A stretch of DNA of 42,250 bases from Nitrospiraceae bacterium. Lineage in GTDB: Bacteria > Nitrospirota > Nitrospiria > Nitrospirales > Nitrospiraceae. Where the stretch lies: positions 1 through 42,250 of the forward strand of contig JABFSG010000069.1 in assembly GCA_013140715.1 (NCBI GenBank), written 5' to 3'. Below, piece after piece: positions 1 to 42,250 of this stretch. Position 1 is the first letter of the stretch. Every line of letters starts with the position of its first letter. The position numbers were made by a program, and so were the translations under genes. The notes under the pieces were generated by a model that ran no database searches, was not told the DNA's origin, and saw nothing but the letters and a program-made list of their open reading frames with translations.

Positions 1-236
1 TGTGAAGGACGGACCTCTGGTTTGCCGGTTGTCGCGCCAGCGGCAGTGCCGGGTAGCTATGTCCGGTAGCGATAATCGCTGAAAGCATCTAAGCGAGAAG
101 CGTGCCTCAAGATAAGCTCTCCCGGGGCGCAAGCCCCCTAAAGACCACTTGTAGACTACGAGTTTGATAGGCTGGGTGTGGAAGGCCCGTAAGGGCTGTA
201 GCTGACCAGTACTAATCGGTCGTGCGGTTTAACATC
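1..236 (+). rRNA. rrl: 23S ribosomal RNA, 3' end (partial)
   Basis: The first 230-odd bases match the conserved 3' end of bacterial 23S rRNA. The stretch around 75-115 (cgctgaaagcatctaagcg) is the helix 98-99 region, and 205-232 (ctgaccagtactaatcggtc) is the terminal sequence that pairs with the 5' end. The gene starts outside the window. The exact mature 3' end is uncertain by a few bases. 5S follows about 115 bp downstream, the usual 23S-5S order. Confidence 0.95.
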
Positions 237-351
237 ATCATCTTTGCTCCTGATAGACATGGTCATAAGCCCGCGAGAGTTGCGGGACATGCGCGAAACG
301 CGGGACGAGTCTCGTGAGCTGTGCTTGTCTTGCCCATCTCGCGGAAGACAG

Positions 352-471
<120 letters not shown>

Positions 472-475
472 ATAA

Positions 476-510
476 AAAAGCCTGCTGGTGAAAGCCAGCA
501 GGCTTTTACA
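476..510 (+). terminator. Intrinsic terminator of the rRNA operon
   Basis: A 13-bp perfect stem (arms 476-488 and 495-507, core gcctgctgg/ccagcaggc) with a 6-nt loop. The 3' arm ends in a T run. It lies directly after 5S and closes the rRNA transcription unit. Confidence 0.9.
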
Positions 511-522
511 TTTTCAGAAGGA

Positions 523-625
523 TGGCAGGGCCGCCTGGCTCATCTCCCATGCTCGCAGAACGCGCACGATAAGAATGTGCTCGTTCGATGCGCGCAGTAG
601 GAGACGAATCCAGGCCGCCCTGCCA
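523..625. repeat. Long imperfect palindrome after the rRNA operon
   Basis: Outer arms 523-538 and 610-625 (tggcagggccgcctgg and its complement, one mismatch) enclose an inner imperfect palindrome at 544-604. The inner part contains gctcgcagaacgcgc and ctcgttcgatgcgcgc. The inner block is a diverged copy of the 60-66 bp palindrome also found at 751-815, 19758-19823 and 21044-21107. No coding potential is seen. Confidence 0.7.
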
Positions 626-637
626 ATGCGAAGAAGG

Positions 638-670
638 AAGCCTGCTGGCTAGACGCTCAGCAGGCTTTTT
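638..670 (+). terminator. Second terminator-like hairpin, copy of the rRNA terminator
   Basis: A 10-bp stem (aagcctgctg at 638-647, cagcaggctt at 658-667) followed by a T run. It repeats the core of the 476-507 terminator, so the sequence downstream of 5S looks like a duplicated terminator-plus-palindrome unit. No gene lies between the two hairpins. It may be a backup terminator or a repeat by-product. Confidence 0.7.
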
Positions 671-750
671 GATTTACAAGGCAGCGTTGGGAGAAGAGGG
701 GTGAGCGTTCCAGTGGACCGCTGTGTTTTAAAGAACCGCGCAGCCTGGTC

Positions 751-815
751 ATCCCGTATGCTCACGCAACGCGCGGTCGCGGTCTCCCCTCGTTGAACGC
801 GCGCACGACGGGGAT
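751..815. repeat. Dispersed palindrome, copy 2
   Basis: Outer arms atcccgt (751) and acggggat (ending 815) enclose ctcacgcaacgcgcgg and ctcgttgaacgcgcgc. The inner sequence is nearly the same as in 19758-19823 and in the reverse complement of 21044-21107. The rest of 816-1076 holds a degraded echo of the terminator tail (ggctttgattcacaagacag near 881) and nothing else I recognise. Confidence 0.65.
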
Positions 816-985
816 CAATCAGACTGCCCTCGCGGAAGAGAAAATGAAGTCAGCCGCTGAAACGCTTTACTCCAGCTGGCTTTGATTCACAAGACAGCTT
901 TGGCGGGAGTGGACGGGCGCAGTTCGCAATCGTATGGCGAACAGCTGAAGAGATTAGGGAATTGACACGCGTGTAGTAGAAAAGT

Positions 986-2355
986 AGCCTGTCCCCATTT
1001 CCCGGTTTCGTCTGCTAAGAAGCAGACACGCGCTGCAGCCGCTTGGAGACTGCAGCGCTCCGGGGCTAAGACCTCTATGTTTGTTTCCAGGGTTGTAGGC
1101 GATTGTCCAGGTTGTGGAGCAATACAAAAATTTGGCAATGTCTTCGTGCGACGCGATCACGTGCTGCGCGGGTGCTTCCAGTGTAAATATTCAGAGCATA
1201 TTCCACTGCCAGTCTTACGGAAAAAAGTTCTATATCTCGATCAATGCTTTTTTAGTCACGCTTTCCGTGCCAAAGAGCAACGCTTTGTTCAGGCCGCAGA
1301 GAAGCTCCGCGAGGTGTCAGCCCTTCAACTGATGGTGGCTCCCTTTTCGTCCATTCATGAGGACGAAACCAATCAGTGGAAAGGGCACGAAGAAGAGCTG
1401 ATGAAATTCATAAGGGATATATCATTCGGTCACGAATTTGAACCAGACTACCAAGTAGAAAGAGCGCAACTATGTAGAGCATTCAAATCTTTTCTATCGT
1501 CGGGCTCCTCTGCTTTCCAATTATGTGAAGATGACGCTCTGGAGGAAAAAGTTCACGATTGGGACGAGTATTTGTATATCACCATCCCTGGATGTCATGG
1601 CGATACTGAGCGAATACGCAATGCGAGGCGACAATCTGTAGAAGCACTGGTGGATGCATTTGATCATTGGAGAAAAACCCCAAAAACCTTCGAGCAGCAG
1701 ATCTTGCTCGAAATGGAAGAACAGGCAAGGCAATATTTACGTGCGTATGTAGACCACTCGGTGAAATTAGGAACAGGTGACTTCGAAGCACTATTTACTT
1801 CGCCCGTTATCTCATCATACGTTGAACAGTTGCTTGAGTATGTGCCGCAAGACCAAATGAAAGAGGGGTTAAAGATTATCGGCAATTTTGTCCGATCCGA
1901 GCACTACAACCAGATCCCTTACTTATGGATTGGTGCCAGGGTTTATGCTTGTCTTAATGAAGAGGTACAAGGCGGTGCATACACCAATCGAGAAAAGGCT
2001 ATAAAAAAGCTGCAGGGTCTGTACGGGGACATTAAACATGCAGCGACCTATGCCCCATATTGTGATGCAATATTTATGGAAAAGAAGATGACCGCATATT
2101 TATCTGGCCCTCGCATCAATCTGGAGAAGAGGTATGGGGTAAAACTTTTCTCTTCCGAAACATTGGATGACTTTATCGCTTGGATGGATCAGGTTATTGA
2201 TGAAATGACGGAGACTCATCGAGTGGCACTGTCAATGATTTTCCCTGGAGTCCAACGAGAAGATAATCATGCATTCGCGCGTGCAATTCTAGGGAAGGCA
2301 TAATCTTGTGGGCTAGAAAAGAAAAAAGGGTCAGACAAGAAAAGGGGGCAGGCTG
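986..2355. repeat. Imperfect inverted repeat flanking the PIN-like gene
   Basis: The sequence agcctgtccccattt at 986-1000 is matched, inverted, by aaaagggggcaggct at 2341-2355, with about 13 of 15 positions agreeing. The repeats lie about 75 bp before and 40 bp after the gene. They could be the ends of a small non-autonomous mobile cassette. No target-site duplication was identified. The stretch 2356-2570 shows no gene. Confidence 0.35.
1077..2303 (+). CDS. Zinc-ribbon protein with PIN-like nuclease domain (putative)
   Basis: 408 residues with no signal peptide. The N-terminus has a probable zinc knuckle: CPGC (C10, C13) and CFQC (C33, C36). After it comes a hydrophobic strand ending in an aspartate (VLYLDQ, D55), then SSIHEDE (E95/E97), and near the C-terminus GDIKHAATYAPYCDAIF (D318, D330) followed by a strand and LFSSETL. 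The spacing and order of these acidic residues resemble large PIN-like nuclease families; this is pattern recognition, not a search result. The ATG at 1077 keeps the zinc knuckle but has no clear ribosome-binding site. The gene is visibly AT-richer than its surroundings, stands alone after an rRNA operon, and is flanked by an imperfect inverted repeat. All this suggests horizontal acquisition. A defence or toxin role is possible but unproven. Confidence 0.6.
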   Translation: MFVSRVVGDCPGCGAIQKFGNVFVRRDHVLRGCFQCKYSEHIPLPVLRKKVLYLDQCFFSHAFRAKEQRFVQAAEKLREVSALQLMVAPFSSIHEDETNQWKGHEEELMKFIRDISFGHEFEPDYQVERAQLCRAFKSFLSSGSSAFQLCEDDALEEKVHDWDEYLYITIPGCHGDTERIRNARRQSVEALVDAFDHWRKTPKTFEQQILLEMEEQARQYLRAYVDHSVKLGTGDFEALFTSPVISSYVEQLLEYVPQDQMKEGLKIIGNFVRSEHYNQIPYLWIGARVYACLNEEVQGGAYTNREKAIKKLQGLYGDIKHAATYAPYCDAIFMEKKMTAYLSGPRINLEKRYGVKLFSSETLDDFIAWMDQVIDEMTETHRVALSMIFPGVQREDNHAFARAILGKA

Positions 2356-2570
2356 AATAAAATGGAGCGAGGTAAAAGTTAAGAGATCAGAGTCATTGTC
2401 GTAAGCCTTCTGTGCTGCCTGCATAACGTCCCTCACCAACAGCCCCACTGAGGGTTGCCTCAAAAACAATCATCAAGGTTGGTGTCGAATTTCCGGATCC
2501 CGTTCGACTACAGTGTAAAAGGGCATGCAGAGCTCTCATCGTCACTCACCATTGGAAAGAAGAAATCGTC

Positions 2571-3017
2571 GTGGGAACTAATACTATTCGACTTCATCGC
2601 GTGTTTCGTGCCACTCCAGAACGGGTTTACCGAGCGTTTCTCGATGCGGATGCCATGGCGAAATGGCTGCCGCCCAATGGATTTACGTGCAAGGTGCATC
2701 ATATGGAGGCAAAGGTTGGTGGCACTTTTAAGATGTCGTTTACCAATTTCACCACAGGCAAGAGTCACTCCTTCGGCGGCCAGTATCTCGAGCTCGTGCC
2801 GCATGAACGGATTCGCTACATGGACAACTTCGACGACCCGAACCTGCCTGGAGAAATTCGCGTGACGGTCACGTTGAAGAAAGTATCTTGTGGGACAGAA
2901 GTGGACATTGTGCAAGAAGGTGTGCCTGACGTGATTCCCGCCGAGGCGTGCTATCTTGGCTGGCAAGAATCGCTCATCCTACTTGGAAAACTTGTCGAAG
3001 CGGAGCTCCCAGATTAA
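2571..3017 (+). CDS. SRPBCC / AHSA1 family protein
   Basis: 148 residues, close to the usual length of an AHSA1-type START-like domain. Typical features are FRATPERVYRAFLDADAMAK at the N-terminus, the WLPP segment, a central GGTFKMSF strand, GGQYLELVPHERIRY, and the C-terminal long helix beginning near LGWQESLILL. These proteins form a hydrophobic cup; substrates are unknown for most. The start is GTG at 2571 with a purine-rich AAGAAG stretch upstream. It is followed after 25 bp by a DHFR-like gene on the same strand. AHSA1 and DHFR/RibD-C genes often occur together in exchangeable clusters, so they are probably one operon. Confidence 0.85.
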   Translation: MGTNTIRLHRVFRATPERVYRAFLDADAMAKWLPPNGFTCKVHHMEAKVGGTFKMSFTNFTTGKSHSFGGQYLELVPHERIRYMDNFDDPNLPGEIRVTVTLKKVSCGTEVDIVQEGVPDVIPAEACYLGWQESLILLGKLVEAELPD

Positions 3018-3042
3018 TATCCTCGGGAGAAAGGAGCTATTC

Positions 3043-3690
3043 ATGTCGAAGCTTCGTGTTCACACCTTCAGCATCTCTCTCGACGGATACGGCGCCGGGC
3101 CACACCAAGACCAGGATAACCCACTTGGTGTAGGTGGTCTCGGACTGCACAAATGGTTATGGGGCACGCGTACGATTGGGAAGCTGTTTGGTGATGGGAG
3201 CGGGGCCACGGGCGTGGATGACGATTTCGCCGCGCGGGGTTTTAGCAACATCGGAGCCTGGATTCTCGGGCGCAACATGTTCGGTCCCATTCGTGGCTCG
3301 TGGCCGAATGAGCAGTGGAAAGGCTGGTGGGGCGACAATCCGCCGTACCATACGCCTGTCTTCATCTTGACCCACCATCCTCGCCCATCAATCACGATGG
3401 AGGGAGACACGACCTTTCACTTCGTCACCGACGGCATCCATGAATGCCTGAAGCGTGCCCAAGCAGTCGCTCATGGAAAGGATGTCCGCCTCGGGGGTGG
3501 CGTGGCGACAATCCAGCAATACCTTCGCGCCGGACTCATCGACGAGATGCACGTGGTCGTTTCTCCCGTACTACTGGGATCTGGCGAACATCTTTTTAAT
3601 GGCATCGACCTATTGAAGCAGGGTTATCAGTGCTCCGAGCATACGTCCACACCCAACGCAACACACATCCTCATCACCAAACAGAAGTAG
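3043..3690 (+). CDS. Dihydrofolate reductase family protein (RibD C-terminal type)
   Basis: 215 residues. The N-terminal strand FSISLDGYGAG is the nucleotide-binding start of the RibD-C/DHFR fold. SNIGAWILGRNMFGPI and the later GKDVRLGGGVATIQQYLRAG (GGG plus helix) and DEMHVVVSPVLLGSGEHLF are the usual conserved blocks. It probably binds NADPH; the substrate is unknown and it is not classical FolA. The ATG at 3043 is preceded by a strong AAGGAG, so the upstream in-frame extension to 2956 is rejected. It is likely co-transcribed with the AHSA1 gene and ends before a good terminator. Confidence 0.88.
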   Translation: MSKLRVHTFSISLDGYGAGPHQDQDNPLGVGGLGLHKWLWGTRTIGKLFGDGSGATGVDDDFAARGFSNIGAWILGRNMFGPIRGSWPNEQWKGWWGDNPPYHTPVFILTHHPRPSITMEGDTTFHFVTDGIHECLKRAQAVAHGKDVRLGGGVATIQQYLRAGLIDEMHVVVSPVLLGSGEHLFNGIDLLKQGYQCSEHTSTPNATHILITKQK

Positions 3691-3736
3691 GAATTGTTGT
3701 ACTGAGTGTCCGAGTAAAATCCGTTGTGGGAGCAGG

Positions 3737-3770
3737 GCCCGTCGGTTGGAGATCGACGGGCTTTTGTTTT
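3737..3770 (+). terminator. Intrinsic terminator after the DHFR-like gene
   Basis: A perfect 8-bp stem (gcccgtcg at 3737-3744, cgacgggc at 3754-3761) with a 9-nt loop, followed by ttttgtttt. It sits 47 bp after the stop codon and ends the AHSA1-DHFR unit. Confidence 0.88.
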
Positions 3771-3781
3771 AGTATGACGGC

Positions 3782-4064
3782 ATGAAGGACGAGTTGCATG
3801 CTGGGCCAGAGCGTTCCGTCTTTGTAGGCGTCAGTCTCGATGGATTTATCGCTCGGCTGAACGGCCATCTGGACTTGGCCGATGGGTGAAGGACAAGGGG
3901 ACGGTGGAGAGCATGGGCACAACGAGTTCATTGCCGATATCAATGCAATCGTTATGGGGAGAACAACGTTCGAGAAAGTCTTGGCGTTCGCCAAGTGGTA
4001 TTACGGCAACAAGCGAGTGGCGCGAACAGAAGCGCCTGTTCGCCTCGACTGCCTGACAAGATGA
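3782..4064 (+). pseudogene. Second DHFR-family gene, frameshifted and truncated
   Basis: The frame from ATG 3782 reads MKDELHAGPERSVFVGVSLD then GFIARLNGHLDLADG and stops at 3889. The SVFVGVSLDGFIA start is the conserved first strand of RibD-C/DHFR-like proteins. A different frame from about 3882 continues the same family: GGEHGHNEFIADINAIVMGR then TTFEKVLAF, stopping at 4064. The two frames together cover only the N-terminal half, and nothing like the GGG-helix second half follows. So it is a frameshifted, C-terminally deleted remnant. It is unlike its intact neighbour at 3043 in sequence, so it is a separate family member rather than a recent duplicate. 4065-4194 shows no gene. Confidence 0.72.
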
Positions 4065-4194
4065 ACGTCGAAAGGTCGATCTCCACGCCTCAATATACTT
4101 CCTTCGACAATACCCCTTTGCCCGGACATGATGCCTCAAGGAGCAGAATTTTTCTGCGTGAGACATGAGAATGGTCCAGTTTTCCAGGAGGACG

Positions 4195-5574
4195 TTATTC
4201 CATTTGATTGCCGCTGTCATCGCCGTCCAGGGGGATTTGTTCTGTGAAGTCATGTTTCGACTGGAGTAGCGTCGCATCAATGACGATGTTGTCCTCGGTC
4301 TTTTTGAGAGTCACGTTGACCGGTTTATTCAGCAAGGATTCGCACTTGAGTATCTCATAGCTGCCTACATAGCGCTGCGCCATGAATGTGAACAGCGTAT
4401 CGGCCACGGTCGAATCCGGCGATCGAAAGGCTGTGAATGTCGACTTGTCCCGGAAAAGTTTCTTCGGCTGCACCGCGCGCATTTTGCGGCAGTACTTCGT
4501 TGTGCTGGCGTCCTCAGGGTTGTTGACTTGTCGTTGATCGACACCACGACGATATTGATTCACCTGGCGAAGACTTTCCCTTCCGGTGAACGGAGGGTCG
4601 AGGGCAAAGGGATTGCCGAGAGGAATTTGCGCGATAGGAGGTGCTTGGAACTTTCTTGCCTGCAGTTCATTCAGCGGTAATGCCGGGACCAGCGCGCCTG
4701 GATCGGCTAAGTTGGGCGCCATCCACGGGGTGCATCCCAAAGCTCCATCGATGAATACGTCCAAGAGACGGTTATCACTGGGGTTTCCTTTCACCACCGA
4801 TCCTGGCAATGCCGCACGATTGGTCGCGGTATTTTGGGCGATCTTTCCGTCCGGGGTGAACAAATACTCCGTGGTGAGATTATCGCTTTGATCTTGATCG
4901 ACAACGAAGAAACTGCGCACTGTGGGGCAAGCCTCATGGTGCGCGGTTGTGTCTACCCCTATGGGGGGCACAATCAGCCGCCCGACTTTAATGAAGTGGT
5001 TAGCCCGTTTAAAGAACTCCACCGCGTTACAGTACGCGAACTGTCCGTGGCCTTGCACGCAGTGGTTCTGCGGTAAATCATTTTGTTGGCTCGCGGAAAC
5101 AAGCGCAAGGTTGTTCCCGTTGAATCCGAACCACAGAGCTACGACGTGGCGTGTCGGGAGTGCCGGCACGACAGGCGGCGCAGCAGGTGTCGTGCCCTTG
5201 TCGATGACCAATGGGTTGTACACCGAGATCTGGCCATTCTCTAAATCGATGATCGCCGCCTGAACGAATGTCGTCTGATTCTTATCCGTTTCATGGCAGG
5301 GACCATCGGACGGATTTGTCGCTTCGAGCTGATAAGGCGTTGCGAGCCCGGCGGCCGTCAGCGGGTCATGTGGCACAATGAGCGTACAGTTCGGATTGAT
5401 CTCCTGCGCAAATGTCGCAACCGGCGCCACGAGCAGCGCCAATCCGACCATCACCGGACGTACAGCGCCGGCCATGTAGATCCTGAAAATGTTGAACCTG
5501 CGAAAAATCGACGCAATCAGCGGCAGTCCCGTCGCCATAAGCAGAAAGAAGGAGGCGTTCGTGGTGTGCTTCAT
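4195..5574 (-). CDS. Exported protein of unknown function
   Basis: 459 residues. I do not recognise the family. The N-terminus has two hydrophobic stretches, residues 8-24 and about 38-56 (AVRPVMVGLALLVAPVATFA), the second ending in a plausible signal peptidase site (TFA-QE). The mature part is about 400 residues with ten or so cysteines, several spaced as expected for disulphides (CTLIVP, GPCHE, NHCVQ, YCNAV, ACPTV, GCTPW). It is proline-rich and has no clear catalytic motif. The start at 5574 has AAAGGAG at good spacing. It stands alone on the minus strand between remnants. It is probably a periplasmic or secreted protein held together by disulphides. Confidence 0.7.
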   Translation of the reverse strand: MKHTTNASFFLLMATGLPLIASIFRRFNIFRIYMAGAVRPVMVGLALLVAPVATFAQEINPNCTLIVPHDPLTAAGLATPYQLEATNPSDGPCHETDKNQTTFVQAAIIDLENGQISVYNPLVIDKGTTPAAPPVVPALPTRHVVALWFGFNGNNLALVSASQQNDLPQNHCVQGHGQFAYCNAVEFFKRANHFIKVGRLIVPPIGVDTTAHHEACPTVRSFFVVDQDQSDNLTTEYLFTPDGKIAQNTATNRAALPGSVVKGNPSDNRLLDVFIDGALGCTPWMAPNLADPGALVPALPLNELQARKFQAPPIAQIPLGNPFALDPPFTGRESLRQVNQYRRGVDQRQVNNPEDASTTKYCRKMRAVQPKKLFRDKSTFTAFRSPDSTVADTLFTFMAQRYVGSYEILKCESLLNKPVNVTLKKTEDNIVIDATLLQSKHDFTEQIPLDGDDSGNQME

Positions 5575-5830
5575 GATTCACTCCTTTGTCTGTCCAAGTG
5601 TTTCGACGATTCAGCGATCGTTCATCCCTCAATGGATCTAGCTCGATTTTGAATGACGCGTAGCGCTGACAGCTTCTGCTGGATCGTTGATAGGAGCCGG
5701 CTACAGCAAACTGGTGAGCGGTGAGCAAGAGGAGTGCCAGTTGACTTTTCTCTGTATTTTCAAGGGACAGGCCCGAGAGCCCTCATGGGTCTTGGGTGAG
5801 GAGGTTGCAAAACGACTGCGAGTGCCTGCG

Positions 5831-5953
5831 TTGCCGAAACCCTACAGTGGCGGGGAATTGTCTCGATTAGAGGATCTTCTGAAGCGCGTCACACCCCGCA
5901 ATCTGCACCGCGAGCTCGACTTTGGCCAGCCCGTCGATCGAGAGGCGCTATAA
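5831..5953 (+). pseudogene. MazE/AbrB-type antitoxin, C-terminal remnant
   Basis: The last 40 codons before the TAA at 5951-5953 read YSGGELSRLEDLLKRVTPRN then LHRELDFGQPVDREAL. This strongly resembles the toxin-binding tail of MazE-type antitoxins (LLxxITPENxHxExDFGxPVGxE). The frame extends back to 5687, but residues before about 5800 do not look like an AbrB DNA-binding domain, and no MazF/PemK toxin is readable downstream. I interpret it as an antitoxin remnant of a lost toxin-antitoxin locus. A short functional peptide is not excluded. Confidence 0.5.
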
Positions 5954-6108
5954 TGAGCAGACGCCGTATCTGCCGGTCACGGGTGGATTAGGCGCGACCG
6001 CATTCGGCTGCAAATGATAAGTGCTGAATTGGCAGCGGTGTCATGACACATTCCGTTCATCATTGAAAATTCACGCGTCGCGCGTATGGCCGTCATCGAG
6101 TGGCCGCA

Positions 6109-6187
6109 TCGGCGATCTCGTACAAGAAGTCGATGCTGATCCACTGGCCTGCTTGTCGGCTGACCGCAAAAGCACACCACTCAACTA
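6109..6187 (+). pseudogene. DUF3024-like fragment (copy 1)
   Basis: One frame reads GDLVQEVDADPLACL, like the C-terminal end of DUF3024 proteins (a leucine-rich helix with EIDxDPxGxFFG). The stretch 6114-6151 is about 84% identical (32 of 38) to 7461-7498, which belongs to a longer DUF3024 remnant. The two copies flank the dienelactone-hydrolase-like gene in direct orientation. The rest of 5954-6108 shows nothing convincing. Confidence 0.45.
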
Positions 6188-7123
6188 ACCGTATGGACGA
6201 GTCTCGCCCAATTCCTTCAGGAGAAAGGTGCGCACTCGTTCGCGTGCGTCTCGCGATGGCTGTCCTGCTTTGTCCTGCTTCTTCCACCCTCCGATCAGCG
6301 TGCTGTGCGCGTTGATCGGCTTTCCAGCCATCTGGTATTCGCTCGCTGGTATTTCCCCACTGATAAACCGCTCGCCAAATTCTTTGCGCAACGTGTCTAG
6401 TTTTGCGGGATCCGAAATGCAGTCTGTCTCAAATCTCAATCCGTAAATCCTGGCCTGACTTCCCCGGGCCTTGTCTAAATCATCCGTCGATAGGCCTAGA
6501 GATTCCTTGTCTGCATTCGTGTACCACCAGAAGCGCATGGGCAGAGCAGGTTGTGCCACCACTCCTGCACCAACCTGTGGATGATCAAACAGCGCTAACG
6601 GGATCGTACCGGTCATGCAGTTGCCGATGATGCCGATGCGCTGCTGCTGGTGCCGCTCGCCGATCTTCTGCACCACGCCTCGCAGCCAACCCACGATGGG
6701 AGCGCTTCCATGAGCAGGGATGTCCCATTCGCCGCCAGGGAAAAACTCGACTAATCCCCCAACCCAAAAGGCCGACAACCCGCTGACAAGGGAAATCTTT
6801 TCTTTCTCGCCGAACAGCAGCGGGACGTAGACGGTGAAATCCTTCGAGAGCTCCTCCGCATAAGCCAATGTCCCAGGAGAGAGCCCGGTCAGTTCGTGGA
6901 GCAAGAGCACTGGTGGCTTGGTGCTGCCGTCATTGAGGCAGAACACCGAATGTATGATCCCCGTATGCGAGAAGGGTTGCTCGAAACACTCGGTCCATTT
7001 CCTCTCCGGTGCTCCCTCTTCCTTCGTGTGCGGCGCGCACATTCCCAGCTGCGTGGCCCCACAGCCCGTTAAAAGAAAGGCTGCCACGATGGCTTGAAAG
7101 AGAGAACAGCGAAATTTCCCCAT
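6185..7123 (-). CDS. Dienelactone hydrolase family lipoprotein
   Basis: 312 residues, alpha/beta-hydrolase fold. The ATG at 7123 is preferred over an upstream extension because it follows GGAGGAG and gives a lipoprotein signal (LLTGC, lipid-bearing C21). Active-site candidates: nucleophile C169 in GNCMTG, acid D234 in FETD, histidine H273 in NAHST. A glutamate in LLLHELTGL (E77) matches the residue that controls the cysteine in true dienelactone hydrolase. Cysteine rather than serine in the elbow supports this family over lipases. As a lipoprotein it would act in the periplasm or at the outer membrane. It is monocistronic and flanked by DUF3024 fragments. The substrate cannot be told from sequence. 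Confidence 0.85.
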   Translation of the reverse strand: MGKFRCSLFQAIVAAFLLTGCGATQLGMCAPHTKEEGAPERKWTECFEQPFSHTGIIHSVFCLNDGSTKPPVLLLHELTGLSPGTLAYAEELSKDFTVYVPLLFGEKEKISLVSGLSAFWVGGLVEFFPGGEWDIPAHGSAPIVGWLRGVVQKIGERHQQQRIGIIGNCMTGTIPLALFDHPQVGAGVVAQPALPMRFWWYTNADKESLGLSTDDLDKARGSQARIYGLRFETDCISDPAKLDTLRKEFGERFISGEIPASEYQMAGKPINAHSTLIGGWKKQDKAGQPSRDARERVRTFLLKELGETRPYG

Positions 7124-7335
7124 AACACTCCTCCGACACAATCTGTGACACGCTTGGCTCCCATGCTGCTGCGTCAATCGCACCGGAGCTTGCCAGCATT
7201 CAAGGACCTGCGCAAGGCCCTTTCCCCAATACCATTCTAACTCCAGCTCAAGGATGAGCTGCGACTCGGGTATAGGATCAAGGGGCATGAGGGGGTGATT
7301 GTCGAGCGGTGCACGAGGTGGGATAGCTCGAAGTA

Positions 7336-7533
7336 ATGGACCGATTCACCGGTTGCCAAGTTCAAGTGCACCCGATCGCCAACAAATGGCGGCTATATTG
7401 GCAGCAAGCGGATCTGAAATGGCACGAATACCCTAGAGCGTCGTCGAGCGATTACATCAGGATCTTGTGCAAGAGATCGATGCCGATCCACTGGCTTGAT
7501 TTTTCTGATGACTACGAGAGGCAATCAAACTGA
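7336..7533 (+). pseudogene. DUF3024 remnant (copy 2), frameshifted
   Basis: The frame from 7336 reads VHPIANKWRLYWQQADLKWH then EYPRASSSDYI, the diagnostic W-x-LYW...LKWHxY core of DUF3024. After 7458 the family match jumps frame to DLVQEIDADPLA and then a stop. The N-terminal half of the domain is missing. It is a broken gene sharing a 38-bp near-repeat with 6114-6151. DUF3024 function is unknown. Confidence 0.6.
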
Positions 7534-7670
7534 TTGCTTTTGGGAATATTGAAGTGCAAGACCTTGGCCTCTTGTGGGGAGGCGCCTGACTCGGCGGTTA
7601 AGAACATGGTAAGCGAGGTCTCCCGAAGCAAGTTGTGGGCGCCGAGGCATGGTGGATCTTGTGCTGGATG

Positions 7671-7994
7671 TAGGTCATCGGTGTCAAGAAAAGTCTCCCG
7701 ACCACTTTTTATCCTCTCCTCTACGAGCGGGAAGGCTGGGCTCGTCGCTTCTTCGAGAACTGGCGCATTTCATTGAAGTGACAGTGCCTGAAGCCCTATG
7801 AGAAGTTTGCTGCGATGATCGACCGGCACTGGGACGGTATCACGGCCTACTGCAAACCGGAGAACAAGGTTGCCTTAGGATTCGTCGAGGGCATGAACAA
7901 CAAGATCCGCGTTATGCAGCGGCGGAGCTACGGTTTACGCGACGAGGAGTACCTGCGCCTGAAAGTTCTGATCTCCATGCTCGACTCCATATGA
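7671..7994 (+). pseudogene. ISL3-family transposase, C-terminal remnant
   Basis: One frame reads VKKSLPTTFYPLLYEREGWA then RRFFENWRISLK, a TGA stop where a tryptophan is expected, then QCLKPYEKFAAMIDRHWDGI, KPENKVALGFVEGMNNKIRV and MQRRSYGLRDEEYLRLKVLI to a TGA at 7994. This is the conserved end of ISL3-type DDE transposases; FVEGMNNKIR carries the last catalytic glutamate. An in-frame stop and absence of the N-terminal two-thirds show it is dead. It lies in a cluster of other decayed genes. 7534-7670 shows nothing else. Confidence 0.78.
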
Positions 7995-8039
7995 AATCAG
8001 ACGGAAATCACCCACTCACCAAGAAGAAGACCCTTTTGT

Positions 8040-9758
8040 TTAATGCCCACTAATCTTCAGGGTTTTTCTACCCGGGTCGTAGGTCAACTCATTTTTCACG
8101 ATCCGCTCTCCTAGTTGTACGTATGCCGCAAACTGCTCTGACGAAAAATTTTGGTGAGCGGTGCTGTACTGCGGAAACGAACACTTCCACAATGCCGACA
8201 ATATGTATGGCCTCTTTTCACAGGTGTCCTGAAGAGAGGCGACTGCATAGGATGTCACCTCAGACCCATATTGGGTTTCCAACGCAGTACGTTCTTCGAC
8301 CTGGAGGTGAGCCCATTTCGCGAATCTGTCATCGATCGCCATTTTTATGTATGTAACATTCAGAAATAAATCAGGTTCGTTAAATGGGGCTCCAATAGGA
8401 AATGGTCCTATCTTCCCAGGAATAACAGGGTGTGCAGGGTCAAAAGTACCCCTGATATCAGGGGGTGTCGCAACACTCACGCTCTCCAATGTCTTCCCGG
8501 CTTCAATCTTTTTGGGGATCGCTTCCACATTATGATGACCATTAGTGAGGCGAAAGGTGACATGCATTTCTCTTTCAATGCTTTCTTTCAGCTTGAAGTA
8601 AGCACCAAAAGAATAGTGCGGATCATATTCTGCATCGACAATAATGATGTTACTGCAAAGGCGACGGATAAGGGGAAATCCAGCAAGATTGTCAGCGTGT
8701 CCTCCATCTGAGAGACGCATCCGCTTACCATATGCGTCAAGTATATAGGCCCGCTGATACAGGTAAAAGGGAGCTGGTGACAGCCAATACCCCACATTCT
8801 TTAAAAACGATCGCTTCTCTTTATAGTTGTCAATAAATCGGCCTGTATCGATATTAAGAAGAGATCCAGCTACCTTTTGTCGAGCCCCCGTAAATGATTC
8901 AAAAGAGTCAATGGCTGCTCCTGAAACCTCAACAGCTTCTGCAACAGTAAGGGGAAAGTCCTGTCCGACGTCACTGTAACCAAATGCATCGGACCCGAAT
9001 CGTAATGGCGTAAATTCAAAGACTCTCTTGCTCAGAAGGCTGTCGTAATGAAGCTGGTCTTCATCAATGTGGGCGGTGGTTGTGATTATGAAAAATGGCA
9101 GATGGTTATTCTTGAGCAATGCAGGCATTCTAGAGAAGTCACCAGGCTTGTTTCCATGAAAAGTCTGGCGAATGGCATTTTCGTATGTCTGCGTGGCAAT
9201 AAAACTCGAATTGAGGTGCCACCCAAAGAAGCCATTTGCAAAAAGATTCCAGGGGATTAATAGCATGTCGCTGACACTGCCTTGCACAAACCGCCGTACA
9301 GTCATGAAATCAGCGTTTTCTAACAGGTAGTTTTGAGCTGGAGAGAGAAAGAGATCATCTTTTGAAATTGCATCAGGTCCTAGTTGGTTCATGTAATACC
9401 AACTCATTCCATAGGCTCCACCTGATGCAGCAGACATGATGTCTATCTGATGTAGGAAGGGTTCTCCACCCTCCCCGTTGATTGCATGAAGTCCCTTCAT
9501 CACACCAATACTAAAGGCAGCAGACCGAATACCCCCTCCAGAAAAAGCTACGCAGGTACAGGGTGGCTTGGTGTTGTCTTTGTAAAATCCTCCCTCAACT
9601 TTTAGATACTCACTTAATATCTGCGAGTTTACCGTCGCTTGATCCGGCAGGAGCATTCCTTTGGGATGCTGATCCACTGCGTGAATGCGGACTCCCGCAC
9701 ATCCTGACAGCAGGACGACTAATAGGATGACGAACATAGCTGTTTGTTTTTTGCGCAT
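8040..9758 (-). CDS. Patatin-like phospholipase lipoprotein
   Basis: 572 residues. The N-terminus MRKKQTAMFVILLVVLLSGC is a classic lipoprotein signal (LSGC, lipid-bearing C20). The ATG at 9758 has GAGGT upstream, so an in-frame extension to 9806 is rejected. Patatin/cPLA2 signatures are complete: oxyanion loop FSGGGIRS (G74-G76, R78), nucleophile S112 in SAASGGAYG, catalytic aspartate D351 in RLSDGGHADN. The dyad predicts lipid acyl hydrolase activity. Its length exceeds a minimal patatin, with an extra C-terminal region of about 200 residues. It is the last gene of a five-gene operon headed by a hydrolase-caspase fusion. Base composition is clearly AT-richer than in the caspase gene. The lipid anchor places it outside the cytoplasm, so lipids of the cell's own envelope are likely substrates. 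Confidence 0.85.
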   Translation of the reverse strand: MRKKQTAMFVILLVVLLSGCAGVRIHAVDQHPKGMLLPDQATVNSQILSEYLKVEGGFYKDNTKPPCTCVAFSGGGIRSAAFSIGVMKGLHAINGEGGEPFLHQIDIMSAASGGAYGMSWYYMNQLGPDAISKDDLFLSPAQNYLLENADFMTVRRFVQGSVSDMLLIPWNLFANGFFGWHLNSSFIATQTYENAIRQTFHGNKPGDFSRMPALLKNNHLPFFIITTTAHIDEDQLHYDSLLSKRVFEFTPLRFGSDAFGYSDVGQDFPLTVAEAVEVSGAAIDSFESFTGARQKVAGSLLNIDTGRFIDNYKEKRSFLKNVGYWLSPAPFYLYQRAYILDAYGKRMRLSDGGHADNLAGFPLIRRLCSNIIIVDAEYDPHYSFGAYFKLKESIEREMHVTFRLTNGHHNVEAIPKKIEAGKTLESVSVATPPDIRGTFDPAHPVIPGKIGPFPIGAPFNEPDLFLNVTYIKMAIDDRFAKWAHLQVEERTALETQYGSEVTSYAVASLQDTCEKRPYILSALWKCSFPQYSTAHQNFSSEQFAAYVQLGERIVKNELTYDPGRKTLKISGH

Positions 9759-9820
9759 CAGGTTGACCTCTTCGTCGACATTTGGGTCAAGATGGGGGAT
9801 CTCCACCAGCCAGCCTCAAT

Positions 9821-10786
9821 TTACTGAAAGGCTAAGGTGACGCTTACAACCTTGCCCGCCTCAATATCCCCGATGAGAAAGCTGACTCCCTGATGGCCAG
9901 ATTTTTGTACCTCGGCCGGAATGGGAACAGTGAGTAGGTTCTTATCAATCATGGTGGGCTTAGTTTCGCTGTCCCCGATACGCACTTTCGAAATACTGAA
10001 CAAAGAGCTCTCATCCTGTTTATCAACTACTGCGCTTAGAGTGACGGTTAATTGTGCTGGTTTCCCCTTGCCCGGCGCTACTTCGTCTGCTTGCTTTGCA
10101 TCGACCATACGATATCGGTTAGCTAAAGTCAGGACTCTTAGTTTATCTTGAAGCTGTGCTGTATCCTCCTTGGATGCGCGCTTTAGATTTTTCGTCAACG
10201 TATTGCGAAGAGCCTTCTCCAGTGTCTCGATCTTTTCACCCAACACATTAAGCGCGGCATTGTATTTTGAGGCAACTCGTCCCGATTCTTCGGAAGGGTT
10301 CACGGCTCTGTCCGCCTCCATGAGGGCAGCTTCTAGTGCAGCGTCTGCCTCATAATAGGCCGTAGCCTTCTCCTCATTATTAAAAAAGGCGAGCGCCCCT
10401 CCGACAAAAGCACCGACGAGCGGAATAATCTTGTAGGCATCAGAGGCGGTATGACTGAAAGCTGCCAGTCCGCCCAATGCTCCAGCGCTGACCAGCGCAA
10501 CGGCTCCTCCGAAATATACAGCCCATTCGTTTGCGCGACCCCGCGAGATATACGTCGTTCGACTTTTTGAGGCCCACTGATATGTTTTCTCAAATTCAAG
10601 GCACGCACGTTGATCCTGCCAATTCTGTGGATGATACTTAGCACAGGCCGCTTGTGCATCTTCCAGAAAGTCCTGTCTGTCCGGCTTTACTCCGAATGCA
10701 GCAACGCATCCCGATGACATCATCGCAGTCACGACAACTAAGGAAACTGTTTTTCCTATGACAGGCAATTCCGCTGATCTCCGCAT
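9821..10786 (-). CDS. Putative lipoprotein with a two-helix membrane hairpin
   Basis: 321 residues, family not recognised. The ATG at 10786 follows a strong AAGGAGGA and begins a signal peptide ending in MSSGC, a slightly atypical lipobox. An alternative ATG at 10897 overlaps the previous stop (ATGA) but would bury the signal, so it is less likely. The centre has a glycine/alanine-rich hydrophobic pair (roughly residues 90-145, AVALVSAGALGGLAAF and IPLVGAFVGGALAFF), a likely membrane hairpin. A charged helical, probably coiled-coil segment follows (ALEAALMEADRAVN to LRVLTLANRY), then a C-terminal beta-rich domain. It is the fourth gene of the caspase operon, 62 bp before the patatin gene. It might tether or gate the phospholipase; that is inference. 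Confidence 0.6.
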   Translation of the reverse strand: MRRSAELPVIGKTVSLVVVTAMMSSGCVAAFGVKPDRQDFLEDAQAACAKYHPQNWQDQRACLEFEKTYQWASKSRTTYISRGRANEWAVYFGGAVALVSAGALGGLAAFSHTASDAYKIIPLVGAFVGGALAFFNNEEKATAYYEADAALEAALMEADRAVNPSEESGRVASKYNAALNVLGEKIETLEKALRNTLTKNLKRASKEDTAQLQDKLRVLTLANRYRMVDAKQADEVAPGKGKPAQLTVTLSAVVDKQDESSLFSISKVRIGDSETKPTMIDKNLLTVPIPAEVQKSGHQGVSFLIGDIEAGKVVSVTLAFQ

Positions 10787-10893
10787 TGAGTCCTCCTTAG
10801 TCCACACTCGTCCGGCACCTGAATGGAGAGAAAGATGCCAGGAACTATTTCCCTTCGCACTTGGTTGATCGGGATTGGGCCTTATCACTCTTC

Positions 10894-11373
10894 TCATGTT
10901 GAAGCAGCCTTTTCTGGTTTCTGCTCAGTTTCTGTTCCCTTGGTGGACTTTCCAAACAAGTAACCGGCGATGGCGCCTAAGATGCCAATGGGTGCAGTCA
11001 GTTGCTGGTCCGTCTTCGCAAGAATGACGATCAGCACTGTCGCAAAAATCACAAGCACTAAACCGCTTGCTGCCACTATGGCTTCCGGTAGAGATTGACG
11101 CTTGTAGAGAGCAATTAAGACGAGCATGAGCGAAACAGTCGCCGCCCCCGTTACGATTATCGCGAGGACAAGTCGGTTGGCTTCTTCATCTTTCCGCAGT
11201 ACCCCAAGTTCTGTAGGTTGTGGAGGCTCCATTGTGGTTGCAAGGCCTGATTGCTGAGCGCTCAATGCCGCTTCATTGTTGAGTTCTGATAGCGAGGCAG
11301 TGGCGTGAGCGGAAAGGGTGAGCGCGGCAAGCACTCCGAAACAAAGGCAGGAAACGATCCCAGGTTGAAACAT
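10894..11373 (-). CDS. Small inner-membrane protein, caspase operon
   Basis: 159 residues, unrecognised. An N-terminal signal-like helix (residues 6-25) is followed by a polar stretch and then three hydrophobic segments at about 67-90 (LVLAIIVTGAATVSLMLVLI), 97-118 and 126-142. The tail is charged (KSTKGTETEQKPEKAA). The start at 11373 has AAAAGGAG at ideal spacing. The gap to the preceding gene is 13 bp, so it is clearly in the same operon. It may form part of a membrane complex with the neighbouring lipoprotein and phospholipase. Confidence 0.65.
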   Translation of the reverse strand: MFQPGIVSCLCFGVLAALTLSAHATASLSELNNEAALSAQQSGLATTMEPPQPTELGVLRKDEEANRLVLAIIVTGAATVSLMLVLIALYKRQSLPEAIVAASGLVLVIFATVLIVILAKTDQQLTAPIGILGAIAGYLFGKSTKGTETEQKPEKAAST

Positions 11374-11386
11374 ATGCGGGCTCCTT

Positions 11387-11773
11387 TTAGTCTAGTTTAT
11401 GGAGCAGTTCGTCGAAAAACTGGGCTTCGTTGAGTTGCCCGTTCCGTATCGAGTTTGAGCGCCGGTTCTTGATGTTGGCGCGAAATTGTGTTTGGTCATC
11501 GGTGGACAGTTTTTGGGATTTCTCTGCCAGTTGGGCGATCTTTTCGCGATCTTGCTGGGTGAGCCCAGCGGGAGCGAGAGAACGCTGTTGTTTGTCTTGG
11601 CTCGGGGAGGGGAGCGGGAATAGCTCTGCGGCGAGTAGCCATGGGGCCGTGTGCAATTGGAGAAACATAAGACCAATCGCCAACGACATTGGCCATCGCC
11701 TGTCGCATGAGAAATTGCTGACCACGCCTTGTGCACCAGGGCCCGTGTTCGATAGACCTGCTGTGTTGCGCAT
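11387..11773 (-). CDS. Small exported helical protein, caspase operon
   Basis: 128 residues from ATG 11773, six bases after the caspase stop; an alternative ATG at 11689 would start just before the hydrophobic segment (SLAIGLMFLQLHTAPWLLAA). That segment ends in a plausible cleavage site (LLAA-EL). The mature part is about 75 residues, charged and helical, with a heptad-like pattern (LTQQDREKIAQLAEKSQKL). No homologue is recognised. Its spacing between the caspase fusion and the membrane protein implies co-translation. It could be a small partner or inhibitor of one of the enzymes. Confidence 0.55.
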   Translation of the reverse strand: MRNTAGLSNTGPGAQGVVSNFSCDRRWPMSLAIGLMFLQLHTAPWLLAAELFPLPSPSQDKQQRSLAPAGLTQQDREKIAQLAEKSQKLSTDDQTQFRANIKNRRSNSIRNGQLNEAQFFDELLHKLD

Positions 11774-11779
11774 GCCTTG

Positions 11780-13555
11780 CTAATCCTTTGTGGTCGTACT
11801 CTTGCGAGTCCACGGCACCTGTTGACGCAGTATCTTTTGAGCCCCGACGAGGTTGGGGGTCTGATCGTATTTCAGTGTCTTCAGCCGGGCCTGGATGCCC
11901 TCCTTCAACTGGAGGAAGGTCGGATTTCTGCCTCGACGGCGTTCGACTCGGAGTATTTCCGCCAGACTAAAAGTAAAGGCTCCGTACGACTGGGCACCAT
12001 GGCGGTATTCGTAGGAGAGTTGCGCTTCCTGGCAGGCCTCTATGATAACCGGGAGGTATGGACCATGATGCTTCAGCTCGCGGCGCACTTTGTCATATTG
12101 ATTGTTGGGCAATGTGCGCAGGCCCATGGCTCTGCCGATCCGGAAGCTTGACCCGTTTGTGCCGAGGTAATCCTTTCCTGCTTTCGTTTCCACGAGAGAT
12201 GGATTCAATCGGCTCAAGGGGCGGTCCTCCCACATTTGGAGTCCAGCATTCCATCGGAGCGATCGATGGCGGATGTCGTCCGGGGGAGCAATGCCGCGAA
12301 TCTTGCGGCCGCCGTCGCGCGTCATGCCGCCGGAGTGGCAGCAGTCGAAGATGGCTGCAAAGTAGCAGTCGTAAGGAAGCTGGCTATAGAAATTGACGAA
12401 CTGTTTGTCGGTAAAGGCATGTTGGGGCGACCAATCAAAATCGTATGGCACGAGACATTCGTTCATGTGATCGACTTCGTCGGTTGCACCATAGACCGGC
12501 ATCTGTGCTCCGTGTCCAGAATAGAAGAAGAGACGCTGGTCGCCGCCTTTCACGTCATCCAGCAGCCAGTGCAGGCGATCAGTCATCGCGGCGGCGGTGG
12601 CTCGTTCGTTCAAGACGATGCGGATGTCCTCCGGAGCGAATCCGGATTCCTGCAAGATGGCACTCATGAGGTAGACATCGTTCACGCAGCCGTCGAGTCG
12701 ATTGGCCGGATCCGGATAGTCGTTAATCCCGACGAGCAGGGCGCGCCGCTCGGGCTTCGTGTTGCGCTCGTGGAATTGCTGTAGGCCGCGGGCGAGGATC
12801 TTCTGGACCTTGGCACCCGAGAGCTCGCGCCAGACCGTCGAGCGAGTCTGCTGGTGGCCGAGATACCACGTGGCCTCATGGTTGAGCATGTCGTTGGGAA
12901 CGTCGAATTCTGTGCCGACCTCCTCGAAATTGTCGGCGGCCATGTGGATATCCGCGGTGAAGACATGATCGTCGGGGTTGTAGAGATGGAACCATCGGGC
13001 GGCCTGGTCGAGCGGTGCAATCCGTCCGGCGAAGGTATCGCGCACGCAAGGGTTGCCGATCTGAGAGCCGAAGGACACGAAGTACTTTTCCTTCAGGGCC
13101 TTGGGGTTTCTGAGAAATGTGTCGTAACAGAGGAGCGATCCCAGGCTGTGCGCGCAGACGACGCCGTAGTCGCCGGCCTGCAACTTGTTCAGAATAAGGG
13201 TGCGAGCTTTCTCCCGGATCCGCTCCTCACTGATCCACTGAGCCACCATGCCCGCAGTCCATCGGATCATGGAGGGCAGTTCGAAGAGACCCCGCTCGCG
13301 GGTGAAAAGATCGCCGATCCCATGCACTACTCCGCTTGCCAGCAGACGTGCGAAAGCGCTGCTGTAGGTCACGGTGTTGAGGGGGGCCTGTTCAAACAGG
13401 TCGTCGTACTCCAGGAAGTCGCACGTCACGGCGATTTCTTGATCCCAGGCTTTGAGCCCGGCGGTGATGGTGTCCGTCCATGACTGTTGGAGGTTCGGGT
13501 CTGCGTCACCGTGACCGATGCCATGAACGCACAGAACGGAGATTGTATTAGCCAT
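11780..13555 (-). CDS. Alpha/beta-hydrolase - metacaspase (C14) fusion protein
   Basis: 591 residues, no signal peptide, so cytoplasmic. Residues 1-245 are a lipase/esterase-like alpha/beta hydrolase: VHGIGHG at 10-16, nucleophile elbow CAHSLGS with S137, candidate acid D195/D196 in YNPDDHV and candidate histidine H226 in LNHEATW. Residues 268-575 are a caspase-fold peptidase: first strand RRALLVGINDYPD, then LDGCVNDV, catalytic H348 in FFYSGHGAQ and catalytic C406 in FDCCHSGG. Both active sites look intact. The SGHG/DCCHSGG pattern is that of prokaryotic metacaspases (orthocaspases), which cleave after Arg/Lys. It is the first gene of a five-gene operon ending in a patatin lipoprotein. A promoter with an overlapping palindrome lies upstream. 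Caspase-effector fusions are known in bacterial cell-death and defence systems; the role here is inference. Confidence 0.88.
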   Translation of the reverse strand: MANTISVLCVHGIGHGDADPNLQQSWTDTITAGLKAWDQEIAVTCDFLEYDDLFEQAPLNTVTYSSAFARLLASGVVHGIGDLFTRERGLFELPSMIRWTAGMVAQWISEERIREKARTLILNKLQAGDYGVVCAHSLGSLLCYDTFLRNPKALKEKYFVSFGSQIGNPCVRDTFAGRIAPLDQAARWFHLYNPDDHVFTADIHMAADNFEEVGTEFDVPNDMLNHEATWYLGHQQTRSTVWRELSGAKVQKILARGLQQFHERNTKPERRALLVGINDYPDPANRLDGCVNDVYLMSAILQESGFAPEDIRIVLNERATAAAMTDRLHWLLDDVKGGDQRLFFYSGHGAQMPVYGATDEVDHMNECLVPYDFDWSPQHAFTDKQFVNFYSQLPYDCYFAAIFDCCHSGGMTRDGGRKIRGIAPPDDIRHRSLRWNAGLQMWEDRPLSRLNPSLVETKAGKDYLGTNGSSFRIGRAMGLRTLPNNQYDKVRRELKHHGPYLPVIIEACQEAQLSYEYRHGAQSYGAFTFSLAEILRVERRRGRNPTFLQLKEGIQARLKTLKYDQTPNLVGAQKILRQQVPWTRKSTTTKD

Positions 13556-13649
13556 GATTCCTCTTCTGAAGAACTGAGAATTGTTGGTTGTGGCGAGAGG
13601 AGCGAAGGGTATCAGGAATCATTTCGTATTCCATGATGCGCAGGACAAT

Positions 13650-13687
13650 ATCATAATTCGCTATTGGTTCCTATCAAAACTGATAGG
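13650..13687 (-). promoter_or_regulatory. Sigma70-type promoter with palindromic operator, caspase operon
   Basis: On the minus strand TTGATA (13677-13672) and TATGAT (13655-13650) are separated by 16 bp. Each matches the consensus at five of six positions. Transcription would start near 13643, giving an untranslated leader of about 90 nt. An 18-bp palindrome, cctatcaaaactgatagg (13670-13687), covers the -35 box, a classic place for a repressor. No regulator gene is adjacent. Confidence 0.45.
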
Positions 13688-13799
13688 TTTTAGTAAATAT
13701 CTTTATTGTTTTGAAGAGACGTTGTTTTGCAGTCAAAGCAAATTGCAGGCCTTGCCAATAAGCGGTCGTTCATGGCTTTAAATATGGATTTTCAGCGTC

Positions 13800-13836
13800 T
13801 CACGCGACAAAATCTAACTTCGCGTGAATCTTTTTT
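13800..13836 (+). terminator. Terminator-like hairpin in a gene-free stretch
   Basis: An 8-bp perfect stem (tcacgcga at 13800-13807, tcgcgtga at 13820-13827) with a 12-nt loop, followed by atctttttt. It would act on plus-strand transcription, yet no plausible plus-strand gene lies just upstream. It may end a small RNA or be chance. The rest of 13840-14214 contains no gene I can support. Confidence 0.5.
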
Positions 13837-14214
13837 GATTCAGCGACGAATCGGAAGTGATTCATCTGGCAGAATGATTAGGATGATGGAGGATGGATAG
13901 GGGAGTATGCCCTGAGTTCATTGGGTATCTCAGGCTCTGGACTAACCCGGGCGAGAAAAATAGGGGCATCACCTGGAGAGGGAAATAATAACATTATTTT
14001 TTCTGGTTGAGGGCAAGGTGGTAGAAGCCGCTTTGGTGACAAGTGTATGTTCTTCCTCCCGCGTTCGCCTAGGCTAATGCGGTCGAACTTGCCGAAGATC
14101 ACATAAATCGTCCATGCGCTGCTCCCTCTTGCCTCGACGCACGATTCTCTACATTTTGTTGGCCAGAGGTGGGTCTCATCCTATACTCAGTCATGGTCGC
14201 GAGCGAGGTCGGCG

Positions 14215-15930
14215 ATGGCAACGAATCTCAATCTCCTGCTGCTTGAAGACTCTCCGAATGATACGGAGCTGATCCTCGACGTGCTCCAAGAGGCCGGGTT
14301 CTCGGTGGCGTCCCGCCGCGTCGATTCGCAAGACGAGTACCTCCGTGCACTCGACCAGCCTACGGATTTTATCCTTTCGGATTTCTCCATGCCGCAATTT
14401 ACGGCACACGATGCGCTCCGGCTCATGAAGGAGCGGGGGCTCGATATCCCATTCATTGTCGTGTCCGGCTGCATCGGTGAGGATATGGCGGTGGCATGTA
14501 TGAAGGCTGGGGCCACCGACTATCTGTTGAAAGATCGTCTGGCTCGCCTGGGTCATTCCGTGTCACAGGCGCTCGACCGAAAACGCTTGATCGAAGAAAA
14601 ACGACAGGCCGAACAGCGGCTGTTTCTGGAGACGTTTCATGACTCGCTCACCGGTCTCCCCAATCGCGCGCTGTTTTTGGACCGGTTGGATCGGGTCTAT
14701 CAACAGAGCAGGCGTCAAACCAGCCATCTGTTCGCGCTGCTTTATCTCAATCTCGACGGGTTTCGTGTGGTCCGGGACAGTTTGGGTCCTGCCGCAGCGG
14801 ATCGACTGCTGATTGAGGTGAGCCAACGGATTCTGCGCCGTGTGCGATCGGCCGACACGGTGGCCAGGATGGAAGGGGATGAATTCGCCTTTCTGCTGGA
14901 TAATCTGAAGGCGATTGGCAATGCGACACGTGTGGCCGATCGTCTCCGGCAGGAATTTTCCACACCCTTTACGGTCGAGGGTCGGCAGATTTTCCTCACG
15001 GCCAGTATGGGTCTTACCTGTTGTAACCTGGGGTATGAATGCGGTGAACAGCTCCTTCGGGATGCGACGATCGCGATGCATCAGGCGAAAGTCTCTGGTC
15101 GGACGGGGTTTGTGATTTTCGATACGGCCATGCATGAGCAGGCTATGGCCCGCTTGAAGTTGGAAGCCGATCTTCGACTGGCGCTGGAGCGGAAGGAGTT
15201 CCGGCTGGAATATCAGCCGATTGTATCATTGAAGTCAGGCCAGGTTTCCGGGTTTGAGGCCTTGCTTCGTTGGGAGCATCCTGAGTATGGGCTTACCAGG
15301 CCGGATGGGTTCCTGGAGATTGCGACGGAATTGGGTTTGATGACGAAGATCGGTGAATGGAGCCTTCGAGAGGCAGCCAGGCAGTTGACGGTCTGGCAGG
15401 CTGAGTTTCCCAAGATTCGTCCCTTAACCGTGAGCGTAAATTTCTCACTTCACCACTTGGCAAATGCCGACCTTGCGGCGCTCGTCAACGAGGTTCTGAC
15501 GGCGACCGGTGTGGATCCTTCCAGTCTCAAGATCGAAATCACGGAATCGGACATGATGCAGAACCCTGAAGCGGTCACGGCGGTGCTGAAACAGATCGAA
15601 TCGCAGAAGATTCAAACCTGCCTGGACGATTTCGGAACCGGTTATTCGTCCCTGAGCTATCTTCAGCAGCTGCCGATTACGTTCCTGAAGATCGATCAGT
15701 CGTTCATCCGGCGGCTCGGGACTGACGACGACGCCCTTGCTATCGTGAAAACCATTATCGTCCTTGCACATCAACTAGGGAGGCAAGTGATCGCCGAAGG
15801 AGTGGAAACCACCGGACATCTGGAGACTCTCCGCCTGCTCGCATGCGAGTATGGTCAAGGCTATTTATTTGCCAAGCCCCTGCCCAGCGTGGAGGTGCCT
15901 GCTTTTCTTGCTTCCGGCCGCCACTGGTAA
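14215..15930 (+). CDS. Response regulator with GGDEF and EAL domains
   Basis: 571 residues in three domains. Residues 5-120 are a receiver domain (LLLLEDSPND acidic pocket; phospho-acceptor D56 in LSDFSMP; K106 in LLKDR). Residues about 135-305 are a GGDEF domain starting DSLTGLPNR, with the signature reading MEGDEF instead of GGDEF (residues 219-224). Residues about 312-565 are an EAL phosphodiesterase domain with intact EAL (348-350), the N-F and ITES metal residues, DDFGTGYSSLSYL, and KIDQSF. The EAL half therefore looks active, degrading c-di-GMP. The cyclase half has an altered first glycine and may be weak or act as a GTP-sensing domain. No histidine kinase is adjacent, so it is an orphan regulator. 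Start ATG 14215 has GAGGTC upstream. Confidence 0.93.
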   Translation: MATNLNLLLLEDSPNDTELILDVLQEAGFSVASRRVDSQDEYLRALDQPTDFILSDFSMPQFTAHDALRLMKERGLDIPFIVVSGCIGEDMAVACMKAGATDYLLKDRLARLGHSVSQALDRKRLIEEKRQAEQRLFLETFHDSLTGLPNRALFLDRLDRVYQQSRRQTSHLFALLYLNLDGFRVVRDSLGPAAADRLLIEVSQRILRRVRSADTVARMEGDEFAFLLDNLKAIGNATRVADRLRQEFSTPFTVEGRQIFLTASMGLTCCNLGYECGEQLLRDATIAMHQAKVSGRTGFVIFDTAMHEQAMARLKLEADLRLALERKEFRLEYQPIVSLKSGQVSGFEALLRWEHPEYGLTRPDGFLEIATELGLMTKIGEWSLREAARQLTVWQAEFPKIRPLTVSVNFSLHHLANADLAALVNEVLTATGVDPSSLKIEITESDMMQNPEAVTAVLKQIESQKIQTCLDDFGTGYSSLSYLQQLPITFLKIDQSFIRRLGTDDDALAIVKTIIVLAHQLGRQVIAEGVETTGHLETLRLLACEYGQGYLFAKPLPSVEVPAFLASGRHW

Positions 15931-15962
15931 CGTCTCCCACCAATACTCGATTTACAGAACCT

Positions 15963-16167
15963 GTTCAGAAAGTCCGGCTTATCGGATGCTCAATAGCGCT
16001 ATCCCTCAAGGCCGCAGCGCCCGAAGCAGGCGGAGGTCAAGGTTTAGCGAGGAAGAAGGTTGGAGGTTCAAGGTTGGATGTTAGACGCCGTAGACCATGC
16101 TCTTGCTCAAGCCTCGTTCCTCAGACCTCTAACCTCAAGCCGCTTCAGCCGTAACCTTCCAAGATGT
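15963..16167. repeat. Diverged copy of the dispersed intergenic element
   Basis: This 15931-16209 gap contains ggatgctcaatagcg and ctcaaggccgcag (15984-16018), which echo the left arm of the elements at 20967 and 22637. It also contains purine-rich ggttggaggttcaaggttgg (16060-16079), partly mirrored by cctctaacctcaagcc (16126-16141), as in the copy at 22637. The terminal repeats are degraded. No coding potential is seen. Confidence 0.45.
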
Positions 16168-16209
16168 CGGCGGACTGTTTCCGTATTCTGACAGGAAAAT
16201 GTGGGAGGA

Positions 16210-16641
16210 TTACGCGGCGATTTTCGTGAGGAGTCTTTTGACTTCGACGTGGGCAAAGATGACGTCAGGTTCCCGCTGAAGGGCTTCGTAGTAGCTGCGT
16301 TCGAAACCGTCTCCCTCCTCTGAGGGACGGATGAGGGCTCTGGCTTCGATCAGAAAGTGTTCCATCTCAACCAGCAGTAATTCGGATTCGTCATCCAAGA
16401 GTTCATCGATGCGAATCACCAGCTGAGAGAGGGGATGAAGCCAGGTAAACCAGGGGTCGTTCAACACCAATTGCAGCAGTTGGCTGGTTGAGGAAACTCG
16501 TCCGTTGATGCGTTCGTAGGTCACTTGTTCCGCCAGGATGAGGGCCTTATGAAGGCTCAAGAGGCTGCCTCGCATGTCGAGGAGTCTCTGGCGGTGAGGG
16601 CAAGACTCCTTGGACGAGGTTTGTTGCGGCACAGGTTTCAT
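16210..16641 (-). CDS. Conserved hypothetical protein, paralogue of the next gene
   Basis: 143 residues, no signal peptide or membrane segment, predicted all-helical. Shared blocks with the neighbour at 16869: LILAEQVTYERINGRV, DPWFTWL with PLSQLVIRID, and GDGFERSYYEALQREPDV then AH. A similar soluble protein occurs in many bacteria, but I know no function. The start at 16641 lacks a strong ribosome-binding site. The two paralogues run in the same direction and are separated by a 227-bp gap with a 9-bp-periodic palindrome. Confidence 0.75.
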   Translation of the reverse strand: MKPVPQQTSSKESCPHRQRLLDMRGSLLSLHKALILAEQVTYERINGRVSSTSQLLQLVLNDPWFTWLHPLSQLVIRIDELLDDESELLLVEMEHFLIEARALIRPSEEGDGFERSYYEALQREPDVIFAHVEVKRLLTKIAA

Positions 16642-16751
16642 AAAATAATTCTAGCAGGTTATTGAAAAAATAGTGGCCTCATGGACTCGATCGAGATGTC
16701 GACATCGGTTATTGGTGGATTATCGGCAGACTCAGTCTTGTACTGTAGCGG

Positions 16752-16841
16752 CTGGTCATTCTGGTCTGTTTGGTCTATCTGGTTGATCTGGTTCAACCAA
16801 ACAAACGAGATCACCAAAATAAACCAAACCGACCAGACACG
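16752..16841. repeat. 9-bp-periodic palindrome, copy 1
   Basis: Five consecutive 9-mers of the form YTGGTYNNT/A (ctggtcatt, ctggtctgt, ttggtctat, ctggttgat, ctggttcaa) are followed without a break by five 9-mers in inverted sense (ccaaacaaa, cgagatcac, caaaataaa, ccaaaccga, ccagacacg). The whole 90-bp tract can fold into one long imperfect hairpin. It lies between the two paralogous genes. Confidence 0.8.
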
Positions 16842-16868
16842 GTCTTCTGATCCTGGTGTTGGATGGAG

Positions 16869-17303
16869 TTATGCGGCTTCTGCCAGCAGGGCTCGGGTGA
16901 CGTGGAAGTGGGCGAGCACGACTTCGGGGTCTCGCTTGAGAGCCTCGTAGTAGGCTCGTTCGAATCCGTCGCCTTCAACCGACGGGCGGGTCAGGCTGCG
17001 CACTTCGGCGACAAGATGGACGACATTTTCATGGGTGATGTCGAACGCATCGTCCTCTAGGAGCCGATCGATTCGGAGGAGTAGATCCAACAGGGGAGAG
17101 AGCCACGTGAACCAGGGATCCCTGAGCAGCAACTGGATGAGCTCGTCTGTCGTGCCGACGCGGCCGTGGATACGTTCATAGGTGAGTTGCTCTGCCACTA
17201 TCAGCGCGCTATAGAGAGACAAGAGTCTCTCGTGTACCTCCAGCATGGTCTGGCGCAGAGGATCATTGTGAGCGATCCGATCGGACAGTGACGGTGTAGC
17301 CAT
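16869..17303 (-). CDS. Conserved hypothetical protein, paralogue of the previous gene
   Basis: 144 residues counted from the ATG at 17303 (MATPSLSDRIAHNDPL). An in-frame extension to 17327 (MWLCYTYP) would start within a few bases of the 9-mer repeat tract, so the shorter start is preferred. It shares with the 16210 gene the blocks LIVAEQLTYERIHGRV, DPWFTWL, and GDGFERAYYEALKRDPEVVL then AH. It is soluble, helical and of unknown function. The pair arose by an old duplication, as identity is limited to the conserved core. Confidence 0.75.
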   Translation of the reverse strand: MATPSLSDRIAHNDPLRQTMLEVHERLLSLYSALIVAEQLTYERIHGRVGTTDELIQLLLRDPWFTWLSPLLDLLLRIDRLLEDDAFDITHENVVHLVAEVRSLTRPSVEGDGFERAYYEALKRDPEVVLAHFHVTRALLAEAA

Positions 17304-17329
17304 AGGGTAAGTGTAGCAGAGCCACAAGT

Positions 17330-17410
17330 TTGGTCTTTTTGGTTCATTTGGTTTGTTTTGTTTACCTGGTTCATCTGTTTAGTCTGGTTCAACCAAATAA
17401 ACCAAATAAC
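17330..17410. repeat. 9-bp-periodic palindrome, copy 2
   Basis: Seven 9-mers in one sense (ttggtcttt, ttggttcat, ttggtttgt, tttgtttac, ctggttcat, ctgtttagt, ctggttcaa) are followed by two inverted ones (ccaaataaa, ccaaataac). The turn point (ctggttcaa then ccaaa) is the same as in copy 1. It lies just upstream of the second paralogue and after the NlpC/P60 gene. Confidence 0.8.
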
Positions 17411-17422
17411 AGAGTTGTTCTG

Positions 17423-18091
17423 CTAGTGCCCTACCCGGGTGGCGAACTGCGTAAAGAGTTCTCCCGTGAGGTAGCCGGTATTGGCTGGGTCGTTCCCATC
17501 CTTGCGGCGAAGATAGTCGTTGAGGATGCGACCGTCGGCAGTTTTGTGGACGTGGGGTTGGTCGAGGTTCATGCGATAACGTTCGATGGCGTCGGCCACA
17601 CGGCTGATGAAGATGACCGTGCCATTCGATTCCTGCCGCTCGACGATCCCGACGTGCGTCAGAGGGTCGTTCACCTTGCCGTCTCCATTATAGTCCCATG
17701 TATTGTCGAAGAAGATGAGGTCTCCCGGGTGGGCAGCCGGCCCCTGATGGAATGTGCCTTCCTGCCGTATATGGGCATGGATGATTCGGACGCCGTTGGC
17801 GTCGGACTCATCCGGTTCACCATCGTAGAGATCGATCCCATGCGCAAGAAACACGGCGCGGGTAACCCCGGCACAGTCATAGGCGATGCGCCGGCCGTTG
17901 CTCTTGATCGTTTTCGCGCCGACCAGTTTGGCCGTTGTCTGAACGATGGCGCTTCGGCTCGGCGCGCGTTCGACGGATCTGCAGCAGGCGCGGCCGTCCG
18001 ATACCGATGGACGAGATCGCTCCACCGGTGAGGTCGCACAGCCTACGAGCGTCACCATGGCGATTGCGGTTGTGATGAAGAGAAGTCGCAT
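17423..18091 (-). CDS. NlpC/P60-like cell-wall hydrolase lipoprotein
   Basis: 222 residues. Signal peptide MRLLFITTAIAMVTLVGC with lipid-bearing C18. The catalytic cysteine is C73 in IAYDCAGVTRAVF and the histidine is H146 in LTHVGIVE. PGDLIFF before the histidine strand is the typical NlpC/P60 or CHAP arrangement. It probably cleaves peptidoglycan peptides from the periplasmic side. A GTG at 18100 overlaps the stop of the AAA gene, but the ATG at 18091 gives the better signal peptide. It is transcribed directly after the AAA+ ATPase gene, so the two are one operon. Confidence 0.8.
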   Translation of the reverse strand: MRLLFITTAIAMVTLVGCATSPVERSRPSVSDGRACCRSVERAPSRSAIVQTTAKLVGAKTIKSNGRRIAYDCAGVTRAVFLAHGIDLYDGEPDESDANGVRIIHAHIRQEGTFHQGPAAHPGDLIFFDNTWDYNGDGKVNDPLTHVGIVERQESNGTVIFISRVADAIERYRMNLDQPHVHKTADGRILNDYLRRKDGNDPANTGYLTGELFTQFATRVGH

Positions 18092-18096
18092 CGAGG

Positions 18097-19659
18097 TCAC
18101 CGTACGTTGACAAACCGGCCTTGGGCCGTCTCCCGAAGCTGATCGATGTCTTCTTGTCGGGTGACGGAAAGTGGCACAGTGTTGGTCAATTCTTCAATTA
18201 AGAGATCGGTCGTGAGTGGTGTCTTTTGATGGAGCGCGCGATACAGGGCTGCAACCACCGCCTGTTCGATCTCCGAGCCGCTGAAGCCGTCGCTGGCGCT
18301 GACGACTTTGACTAGATCGAACCGTTTGACCTCCTGCTTCCGAAGGGCCAGGTGAATTTTCCAGATGGATTCCCGCTCGCCGTCGTCCGGCAGGTCCACG
18401 AAAAATATTTCGTCGAATCGCCCTTTGCGAAGGAGTTCCGGGGGAAGCAGCGAAAGATTGTTGGCGGTGGCCACGACGAAGACCTCTTGTTTCTTTTCCT
18501 GAAGCCATGTGAGAAATGCGCCGAAGAGGCGGCGACTTAACCCGGCATCGGCTTCGCCGCTTCCGCCCCCGGCAGCCATCGCCTTCTCGATCTCATCGAT
18601 CCAGAGGACGATGGGCGATAACGACTCGGCCGTCTCGATTGCCTTGCGGAAGTTTTTCTCCGACTCACCGACAAATTTATCGAACAGTCGGCCTGCATCG
18701 AGCTTGAGCAACGGCAGCTGCCATTCCCGCGCGATGGCCTTGGCTGCCAGCGATTTACCGCAGCCAGGCACGCCCACGAGCATGATGCCTCTGGGGGGCG
18801 TGAGATTGAGCGCCTTGGCTTCCTGGGTAAATCCGACTTTCGCCCGTTCCAGCCAGGATTTCAGATTAGCGAATCCGCCCAACTCGAACCGATTGTCTTC
18901 CAGCGGGTAGTATTCAAGCAGGCCTCCGTCTTTAATGGCCTGCACCTTGCGCTTCAAAATCTTCTGCACGTCGTCGGCGCAGAGTGTGCCGTCTTCAACG
19001 ACACATTGCGTAATGACCTGTCGCGCCTGATGGAGCGTCAGCCCCTGCAGGGCTCTAAGGATTGCGTCACGCTCGCCTGCCGAAGGGTGCTGGGCTGCAA
19101 CTTTGGAATCTTTGATGGAGCTGAGGATGCTTTGTACGACGGTGGTCGATCGCGGGTGCTGGGGAGAGGTTCTGGGACCGAGCGATTGCAGAACGCTCTG
19201 GAGCATAGATTGGAGTTCGTTCCGATCCGGCAGTTGCAGATCGAGCCGGACTGCCATCTGTTCAATATCGAGCGGCAGGGCGATGGGATTGCCGGTCAGC
19301 ACACAGGAGGCTCGCGAGCGGTCGTAGGTCGTCGTGACTTCACGGAGTTGGCGGGCGACGGCGGCATCCTGTAAATGCGGTGCAAGATCCTTGAGCCAGA
19401 AGACTGCTTCGACTGTCAGGCCTTGCAGATGTTGAAGGACAGCCAGAGGCGTGGCTGTCATTCTGTTGAGCGTCGGTGTCTCGTCGGCCCTGGTGAGTCC
19501 TCTCGTGACGGACCATTCGAATAGGGGCATACGTTCCTGGGCGGCAACCGATTGGAGCAACGATCGCACTCGCTCCTCCTCCACCGTTTCGATGATAATC
19601 AGCGGGTGGTAAGAACGAATGAGGGTTCGGAGATCGTGCACGCTGGTTGAGAGGCCCAT
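18097..19659 (-). CDS. AAA+ ATPase, Ycf46-like
   Basis: 520 residues. Residues 1-240 form an N-terminal non-catalytic ATPase-like half ([24 protein letters not shown]). Residues 250-500 are a full AAA+ module: Walker A GVPGCGKS (296-303), Walker B VLWIDE (351-356), sensor ATANN and arginine-finger region [10 protein letters not shown]. This two-half architecture is that of Ycf46/FtsH-related ATPases without the protease domain. It is probably a cytoplasmic remodelling ATPase; the substrate is unknown. It heads the operon with the NlpC/P60 lipoprotein. Confidence 0.88.
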
Positions 19660-19720
19660 AGGAGGGAAATGCTAGCACGAGGCTGGCGCTTGACCAAGGA
19701 AAGGGAGCTTTGTTGCGCTA

Positions 19721-19922
19721 GCAGGATGCTGAAAAAAAAGAGGGGGTGGGGCCTGATGATCTTCTGTGCTCGCCCAACGCGCGGTCGCGGACTCCTCTCG
19801 TTGGACGCGCGCAGTGGAAGATCAATTAGCCCCCACCCCCTGAGAGGTAACGAGCAAGCTCGGAAAACCTATCGTAGCCACTCGCCTGCAACCTTGCTGA
19901 ACGGACTTTTTGAGCATCCTGC
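19721..19922. repeat. Dispersed intergenic element A
   Basis: A 202-bp element with 16-bp terminal inverted repeats: gcaggatgctgaaaaa (19721-19736) and tttttgagcatcctgc (19907-19922). The right arm, 19879-19922, recurs almost unchanged at 22754-22797 and inverted at 20967-21010. Inside are a G/C-rich stem (ggggtgggg at 19743 against ccccacccc near 19832) and the 19758-19823 palindrome shared with the post-rRNA region. It fills most of the gap 19660-19991. Confidence 0.8.
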
Positions 19923-19991
19923 CTGGCCGTTATTCAATGACGAATCGTTCGGTAAAGGCCATCTCTGCGCACAGAGATCTTCTGTGGCTTT

Positions 19992-20918
19992 CTACTGTGT
20001 AGTGGTGGGCAATGATCGGGCACACCGAAAGCCGATGGTGGGGGAGCGTTGATCCGGAGATGCTCCGCCGCGGGTCGCTGTGCGGAGCATGACTCGGTTA
20101 CTTTTCCACGAGCCGCCGCGGACGCTTTTGTAACGCCCGCTCGTCGGTCCCGGGGGATTTCGCTCCGGCATGGAAGCGTAATAGTCGGATCCGAACCAGT
20201 CCTGTACCCATTCAGCGACGTTCCCCGCCATATGGTGCAGGCCATAGGGGCTCATGCCGGCATCATGCGAATCCACCACCGCAAGAATGGGAATCTCATG
20301 GACATGGTACTGCCCGAACATGGCGACCGTCGTGTCGGGAGTAGTATCGCCCCAGGGGAAGAGGTTGCCCTCTGATCCTCGCGCTGCCTTTTCCCATTCA
20401 GCCTCCGTCGGCAGCCGTTCGTTCCTGGCCATACAGAGATCTTTCGCCTCGGCCCAGGTGACATAGAGCGCGGGCCACCGGGTCAGAGTCTGGTCTGAGA
20501 CGGAATGGATTGTGATGACGTGCCAGAGGAGTTTTTGCAGCTCGTCTGATGGATGGAGCTTTCGTTGTTTCAAGAAGGCCAGGTATTCTCCGAGGCTCAC
20601 TTCATCGCGGTCCATCTCGTAAGCATCCAGCCAGATTCGATGTTGGGGGAGTTCCGTATCGTCGAATGGCGCCCGGTTTCCAGTGGGATCGCTCTCCATT
20701 CGTTTGCCGCCGAGTACAAAGGGACCGGCTGGGATGCTGACCATCGGTGACGGCTGGGCCAGTGCCGCGATTCCAGTCAAATGGCGGGCCAGTTCCTGCG
20801 AGGGCTTCGATCCAGCCTCTGCGCCCTGCGGGCTACCAATGATGAAGAAGTAGAGCATGGTCGCGAGCCATGCACAATAATGCTGCATCAGTAGGCTGTG
20901 GAAATATTCTGTGGACAT
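19992..20918 (-). CDS. SUMF1/FGE-domain protein (exported)
   Basis: 308 residues from ATG 20918; 20888 is an equally possible start. A hydrophobic N-terminal segment (AWLATMLYFFIIG) ends near AEA, so it is probably periplasmic. SUMF1 signatures: MVSIPAGPFVLGG, DDTELPQH, MDRDEVSLGEYLAF, LPTEAEWEKAARG, FPWGD, GNVAEWVQDWFG, SVRGGSWKSN and GFRCAR. The active-site cysteine pair of true formylglycine-generating enzymes, expected just after GGSW, is absent (KSN instead). So sulfatase activation is unlikely, and a structural, sensing or binding role is more probable. A GTG at 20966 is rejected because it would lie against the repeat element. Confidence 0.85.
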   Translation of the reverse strand: MSTEYFHSLLMQHYCAWLATMLYFFIIGSPQGAEAGSKPSQELARHLTGIAALAQPSPMVSIPAGPFVLGGKRMESDPTGNRAPFDDTELPQHRIWLDAYEMDRDEVSLGEYLAFLKQRKLHPSDELQKLLWHVITIHSVSDQTLTRWPALYVTWAEAKDLCMARNERLPTEAEWEKAARGSEGNLFPWGDTTPDTTVAMFGQYHVHEIPILAVVDSHDAGMSPYGLHHMAGNVAEWVQDWFGSDYYASMPERNPPGPTSGRYKSVRGGSWKSNRVMLRTATRGGASPDQRSPTIGFRCARSLPTTTQ

Positions 20919-20966
20919 GCCGGAATTTGACTGATCTGTGTGTTTTGGATAACAGGAATACACCAC

Positions 20967-21143
20967 GCAGGATGCTCAAAAATGCCGTCCAGCAAGGCCG
21001 CAGGCGAGTGTTCACTCACTCCTTTTCTAGGGGTGGCTCGAGTGATCCCACCTGCGCGTGTTCAACGAGGGCTTTCTCAAGCCGCGCGTTGCGCGAGCAC
21101 GGGGATCGCGTCAGCCATCCCACCTCCTTTTTCAGCATCCTGC
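20967..21143. repeat. Dispersed intergenic element B
   Basis: A 177-bp element with terminal inverted repeats gcaggatgctcaaaaa (20967-20982) and tttttcagcatcctgc (21128-21143). Its conserved 44-bp arm (20967-21010) is the reverse complement of the right arms of elements A and C. It carries an inverted copy of the nested palindrome at 21044-21107. Its right end abuts the stop codon of the coiled-coil lipoprotein gene. Confidence 0.8.
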
Positions 21144-21877
21144 TAGGTTTTGCTGGTGGAGGCCAAAGCTTTATTGATTTCCCGGATGAGGCTCCGTTCA
21201 ATTTCGGCGACCTCTTCAGCGCTCACGCTGAGGACTCGTCCACCCTGTGCCAGTTTCTCATACTCGGCCTTGACGCTGAGTCGGGTGATATTCGCTGGGA
21301 GGGCATGAAGCGACACGACGTATTGATTCCGTGAGCCGGGAGTCTCAAGCGAGGCAGCAGGGGACACTTTCCGTTCCGTCACGTAGACGGCTTTTTGATC
21401 GGTTTTGATACTTACTTTAATGTGGTACCCATTGCGGCTGAGAGCATCCTCCGCGCTTTTGGCGACGTTGCTCAAGGGGCGGGGGAGGTCATCGGTCTGG
21501 GTCCCTTTCTCCTCGACGTAGATATTCTGGGCTGCTTGCGCCGCGACGGTTTTCTGAACTTCAGCGGTCAGCTTTTTTGCCTGGGCTGCTTGGAGGGCCA
21601 AATCGGCGGCGGCAGCTTTCGCGTCGGCCTTCGCACCCTCAGCCGATTTCTTTGCGTCACGGAGTTCTTGATTCAACAGATCGATCTGTTGCTGCATGAC
21701 CTTGTTTCCGTCTTGCAGCGAAGTAACCACCGACTCCTCCTTGGCCAGTTGCTTGCGGAGCGACTCATTCTCCGCCTTAAACGGCGAGTCGTCAGGCTTG
21801 CATCCGCCGGCCAGCAAACAGAGCGCGATCGCTCCGATCCACAAGGGCCATGAGTTCGATTGAGTCTTGTCTCGCAC
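21143..21877 (-). CDS. Coiled-coil lipoprotein of unknown function
   Basis: 244 residues. The GTG at 21877 is chosen because GGAGGG lies seven bases upstream; an ATG at 21892 is in frame but has no such site. Signal peptide ends LLAGGC with lipid-bearing C26. Residues about 32-120 are a long charged coiled coil (NESLRKQLAKEESVVTSLQD, QQQIDLLNQELRDAKKSAEG) running into an alanine-rich helix. The C-terminal 100 residues form an alpha/beta domain. Family not recognised. It may be a periplasmic scaffold. Confidence 0.72.
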   Translation of the reverse strand: MRDKTQSNSWPLWIGAIALCLLAGGCKPDDSPFKAENESLRKQLAKEESVVTSLQDGNKVMQQQIDLLNQELRDAKKSAEGAKADAKAAAADLALQAAQAKKLTAEVQKTVAAQAAQNIYVEEKGTQTDDLPRPLSNVAKSAEDALSRNGYHIKVSIKTDQKAVYVTERKVSPAASLETPGSRNQYVVSLHALPANITRLSVKAEYEKLAQGGRVLSVSAEEVAEIERSLIREINKALASTSKT

Positions 21878-21998
21878 GTGAGGTCCCTCCATTGATTGTC
21901 TGGATTATCCACGCTTCGCGCATGCTTGTCCACGCCGGATTCAATGAAGAGGGTGCTGCTTGCGCCTCGATGGGCCTAGGCGGTAGCATGCGTGGACC

Positions 21999-22637
21999 AT
22001 GTCTACGATGATTCGAAAAACATTTTCGGTCCCACCCCTCGGTTGCAATTGTTCGATCATCGGCGATCCTGTGACGAAGCAGGCCTTCGTCGTCGATCCC
22101 GGTGGTGCCCATGAACAGATTTTGCACGAGGTGCAGAAACTGGGATTGACGGTTACACATATTCTCCATACCCATGCCCACTTCGATCATTTCTTGGCCG
22201 CGGGCGAAATGAAAAAGGCGACAGGTGCGACGATCTGTCTGCATCAGAGCGATCTCGAACTGTGGAAGAATCTTGAATTGCAGTGCCGGATGTTCGGCGT
22301 TGTCTATATGCCTGTTCCGATGCCGGACTACTGGCTCAAAGATGAAGAGAAGTTGCTGGTCGGGCAAATTTCCGCTGTCGCACTCCATACGCCGGGCCAT
22401 ACCCCCGGGTCCATGAGTTTTCATTTTCCTGGCGACAACGTGGTCTTGGCCGGGGACACACTCTTTCGCGGCAGCATCGGACGTACTGATCTTTGGGGCG
22501 GGGACTTCGACGCCATCGAGCAATCGATCCGAGAGAGGTTGTATACCTTGAAGGATGCCACAACTGTGGTGACGGGGCATGGGCCAGAGACTGAAATTGG
22601 GGTGGAGAAATTGACGAATCAGTTTGTCCGGGTATAG
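21999..22637 (+). CDS. Metallo-beta-lactamase-fold hydrolase (glyoxalase II-like)
   Basis: 212 residues, the length of a minimal MBL hydrolase. Metal-binding motifs are complete: HTHAHFDH, LHTPGHTPGS, LAGDTLF and the C-terminal TGHGPET histidine. The GSIGRTDLWGGD segment is typical of the small glyoxalase-II-like subgroup (YcbL type). It probably hydrolyses a thioester such as S-lactoylglutathione, but the substrate is not certain. Cytoplasmic and single-gene. Its stop codon runs directly into repeat element C. Confidence 0.9.
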   Translation: MSTMIRKTFSVPPLGCNCSIIGDPVTKQAFVVDPGGAHEQILHEVQKLGLTVTHILHTHAHFDHFLAAGEMKKATGATICLHQSDLELWKNLELQCRMFGVVYMPVPMPDYWLKDEEKLLVGQISAVALHTPGHTPGSMSFHFPGDNVVLAGDTLFRGSIGRTDLWGGDFDAIEQSIRERLYTLKDATTVVTGHGPETEIGVEKLTNQFVRV

Positions 22638-22797
22638 CAGGACGCAAGAACCATCTCGTCAGTATTAGGCGAAGGTCAAGGTTGAGGCTAAGTAAGATGG
22701 AGATGATGCGAGTCGAGTCTTTGCTCAACCGTAACCTAGGCCTCAACCTCTCTCACTCGCCTGCGGCCTTGCTGGACGAACTTTTTGAGCATCCTGC
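22637..22797. repeat. Dispersed intergenic element C
   Basis: A 161-bp element starting at the last base of the MBL stop codon (gcaggacgcaagaac, a degraded left end). It ends in the conserved 44-bp arm, 22754-22797, with tttttgagcatcctgc. Internally ggttgaggc (22679) pairs with gcctcaacc (22740). It lacks the palindrome seen in A and B and carries purine/pyrimidine-rich filler instead. Confidence 0.75.
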
Positions 22798-22857
22798 GGG
22801 AATCTTTCGCTGCTGTGACAAATATATGGGTAAGCAGAGGTGGAAGAGGCGAGCCGA

Positions 22858-23154
22858 CTATTCTTTCTCCATCCGAGCGCGGAGCCGTTCAAGGCGTTTG
22901 TCGGTGGACTGTTTGATGAAGGCCATGTTTTCTCCGAGGTGCTGCTCGGCGGTGATTTTGCCTTCTTCCCGCCGCTTTAACTGGTCTAGCCCGAATTGCG
23001 CAATTGAGGGACCGTCTTCCCTGTTGAGCTCTTTCCAAATCTCAGCGCATCGTGCTTGTTTCACGGATGGATATTTATCACAGGGAGGATCAGCTGCCCA
23101 TGCGTTGCTCCAGCTTACTCCCAGTAGGATGAAAATCAACGCCAGCGCAGTCAT
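22858..23154 (-). CDS. Small exported protein
   Basis: 98 residues from ATG 23154, which has GAGGAGAGGG upstream; the longer frame to 23256 is rejected. Signal peptide MTALALIFILLGVSWSNAWA, then a mature part of about 78 residues with two cysteines (PPCDKYPSVKQARC) that could form a disulphide. The tail is a charged helix (TDKRLERLRARMEKE). Family not recognised. It is divergent from the methyltransferase gene with only 22 bp between starts. Confidence 0.65.
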   Translation of the reverse strand: MTALALIFILLGVSWSNAWAADPPCDKYPSVKQARCAEIWKELNREDGPSIAQFGLDQLKRREEGKITAEQHLGENMAFIKQSTDKRLERLRARMEKE

Positions 23155-23176
23155 GGTCCCTCTCCTCGCCGCATAA

Positions 23177-23824
23177 ATGGCCTCGTCCAACGTACCCCAC
23201 CATAGCACAACGCAACTTGTCTTGCAGACGATCGAGGTGTATGAACGGTCGGCCAAGGAATGCCTTGCCCGTTGGAATAAGCGGCGTCATCGCCGCCCGC
23301 CGTTATTAGTCGAATGGCTGCAGCATCTCCCTGCTGATGCGCGATTGTTGGATCTCGGCTGTGGAGGGGGCAAGGATATGGGCGATCTCGCTCAGCGCGG
23401 GTATCGCGTGGTGGGAGTGGATCGAACGAGTGCGTTGCTCTCAGAGGGACGACGTCGCTATCGTTCATTGCCACTGGTCCGCGCAGATTTCCGTGACCTT
23501 TCCTTTCACGCGATGTCATTCGATGGCCTCTGGGCCGCCGCTTCTCTGATGCATCTACCGAAACCAGAGGCACGTCGTATCTTGAGCGATCTGCGAAAGC
23601 TTGTCTGCCCAGGCGGTTTGTTTGCCGCGACTGTGACCTATGGCCTGAAGAGCCGCCTTCTGACAGATGGGTGGCTCCCCGGCCGCTATGTTGCTCGCTG
23701 GAAAAAAGACGAACTTGCCCGCGCAGTTCGTCAAGCCGGATGGATTATTCTTGAGTTGAGGGTGGTGACCAACCAGGAACGCAAGGGGCGGTGGTTGAAT
23801 CTCCTCGCGCAGAAACAGGGCTGA
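23177..23824 (+). CDS. Class I SAM-dependent methyltransferase
   Basis: 215 residues. Motif I is LLDLGCGGGKDM, motif II acidic end VVGVDRTSALLSEGR, followed by VRADFRDLSF, FDGLWAAASLMHL and LRKLVCPGGLFAATV. This is the UbiE/COQ5-like methyltransferase fold. Substrate unknown. The start at 23177 lacks a visible ribosome-binding site, so it may be leaderless or start slightly downstream. It converges with the PEGA lipoprotein gene. Confidence 0.85.
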   Translation: MASSNVPHHSTTQLVLQTIEVYERSAKECLARWNKRRHRRPPLLVEWLQHLPADARLLDLGCGGGKDMGDLAQRGYRVVGVDRTSALLSEGRRRYRSLPLVRADFRDLSFHAMSFDGLWAAASLMHLPKPEARRILSDLRKLVCPGGLFAATVTYGLKSRLLTDGWLPGRYVARWKKDELARAVRQAGWIILELRVVTNQERKGRWLNLLAQKQG

Positions 23825-23837
23825 GTCGCTCTGTAGG

Positions 23838-24269
23838 CTATTTCGATATAGGCGGCTCCGAGGCCGTGCGACGATCGAGGGTGAGATAGATCTTGTCGTC
23901 GAATGTGTAGTAGCCGCCCTGGTCCATGTCGTTCATGATGCATATTGGTGAAAAGATTATCAGGCAACCGAAAATGTCTCCGAGAACCCACCAGGACCAG
24001 GTGCGATCGATCTTGAGAGTGGTCGGTTCAAAGCCATCCCTGTTCACCTGCGCAAGATGGTTTTCTTTACGGCTTAATGTGACAGTACCAGGGGCCGTGA
24101 GGTGCAGGTAGTCGTCGATGACGACCGATGCCTCAGATGGGGTGGTGAAAATAGTGACCGACTGTTTGTCGGAATGCATCCAAGTTCCACAACCTGACAG
24201 CCCTCCAGCCAGAGCGCAGAGCACGAGCGCCCCTTGCCACGTCCTGCGGTTCTTCATCTTGTACCCCAT
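23838..24269 (-). CDS. PEGA-domain-like lipoprotein
   Basis: 143 residues. Signal ends GGLSGC with lipid-bearing C27. The segment SVTIFTTPSEASVVIDDYLH, then APGTVTL and NHLAQVNRDGFEP, resembles a PEGA domain (short beta unit with a PxGAxVxIDG core). Near residues 95-112 a hydrophobic segment (WWVLGDIFGCLIIFSPIC) could enter the membrane. The start ATG directly abuts the trpS stop codon; ATG 24257 is an alternative. It ends the M50-trpS-PEGA operon. Confidence 0.7.
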   Translation of the reverse strand: MGYKMKNRRTWQGALVLCALAGGLSGCGTWMHSDKQSVTIFTTPSEASVVIDDYLHLTAPGTVTLSRKENHLAQVNRDGFEPTTLKIDRTWSWWVLGDIFGCLIIFSPICIMNDMDQGGYYTFDDKIYLTLDRRTASEPPISK

Positions 24270-25259
24270 TCAAATCTTCATCGCTTCGCTCACATCGTTG
24301 AGCGTTGCTTTGGCGACCTCGCCGGCCCTGCGGCTCCCTTCAGTCACGATGTCGTTCAGGTATGCGGAATCTTTGCTCAGGCGCGCGCGCGCATCCCACA
24401 TCGGCGCCATTCGTTCCACCACTCGATCGGCCACAAGTTTCTTGCAATCGATACAACCGATGGCGGCAGTCCGGCATTCGGTATTAATCTGCTCCTGAAT
24501 CGTCGGCAATGAAAAGGTTTTGTGAAAATCGTACACAGGGCAGAGGTCCGGGTTTCCTGGGTCGTGGCGCCGGACTCGGGCTGGATCGGTGACCATCGTC
24601 TTGAGTTTCTGGCGCACGACCGGTTCGGGGTCGGACAGGTTGATCGTGTTGTTGTAGCTCTTGCTCATCTTCCGGCCATCGGTGCCGAGTACTTTCGGAA
24701 ATCTGGTGAGCTGTTCCATCGGTTCCGGAAACACCGGCTTGTAGAGGCTATTGAACCGGCGGGCCAGTTCCCTGGTGAGTTCGAGGTGCGGCAGTTGGTC
24801 TTTGCCCACCGGTACGAAGTCCGGCTTGTAGATGAGGATATCTGCGGCTTGCAAGACCGGATAGCCGAGAAATCCGTAGGTGGTCAAATCTCGCTCCTTC
24901 AGCTGTTCCTGTTTTTCTTTATAGGTTGGATTCCGCTCCAGCCAGGAAGTAGGAATGATCATGGAGAGCAAGAGGTGCAAGACGGCATGTTCTGGGATAC
25001 GCGATTGCACGAACACGGTCGCTTTCGCCGGATCGATGCCGGCGGCCAGCCAATCGATCAACAACTCGCGGACGAATTCTTTGATGCGGCTCGTATCGGC
25101 ATAATTTGTCGAGAGTGCGTGCCAGTCTGCGACAAAAAAATAGCACTCGAATTCGTTCTGAAGGCCTTTCCAATTTTCCAACGCGCCGAGATAGTTGCCG
25201 AGGTGCAGCAGTCCGCTCGGCTGCATGCCGCTGAGGACTCGTTTTTTTTGTATGGTCAT
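24270..25259 (-). CDS. trpS: Tryptophanyl-tRNA synthetase
   Basis: 329 residues, the normal length for bacterial TrpRS. It charges tRNA-Trp with tryptophan. Class I signatures: PSGLLHLGNYLGAL (HIGH region, residues 14-27), GRKMSKSYNNTI (KMSKS), CYFFVADWHALS and the PVLQAADILIY specificity strand. The ATG at 25259 overlaps the stop codon of the upstream M50 protease gene by four bases, implying translational coupling. Confidence 0.97.
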   Translation of the reverse strand: MTIQKKRVLSGMQPSGLLHLGNYLGALENWKGLQNEFECYFFVADWHALSTNYADTSRIKEFVRELLIDWLAAGIDPAKATVFVQSRIPEHAVLHLLLSMIIPTSWLERNPTYKEKQEQLKERDLTTYGFLGYPVLQAADILIYKPDFVPVGKDQLPHLELTRELARRFNSLYKPVFPEPMEQLTRFPKVLGTDGRKMSKSYNNTINLSDPEPVVRQKLKTMVTDPARVRRHDPGNPDLCPVYDFHKTFSLPTIQEQINTECRTAAIGCIDCKKLVADRVVERMAPMWDARARLSKDSAYLNDIVTEGSRRAGEVAKATLNDVSEAMKI

Positions 25260-25999
25260 GGTGTGTTCCCTGCTCCGAGGCCGACGGCGGTGGAGAGAAT
25301 GGAGTTGGTGAGGCTGTGGGTCAAGGTGCCGGTGATGGTATGGATCAGATGAATCTGCGGGTCGAGTAGGATCAGCCCCATCAGGATGAACATGCCATAG
25401 GGTTCCACGCGCGCGAGCGCTATTGCCGCAGTCCTTGGGAGAAGGCTTGTGAGAATTCTTCCGCCATCCAATGGGGGAAGCGGCAGCAGATTGAACAGCA
25501 TCAAGAGCACATTAATCAAGACGGAGTAGACCGACATCACTGCGATCGGTAGGAGAAACATTTGGTGCCATGTGTCCTGTGGACCGTTGTCTTGCGATTT
25601 GGACCAGTAGTTGCCGATCTCCGGGTCGATCGACAATAGGAGCGCGAAGAGAAGAGCGCTGCCGACGGCCAGCGCGAGATTCATGGCAGGTCCTGCCGCT
25701 GCAACGAGCGCCATGTCGCGACGCGGTTGGCGCATGGCTCGTGGGTCGATCGGAACCGGTTTGGCCCATCCGATGAAGAATCCTCCCGGCAAGAGGAGGC
25801 AGATCAGGGGTAGGATGACGGTTCCGAACGGATCGATATGCGCCAGCGGGTTCATGGTGAGCCGGCCCTGGAGTTTGGCGGTTGAGTCGCCGCACCGATT
25901 GGCGACCCAGCCATGGGCATATTCGTGCAACACCATCGCGAAGAGCAGCGGCAGCGCCATGTAGGAAATCGTGTGGATAATCTGCGGTAAAGAATTCAT
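25256..25999 (-). CDS. Site-2 protease family membrane metalloprotease (M50)
   Basis: 247 residues with five to six hydrophobic segments. Zinc motif HEYAH (H25, E26, H29) lies in the first transmembrane helix after MALPLLFAMVL; the third ligand region is FNLLPLPPLDGGR. MNPLAHIDPFGT and GWAKPVPIDPR are hallmarks of the short, PDZ-less M50 subgroup often found next to trpS. It is an intramembrane protease of unknown substrate. Start 25999 has AAGGA upstream. Confidence 0.93.
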   Translation of the reverse strand: MNSLPQIIHTISYMALPLLFAMVLHEYAHGWVANRCGDSTAKLQGRLTMNPLAHIDPFGTVILPLICLLLPGGFFIGWAKPVPIDPRAMRQPRRDMALVAAAGPAMNLALAVGSALLFALLLSIDPEIGNYWSKSQDNGPQDTWHQMFLLPIAVMSVYSVLINVLLMLFNLLPLPPLDGGRILTSLLPRTAAIALARVEPYGMFILMGLILLDPQIHLIHTITGTLTHSLTNSILSTAVGLGAGNTP

Positions 26000-26010
26000 T
26001 TGCGTCCTTC

Positions 26011-27993
26011 TTAATTCACTTGAAGGAATCGTCCGTGTTTGATCTGAATGAGGAAGAGCGGCCGATTCAATGTCCCGTCCGGCCCAAAGGCCGCCGGGCC
26101 TGCAAGGGAAGAAAGGTCCGGCTGAGCCATCAGCTGCTCCTGGACGGCTTCGCCGGAGGAGGCGCCTTTGTGAACCGTATCGATTACCAATTTCGCCGCA
26201 TCGTAGCCCTGCATGGCAAAGAGTGTCGGGCTGGTTTGGAACCGCTTCTTGTACCGCTCGACAAAGTCATGCACGGTTGGAGTTTGGCTGTCTACGAAGA
26301 AGCCGTCGACGAACACGGCTCCATCGATCGAGGAATCGGCCGTGCGGGCGAAATCGGGCGAGTTCCATCCATTCGCGCCCAGGAAAGGAACTTTCATGTC
26401 GTGAAAATTGAGCTGAGAGGTAATGATGCCTGCGTCGGCCGCGCGACCTGGAATAAAGATCGCGTCGAAGCCAGGCGTATAGAGAACTTTTTTGTCCAGC
26501 TTGGTCAGTTTCCCGGGCAGCTTCGTCTGATCGATCGGTATGGATAAGCCATATTTCTTGAGGTCTTCCGCCTTCATGCGTTTGAGCTGGGCGCTCATGT
26601 CGGTTTCGCCCTCTTTGTAGGACTCAATGGCGATCACTTCCCCCTCGTGTTGGCGCACTTCCTGGGCAAAGAGCCGGGCCAGTTCGCGACCATAGGCGGT
26701 GTCGGGATGCAGGATGCAGAATCGGCGGAATCCCTGGTCCTTGATGGCATAGGCTGCGATCCGTTTCGCTTGAAGTTGAAATGTGAGCGCCGTGCTGAAC
26801 ATGTAGTTGCCGAGCCGTCGGACGTTGGGTAGGGTTGCCGTCGGTGTGATCAGGGGAATGTGAGCTCGTTCGGCCAGTTCCGCCATGACCGGCAGATTTT
26901 TCGAGAGGAGCGGACCGATCACGGCGAGAGGACGATCGGTGTTCAGCAGTTCGGAGAAGTCGTCTACAAATGAGGCAGGATCGGATTCAAGGTCTTTGAC
27001 GATGAGACCGACCGACGCATTCCCTGCCTTGTCTCTATTCGCTTCGACGGCCAGTTGAATTCCGCTCAGGACTTCATTGGCAAACGTGGCAAGTTTTCCT
27101 GAAAGCGGCAGGACTGCGGCGATGAAAAACTGGTTGGATTTCAGTTTGGCTTGGAGTGTCACCAGAAGTTCCGAGACTTTTTCTGCCTGCGGGTGTATCG
27201 GGAAGTTCACGAGAAATTGCTGGATTTGCCGGATGGCTTGGTGTTCCTCTCCACGGGTGATGTAGAGGTCGATGAGTCGAAGAGAGGCAACATCGCCGGG
27301 AAAGCTGCGTGGAAATGTGTCCCTAATTTGCTCAAGAGCTTTCTTGTCGGACGTCGACCCAGCCAGTTCGCGGATGCGGGCCCGAACGTCTTCCGCTTGG
27401 TCGTCGGTTCCTAGTGCCACTTCATCGAGCCAGGCCTGAATAGCACGGGCCGCGTCCTTTTTTTGCGCGTAGAATTCGCCGCTCAATTTGAGGGCTTCGC
27501 GTTTTGTGCGGTCATCCTTCGAAAGGTTGCGCAGGCCCGTCAAGATAGGCATGGCAAGATCGAGATTGCCCATCGCCGCATGGACTCGGGCTTGCATCAG
27601 CTTGCCTCGGTCCGACACCTCTGAGTCGGGAAATTCGGTTTGCAGTTGGCGCAAATACTTTAACGCCTCTGCATCTTGCTTTGCACGGTGCAGCGCTGCG
27701 CCGAGGAGCAGGTATGTATCGTCGAGCAGATCGGGCTTCGGAGGGGTTGCCAGAAATCGACGGAGGATGGTGAGGGCTTCTTCGGCCTGATCCGCGTCGA
27801 TGAGGCGTTTGGCCTGGTTCAGCGTCGGATGGTTTGCCGGTACAGCCGATCCTGTTTCTGCGTAGACAGGGGAATCGAATGCGAACCCGATGATAAGCCA
27901 GGACATGCTCAAAGCCAGGATCAGCGCAGGGCGCCAGAGCATTGAACGTAGGTATGGGCGATGTGCAATCAACGATGCCGACGGGCGGGCCAT
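26011..27993 (-). CDS. TPR plus periplasmic-binding-fold protein (LpoA / ABC substrate-binding type)
   Basis: 660 residues from ATG 27993, which has AGGA upstream; longer starts to 28095 would put charged residues before the signal. A hydrophobic segment (LWRPALILALSMSWLIIGFA) ends near VYAE, so it is exported. Residues about 55-290 hold TPR-like helical repeats (LDDTYLLLGAALHRAKQDAE). Residues about 300-655 are a type I periplasmic-binding domain: FFIAAVLPLSGKLA, GIQLAVEAN, PLAVIGPLLSKN, PLITPTATLP and YMFSTALTFQLQAKRIAAYA. This TPR+PBP arrangement resembles LpoA-type activators of penicillin-binding proteins, but could also be a solute receptor. It is divergent from the recombinase gene. 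Confidence 0.82.
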   Translation of the reverse strand: MARPSASLIAHRPYLRSMLWRPALILALSMSWLIIGFAFDSPVYAETGSAVPANHPTLNQAKRLIDADQAEEALTILRRFLATPPKPDLLDDTYLLLGAALHRAKQDAEALKYLRQLQTEFPDSEVSDRGKLMQARVHAAMGNLDLAMPILTGLRNLSKDDRTKREALKLSGEFYAQKKDAARAIQAWLDEVALGTDDQAEDVRARIRELAGSTSDKKALEQIRDTFPRSFPGDVASLRLIDLYITRGEEHQAIRQIQQFLVNFPIHPQAEKVSELLVTLQAKLKSNQFFIAAVLPLSGKLATFANEVLSGIQLAVEANRDKAGNASVGLIVKDLESDPASFVDDFSELLNTDRPLAVIGPLLSKNLPVMAELAERAHIPLITPTATLPNVRRLGNYMFSTALTFQLQAKRIAAYAIKDQGFRRFCILHPDTAYGRELARLFAQEVRQHEGEVIAIESYKEGETDMSAQLKRMKAEDLKKYGLSIPIDQTKLPGKLTKLDKKVLYTPGFDAIFIPGRAADAGIITSQLNFHDMKVPFLGANGWNSPDFARTADSSIDGAVFVDGFFVDSQTPTVHDFVERYKKRFQTSPTLFAMQGYDAAKLVIDTVHKGASSGEAVQEQLMAQPDLSSLAGPAAFGPDGTLNRPLFLIQIKHGRFLQVN

Positions 27994-28121
27994 GAGTTCC
28001 TGAGCGGTGTGACTGTATGTCATGCGCATGTGACTACTATCGGAAACCCTGTGGGGTGTCAAGGTAAACTCCCCCAGAGAATTCGTTGTGTTCATCCGAG
28101 TGATTGGCTATCATCGCACAG

Positions 28122-29039
28122 ATGATCCTGGATCCGCTGGCCGAGCGATATTTGAGCCATCTCCGTGTGGAGGGTGGTCTTTCCGTCAACACGGTTGAAG
28201 CCTATCGCCGCGACTTGAGTAAGTTCCACTCCTACTTACATCGAACCGGCGCCATCCTGCTGGGGGTTCCTACACCGGAGACCATGACAGGATTTCTCCG
28301 GTCCTTGCAGGAAGCACGGTTATCTCGCACATCCTCGGTCCGTTGTCTCTCGGCTATTCGTGGATGGTTCCGGTTTCTGATGAGGGAACGGATGATTGAG
28401 GAGAGTCCTACCATCGGCCTGGCTCCGATATCTCGCGGCGTTCGACTGCCCAAAACGCTGTCGCAGCAAGAGGTCATGGCATTGTTGGATCTGGGGGCGG
28501 TTCCAACCCTCGAAGATTTGCGTGACCGCACGATGGTGGAGTTACTCTATGCGACGGGGCTTCGCGTATCGGAGTTGGTTATGACTGAAATTGCGCAGAT
28601 GAATCTTGATGTCGGCTATCTCCGGGTCACAGGCAAGGGGGCGAAGCAGCGTCTTGTCCCAATGGGGGAAGTGGCTCGACAGTTACTGCTGCAGTATGTG
28701 GAAGAGGCGCGGCCGCGGCTTCTCAAGAAACGGACTTCTCGGTATGTATTTGTGTCGAGGCGGGGCGGCCCCTTGACGCGGCAAGCCTTTTGGAAGTTGC
28801 TGCGAAGTCGTGCGCGGCGCGCGGGGATTACCAAGGTCATTTCGCCTCACATGCTCCGGCATTCCTTTGCGACGCATCTGATCGAGGGAGGTGCGGATCT
28901 TCGGTCTGTGCAGGTGATGCTCGGCCATGCAAATATTGCCACGACGCAGATCTACACGCACATTGAACGGGGACGATTGAAGTTGGTGCATGACAGATAT
29001 TTTCCTCGGGCCGAGCGGCGACATGAGGGAAAATCATAA
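28122..29039 (+). CDS. Tyrosine recombinase XerC/XerD
   Basis: 305 residues from ATG 28122; a TTG at 28104 is the alternative start. The N-terminal core-binding domain (FRxY-like YLSHLRVEGGLSVNTVEAYR) and catalytic domain are complete. The catalytic set is R148 (ATGLRVSEL), K172 (VTGKGAKQR), H243 and R246 (HMLRHSFATHL), H269 (LGHANIATTQ) and Y278. It resolves chromosome dimers at dif with its partner. Sequence alone does not settle XerC versus XerD, though length and motifs lean to XerD. No neighbouring mobile element is present, so it is a housekeeping Xer. Confidence 0.93.
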   Translation: MILDPLAERYLSHLRVEGGLSVNTVEAYRRDLSKFHSYLHRTGAILLGVPTPETMTGFLRSLQEARLSRTSSVRCLSAIRGWFRFLMRERMIEESPTIGLAPISRGVRLPKTLSQQEVMALLDLGAVPTLEDLRDRTMVELLYATGLRVSELVMTEIAQMNLDVGYLRVTGKGAKQRLVPMGEVARQLLLQYVEEARPRLLKKRTSRYVFVSRRGGPLTRQAFWKLLRSRARRAGITKVISPHMLRHSFATHLIEGGADLRSVQVMLGHANIATTQIYTHIERGRLKLVHDRYFPRAERRHEGKS

Positions 29040-29160
29040 TCACAGCGTCATGATTCATCTGAAAGAAATATCCCATGGCTGAAAAAGCAAGAAGAGTGCG
29101 AGATTCGATTGACAAGGCTAGGTGGAGTTGGTAGCATCCTCAAAGGTTGTTAAGGAAATC

Positions 29161-29236
29161 AGGCGGATAGCTCAGTTGGGAGAGCGCTGCCCTTACAAGG
29201 CAGGGGTCACAGGTTCGATCCCTGTTCCGCCTACCA
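29161..29236 (+). tRNA. tRNA-Val (UAC)
   Basis: Full cloverleaf: acceptor aggcgga (29161-29167) pairs with tccgcct (29226-29232). The anticodon loop cttacaa gives anticodon TAC at 29194-29196, and the T loop is ttcgatc. CCA is encoded (29234-29236). Confidence 0.95.
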
Positions 29237-29360
29237 TCAAGAAAGCTGGTTCATGGGGGCCGGGACAGATTGTTGAGCATGAATAATGAAATGTTAGACA
29301 GGACCGACCGCTAGATATAGTCGTGTCACCCACATCTCCCGCTATAAGTTGAAGCTTCGA

Positions 29361-29437
29361 GGGGCCGTCGTTCAGCTGGTTAGGACGCCAGATTGTCAAT
29401 CTGGAGGTCGCGGGTTCAAATCCCGTCGGCCCCGCCA
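29361..29437 (+). tRNA. tRNA-Asp (GUC)
   Basis: Full cloverleaf: acceptor ggggccg (29361-29367) pairs with cggcccc (29427-29433). Anticodon stem ccaga/tctgg around loop ttgtcaa gives anticodon GTC. T loop is ttcaaat and CCA is encoded (29435-29437). Confidence 0.95.
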
Positions 29438-29511
29438 TTTTCTCCAGGGTTTGCTAGACTCCGTAGGCAGGACAGTGAATATTTTCTAGAGCCGGGAAAG
29501 GTTATTTCCGC

Positions 29512-30216
29512 ATGTTTCAGACAGGTCTCGTCGGAATGCTGGGTTCGCTCGGCTCAGTCTCGAAAGTCGTGCTCGTACTCCTGTTTTGCTTCTCCGTCAT
29601 TTCGTGGGCCATTATTTTCGTCAAATGGCGGGCATTTCGAGTGGCAGACCACGAGGATCAGAGGTTTCTGTCGCTTCTGGTGAAAACCCGGGATTTGGAT
29701 GAACTCTATCGGCAGGTGCGACGAGTAGAAGGAAGCCCTAGTGCAATTGTCTTCGAAGGCCTGATGGAGCGTGTAGGGTCCGTTCGAGCCGAGGAAAGAA
29801 ATGGTACCGGGTCAGAACCGGTTGATCGGCATATCATCGAACGGACAGCATCGCATCTTGGCCAGATCCAGATTTCCCGGCTTGAGGCCTATCTCCCGTT
29901 TCTTGCCACGACGGGAAATATTACTCCGTTTATCGGACTGCTTGGAACGGTGATGGGGATCATCGATGCGTTTCGTGAGATCGGCACCCAAGGGACCGCC
30001 AGTATTTCCGCTGTCGCTCCCGGCGTAGCCGAGGCTTTGATCGCGACGGCGGCCGGACTTTTCACGGCTATTCCAGCAGTCATCGCCTACAACTACTTCC
30101 TCACTCGGATTCGCAGCACGGCGTTTAGGCTGGATTCGGTCTCCATCGAGATGCTGTCATCCCTTTCGACCGCAGCACCGAAGACGAAGCCAGTTCCGGT
30201 CGGAGTTCGAGGATGA
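29512..30216 (+). CDS. tolQ: TolQ, proton-channel subunit of Tol-Pal
   Basis: 234 residues, MotA/TolQ/ExbB family. First transmembrane helix at about 18-37 (KVVLVLLFCFSVISWAIIF), a cytoplasmic loop, then two helices in LPFLATTGNITPFIGLLGTV and ALIATAAGLFTAIPAVIAYN. The T and A residues facing the pore are conserved. With TolR it uses the proton gradient to energise envelope constriction during division. It begins 75 bp after tRNA-Asp and overlaps tolR by four bases. Confidence 0.95.
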   Translation: MFQTGLVGMLGSLGSVSKVVLVLLFCFSVISWAIIFVKWRAFRVADHEDQRFLSLLVKTRDLDELYRQVRRVEGSPSAIVFEGLMERVGSVRAEERNGTGSEPVDRHIIERTASHLGQIQISRLEAYLPFLATTGNITPFIGLLGTVMGIIDAFREIGTQGTASISAVAPGVAEALIATAAGLFTAIPAVIAYNYFLTRIRSTAFRLDSVSIEMLSSLSTAAPKTKPVPVGVRG

Positions 30217-30665
30217 CCCTAGAGTCCCGTCACCGTCGGTTTCTGGCAGAGATCAACGTCATCCCCCTCGTCGATGTGGTCCTTGTCCTCCTAGTGATTT
30301 TCATGGTCACTGCGCCGATGCTGTATCGAGGAATGGACATTAAGTTGCCGACTTCTGCCACGAATACGATCAAAGCGGAAATGCGCACGGTGCTTACGAT
30401 CGAAACGGATCAACGGCTGTATCTCGACAAAGACCCGGTTGGAGTCGCTCAGCTAGAACAAAAATTGAAGCTTCTGAAACAGGACCATCCCGATGTGTCG
30501 CTCTATCTCAGGGCGGATCGCGAAGTACCCTACGGCGTCGTAGTGCAAGTCATGGACGGTGTGAAGAAAGCCGGGATCGAGAAGATCGGCATGGTGACGG
30601 ATCCGGTCGGGCCTGAGCGTGTGGGAGAGCCACAGTTTCCGCCCCTCCCGCCGCGAAAAAAATAA
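30213..30665 (+). CDS. tolR: TolR, ExbD/TolR family
   Basis: 150 residues. A single transmembrane helix begins at INVIPLVDVVLVLLVIFMVT with the essential aspartate D21 in PLVDVVLV. The periplasmic domain contains LPTSAT, YLDKDPVG, LYLRADREVPYGVVVQVMD and GIEKIGMVTDP. It is the plug/stator partner of TolQ. Start overlaps tolQ stop (ATGA). Confidence 0.95.
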   Translation: MTLESRHRRFLAEINVIPLVDVVLVLLVIFMVTAPMLYRGMDIKLPTSATNTIKAEMRTVLTIETDQRLYLDKDPVGVAQLEQKLKLLKQDHPDVSLYLRADREVPYGVVVQVMDGVKKAGIEKIGMVTDPVGPERVGEPQFPPLPPRKK

Positions 30666-30695
30666 TGCAACGCTTGTGTGAGGGGGCTGGTTGTT

Positions 30696-31643
30696 ATGAC
30701 GTCTCAGGCGTCGATTCCGTCAAGCCCATGGTTCGATCAGGAGGATCAGTCCAGGCTGTTCTCTCGGCTCAAGCGAACGGTGGTGCTGTCGCTCGTTTTT
30801 CATCTGGTCGTCTTGCTTGCTGCGACTGGACTTCGGCTTCCGCACCAGAGTGAACGGCCTTTGACGTCTGTGGAAGTGTCGCTGGTCAGTCTGCCAACGC
30901 CTCCGAAGCAAGCAGAGCCGGCGAAGCCGGTCGAGCCAAAAAAAGCTTTAGATGTGAAGCCGGCACCGGCGCCATCGGTCAAAGCGGTCGTTCCGAATGT
31001 AGCCCCTTCCGTTGCGCCACCGATAGTAGGCGAGAAACGAAGGGACATCCTGCAGGATCTTCAGCTTCCGCCTGATGCGCCGAAGATTGGAGACTTGAGT
31101 CCTGCGACAAAGTCGGCAGTTCAAGCCCAACCGGTGGCGAAGCTTCCACCGAGGTCTTCCGTCAGCGATGATCTGAATCGTGAATTGGAGGAAGAACTAA
31201 AAAAGATCAAGCAGATTCAGCCTGCAGCCAAGCTGGAAATCCCGAAAGAGGTGAAACCGGTTGAGCCATACGCCAAGCTGACGCCCCAGCAAGAGGTGAA
31301 ACTTCCGACAGTCAAGGCCCCCGAGACGACCTTGAAGATTTCAGGGACAGCCGGGTCGAATCCTTACTGGGCACGAGTACAGTCGATTATCAGCAGCCAG
31401 TGGGAGCCGCCTCCGGTGGATATGGCGGGGCAAACCTATACGATGACCGTCAGGTTTCGGCTTCAACGCGATGGGACGATTAAAGATGTGGTGGTGCAAC
31501 AGTCGTCCGGGAACGCCTATTTCGATATAGCGGGCCAGCGTGCCGTATTGCGGCCTCGAATCCTGCCGGTGTTTCCTGCAGAAATGGCAGATAGTTATAA
31601 AGATGTAGAAATGGTATTTCGAGTCGGAGAATCGGTCGGATGA
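30696..31643 (+). CDS. tolA: TolA/TonB-like energy transducer
   Basis: 315 residues from ATG 30696, which has AGGGGGC upstream; a GTG at 30678 is less likely. One transmembrane helix (about 29-46, VVLSLVFHLVVLLAATG) is followed by a long proline/lysine/alanine-rich periplasmic arm (EPAKPVEPKKALDVKPAPAP). A C-terminal TonB/TolA domain holds NPYWARVQSIISSQWEPPP and FRLQRDGTIKDVVVQQSSGN. Position between tolR and tolB argues for TolA function, although the C-terminal domain reads as TonB-type. It overlaps tolB by four bases. Confidence 0.88.
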   Translation: MTSQASIPSSPWFDQEDQSRLFSRLKRTVVLSLVFHLVVLLAATGLRLPHQSERPLTSVEVSLVSLPTPPKQAEPAKPVEPKKALDVKPAPAPSVKAVVPNVAPSVAPPIVGEKRRDILQDLQLPPDAPKIGDLSPATKSAVQAQPVAKLPPRSSVSDDLNRELEEELKKIKQIQPAAKLEIPKEVKPVEPYAKLTPQQEVKLPTVKAPETTLKISGTAGSNPYWARVQSIISSQWEPPPVDMAGQTYTMTVRFRLQRDGTIKDVVVQQSSGNAYFDIAGQRAVLRPRILPVFPAEMADSYKDVEMVFRVGESVG

Positions 31644-32980
31644 GACAGGCGAAATTGATCAGTGTCTGGGTTGGGGGAGCGCTGTTGTTGGCGGGCGCTG
31701 TCGGTATTCTTGAGTCCGGGGCTTCGGATGTGTTCCTTGAAGCCACCCGTCCGGATTTCCAGAAGATTTCCCTGGGCATTGCGGGGATACAAAACGGGGG
31801 CGGACCCGATTGGTTGGGAGGGCGAATCGAAGAAGTCCTCAAAAAAGATGTGAAACGTTCCTTGGTCTTCGATCTGGTGGATTTGCCCAGCCTTGGGATT
31901 GCCACGTCCGATATCGGCAACGGGACGGGGAATGGCTCCAAAGCTGTCTTCAAACAAGCAGCGGAGAAGGGTGTCTCGGTCTTGGTCTGGGGAAAAGCCG
32001 CTCTGAAAGAGGCGCAGAAGGATGCCGATGTGAACATGGAAGGCTTCGTCTATGACAGCGGCAGCGACGAAGTCGTAGGGGGAAAACGTTATGCTGGATC
32101 GCCGTCGGTTGTGCGGCTGATGGCGCATCGTTTTGTCGACGAGCTGGTGTTTCGTTACACGGGCGAGCCCGGCATCGCGCGGACGAAGATCGCGTATGTG
32201 GCTCAACAGGGGGCTGCTCGGGAGTTGTTCGTGATGGATTATGACGGTTACGATGCGCGTCAACTCACTGCCGACGGATTTCTGAACCTCATGCCGCAAT
32301 GGTCTCCGGATCGCCGGTTCATTGTGTTCACGTCTTATCGCGATCGCCATACACAAAACATCGATATGATCGAACTGGCAACAGGTAAGCGGTGGACCCT
32401 TATATCTCTGGGGGGATTGAATATCACTCCGGCCTTGTCCCCCGATGGGAACTTTTTGGCGTTTGCCTCCAGTCACGAAGGCAACTCCGAACTCTATCGG
32501 CTGGACACAAGGACCAAAGCTATCCAACGATTGACGGTAAACCCGTCCGGGGACTTGTCTCCCTCCTGGTCTCCCAATGGGAGAGACCTGGTGTTTGTGT
32601 CGGACCGGGGTGGCGGACCCCAACTGTTCTTGATGGGCTCAGATGGGACGAATGTACGCCGTCTGACGTTTGAAGGCGATTATAATGCTGCGCCGGCTTG
32701 GTCGCCGAGAGGGAACTGGATTGCGTATGTGTGCCGGACGCAAAAAGAATACAAGCTCTGTGTCATCTCACCGGACGGACAAAAGCGAATGCAATTGACG
32801 ACAGGGCCTGGTGTCGACGATTCGCCCTCCTGGTCGCCGGACGGCCGGCATCTGGTGTTCAGTTCGACGGCTGAAGGAAAGAGCCATATTTATATGATCG
32901 ATGCCGATGGTAAAGACATCGAACGTCTTACGTTCCAGGGGACGCATAATAGTGCGCCCTCCTGGTCTCCGGCATCGTGA
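31640..32980 (+). CDS. tolB: TolB, periplasmic beta-propeller
   Basis: 446 residues, close to the usual 430. A signal-like N-terminus (ISVWVGGALLLAGAVGI) is followed by the TolB N-terminal domain and then repeated propeller blades with the WSPDG/LSPDG/WSPNG motif (PQWSPDRR, ALSPDGNF, SWSPNGRD, AWSPRGNW, SWSPDGRH, SWSPAS). It binds Pal and links it to TolA. Part of the tolQRAB-pal unit. Confidence 0.96.
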   Translation: MRQAKLISVWVGGALLLAGAVGILESGASDVFLEATRPDFQKISLGIAGIQNGGGPDWLGGRIEEVLKKDVKRSLVFDLVDLPSLGIATSDIGNGTGNGSKAVFKQAAEKGVSVLVWGKAALKEAQKDADVNMEGFVYDSGSDEVVGGKRYAGSPSVVRLMAHRFVDELVFRYTGEPGIARTKIAYVAQQGAARELFVMDYDGYDARQLTADGFLNLMPQWSPDRRFIVFTSYRDRHTQNIDMIELATGKRWTLISLGGLNITPALSPDGNFLAFASSHEGNSELYRLDTRTKAIQRLTVNPSGDLSPSWSPNGRDLVFVSDRGGGPQLFLMGSDGTNVRRLTFEGDYNAAPAWSPRGNWIAYVCRTQKEYKLCVISPDGQKRMQLTTGPGVDDSPSWSPDGRHLVFSSTAEGKSHIYMIDADGKDIERLTFQGTHNSAPSWSPAS

Positions 32981-33043
32981 CCGTATCGGATGGATGAAGG
33001 CAAAGGGCCGAGATTATTAACGTAGAAAAAGGAGAAGGATGAA

Positions 33044-33697
33044 ATGAACAAGACGATGTGTACATACGCTGTGGCGCTGGTGGCGAGCATGGCATTGATC
33101 GGTCTGTCCGGCTGCTCCAAAAAGTCCGTGCAGTCCGGCGGCGATTCGCAGTCCACTCAAGGGGCGGCGAAGGGAGGCGGTGTTGGCGGCTATCCGGATA
33201 CAGGGGTGCAGTCCGGTGGCGGCGGGCTTCGGGGTCTCGACAAGAACCCTTCAGAAGAGCGTGTCGGCAGTGGCACGATGCTGGCCAAGGTCGATCCTTC
33301 CAGCAATGCCGGACGACAATTGGATGAGATTCGTGCCGAACAGGCTGCTTCAGCCGCGGCGGGCTTACGAGATGTGTTTTTCGCCTACGATAGCTGGACG
33401 ATTTCCGAGGAAGGGCGTCAGGCATTGAGTCGCGATGCCGAGTGGATAAAGTCCAATCCGAACGTGTCGCTCAAGGTCGAGGGGCATTGTGACGAGCGCG
33501 GAACTTCCGCCTACAACCTTGTGCTCGGTGAGAAGCGGGCGAAGGCCGCGCGGAACTATCTGGTCGAGCTTGGTGTCGGTGCCAATCGGCTCTCTGTAGT
33601 GTCGTATGGGAAAGAGCGGCCGACCTGCACCGAACATGCGGAGTCGTGCTACCAGCAGAATCGCCGCGGGCATATTGTGGTGAAGACCGGAAAGTAA
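33044..33697 (+). CDS. pal: Pal, peptidoglycan-associated lipoprotein
   Basis: 217 residues. Signal peptide ends LIGLSGC with lipid-bearing C24. A glycine-rich linker (GGGVGGYPDTG) of some 80 residues is followed by an OmpA-like peptidoglycan-binding domain: VFFAYDSWTISEEG, LKVEGHCDERGTSAYN, LGEKRAKAARNYL and VSYGKERP. It anchors the outer membrane to peptidoglycan and partners TolB. AAGGA precedes the ATG. Confidence 0.96.
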   Translation: MNKTMCTYAVALVASMALIGLSGCSKKSVQSGGDSQSTQGAAKGGGVGGYPDTGVQSGGGGLRGLDKNPSEERVGSGTMLAKVDPSSNAGRQLDEIRAEQAASAAAGLRDVFFAYDSWTISEEGRQALSRDAEWIKSNPNVSLKVEGHCDERGTSAYNLVLGEKRAKAARNYLVELGVGANRLSVVSYGKERPTCTEHAESCYQQNRRGHIVVKTGK

Positions 33698-33782
33698 TCG
33701 CCGCGCTCTTCGTCTCAACGGTTGTGACTCCGTTGTTCGCAAAGAGAGGACAGGATATTCCTTTATCATAGTGGGTGGAACA

Positions 33783-35171
33783 ATGTGGAACCATTCGGAT
33801 ACAAAGGGAGCCTGGACGACGGTCTGTACGATCTTTATCCTGTTGTCGACCGGCTGCGTTGCCCAACAGGCGGATCTCAAGCAGACGGAGAAGAATCTTC
33901 AGCAGCGCATCAAGCAGTCGAGCGATGAGCTGGCACAGACCCGCGCGCGGCAGGGTCAGGAGATTTCGGTGCTTCGGGAGCAGGAGCTGCCGCAGTTGCG
34001 CGGTGAGCTGGAACGGGCGTTGCACCAAGCTCAGGAACTTCGGGGCAAGCAGGAAGATCTCAAACAGCGCTCTGTGCAGCTCGAGCAGCAGACCAAACGG
34101 CTCGAACAGTTGGCCGCCAAGCTGGAGGCGGATAGCACCACTCGGTATAACCAGGTGCGTGAGAGTCTCAATGCGCAAGATGTCAAAAATAAGCAGGATC
34201 GCGATCAGCTCCGCATGGACGTGAACACCCGCCTTGATGACGTGAGTCGACAGATGGAGGTGGTGCGGAAAGAAATTATCGAGGTTGTGCAGAAGACGAA
34301 TAGCGGACTCGCTAAGAATCTCGATGTACGTTTGGATGAGCAGTATAAGTCGTTGTCGGGATTGAACGAACGGATCAGTCAAGAAGAGCAGGCGGGCAAG
34401 GCATCGACCACCCATATCAATGAGATGAATAAAGCTGTGACCGGTCACTTGGGCGAGGTCAATAAGAGTGTCGCCTCTGTCGCGCAGAAGTTTGCTGCTC
34501 GCTTCGAAGAGCAAGAACGTCGTCTGGATGCCCTCGCCAAGGTTCTTGACCAGATCGCACAGGATGGGCGTGTGCGAGGGGGAAACAAAGGAGGAGCGCG
34601 TCCGTCAACCACGAAGCCGGCCCATCGACCGGCATTGGCTCCTGTATCCGAAGCTCCAAAGGTGGAGCAGGAAACGCTTGCGGCCTCGCTCCCTGCGCAG
34701 ACCGAAGTAGAACCATCGGCTGAAGGGGTCGCGCCGGCGGTCGAATCCGAGGACCTGACTCGCCCGCAAGTCAGCCAGAGTGGAGAACGCCCCGACCGAG
34801 TCGAGTACGAGCGTCTACTGGCTCTGTTTCGTGACGGAGATTTGGATGGAGCCCGGCAGGGGTTCGCGACCTTCCTGCGCGACTACGAGAGTTCGGAGCT
34901 GTCTCCAAATGCGCGCTATTGGCTCGGCGAGTCGCACTATGGGAAGAAAGATTACAGACAGGCGATCGATTCCTACGACCGAGTCGAGCTGGATTTCCCT
35001 CGGAGCGAGAAAGCACCGGCGGCGATTTTGAAGAAGGGGTATGCCTACCTGGCGATGAAAGATAAGAAGCGGGCTTCGTCGGCATTCACCCAAGTGGTGA
35101 CGGTGTATCCGCGGAGTCCAGAGGCAGGAAAAGCGTCCGATAAATTAGCCCAGTTGAAGGAGTCGCGATAA
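33783..35171 (+). CDS. CpoB/YbgF-like lipoprotein with long coiled coil (first paralogue)
   Basis: 462 residues from ATG 33783, far longer than the roughly 260 of CpoB/YbgF. Lipobox LLSTGC with C25. Residues about 30-270 form a very long coiled coil (DLKQTEKNLQQRIKQSSDEL, ELERALHQAQELRGKQEDLK). A proline-rich linker leads to a C-terminal TPR domain starting near YERLLALFRDGDLDGARQGF, with YWLGESHYGKKDYRQAIDSY and FPRSEKAPAAILKKGYAYLA, the diagnostic YbgF repeats. It coordinates Tol-Pal with peptidoglycan synthesis in known systems. It is followed immediately by a second YbgF-like gene. Confidence 0.85.
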   Translation: MWNHSDTKGAWTTVCTIFILLSTGCVAQQADLKQTEKNLQQRIKQSSDELAQTRARQGQEISVLREQELPQLRGELERALHQAQELRGKQEDLKQRSVQLEQQTKRLEQLAAKLEADSTTRYNQVRESLNAQDVKNKQDRDQLRMDVNTRLDDVSRQMEVVRKEIIEVVQKTNSGLAKNLDVRLDEQYKSLSGLNERISQEEQAGKASTTHINEMNKAVTGHLGEVNKSVASVAQKFAARFEEQERRLDALAKVLDQIAQDGRVRGGNKGGARPSTTKPAHRPALAPVSEAPKVEQETLAASLPAQTEVEPSAEGVAPAVESEDLTRPQVSQSGERPDRVEYERLLALFRDGDLDGARQGFATFLRDYESSELSPNARYWLGESHYGKKDYRQAIDSYDRVELDFPRSEKAPAAILKKGYAYLAMKDKKRASSAFTQVVTVYPRSPEAGKASDKLAQLKESR

Positions 35172-35176
35172 ACGTG

Positions 35177-35965
35177 ATGTGTAAGAAGATAGGCGCGAGG
35201 GGTGCGGTCCTTTTCATGGCCGGGACGATGTTGTGGCTTACCGGATGTGCCAACCACGCGGATTTTGTGGAAGTGCGTGACCACTTGTCGGCGGTGTCGA
35301 AGTCTCAAGATCAAGATCAAAAGCGGCTGGATGCGCTGCAACGACGTTTGGAATCTCTGGAACGGGTGAAGGATAACGAATCCGCCAAGCAGAAGTTCGA
35401 TCCGAGGTTCGATGAACTGTCTGCACGGATCCAAAAGTTAGAGGGGCGGCTGGCCAAATCTGATGAGGTCTCGGGCATTCCGATTGCGCCCAGGGTGGAA
35501 CCAGCTCTTGGAGAGTCTCCTCGTTTCGCTAAACCACAAAAACCGGGCTCCCCGATCGATGCGCCGTCTATGGTGCCTGGGGTTCCTACGATTACCCCGA
35601 CATCGGCATTCAACCTCGCGTACAACGACTATCTCAACGGGAAATACGATCTTGCAGTGGCGGGATTTCAACGGTTTGTGAAAGACTTTCCCGGTACGTC
35701 GCTCACACCGAATGCCTATTACTGGTTGGGAGAGTCTTCCTATCAGCAGAAAGATTATGTGCGCGCAATGCAATCGTTCGAGTATCTCACGACGGAATAT
35801 CCGGGGAATGAGAAAGTTCCTGCAGCCCTCTTCAAAGCTGGGCTCGCAGCAGGGGAGACCGGAGATCTCGCCAAATCGAAAAAGAATCTCAAGCGGGTCA
35901 TCGAAGAGTTTCCCACATCGGATGAGGCGAAGTTGGCCAAGAATAGACTGGCAGACATTCGATGA
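35177..35965 (+). CDS. ybgF: CpoB/YbgF-like protein (second paralogue)
   Basis: 262 residues from ATG 35177, the normal length for YbgF/CpoB. Signal ends WLTGC with C24, which is lipoprotein-like, unlike E. coli CpoB. A short N-terminal coiled coil (VSKSQDQDQKRLDALQRRLE) and proline-rich linker lead to TPRs: FNLAYNDYLNGKYDLAVAGF, YYWLGESSYQQKDYVRAMQS and KVPAALFKAGLAAGETGDLA. It starts six bases after the previous stop, so it is the tandem partner. This copy matches the family's usual size, and the first may be the derived one. Confidence 0.88.
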   Translation: MCKKIGARGAVLFMAGTMLWLTGCANHADFVEVRDHLSAVSKSQDQDQKRLDALQRRLESLERVKDNESAKQKFDPRFDELSARIQKLEGRLAKSDEVSGIPIAPRVEPALGESPRFAKPQKPGSPIDAPSMVPGVPTITPTSAFNLAYNDYLNGKYDLAVAGFQRFVKDFPGTSLTPNAYYWLGESSYQQKDYVRAMQSFEYLTTEYPGNEKVPAALFKAGLAAGETGDLAKSKKNLKRVIEEFPTSDEAKLAKNRLADIR

Positions 35966-36031
35966 TCGGACGTCCGTCGAGACGATTCCCGGCGGCTCCC
36001 TTGTTTTCGGCGTTCTCTGGGGTCTAACTTC

Positions 36032-37828
36032 ATGCCTGCCGCCAGTTGTTCGGCTAAAATCCATATTCTCCCAGGCGATGTAGTCAGCCGCATTGCGGCA
36101 GGCGAGGTTGTCGAGCGTCCTGCTGCCGTGGTGAAAGAACTACTGGACAATAGTCTGGATGCAGGGGGATTGCATATCACTATCGATGTCAAGGATGGCG
36201 GCACCACCCTCATTCGCGTCACGGATGATGGAGAGGGAATCAGTCGCGCCGATCTTCCTCTGGCTTTCGAGAGGCATGCTACCAGTAAGCTGAGGTCCGA
36301 TCGGGATCTCGCTTCGGTGATAACGATGGGCTTTCGCGGCGAAGCGTTACCGAGTATCGCGTCCGTCTCCCATGTGTCGGTGACGACCGCGACGAGGCTG
36401 GATATGATGGGGTCGCAGCTCACTCTAATCGCAGGAGCTGGCGGTTCGATCGTGGATGCGCCCGCCGCGCCTGGTACCAGGATCGACGTATCCAATCTCT
36501 TTTTCAATCAGCCGGCCAGGAAGAAGTTCCTGAAATCGGCCACGACCGAGTTTTCCCATATCAGTCATGTTGTGCAACTCGCAGGCCTTGCTTGGCCATC
36601 GGTGCATTTCCGCCTGACCCATAATAGCCAGGAGATTCTTAATTATCCTGCCGTGACAACGGATCGTGACCGAATCCTCCAAGTCTATCGCCAGACGTTT
36701 CTCGATAGGACTATTGAAATGCGAGGCCGAGCAGGAGGATTGTCGATCCGAGGCGTGATGATCGATCCTGTCCACGCACGGTCCTCGCGGACACCACAGG
36801 AATTGTTTGTGAACCGTCGGCCCGTTCGCAATGCGACCGTGTTTCATGCGGTCATGGACGGATATGGATCGTTTTTGGCTAAGGGGCATCACCCGACGTT
36901 CGTGCTTTTTCTGGACATCGAACCGGACCGACTCGATGTCAACGTGCATCCCACGAAGAAAGAAGTCCGTTTTGCTGACACGGAAGCCCTTCACCTGTTA
37001 GTGCGTCAATCGGTTCGTCATGCGCTCGATGGGTCTGAGCGGAAGGTCGTGCTGGGTCTTACGCAGGAGGGGCTGCCGCAGACTGCATCGTTGGTAGCTG
37101 TTCACCAGGAGGCTTCGATTGCCGCTCCAAAAAATGACTCCAAGATCGGAATAAAGGATGCGGTATCCCTCTCCGGTATCGTCGAGGGACATCAATTGGC
37201 CTTCGCTCACGAAGCAGCCGAAACCTATCGACGAGCAGAGCAACCGGATATCCTGCCGCTCGGACAAATTCTCCGGACCTATCTCGTGGCGCAGGTAGGC
37301 GATGAACTGCAAGTGATCGATCAACATACGGCGCACGAGCGGGTCCTCTTTCAACGGCTTTGGCGGGGATGGCAGAGCCGGGACATTCCATCGCAGCCGC
37401 TCTTGATTCCTGAGCCGATTGAGCTGTCGGCTGCGCAGACGGCGCTCGTGCTCAAGCGCCGCGATGATTTGGAGAAACTTGGCCTCCTGATCGAACCGTT
37501 CGGCGCAACGGCGGTGGCGATTCGTGGAGTCCCGGTCGGACTTGGTAAGGTGGATGCGGCTGTTTTGGTGCAGGATTTACTCGATGATTTAACCGAGTGG
37601 GAGAGCGCCTCGTCTCTGGAACTACGGGTTCAACCGATTTTGGCCTCACTGGCCTGCCATGGAGCGGTGCGTGCCGGACGCGCCTTGGCGCTGCCTGAGA
37701 TTCAGCAGGTGATTCACGATTGGGTGCAAGAGGGGTTGATTATGACCTGCCCGCATGGGCGCCGCACAGCGTTTCGCCTGTCGACGGATGAGCTCGCCAA
37801 GCTGTTCGGCAGGGTGGGATGGTCATGA
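36032..37828 (+). CDS. mutL: DNA mismatch repair protein MutL
   Basis: 598 residues. GHKL ATPase motifs are intact: VVKELLDNSLDAG (E36, N40), DDGEGI (65-70), GFRGEALPSIA and the NVHPTKKEVRF lever. The C-terminal dimerisation/endonuclease region shows DQHTAHERVLFQ (430-441), ACHGAVRAG and CPHGRR (573-578). The last position of the DQHA-E-E metal motif is Q441 instead of glutamate, and the usual lysine in ACKxA is histidine, so endonuclease activity is doubtful. It acts in the cytoplasm with MutS. It overlaps or nearly overlaps miaA. Confidence 0.96.
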   Translation: MPAASCSAKIHILPGDVVSRIAAGEVVERPAAVVKELLDNSLDAGGLHITIDVKDGGTTLIRVTDDGEGISRADLPLAFERHATSKLRSDRDLASVITMGFRGEALPSIASVSHVSVTTATRLDMMGSQLTLIAGAGGSIVDAPAAPGTRIDVSNLFFNQPARKKFLKSATTEFSHISHVVQLAGLAWPSVHFRLTHNSQEILNYPAVTTDRDRILQVYRQTFLDRTIEMRGRAGGLSIRGVMIDPVHARSSRTPQELFVNRRPVRNATVFHAVMDGYGSFLAKGHHPTFVLFLDIEPDRLDVNVHPTKKEVRFADTEALHLLVRQSVRHALDGSERKVVLGLTQEGLPQTASLVAVHQEASIAAPKNDSKIGIKDAVSLSGIVEGHQLAFAHEAAETYRRAEQPDILPLGQILRTYLVAQVGDELQVIDQHTAHERVLFQRLWRGWQSRDIPSQPLLIPEPIELSAAQTALVLKRRDDLEKLGLLIEPFGATAVAIRGVPVGLGKVDAAVLVQDLLDDLTEWESASSLELRVQPILASLACHGAVRAGRALALPEIQQVIHDWVQEGLIMTCPHGRRTAFRLSTDELAKLFGRVGWS

Positions 37829-38829
37829 TGGCCATCCCAGCGAGGGCGACCTGTTGTCTCTCAGAGCGGCAGGTTCGTCTCAAGCCCATCGTCGTGATCG
37901 TTGGCCCGACTGCTGTGGGGAAAAGCCGTGTCGCGATCGAAGTGGCTAAGGCTTTCGAAACCGAAGTGCTCACGGCAGACTCCCGACAAGTGTATCGTGG
38001 GATGGATATTGGGACGGATAAGCCGATTCCGGATGAGCGACAGGGAATTCCCCATCGACTGATCGATCTCGTCAATCCAGATGAATCGTTTAATGCGGGG
38101 TTGTATCGACGTCAGGCGCTCGATGAGATCGAGCGCCTCTATCGAGACCGCCGTCTTCCCCTGGTAGTGGGCGGGACAGGGCTGTATGTGAGGACTCTCC
38201 TCAGGGGCTTGTGCGGCGCGCCACCGGCTGATCCGACCCTGCGCGAGACCCTGCGACAGGAGGCAAAAGAGCAGGGGCACGATCGCCTCTATGCTCGACT
38301 TGTGGCGGTTGATCCTACGACCGCGGCGCGGTTGCATCCCCGGGACGAATCGAAAGTGATCCGTGCTCTGGAGGTGTACCAGTTATCCGGTCGTCGGATG
38401 TCGGAGTTTCAACAGGAACATGGGTTCGATGAGCAGCCATTTTCCGCCTTGATCATCGGTTTGAATCGGGGTCGTGACCTGCTGTATCGACGTATTGAGG
38501 GCCGGATCGATTCGCAATTGGCGGATGGATTAATGGAAGAAACGAAACAACTCCTCGACCAAGGGTACCGTCTCGACTGTGCGGCCATGAAGGGCTTGGG
38601 GTATCGCCATGTGGCGGCGTACTTGGCCGGCGAGTATGACGCAGCTGAAATGGTTCGGCGATTCAAGCGCGACACGAGACATTATGCTAAACGACAAATG
38701 ACGTGGTTTCGAAAAGAACAGGGGATTCAGTGGTTGACGATTGAGGAATCAGAAACCGCTCAACAGACGGGAGCCCTGGTGATCGGGCAGGTCGATCGGT
38801 TCCTCGCCGCCCTTGGGGGCCAGGGATGA
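37828..38829 (+). CDS. miaA: tRNA dimethylallyltransferase
   Basis: 333 residues from ATG 37828, whose first base is the last base of the mutL stop (TGATG) and which has GGGTGGGA upstream; ATGs at 37819 and 37825 are alternatives. It adds dimethylallyl to A37 of tRNAs reading UNN codons. Motifs: P-loop VGPTAVGKS, ADSRQVYRGMDIGTDKP, VVGGTGLYV, RALEVYQLSGRRMSE and KGLGYRHVAAYL. The mutL-miaA pairing is widespread. Confidence 0.96.
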   Translation: MAIPARATCCLSERQVRLKPIVVIVGPTAVGKSRVAIEVAKAFETEVLTADSRQVYRGMDIGTDKPIPDERQGIPHRLIDLVNPDESFNAGLYRRQALDEIERLYRDRRLPLVVGGTGLYVRTLLRGLCGAPPADPTLRETLRQEAKEQGHDRLYARLVAVDPTTAARLHPRDESKVIRALEVYQLSGRRMSEFQQEHGFDEQPFSALIIGLNRGRDLLYRRIEGRIDSQLADGLMEETKQLLDQGYRLDCAAMKGLGYRHVAAYLAGEYDAAEMVRRFKRDTRHYAKRQMTWFRKEQGIQWLTIEESETAQQTGALVIGQVDRFLAALGGQG

Positions 38830-39725
38830 CAGGGCAGGGGAAGGCAGGATCTGCAGATATCGGAATCATCGGCGGCAGTGGGCTGTACGAGATCGAGGGG
38901 CTCCGGAAGGTCAAGGAATTGGCCGTTAAGACTCCCTTCGGGGCTCCTTCCGACAAGGTGCTGCTTGGCGAGTTGGACGGGACTCGTATTGCGTTTCTCT
39001 CGCGGCATGGACGAGGCCATCGGATCAATCCTTCGGAAATCAACTATCGCGCGAATATCTACGCGCTCAAGGTTCTCGGGGTCCGGCGGGTGATTTCTGT
39101 GAGTGCGGTCGGGAGTATGAAGGAGTCGATCAAGCCTGGGGACGTGGTGTTGCCGGATCAGTTCATCGATCTCACCAAGCGGCGGGTGTCGACCTTTTTC
39201 GAGGGAGGGGTCGTGGCACATGTGGCGTTCGGCGATTCGGTCTGTTCCTCGCTCGGTGCGGCAATGTTGGGCGCGGCCCGTACGGTCGGCGCCACGGTGC
39301 ATCAGGGCGGCGTCTATCTCTGCATTGAAGGGCCGCAGTTTTCGACCAAAGGGGAGTCACGGCTCTATCGTCAATGGGGCGTGAGCGTGATCGGGATGAC
39401 GAATCTTCCTGAGGCGAAGCTTGCACGGGAGGCAGAGCTCTGTTACTCCACAGTGGCCTTGGCGACGGATTACGATTGTTGGCATGAGACGGAAGAGCCC
39501 GTCACCGTCGAGGCGATCTTGACCACGCTTCGTCAGAATGTCACGCTGGCTAAGCGGCTGTTGCGGGCGGCGCTGCCTGCAGTGGCCGACGTGAAATTGT
39601 GCAATTGTCAGCGCGCGTTGCAGGATGCCATTATTACGGCGCCGGATCGGATACCGGCTTCGCTTCGACGGAAGCTGGCTCTGTTGATCGATCGGGTTCT
39701 TCCGGCGAAGAAAGGGATTCGTTAA
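38826..39725 (+). CDS. mtnP: S-methyl-5'-thioadenosine phosphorylase
   Basis: 299 residues. It splits methylthioadenosine (or a related nucleoside) with phosphate in methionine salvage. Signatures: IGIIGGSGLYEIEGL, LSRHGRGHRINPSEINYRAN, VSAVGSMKESIKPGD, CIEGPQFSTKGESRLYR, IGMTNLPEAKLAREAELCYS and TDYDCWHE. These favour MTAP over purine nucleoside phosphorylase. It overlaps miaA (ATGA) and is followed by a PfkB kinase after three bases. Confidence 0.93.
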   Translation: MTGQGKAGSADIGIIGGSGLYEIEGLRKVKELAVKTPFGAPSDKVLLGELDGTRIAFLSRHGRGHRINPSEINYRANIYALKVLGVRRVISVSAVGSMKESIKPGDVVLPDQFIDLTKRRVSTFFEGGVVAHVAFGDSVCSSLGAAMLGAARTVGATVHQGGVYLCIEGPQFSTKGESRLYRQWGVSVIGMTNLPEAKLAREAELCYSTVALATDYDCWHETEEPVTVEAILTTLRQNVTLAKRLLRAALPAVADVKLCNCQRALQDAIITAPDRIPASLRRKLALLIDRVLPAKKGIR

Positions 39726-39728
39726 GAC

Positions 39729-40643
39729 ATGGGAAAGCTGCTGGTAGTTGGATCGGTCGCATTAGATACGGTGAAAACACCTTTCGGAGAGGTCAACGAG
39801 GTGCTTGGAGGTTCGGCCACCTATTTTTCAACCGCCGCCAGCTACTTCACCAGCGTCGACCTCATCGCAGTCGTGGGGGAGGATTTTCCCTCGCAGCACT
39901 TGGCTTTCCTCAAGAGCCGCGGCATCGACGTAACGGGGTTGGAGCGGAGACCCGGAGCGACCTTCCGATGGAAGGGAGAGTACACGCATCAGTTGAATGA
40001 AGCCCATACGCTCGATACAAAACTCAACGTGTTCGAAACTTTTCGACCGAAGATACCCGATGCCTATCGATCTCCAGATCTATTGTTCTTGGGCAATATC
40101 GATCCGGAGCTACAATTGGATGTGTTGCAGAAACTTTCACGCCCGCCCTTGGTCGCATGCGATACCATGAACTTTTGGATCAATGGCAAGAGGGATGCGT
40201 TGTGGCGGGTCTTGGAACGAGTGGATATTCTGATCATTAACGACGGAGAGGCTCGGGCACTCGGCGAAGATTCGAATCTGGTGAAGGTTGCACAAAAAGT
40301 GCTTGCGCGCGGGCCCAAGCACCTCATCATCAAGCGTGGGGAATATGGGGTTTTGATGTTCACAGAGAAGCAGGTGTTCGGAGCCCCGGCCTTTCCGCTC
40401 GAAGACGTGCGCGACCCCACCGGTGCAGGCGATACCTTCGCCGGCGGCTTCCTGGGATACTTGACGGCTACCGGTAATCGTTCGATGGAGGCCTTCAAAC
40501 AAGCGATCATCTTCGGGAGCGTCATGGCCTCATTTACCGTAGAAGCCTTTAGTCTTGACCGTTTGCGAATCCTGGACTACAAAGAGATTCAAGAACGGTT
40601 TCGAGCCTTTAAGCAGTTGACCCATTTCGAGGACATTTCGTGA
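39729..40643 (+). CDS. PfkB-family kinase
   Basis: 304 residues, PfkB/ribokinase fold. N-terminal VVGSVALDTVKTPFG and VLGGSATYFSTAASYF (substrate side), catalytic DPTGAGDTFAGGFLGY with the base aspartate in GAGD, and IIKRGEYGVLMF. The substrate is uncertain. Tight linkage to mtnP suggests a nucleoside or a ribose derivative from the same salvage route, but that is inference. Start follows mtnP by three bases. Stop overlaps the next gene (GTGA). Confidence 0.88.
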   Translation: MGKLLVVGSVALDTVKTPFGEVNEVLGGSATYFSTAASYFTSVDLIAVVGEDFPSQHLAFLKSRGIDVTGLERRPGATFRWKGEYTHQLNEAHTLDTKLNVFETFRPKIPDAYRSPDLLFLGNIDPELQLDVLQKLSRPPLVACDTMNFWINGKRDALWRVLERVDILIINDGEARALGEDSNLVKVAQKVLARGPKHLIIKRGEYGVLMFTEKQVFGAPAFPLEDVRDPTGAGDTFAGGFLGYLTATGNRSMEAFKQAIIFGSVMASFTVEAFSLDRLRILDYKEIQERFRAFKQLTHFEDIS

Positions 40644-41329
40644 CGCGGATTCATTTCCCCGGTTCGATTGTTCAGGCACTGGCGCGGTCGCTGCTTGCTG
40701 TGTTCTTGTTCGCCGGATGGTTGCCCGGCTGTGCGACATCGGAAGGTTCGGTACAGAAGTCAAAGGGGTATTACCAGGAAGGCCTTGCGAGTCTGGACCA
40801 AGATCAGCAAAAGGCTTTTGTGTCGTTTCAGAAAGCCGTGCAGCTCGACCCGCGCAACAAAGAGGCGCGATACGGGCTCGGTCATATTTTGGCGCAGCAG
40901 GGTAAATTGTCTCAAGCCGAAGATGAATTGAAAGCCGCAACGGCTCTCGATGAAAGTTATTCTGAAGCCTATACCTATTTGGGCCAGGTCTTGGAGAAAC
41001 AGGGGCGGTGGACAGAAGCGATCGCCGCATTCCGTCAGGCTCTGACCAATCCCTTGTATACGACCCCGGACTTAGCCCGGTTCCATCTCGGGCGGACCCT
41101 GGCCCACGAGAGTGACTACCAAGGTGCGATGGAGGCGTTTGAGGATGCCCTCGTGATCAATCCACCCAACGTTCCTCCGGCGTTATTGCACTTAGAGTTA
41201 GGGCGCGCCTATTACAAGTTAGGATTCGAACGACGCGCAAAAGAAGCGCTGACGAAGGTGACGACACTCGATAAGGGCGGCGAGTCTGCCGCAGCGGCGA
41301 AGGAACTCTTGACCAGGATCAAGCCATAG
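40640..41329 (+). CDS. TPR lipoprotein (PilF/PilW-like)
   Basis: 229 residues. GTG start overlaps the kinase stop by four bases. Signal peptide ends GWLPGC with lipid-bearing C31. At least four TPRs follow (KSKGYYQEGLASLDQDQQKA, EARYGLGHILAQQGKLSQAE, EAYTYLGQVLEKQGRWTEAI, LARFHLGRTLAHESDYQGAM, HLELGRAYYKLGFERRAKEA). It resembles the type IV pilus pilotin PilF, but the repeat is generic and no pilus gene is near. It lies just before a rodZ-like gene, suggesting envelope scaffolding. Confidence 0.82.
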   Translation: MTRIHFPGSIVQALARSLLAVFLFAGWLPGCATSEGSVQKSKGYYQEGLASLDQDQQKAFVSFQKAVQLDPRNKEARYGLGHILAQQGKLSQAEDELKAATALDESYSEAYTYLGQVLEKQGRWTEAIAAFRQALTNPLYTTPDLARFHLGRTLAHESDYQGAMEAFEDALVINPPNVPPALLHLELGRAYYKLGFERRAKEALTKVTTLDKGGESAAAAKELLTRIKP

Positions 41330-41339
41330 AGAGATACCC

Positions 41340-42250
41340 ATGGAACCGATCGGCGAATTTTTCAAGCAAGTTCGAGAAACGAAGGGCCTCACCATCGACG
41401 AAGTCGCATCCAAGACGCGAATTCGGACCGATTTTGTCAAGGCCTTGGAAGATGGGAACTTTGCCAAGTTGCCCGATCAGGTGTTCGCTCGAGGTTTTGT
41501 CCGGTCCTATGCCCGGTCTCTTGGGCTCGATGAAGAGGATGCAATCCATCGATTCGCTCAGTCGGCCGGTACCTATTACGATAAACAAGCCGAGCGGGAA
41601 CGTTTAAGAGTTAGGCAAGCGGAAGAAGAGCGGAAACGTCAAGTCAATCGAAAGGCCGTCGCAATCGCGATCGGTCTTGCGGTTCTCACGCTCATTTTTC
41701 TTTTAAGCCGCGAGCAGTCGTCGCTCTTGGTCCGTCGTTCGAGCACAGAAGCTTCCCCTTCCTCATCCAAGCGACCCGTTCCCACGACTCCAGAGACCCA
41801 GGACGCGCCGCCAAGCAAGCTGGCGGAAGAGATCCTTCCGGACCCCAAGACGAAGCCGAGCGAGTCCCCTGTCGTGGCAGCTGAGGCGCGTGTGGAACAT
41901 AATGTGGAGCCGGCAGCCAAGCCGGCAGCCACAGCTTCGACCACGCCGGCACTCGCGGCTCCGAGTCCTTCGTCGCTGGGGAGTGACGGGCCGTTGGGAG
42001 GGATTTCACTCGAAGGGTCTTCAGCGGCAGAGGGCCAGTTGGCGCTGGAGCTTGAAGCGATCGAGCTGAGTTGGGTCGTCGTTCAAATCGATGGAGGGAG
42101 CCCCCAGGAGGTTTTGCTGAGACCCGGAGAAAAGTCGACATGGAAAGGTCAAGACCAGTTTACCTTGACGCTTGGCAATGCTGGGGGCGTCAAAGCCGAG
42201 CTCAACGGTGTGCCTCAAAAGCCCTTCGGTCCGAGCGGCAAAGTCGCACG
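41340..42250 (+). CDS. RodZ-like helix-turn-helix membrane protein (partial, runs off the window)
   Basis: 303 complete codons from ATG 41340 are seen without a stop; the 3' end is outside. Residues 1-75 are an Xre/RodZ-type helix-turn-helix (MEPIGEFFKQVRETKGLTID and EDGNFAKLPDQVFARGFVRS). A positively charged helix follows (about 85-105), then one transmembrane segment at about 106-123 (AVAIAIGLAVLTLIFLL). A proline/alanine/serine-rich periplasmic linker leads to the start of a C-terminal beta domain (LELEAIELSWVVVQIDG, LLRPGEKSTW, LTLGNAGGV) typical of DUF4115. RodZ links MreB to the wall machinery. Ten bases separate it from the TPR lipoprotein. Confidence 0.9.
   Translation, partial: MEPIGEFFKQVRETKGLTIDEVASKTRIRTDFVKALEDGNFAKLPDQVFARGFVRSYARSLGLDEEDAIHRFAQSAGTYYDKQAERERLRVRQAEEERKRQVNRKAVAIAIGLAVLTLIFLLSREQSSLLVRRSSTEASPSSSKRPVPTTPETQDAPPSKLAEEILPDPKTKPSESPVVAAEARVEHNVEPAAKPAATASTTPALAAPSPSSLGSDGPLGGISLEGSSAAEGQLALELEAIELSWVVVQIDGGSPQEVLLRPGEKSTWKGQDQFTLTLGNAGGVKAELNGVPQKPFGPSGKVA

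Follow-up and report, generated by a model that had tools for sequence, protein, structure and literature searches.

Arrays and neighbouring genes at the locus

The window is a 42,250-nucleotide stretch of contig JABFSG010000069.1 from a Nitrospiraceae genome (GCA_013140715.1). The part considered here contains three genes on the minus strand and two palindromic arrays of nine-base units:

16210–16641, minus strand: gene A, 143 aa, without a Pfam match; a paralogue of gene B
16752–16839, no strand assigned: array 1, with five left units, the axis base C16794 and five right-arm positions; it lies 28 nt past the stop of the minus-strand gene B, in the B–A gap
16752–16793, plus strand: left arm of array 1, G/T-rich, five YTGGTYNNW units
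16795–16839, plus strand: right arm of array 1, A/C-rich, five positions, two of them imperfect
16869–17327, minus strand: gene B, listed at 152 aa, with an uncertain start codon and without a Pfam match
17330–17408, no strand assigned: array 2, with seven left positions, the axis base C17390 and two clear right units (two to three positions); it lies 18 nt past the stop of the minus-strand CHAP/NlpC-like gene
17423–18100, minus strand: upstream gene whose weak match to CHAP / NlpC_P60 does not reach the Pfam cut-offs

Both arrays were found to be real, with 5 + 5 and 7 + 2–3 nine-base units kept in phase around a single axis base. The initial annotation called the repeats strict. The period and the phase hold, but the strictness does not: two of the five right-arm cores of array 1 deviate (AACGA and a slipped ACCAA), an exact TGGTY core is present in five of the seven left positions of array 2, and the palindrome is only consensus-deep, its arms showing no covariation. 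The arrays had also been linked to the paralogous pair of genes A and B (53% identity); this link is a local coincidence, and the arrays occur genome-wide. Matches to gene B were found in 28 of the 32 genomes of the genus. The fold of array 2 was modestly better than that of shuffled sequences (z = −1.75 and −2.58), and an Rfam search at the gathering score gave no match at the window arrays.

Just past gene A, at positions 16056–16140, there is a period-7 palindromic array of AGGTTSG units followed by their inverse, with the G-rich arm first; it was read by eye, and TRF finds only part of it.

Architecture and distribution of the repeat family

A pattern of three consecutive units gave 114 matches in the genome of the window (3.58 Mb, 105 contigs). 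The same pattern was present in 31 of the 32 genomes examined within the genus, the number of matches ranging from 0 to 246 per genome, and in three of five genomes from other genera of the family; in the other families of the order, it was absent from all 24 genomes. The initial annotation had named a tract that does not recur in relatives and shows no length variation as grounds against its proposal. The YTGGTYNNW tract recurs in nearly the whole genus, as counted above, and its orthologous copies vary in length in steps of whole units.

Two-armed arrays were then counted in stretches fetched from four genomes, namely the genome of the window (G000, 74 arrays), G019 (98), G026 (56) and G035 (34), the last of which belongs to another genus. 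The resulting 262 arrays are about 80–120 bp long and consist of degenerate YTGGTYNNW 9-mers, one axis base and inverted 9-mers in phase, with a peak at 10–11 units in total. The TGGTY arm comes first and the RACCA arm second in 255 of them, on either strand. In addition, the axis has phase 6 mod 9 in 119 arrays, about 29 being expected. Order-1 Markov copies of the sequences contained one two-armed cluster against 74 in 310 kb of G000, and none against 98 in 638 kb of G019, so the two-armed arrays are not due to chance. Note that the stretches were picked around pattern matches, and the array densities are therefore not genome averages. In G019, the period-9 pattern had 186 matches and the period-8 pattern had one, the two patterns also differing in the letters allowed. 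A control with the reversed pattern is not independent, because TGGT is identical when read backwards.

Among 59 stretches of named genomes that match the central 28 bases of the repeat exactly, 57 belong to Nitrospira or Nitrospirae, and the genome of the window is presumed on this basis to be a Nitrospira. The other two are contigs of a Pyrinomonadaceae MAG (SH2; L084 and L100). Since L084 also carries other repeats that are up to 95% identical to dispersed repeats of Nitrospira, the arrays in this MAG are likely due to bin contamination. The pattern was matched by 98 stretches of viral contigs as well. Two-armed clusters in these stretches had no preferred arm order (32 vs. 35), and a phage origin of the arrays was rejected. 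Among the viral matches listed, the sequences resembled collagen-like coding repeats, as judged by eye only.

Thus, the two arrays first noticed belong to something far larger than was initially described, a dispersed, genus-wide repeat typical of Nitrospira that has one polarity and is nearly always intergenic.

Other arrays were noted in the same material. In G035 (L292, L295 and L296), a second period-9 unit, GTTATGCCC-like, forms the same kind of palindrome past stop codons. The same Nitrospira stretches also contain heptamer arrays, and where these have an inverted partner the G-rich arm comes first in all 17 arms, which come from 14 loci; the loci were counted by hand among 68 heptamer or 14-mer arrays examined, most of which had no inverted partner. 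The heptamer units are varied and include ACGTTTC, GAATGTT, AGGGGTA, GAGTTTC and AAGGCTG (L272, L275, L276, L249, L031 and others).

Position of the arrays relative to genes

Genes were called with a purpose-written script whose start positions are uncertain, and the distance counts omit eight of the 262 arrays that lie at stretch ends and 19 that lie inside genes. Between tandem genes, the array begins no more than 15 nt from the upstream stop codon in 94 of 164 cases, while uniform placement in the same gaps predicts 64.6 (sd 3.7). The array was nearer to the upstream stop in 117 pairs and nearer to the downstream start in 46 (p = 2.5e-8; four genomes), and its median start was 4 to 10.5 bp past the stop, depending on the genome. 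The bias was not significant in G026 alone (18 vs. 13, p = 0.47). Between convergent genes, the gap minus the array had a median of 24 bp (n = 41), compared with 128.5 bp for array-free gaps (n = 114; p = 1.3e-7), and 19 of 42 convergent arrays were within 15 nt of both stops. As a control, 76 tandem arrays with periods other than 9 (periods 6, 7 and 12–14) from the G000 and G019 stretches were analyzed, and no stop bias was revealed (28 of 56 in tandem pairs).

Arrays between divergent genes (29 of 262) and inside called genes (19 of 262) were less common. One of the latter (L036:6147–6231) has a counterpart in G019 (L276:17821–17914) that is 18 bp longer and keeps the frame.

The next start codon lies within 50 nt of the far end in 50 of the 94 stop-adjacent tandem arrays. 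A Pfam scan of 20 neighbours of 10 gaps, taken from the 13 stop-adjacent gaps listed for G000, gave matches for 17 proteins; the matched pairs were either different genes with their domains intact or paralogues of full length. Judging by the Pfam family names, the flanking pairs presumably include fmt/rsmB, prcB/pafA (proteasome subunit and Pup ligase) and cheA/cheW. Another pair consists of OmpH paralogues, and in a further one an APH-like kinase stands next to a nucleotidyltransferase. These neighbours look like intact operon partners, and the arrays are therefore probably carried within polycistronic mRNA. The idea of a long RNA stem between genes, put forward in the initial annotation, gains support from this placement behind stop codons and from the operon-like gaps.

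Negative stop distances revealed that some arrays themselves provide the stop codon. Gene truncation was considered as the source of the stop adjacency and rejected, as the neighbours examined were intact. The adjacency may partly reflect tolerance, because the start side of a gene holds promoters and ribosome-binding sites.

Turnover at orthologous sites

Both flanks of 25 of the 74 G000 arrays were found in the fetched G019 stretches, with a median flank identity of 92%. The orthologous arrays differ in the number of units and in their spacers. For example, the pair at L056:2557 differs by one extra nine-base unit, and the pair at L045:2519 is almost identical; at a few sites, a different palindrome takes the place of the 9-mer array. 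Among 45 alignment gaps of at least 5 positions, 11 had a length of 9, three a length of 8 and none a length of 10, in a tally restricted to pairs whose lengths differ by less than 60.

The gap between genes B and A was compared across genomes by hand, excluding loci without both genes. A 9-mer array occupies it in 10 genomes (G000, G019, G006, G005, G030, G023, G013, G017, G026 and G020), the gap is plain and about 165 bp long in seven (G018, G008, G009, G010, G012, G002 and G014), and other palindromes are present in G031 and G001. Copies within one genome are also dissimilar, with a best identity of 0.85 and a median of 0.66, compared with 0.63 for rebuilds from random units. These data show that nine-base units are gained and lost quickly while the sites themselves are conserved.

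Other elements were observed at such sites. In G026 (L232), the 9-mer array of the B–A gap is broken by a palindrome with GTTCGACAAGCTCA / GAGCCTGTCGAA arms. A dispersed element with the ends GCAGGATGCTGAAAAA...TTTTTCAGCATCCTGC often lies beside the 9-mer array or replaces it (L229 of G001, L034, L044 and others), and its copy in G001 has CTACAG on both sides.

Folding and relationship of the arms

The sequence after the stop codon at tandem gene ends was folded and compared with shuffled versions. Values of z < −3 were obtained for 38% of the ends with an array and for 3% of those without one. The arms of individual copies were then compared. In 99 well-resolved arrays, facing spacer bases (n1n2) matched with a frequency of 0.364, compared with 0.403 for shuffled partners (z = −2.7), and in-register complementarity of the arms beyond the consensus gave no gain in any of seven shifts from −3 to +3. 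Other array positions had a weak positive correlation in the unshifted register (z = 3.9), which may come from overall differences in composition among copies. The mean fold energy of 85 arrays was −34.6 kcal/mol for the real sequences, −36.2 kcal/mol when right arms were swapped between copies and −32.7 kcal/mol when the order of units was permuted.

Since swapped arms fold as well or better, the stem is due to the unit consensus and not to copying or co-selection of the arms. No selection on pairing within a copy beyond the consensus is visible by covariation (99 arrays) or by folding (85 arrays), and both arm-to-arm copying and selection for pairing were rejected on these grounds. Slippage on a hairpin, another suggestion of the initial annotation, thus survives in part: nine-base steps in one arm are observed, but the arms are alike only in the consensus, which does not support copying of one from the other.

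Proposed role and alternative explanations

We assume, with a probability of about 0.48, that the array is a REP-like RNA hairpin behind the stop codon which evolves as a degenerate palindromic minisatellite, its function being ascribed by analogy. The array would be transcribed together with the upstream gene and would form a long imperfect RNA hairpin that begins within the ribosome's reach of the stop codon. As is reported for the REP hairpins of E. coli, it could present an obstacle at the stop codon or just past it and could affect ribosome release and 3′–5′ decay; this would insulate the upstream cistron from its operon partner or tune the one relative to the other. For convergent genes, a single palindrome would work for both. 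The nine-base phase would let slippage add or remove units with the hairpin intact, which would explain the conserved architecture together with the hypervariable sequence. One source on REPs (PMC12306157), drawing on earlier work, reports that ribosomes stall at those located no more than 15 nt from a stop codon in E. coli and that mRNA half-life is lengthened by those in 3′-UTRs. The placement at gene ends and the quick rebuilding between close relatives suggest that the arrays are probably gene-end RNA hairpins and not a chance local oddity. The role proposed does not apply to the 29 arrays between divergent genes and the 19 intragenic ones.

The main rival, which we consider plausible though somewhat doubtful, is a selfish or neutral dispersed minisatellite whose units and arrays spread and decay without benefit and persist where they do least harm, just past stop codons. 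Such behaviour agrees with the swing in pattern matches within one genus, with the presence or absence of the array at the same B–A site (10 genomes against seven with a plain gap and two with other palindromes), with the lack of co-adaptation between the arms and with the arrays found inside genes or between divergent ones. However, convergent arrays occupy the shortest residual gaps, contrary to random insertion, and other tandem-repeat families of the same genomes have no stop bias; both results fit the hairpin reading as a candidate function. In addition, the lack of target duplications and of near-identical copies (best identity 0.85) means that there is no sign of recent insertion.

It is unlikely that the arrays are bidirectional transcription terminators without a U-tract, although they do lie between closely spaced convergent genes. 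A classic intrinsic terminator was rejected, as the U-tract after the stem was not found. This absence does not exclude termination, because hairpin-plus-T-run terminators are rare in any case at array-free gene ends of G000 and G019 (tandem, 9 of 289; convergent, 6 of 104; 3–6%), which suggests that termination works by other means in these genomes. On the gene strand, A4 precedes the array directly in 28 of 136 cases and T4 in 3 of 136, as might be expected of a terminator for the opposite strand, and terminator-like sites were found at 10 of 83 tandem ends with an array and at 9 of 289 without one, the opposite strand being equal (11 of 83). Against this, T-runs are not enriched outside the array ends (A4 at 16 of 277 ends, 5.8%, against 6.0% in the control), and T4 follows the 3′ arm in 13 of 136 cases and A4 in 6 of 136. 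Moreover, about half of the stop-adjacent tandem arrays are less than 50 nt from the next start, often between operon partners, where termination would silence the downstream partner.

An array of DNA sites at which a protein repeatedly binds YTGGTYNNW, for instance in chromosome organisation, seems very improbable. The degenerate unit with a fixed core, its two orientations, a period near the helical turn and the fact that arm pairing is not required would all agree with it, but it predicts neither the post-stop placement nor a constant order of the arms, G/T-rich before A/C-rich, whose phase continues through the axis.

The least probable explanation, and hardly a credible one, is that the arrays are REPs or MITEs mobilised by a transposase, or else products of a reverse transcriptase: the palindromes are dispersed and a Y1 transposase domain occurs in 19 of the 32 genomes, but a Y1_Tnp match is absent from the other 13, including the array-rich G004 (92% complete, 152 pattern matches), an RVT_1 match is absent from G000 and G019, and both the GTAG tag and target duplications are missing. 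The tag was found at 17 of 470 array ends and at 18 sites farther out (CGTC, 8 and 31), and k-mers in the flanks of 235 elements were shared at chance level for k = 3–9. Thus, a RAYT or reverse-transcriptase origin is weakened, and MITE insertion was rejected for want of target duplications and near-identical copies.

Relation to known repeats and significance

The closest published kind of repeat is the convergent G-rich heptamer arrays of Xanthomonas (PMC4692102). The accessible text of that source describes GGGAATC in Xanthomonas and GGGGAYT in Nostoc as hundreds of short tandem arrays, mostly intergenic, that occur at the same genes in relatives with extensive variation in length and sequence and are scarcer between divergent genes. 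In Xanthomonas, 70 and 75 inverted pairs with convergent G-rich arms are given, and their function is stated to be unknown (PMC4692102). The Nitrospira arrays share with them the dispersed intergenic location, the variable length and the convergent inverted pairs (here 255 of 262). However, the unit there has 7 nt with GGG (G-quadruplex), while in Nitrospira it has 9 nt with GG only; the arrays there have few units, four being preferred, and are partly paired, while those of Nitrospira are nearly always paired and phase-locked. As far as the accessible text goes, the heptamers are placed near ORFs with no specificity for stop codons, in contrast to the post-stop location in Nitrospira.

The REP/BIME elements of E. 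coli (GTAG-/CGTC-tagged) are described in the accessible parts of PMC3733652 and PMC12306157 as extragenic palindromes past coding regions, some no more than 15 nt from the stop, and are reported to influence the stalling of ribosomes as well as the decay of mRNA. The Nitrospira arrays are likewise dispersed extragenic palindromes located downstream of genes and near stops. REPs are 20–40 bp long, carry a tetranucleotide tag and are often associated with a RAYT, whereas the Nitrospira arrays are 80–120 bp runs of 9-mers that are untagged and do not need a RAYT. With MITEs the arrays have in common that they are short, dispersed, palindromic and non-coding, but they lack terminal repeats other than the units themselves, target duplications and near-identical copies. 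With bidirectional intrinsic terminators they share the single hairpin for convergent genes; they differ in the lack of a U-tract, and many lie between operon partners. A literature search with little coverage of subscription papers found no prior description of the YTGGTYNNW repeat.

More speculatively, and with considerable doubt, the arrays could represent a class of gene-end elements that keep their architecture and not their sequence. Such an element would be a palindrome in which a short unit of any kind repeats with a locked period, the G-rich arm comes first and the start lies within reach of a ribosome at the stop. Slippage of units would continually reset its length and mismatches, so that it would be a fast-evolving expression dial for each operon junction. 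The GTTATGCCC-like 9-mers and the heptamer families might then belong to this class as well or have arisen through the same generating process.

Nitrospira drives nitrite oxidation and complete nitrification. The arrays described here are real and recurrent, and form a variant set apart by its unit, by near-universal phase-locked pairing and by placement at stop codons; the function remains putative. The family joins two poorly understood things, the convergent G-rich arrays of Xanthomonas and REP hairpins near stop codons. Since the same arm order is found over different repeat units, a common cause is called for, and the single-unit differences among orthologous copies provide a natural length series for tests of a post-stop hairpin.
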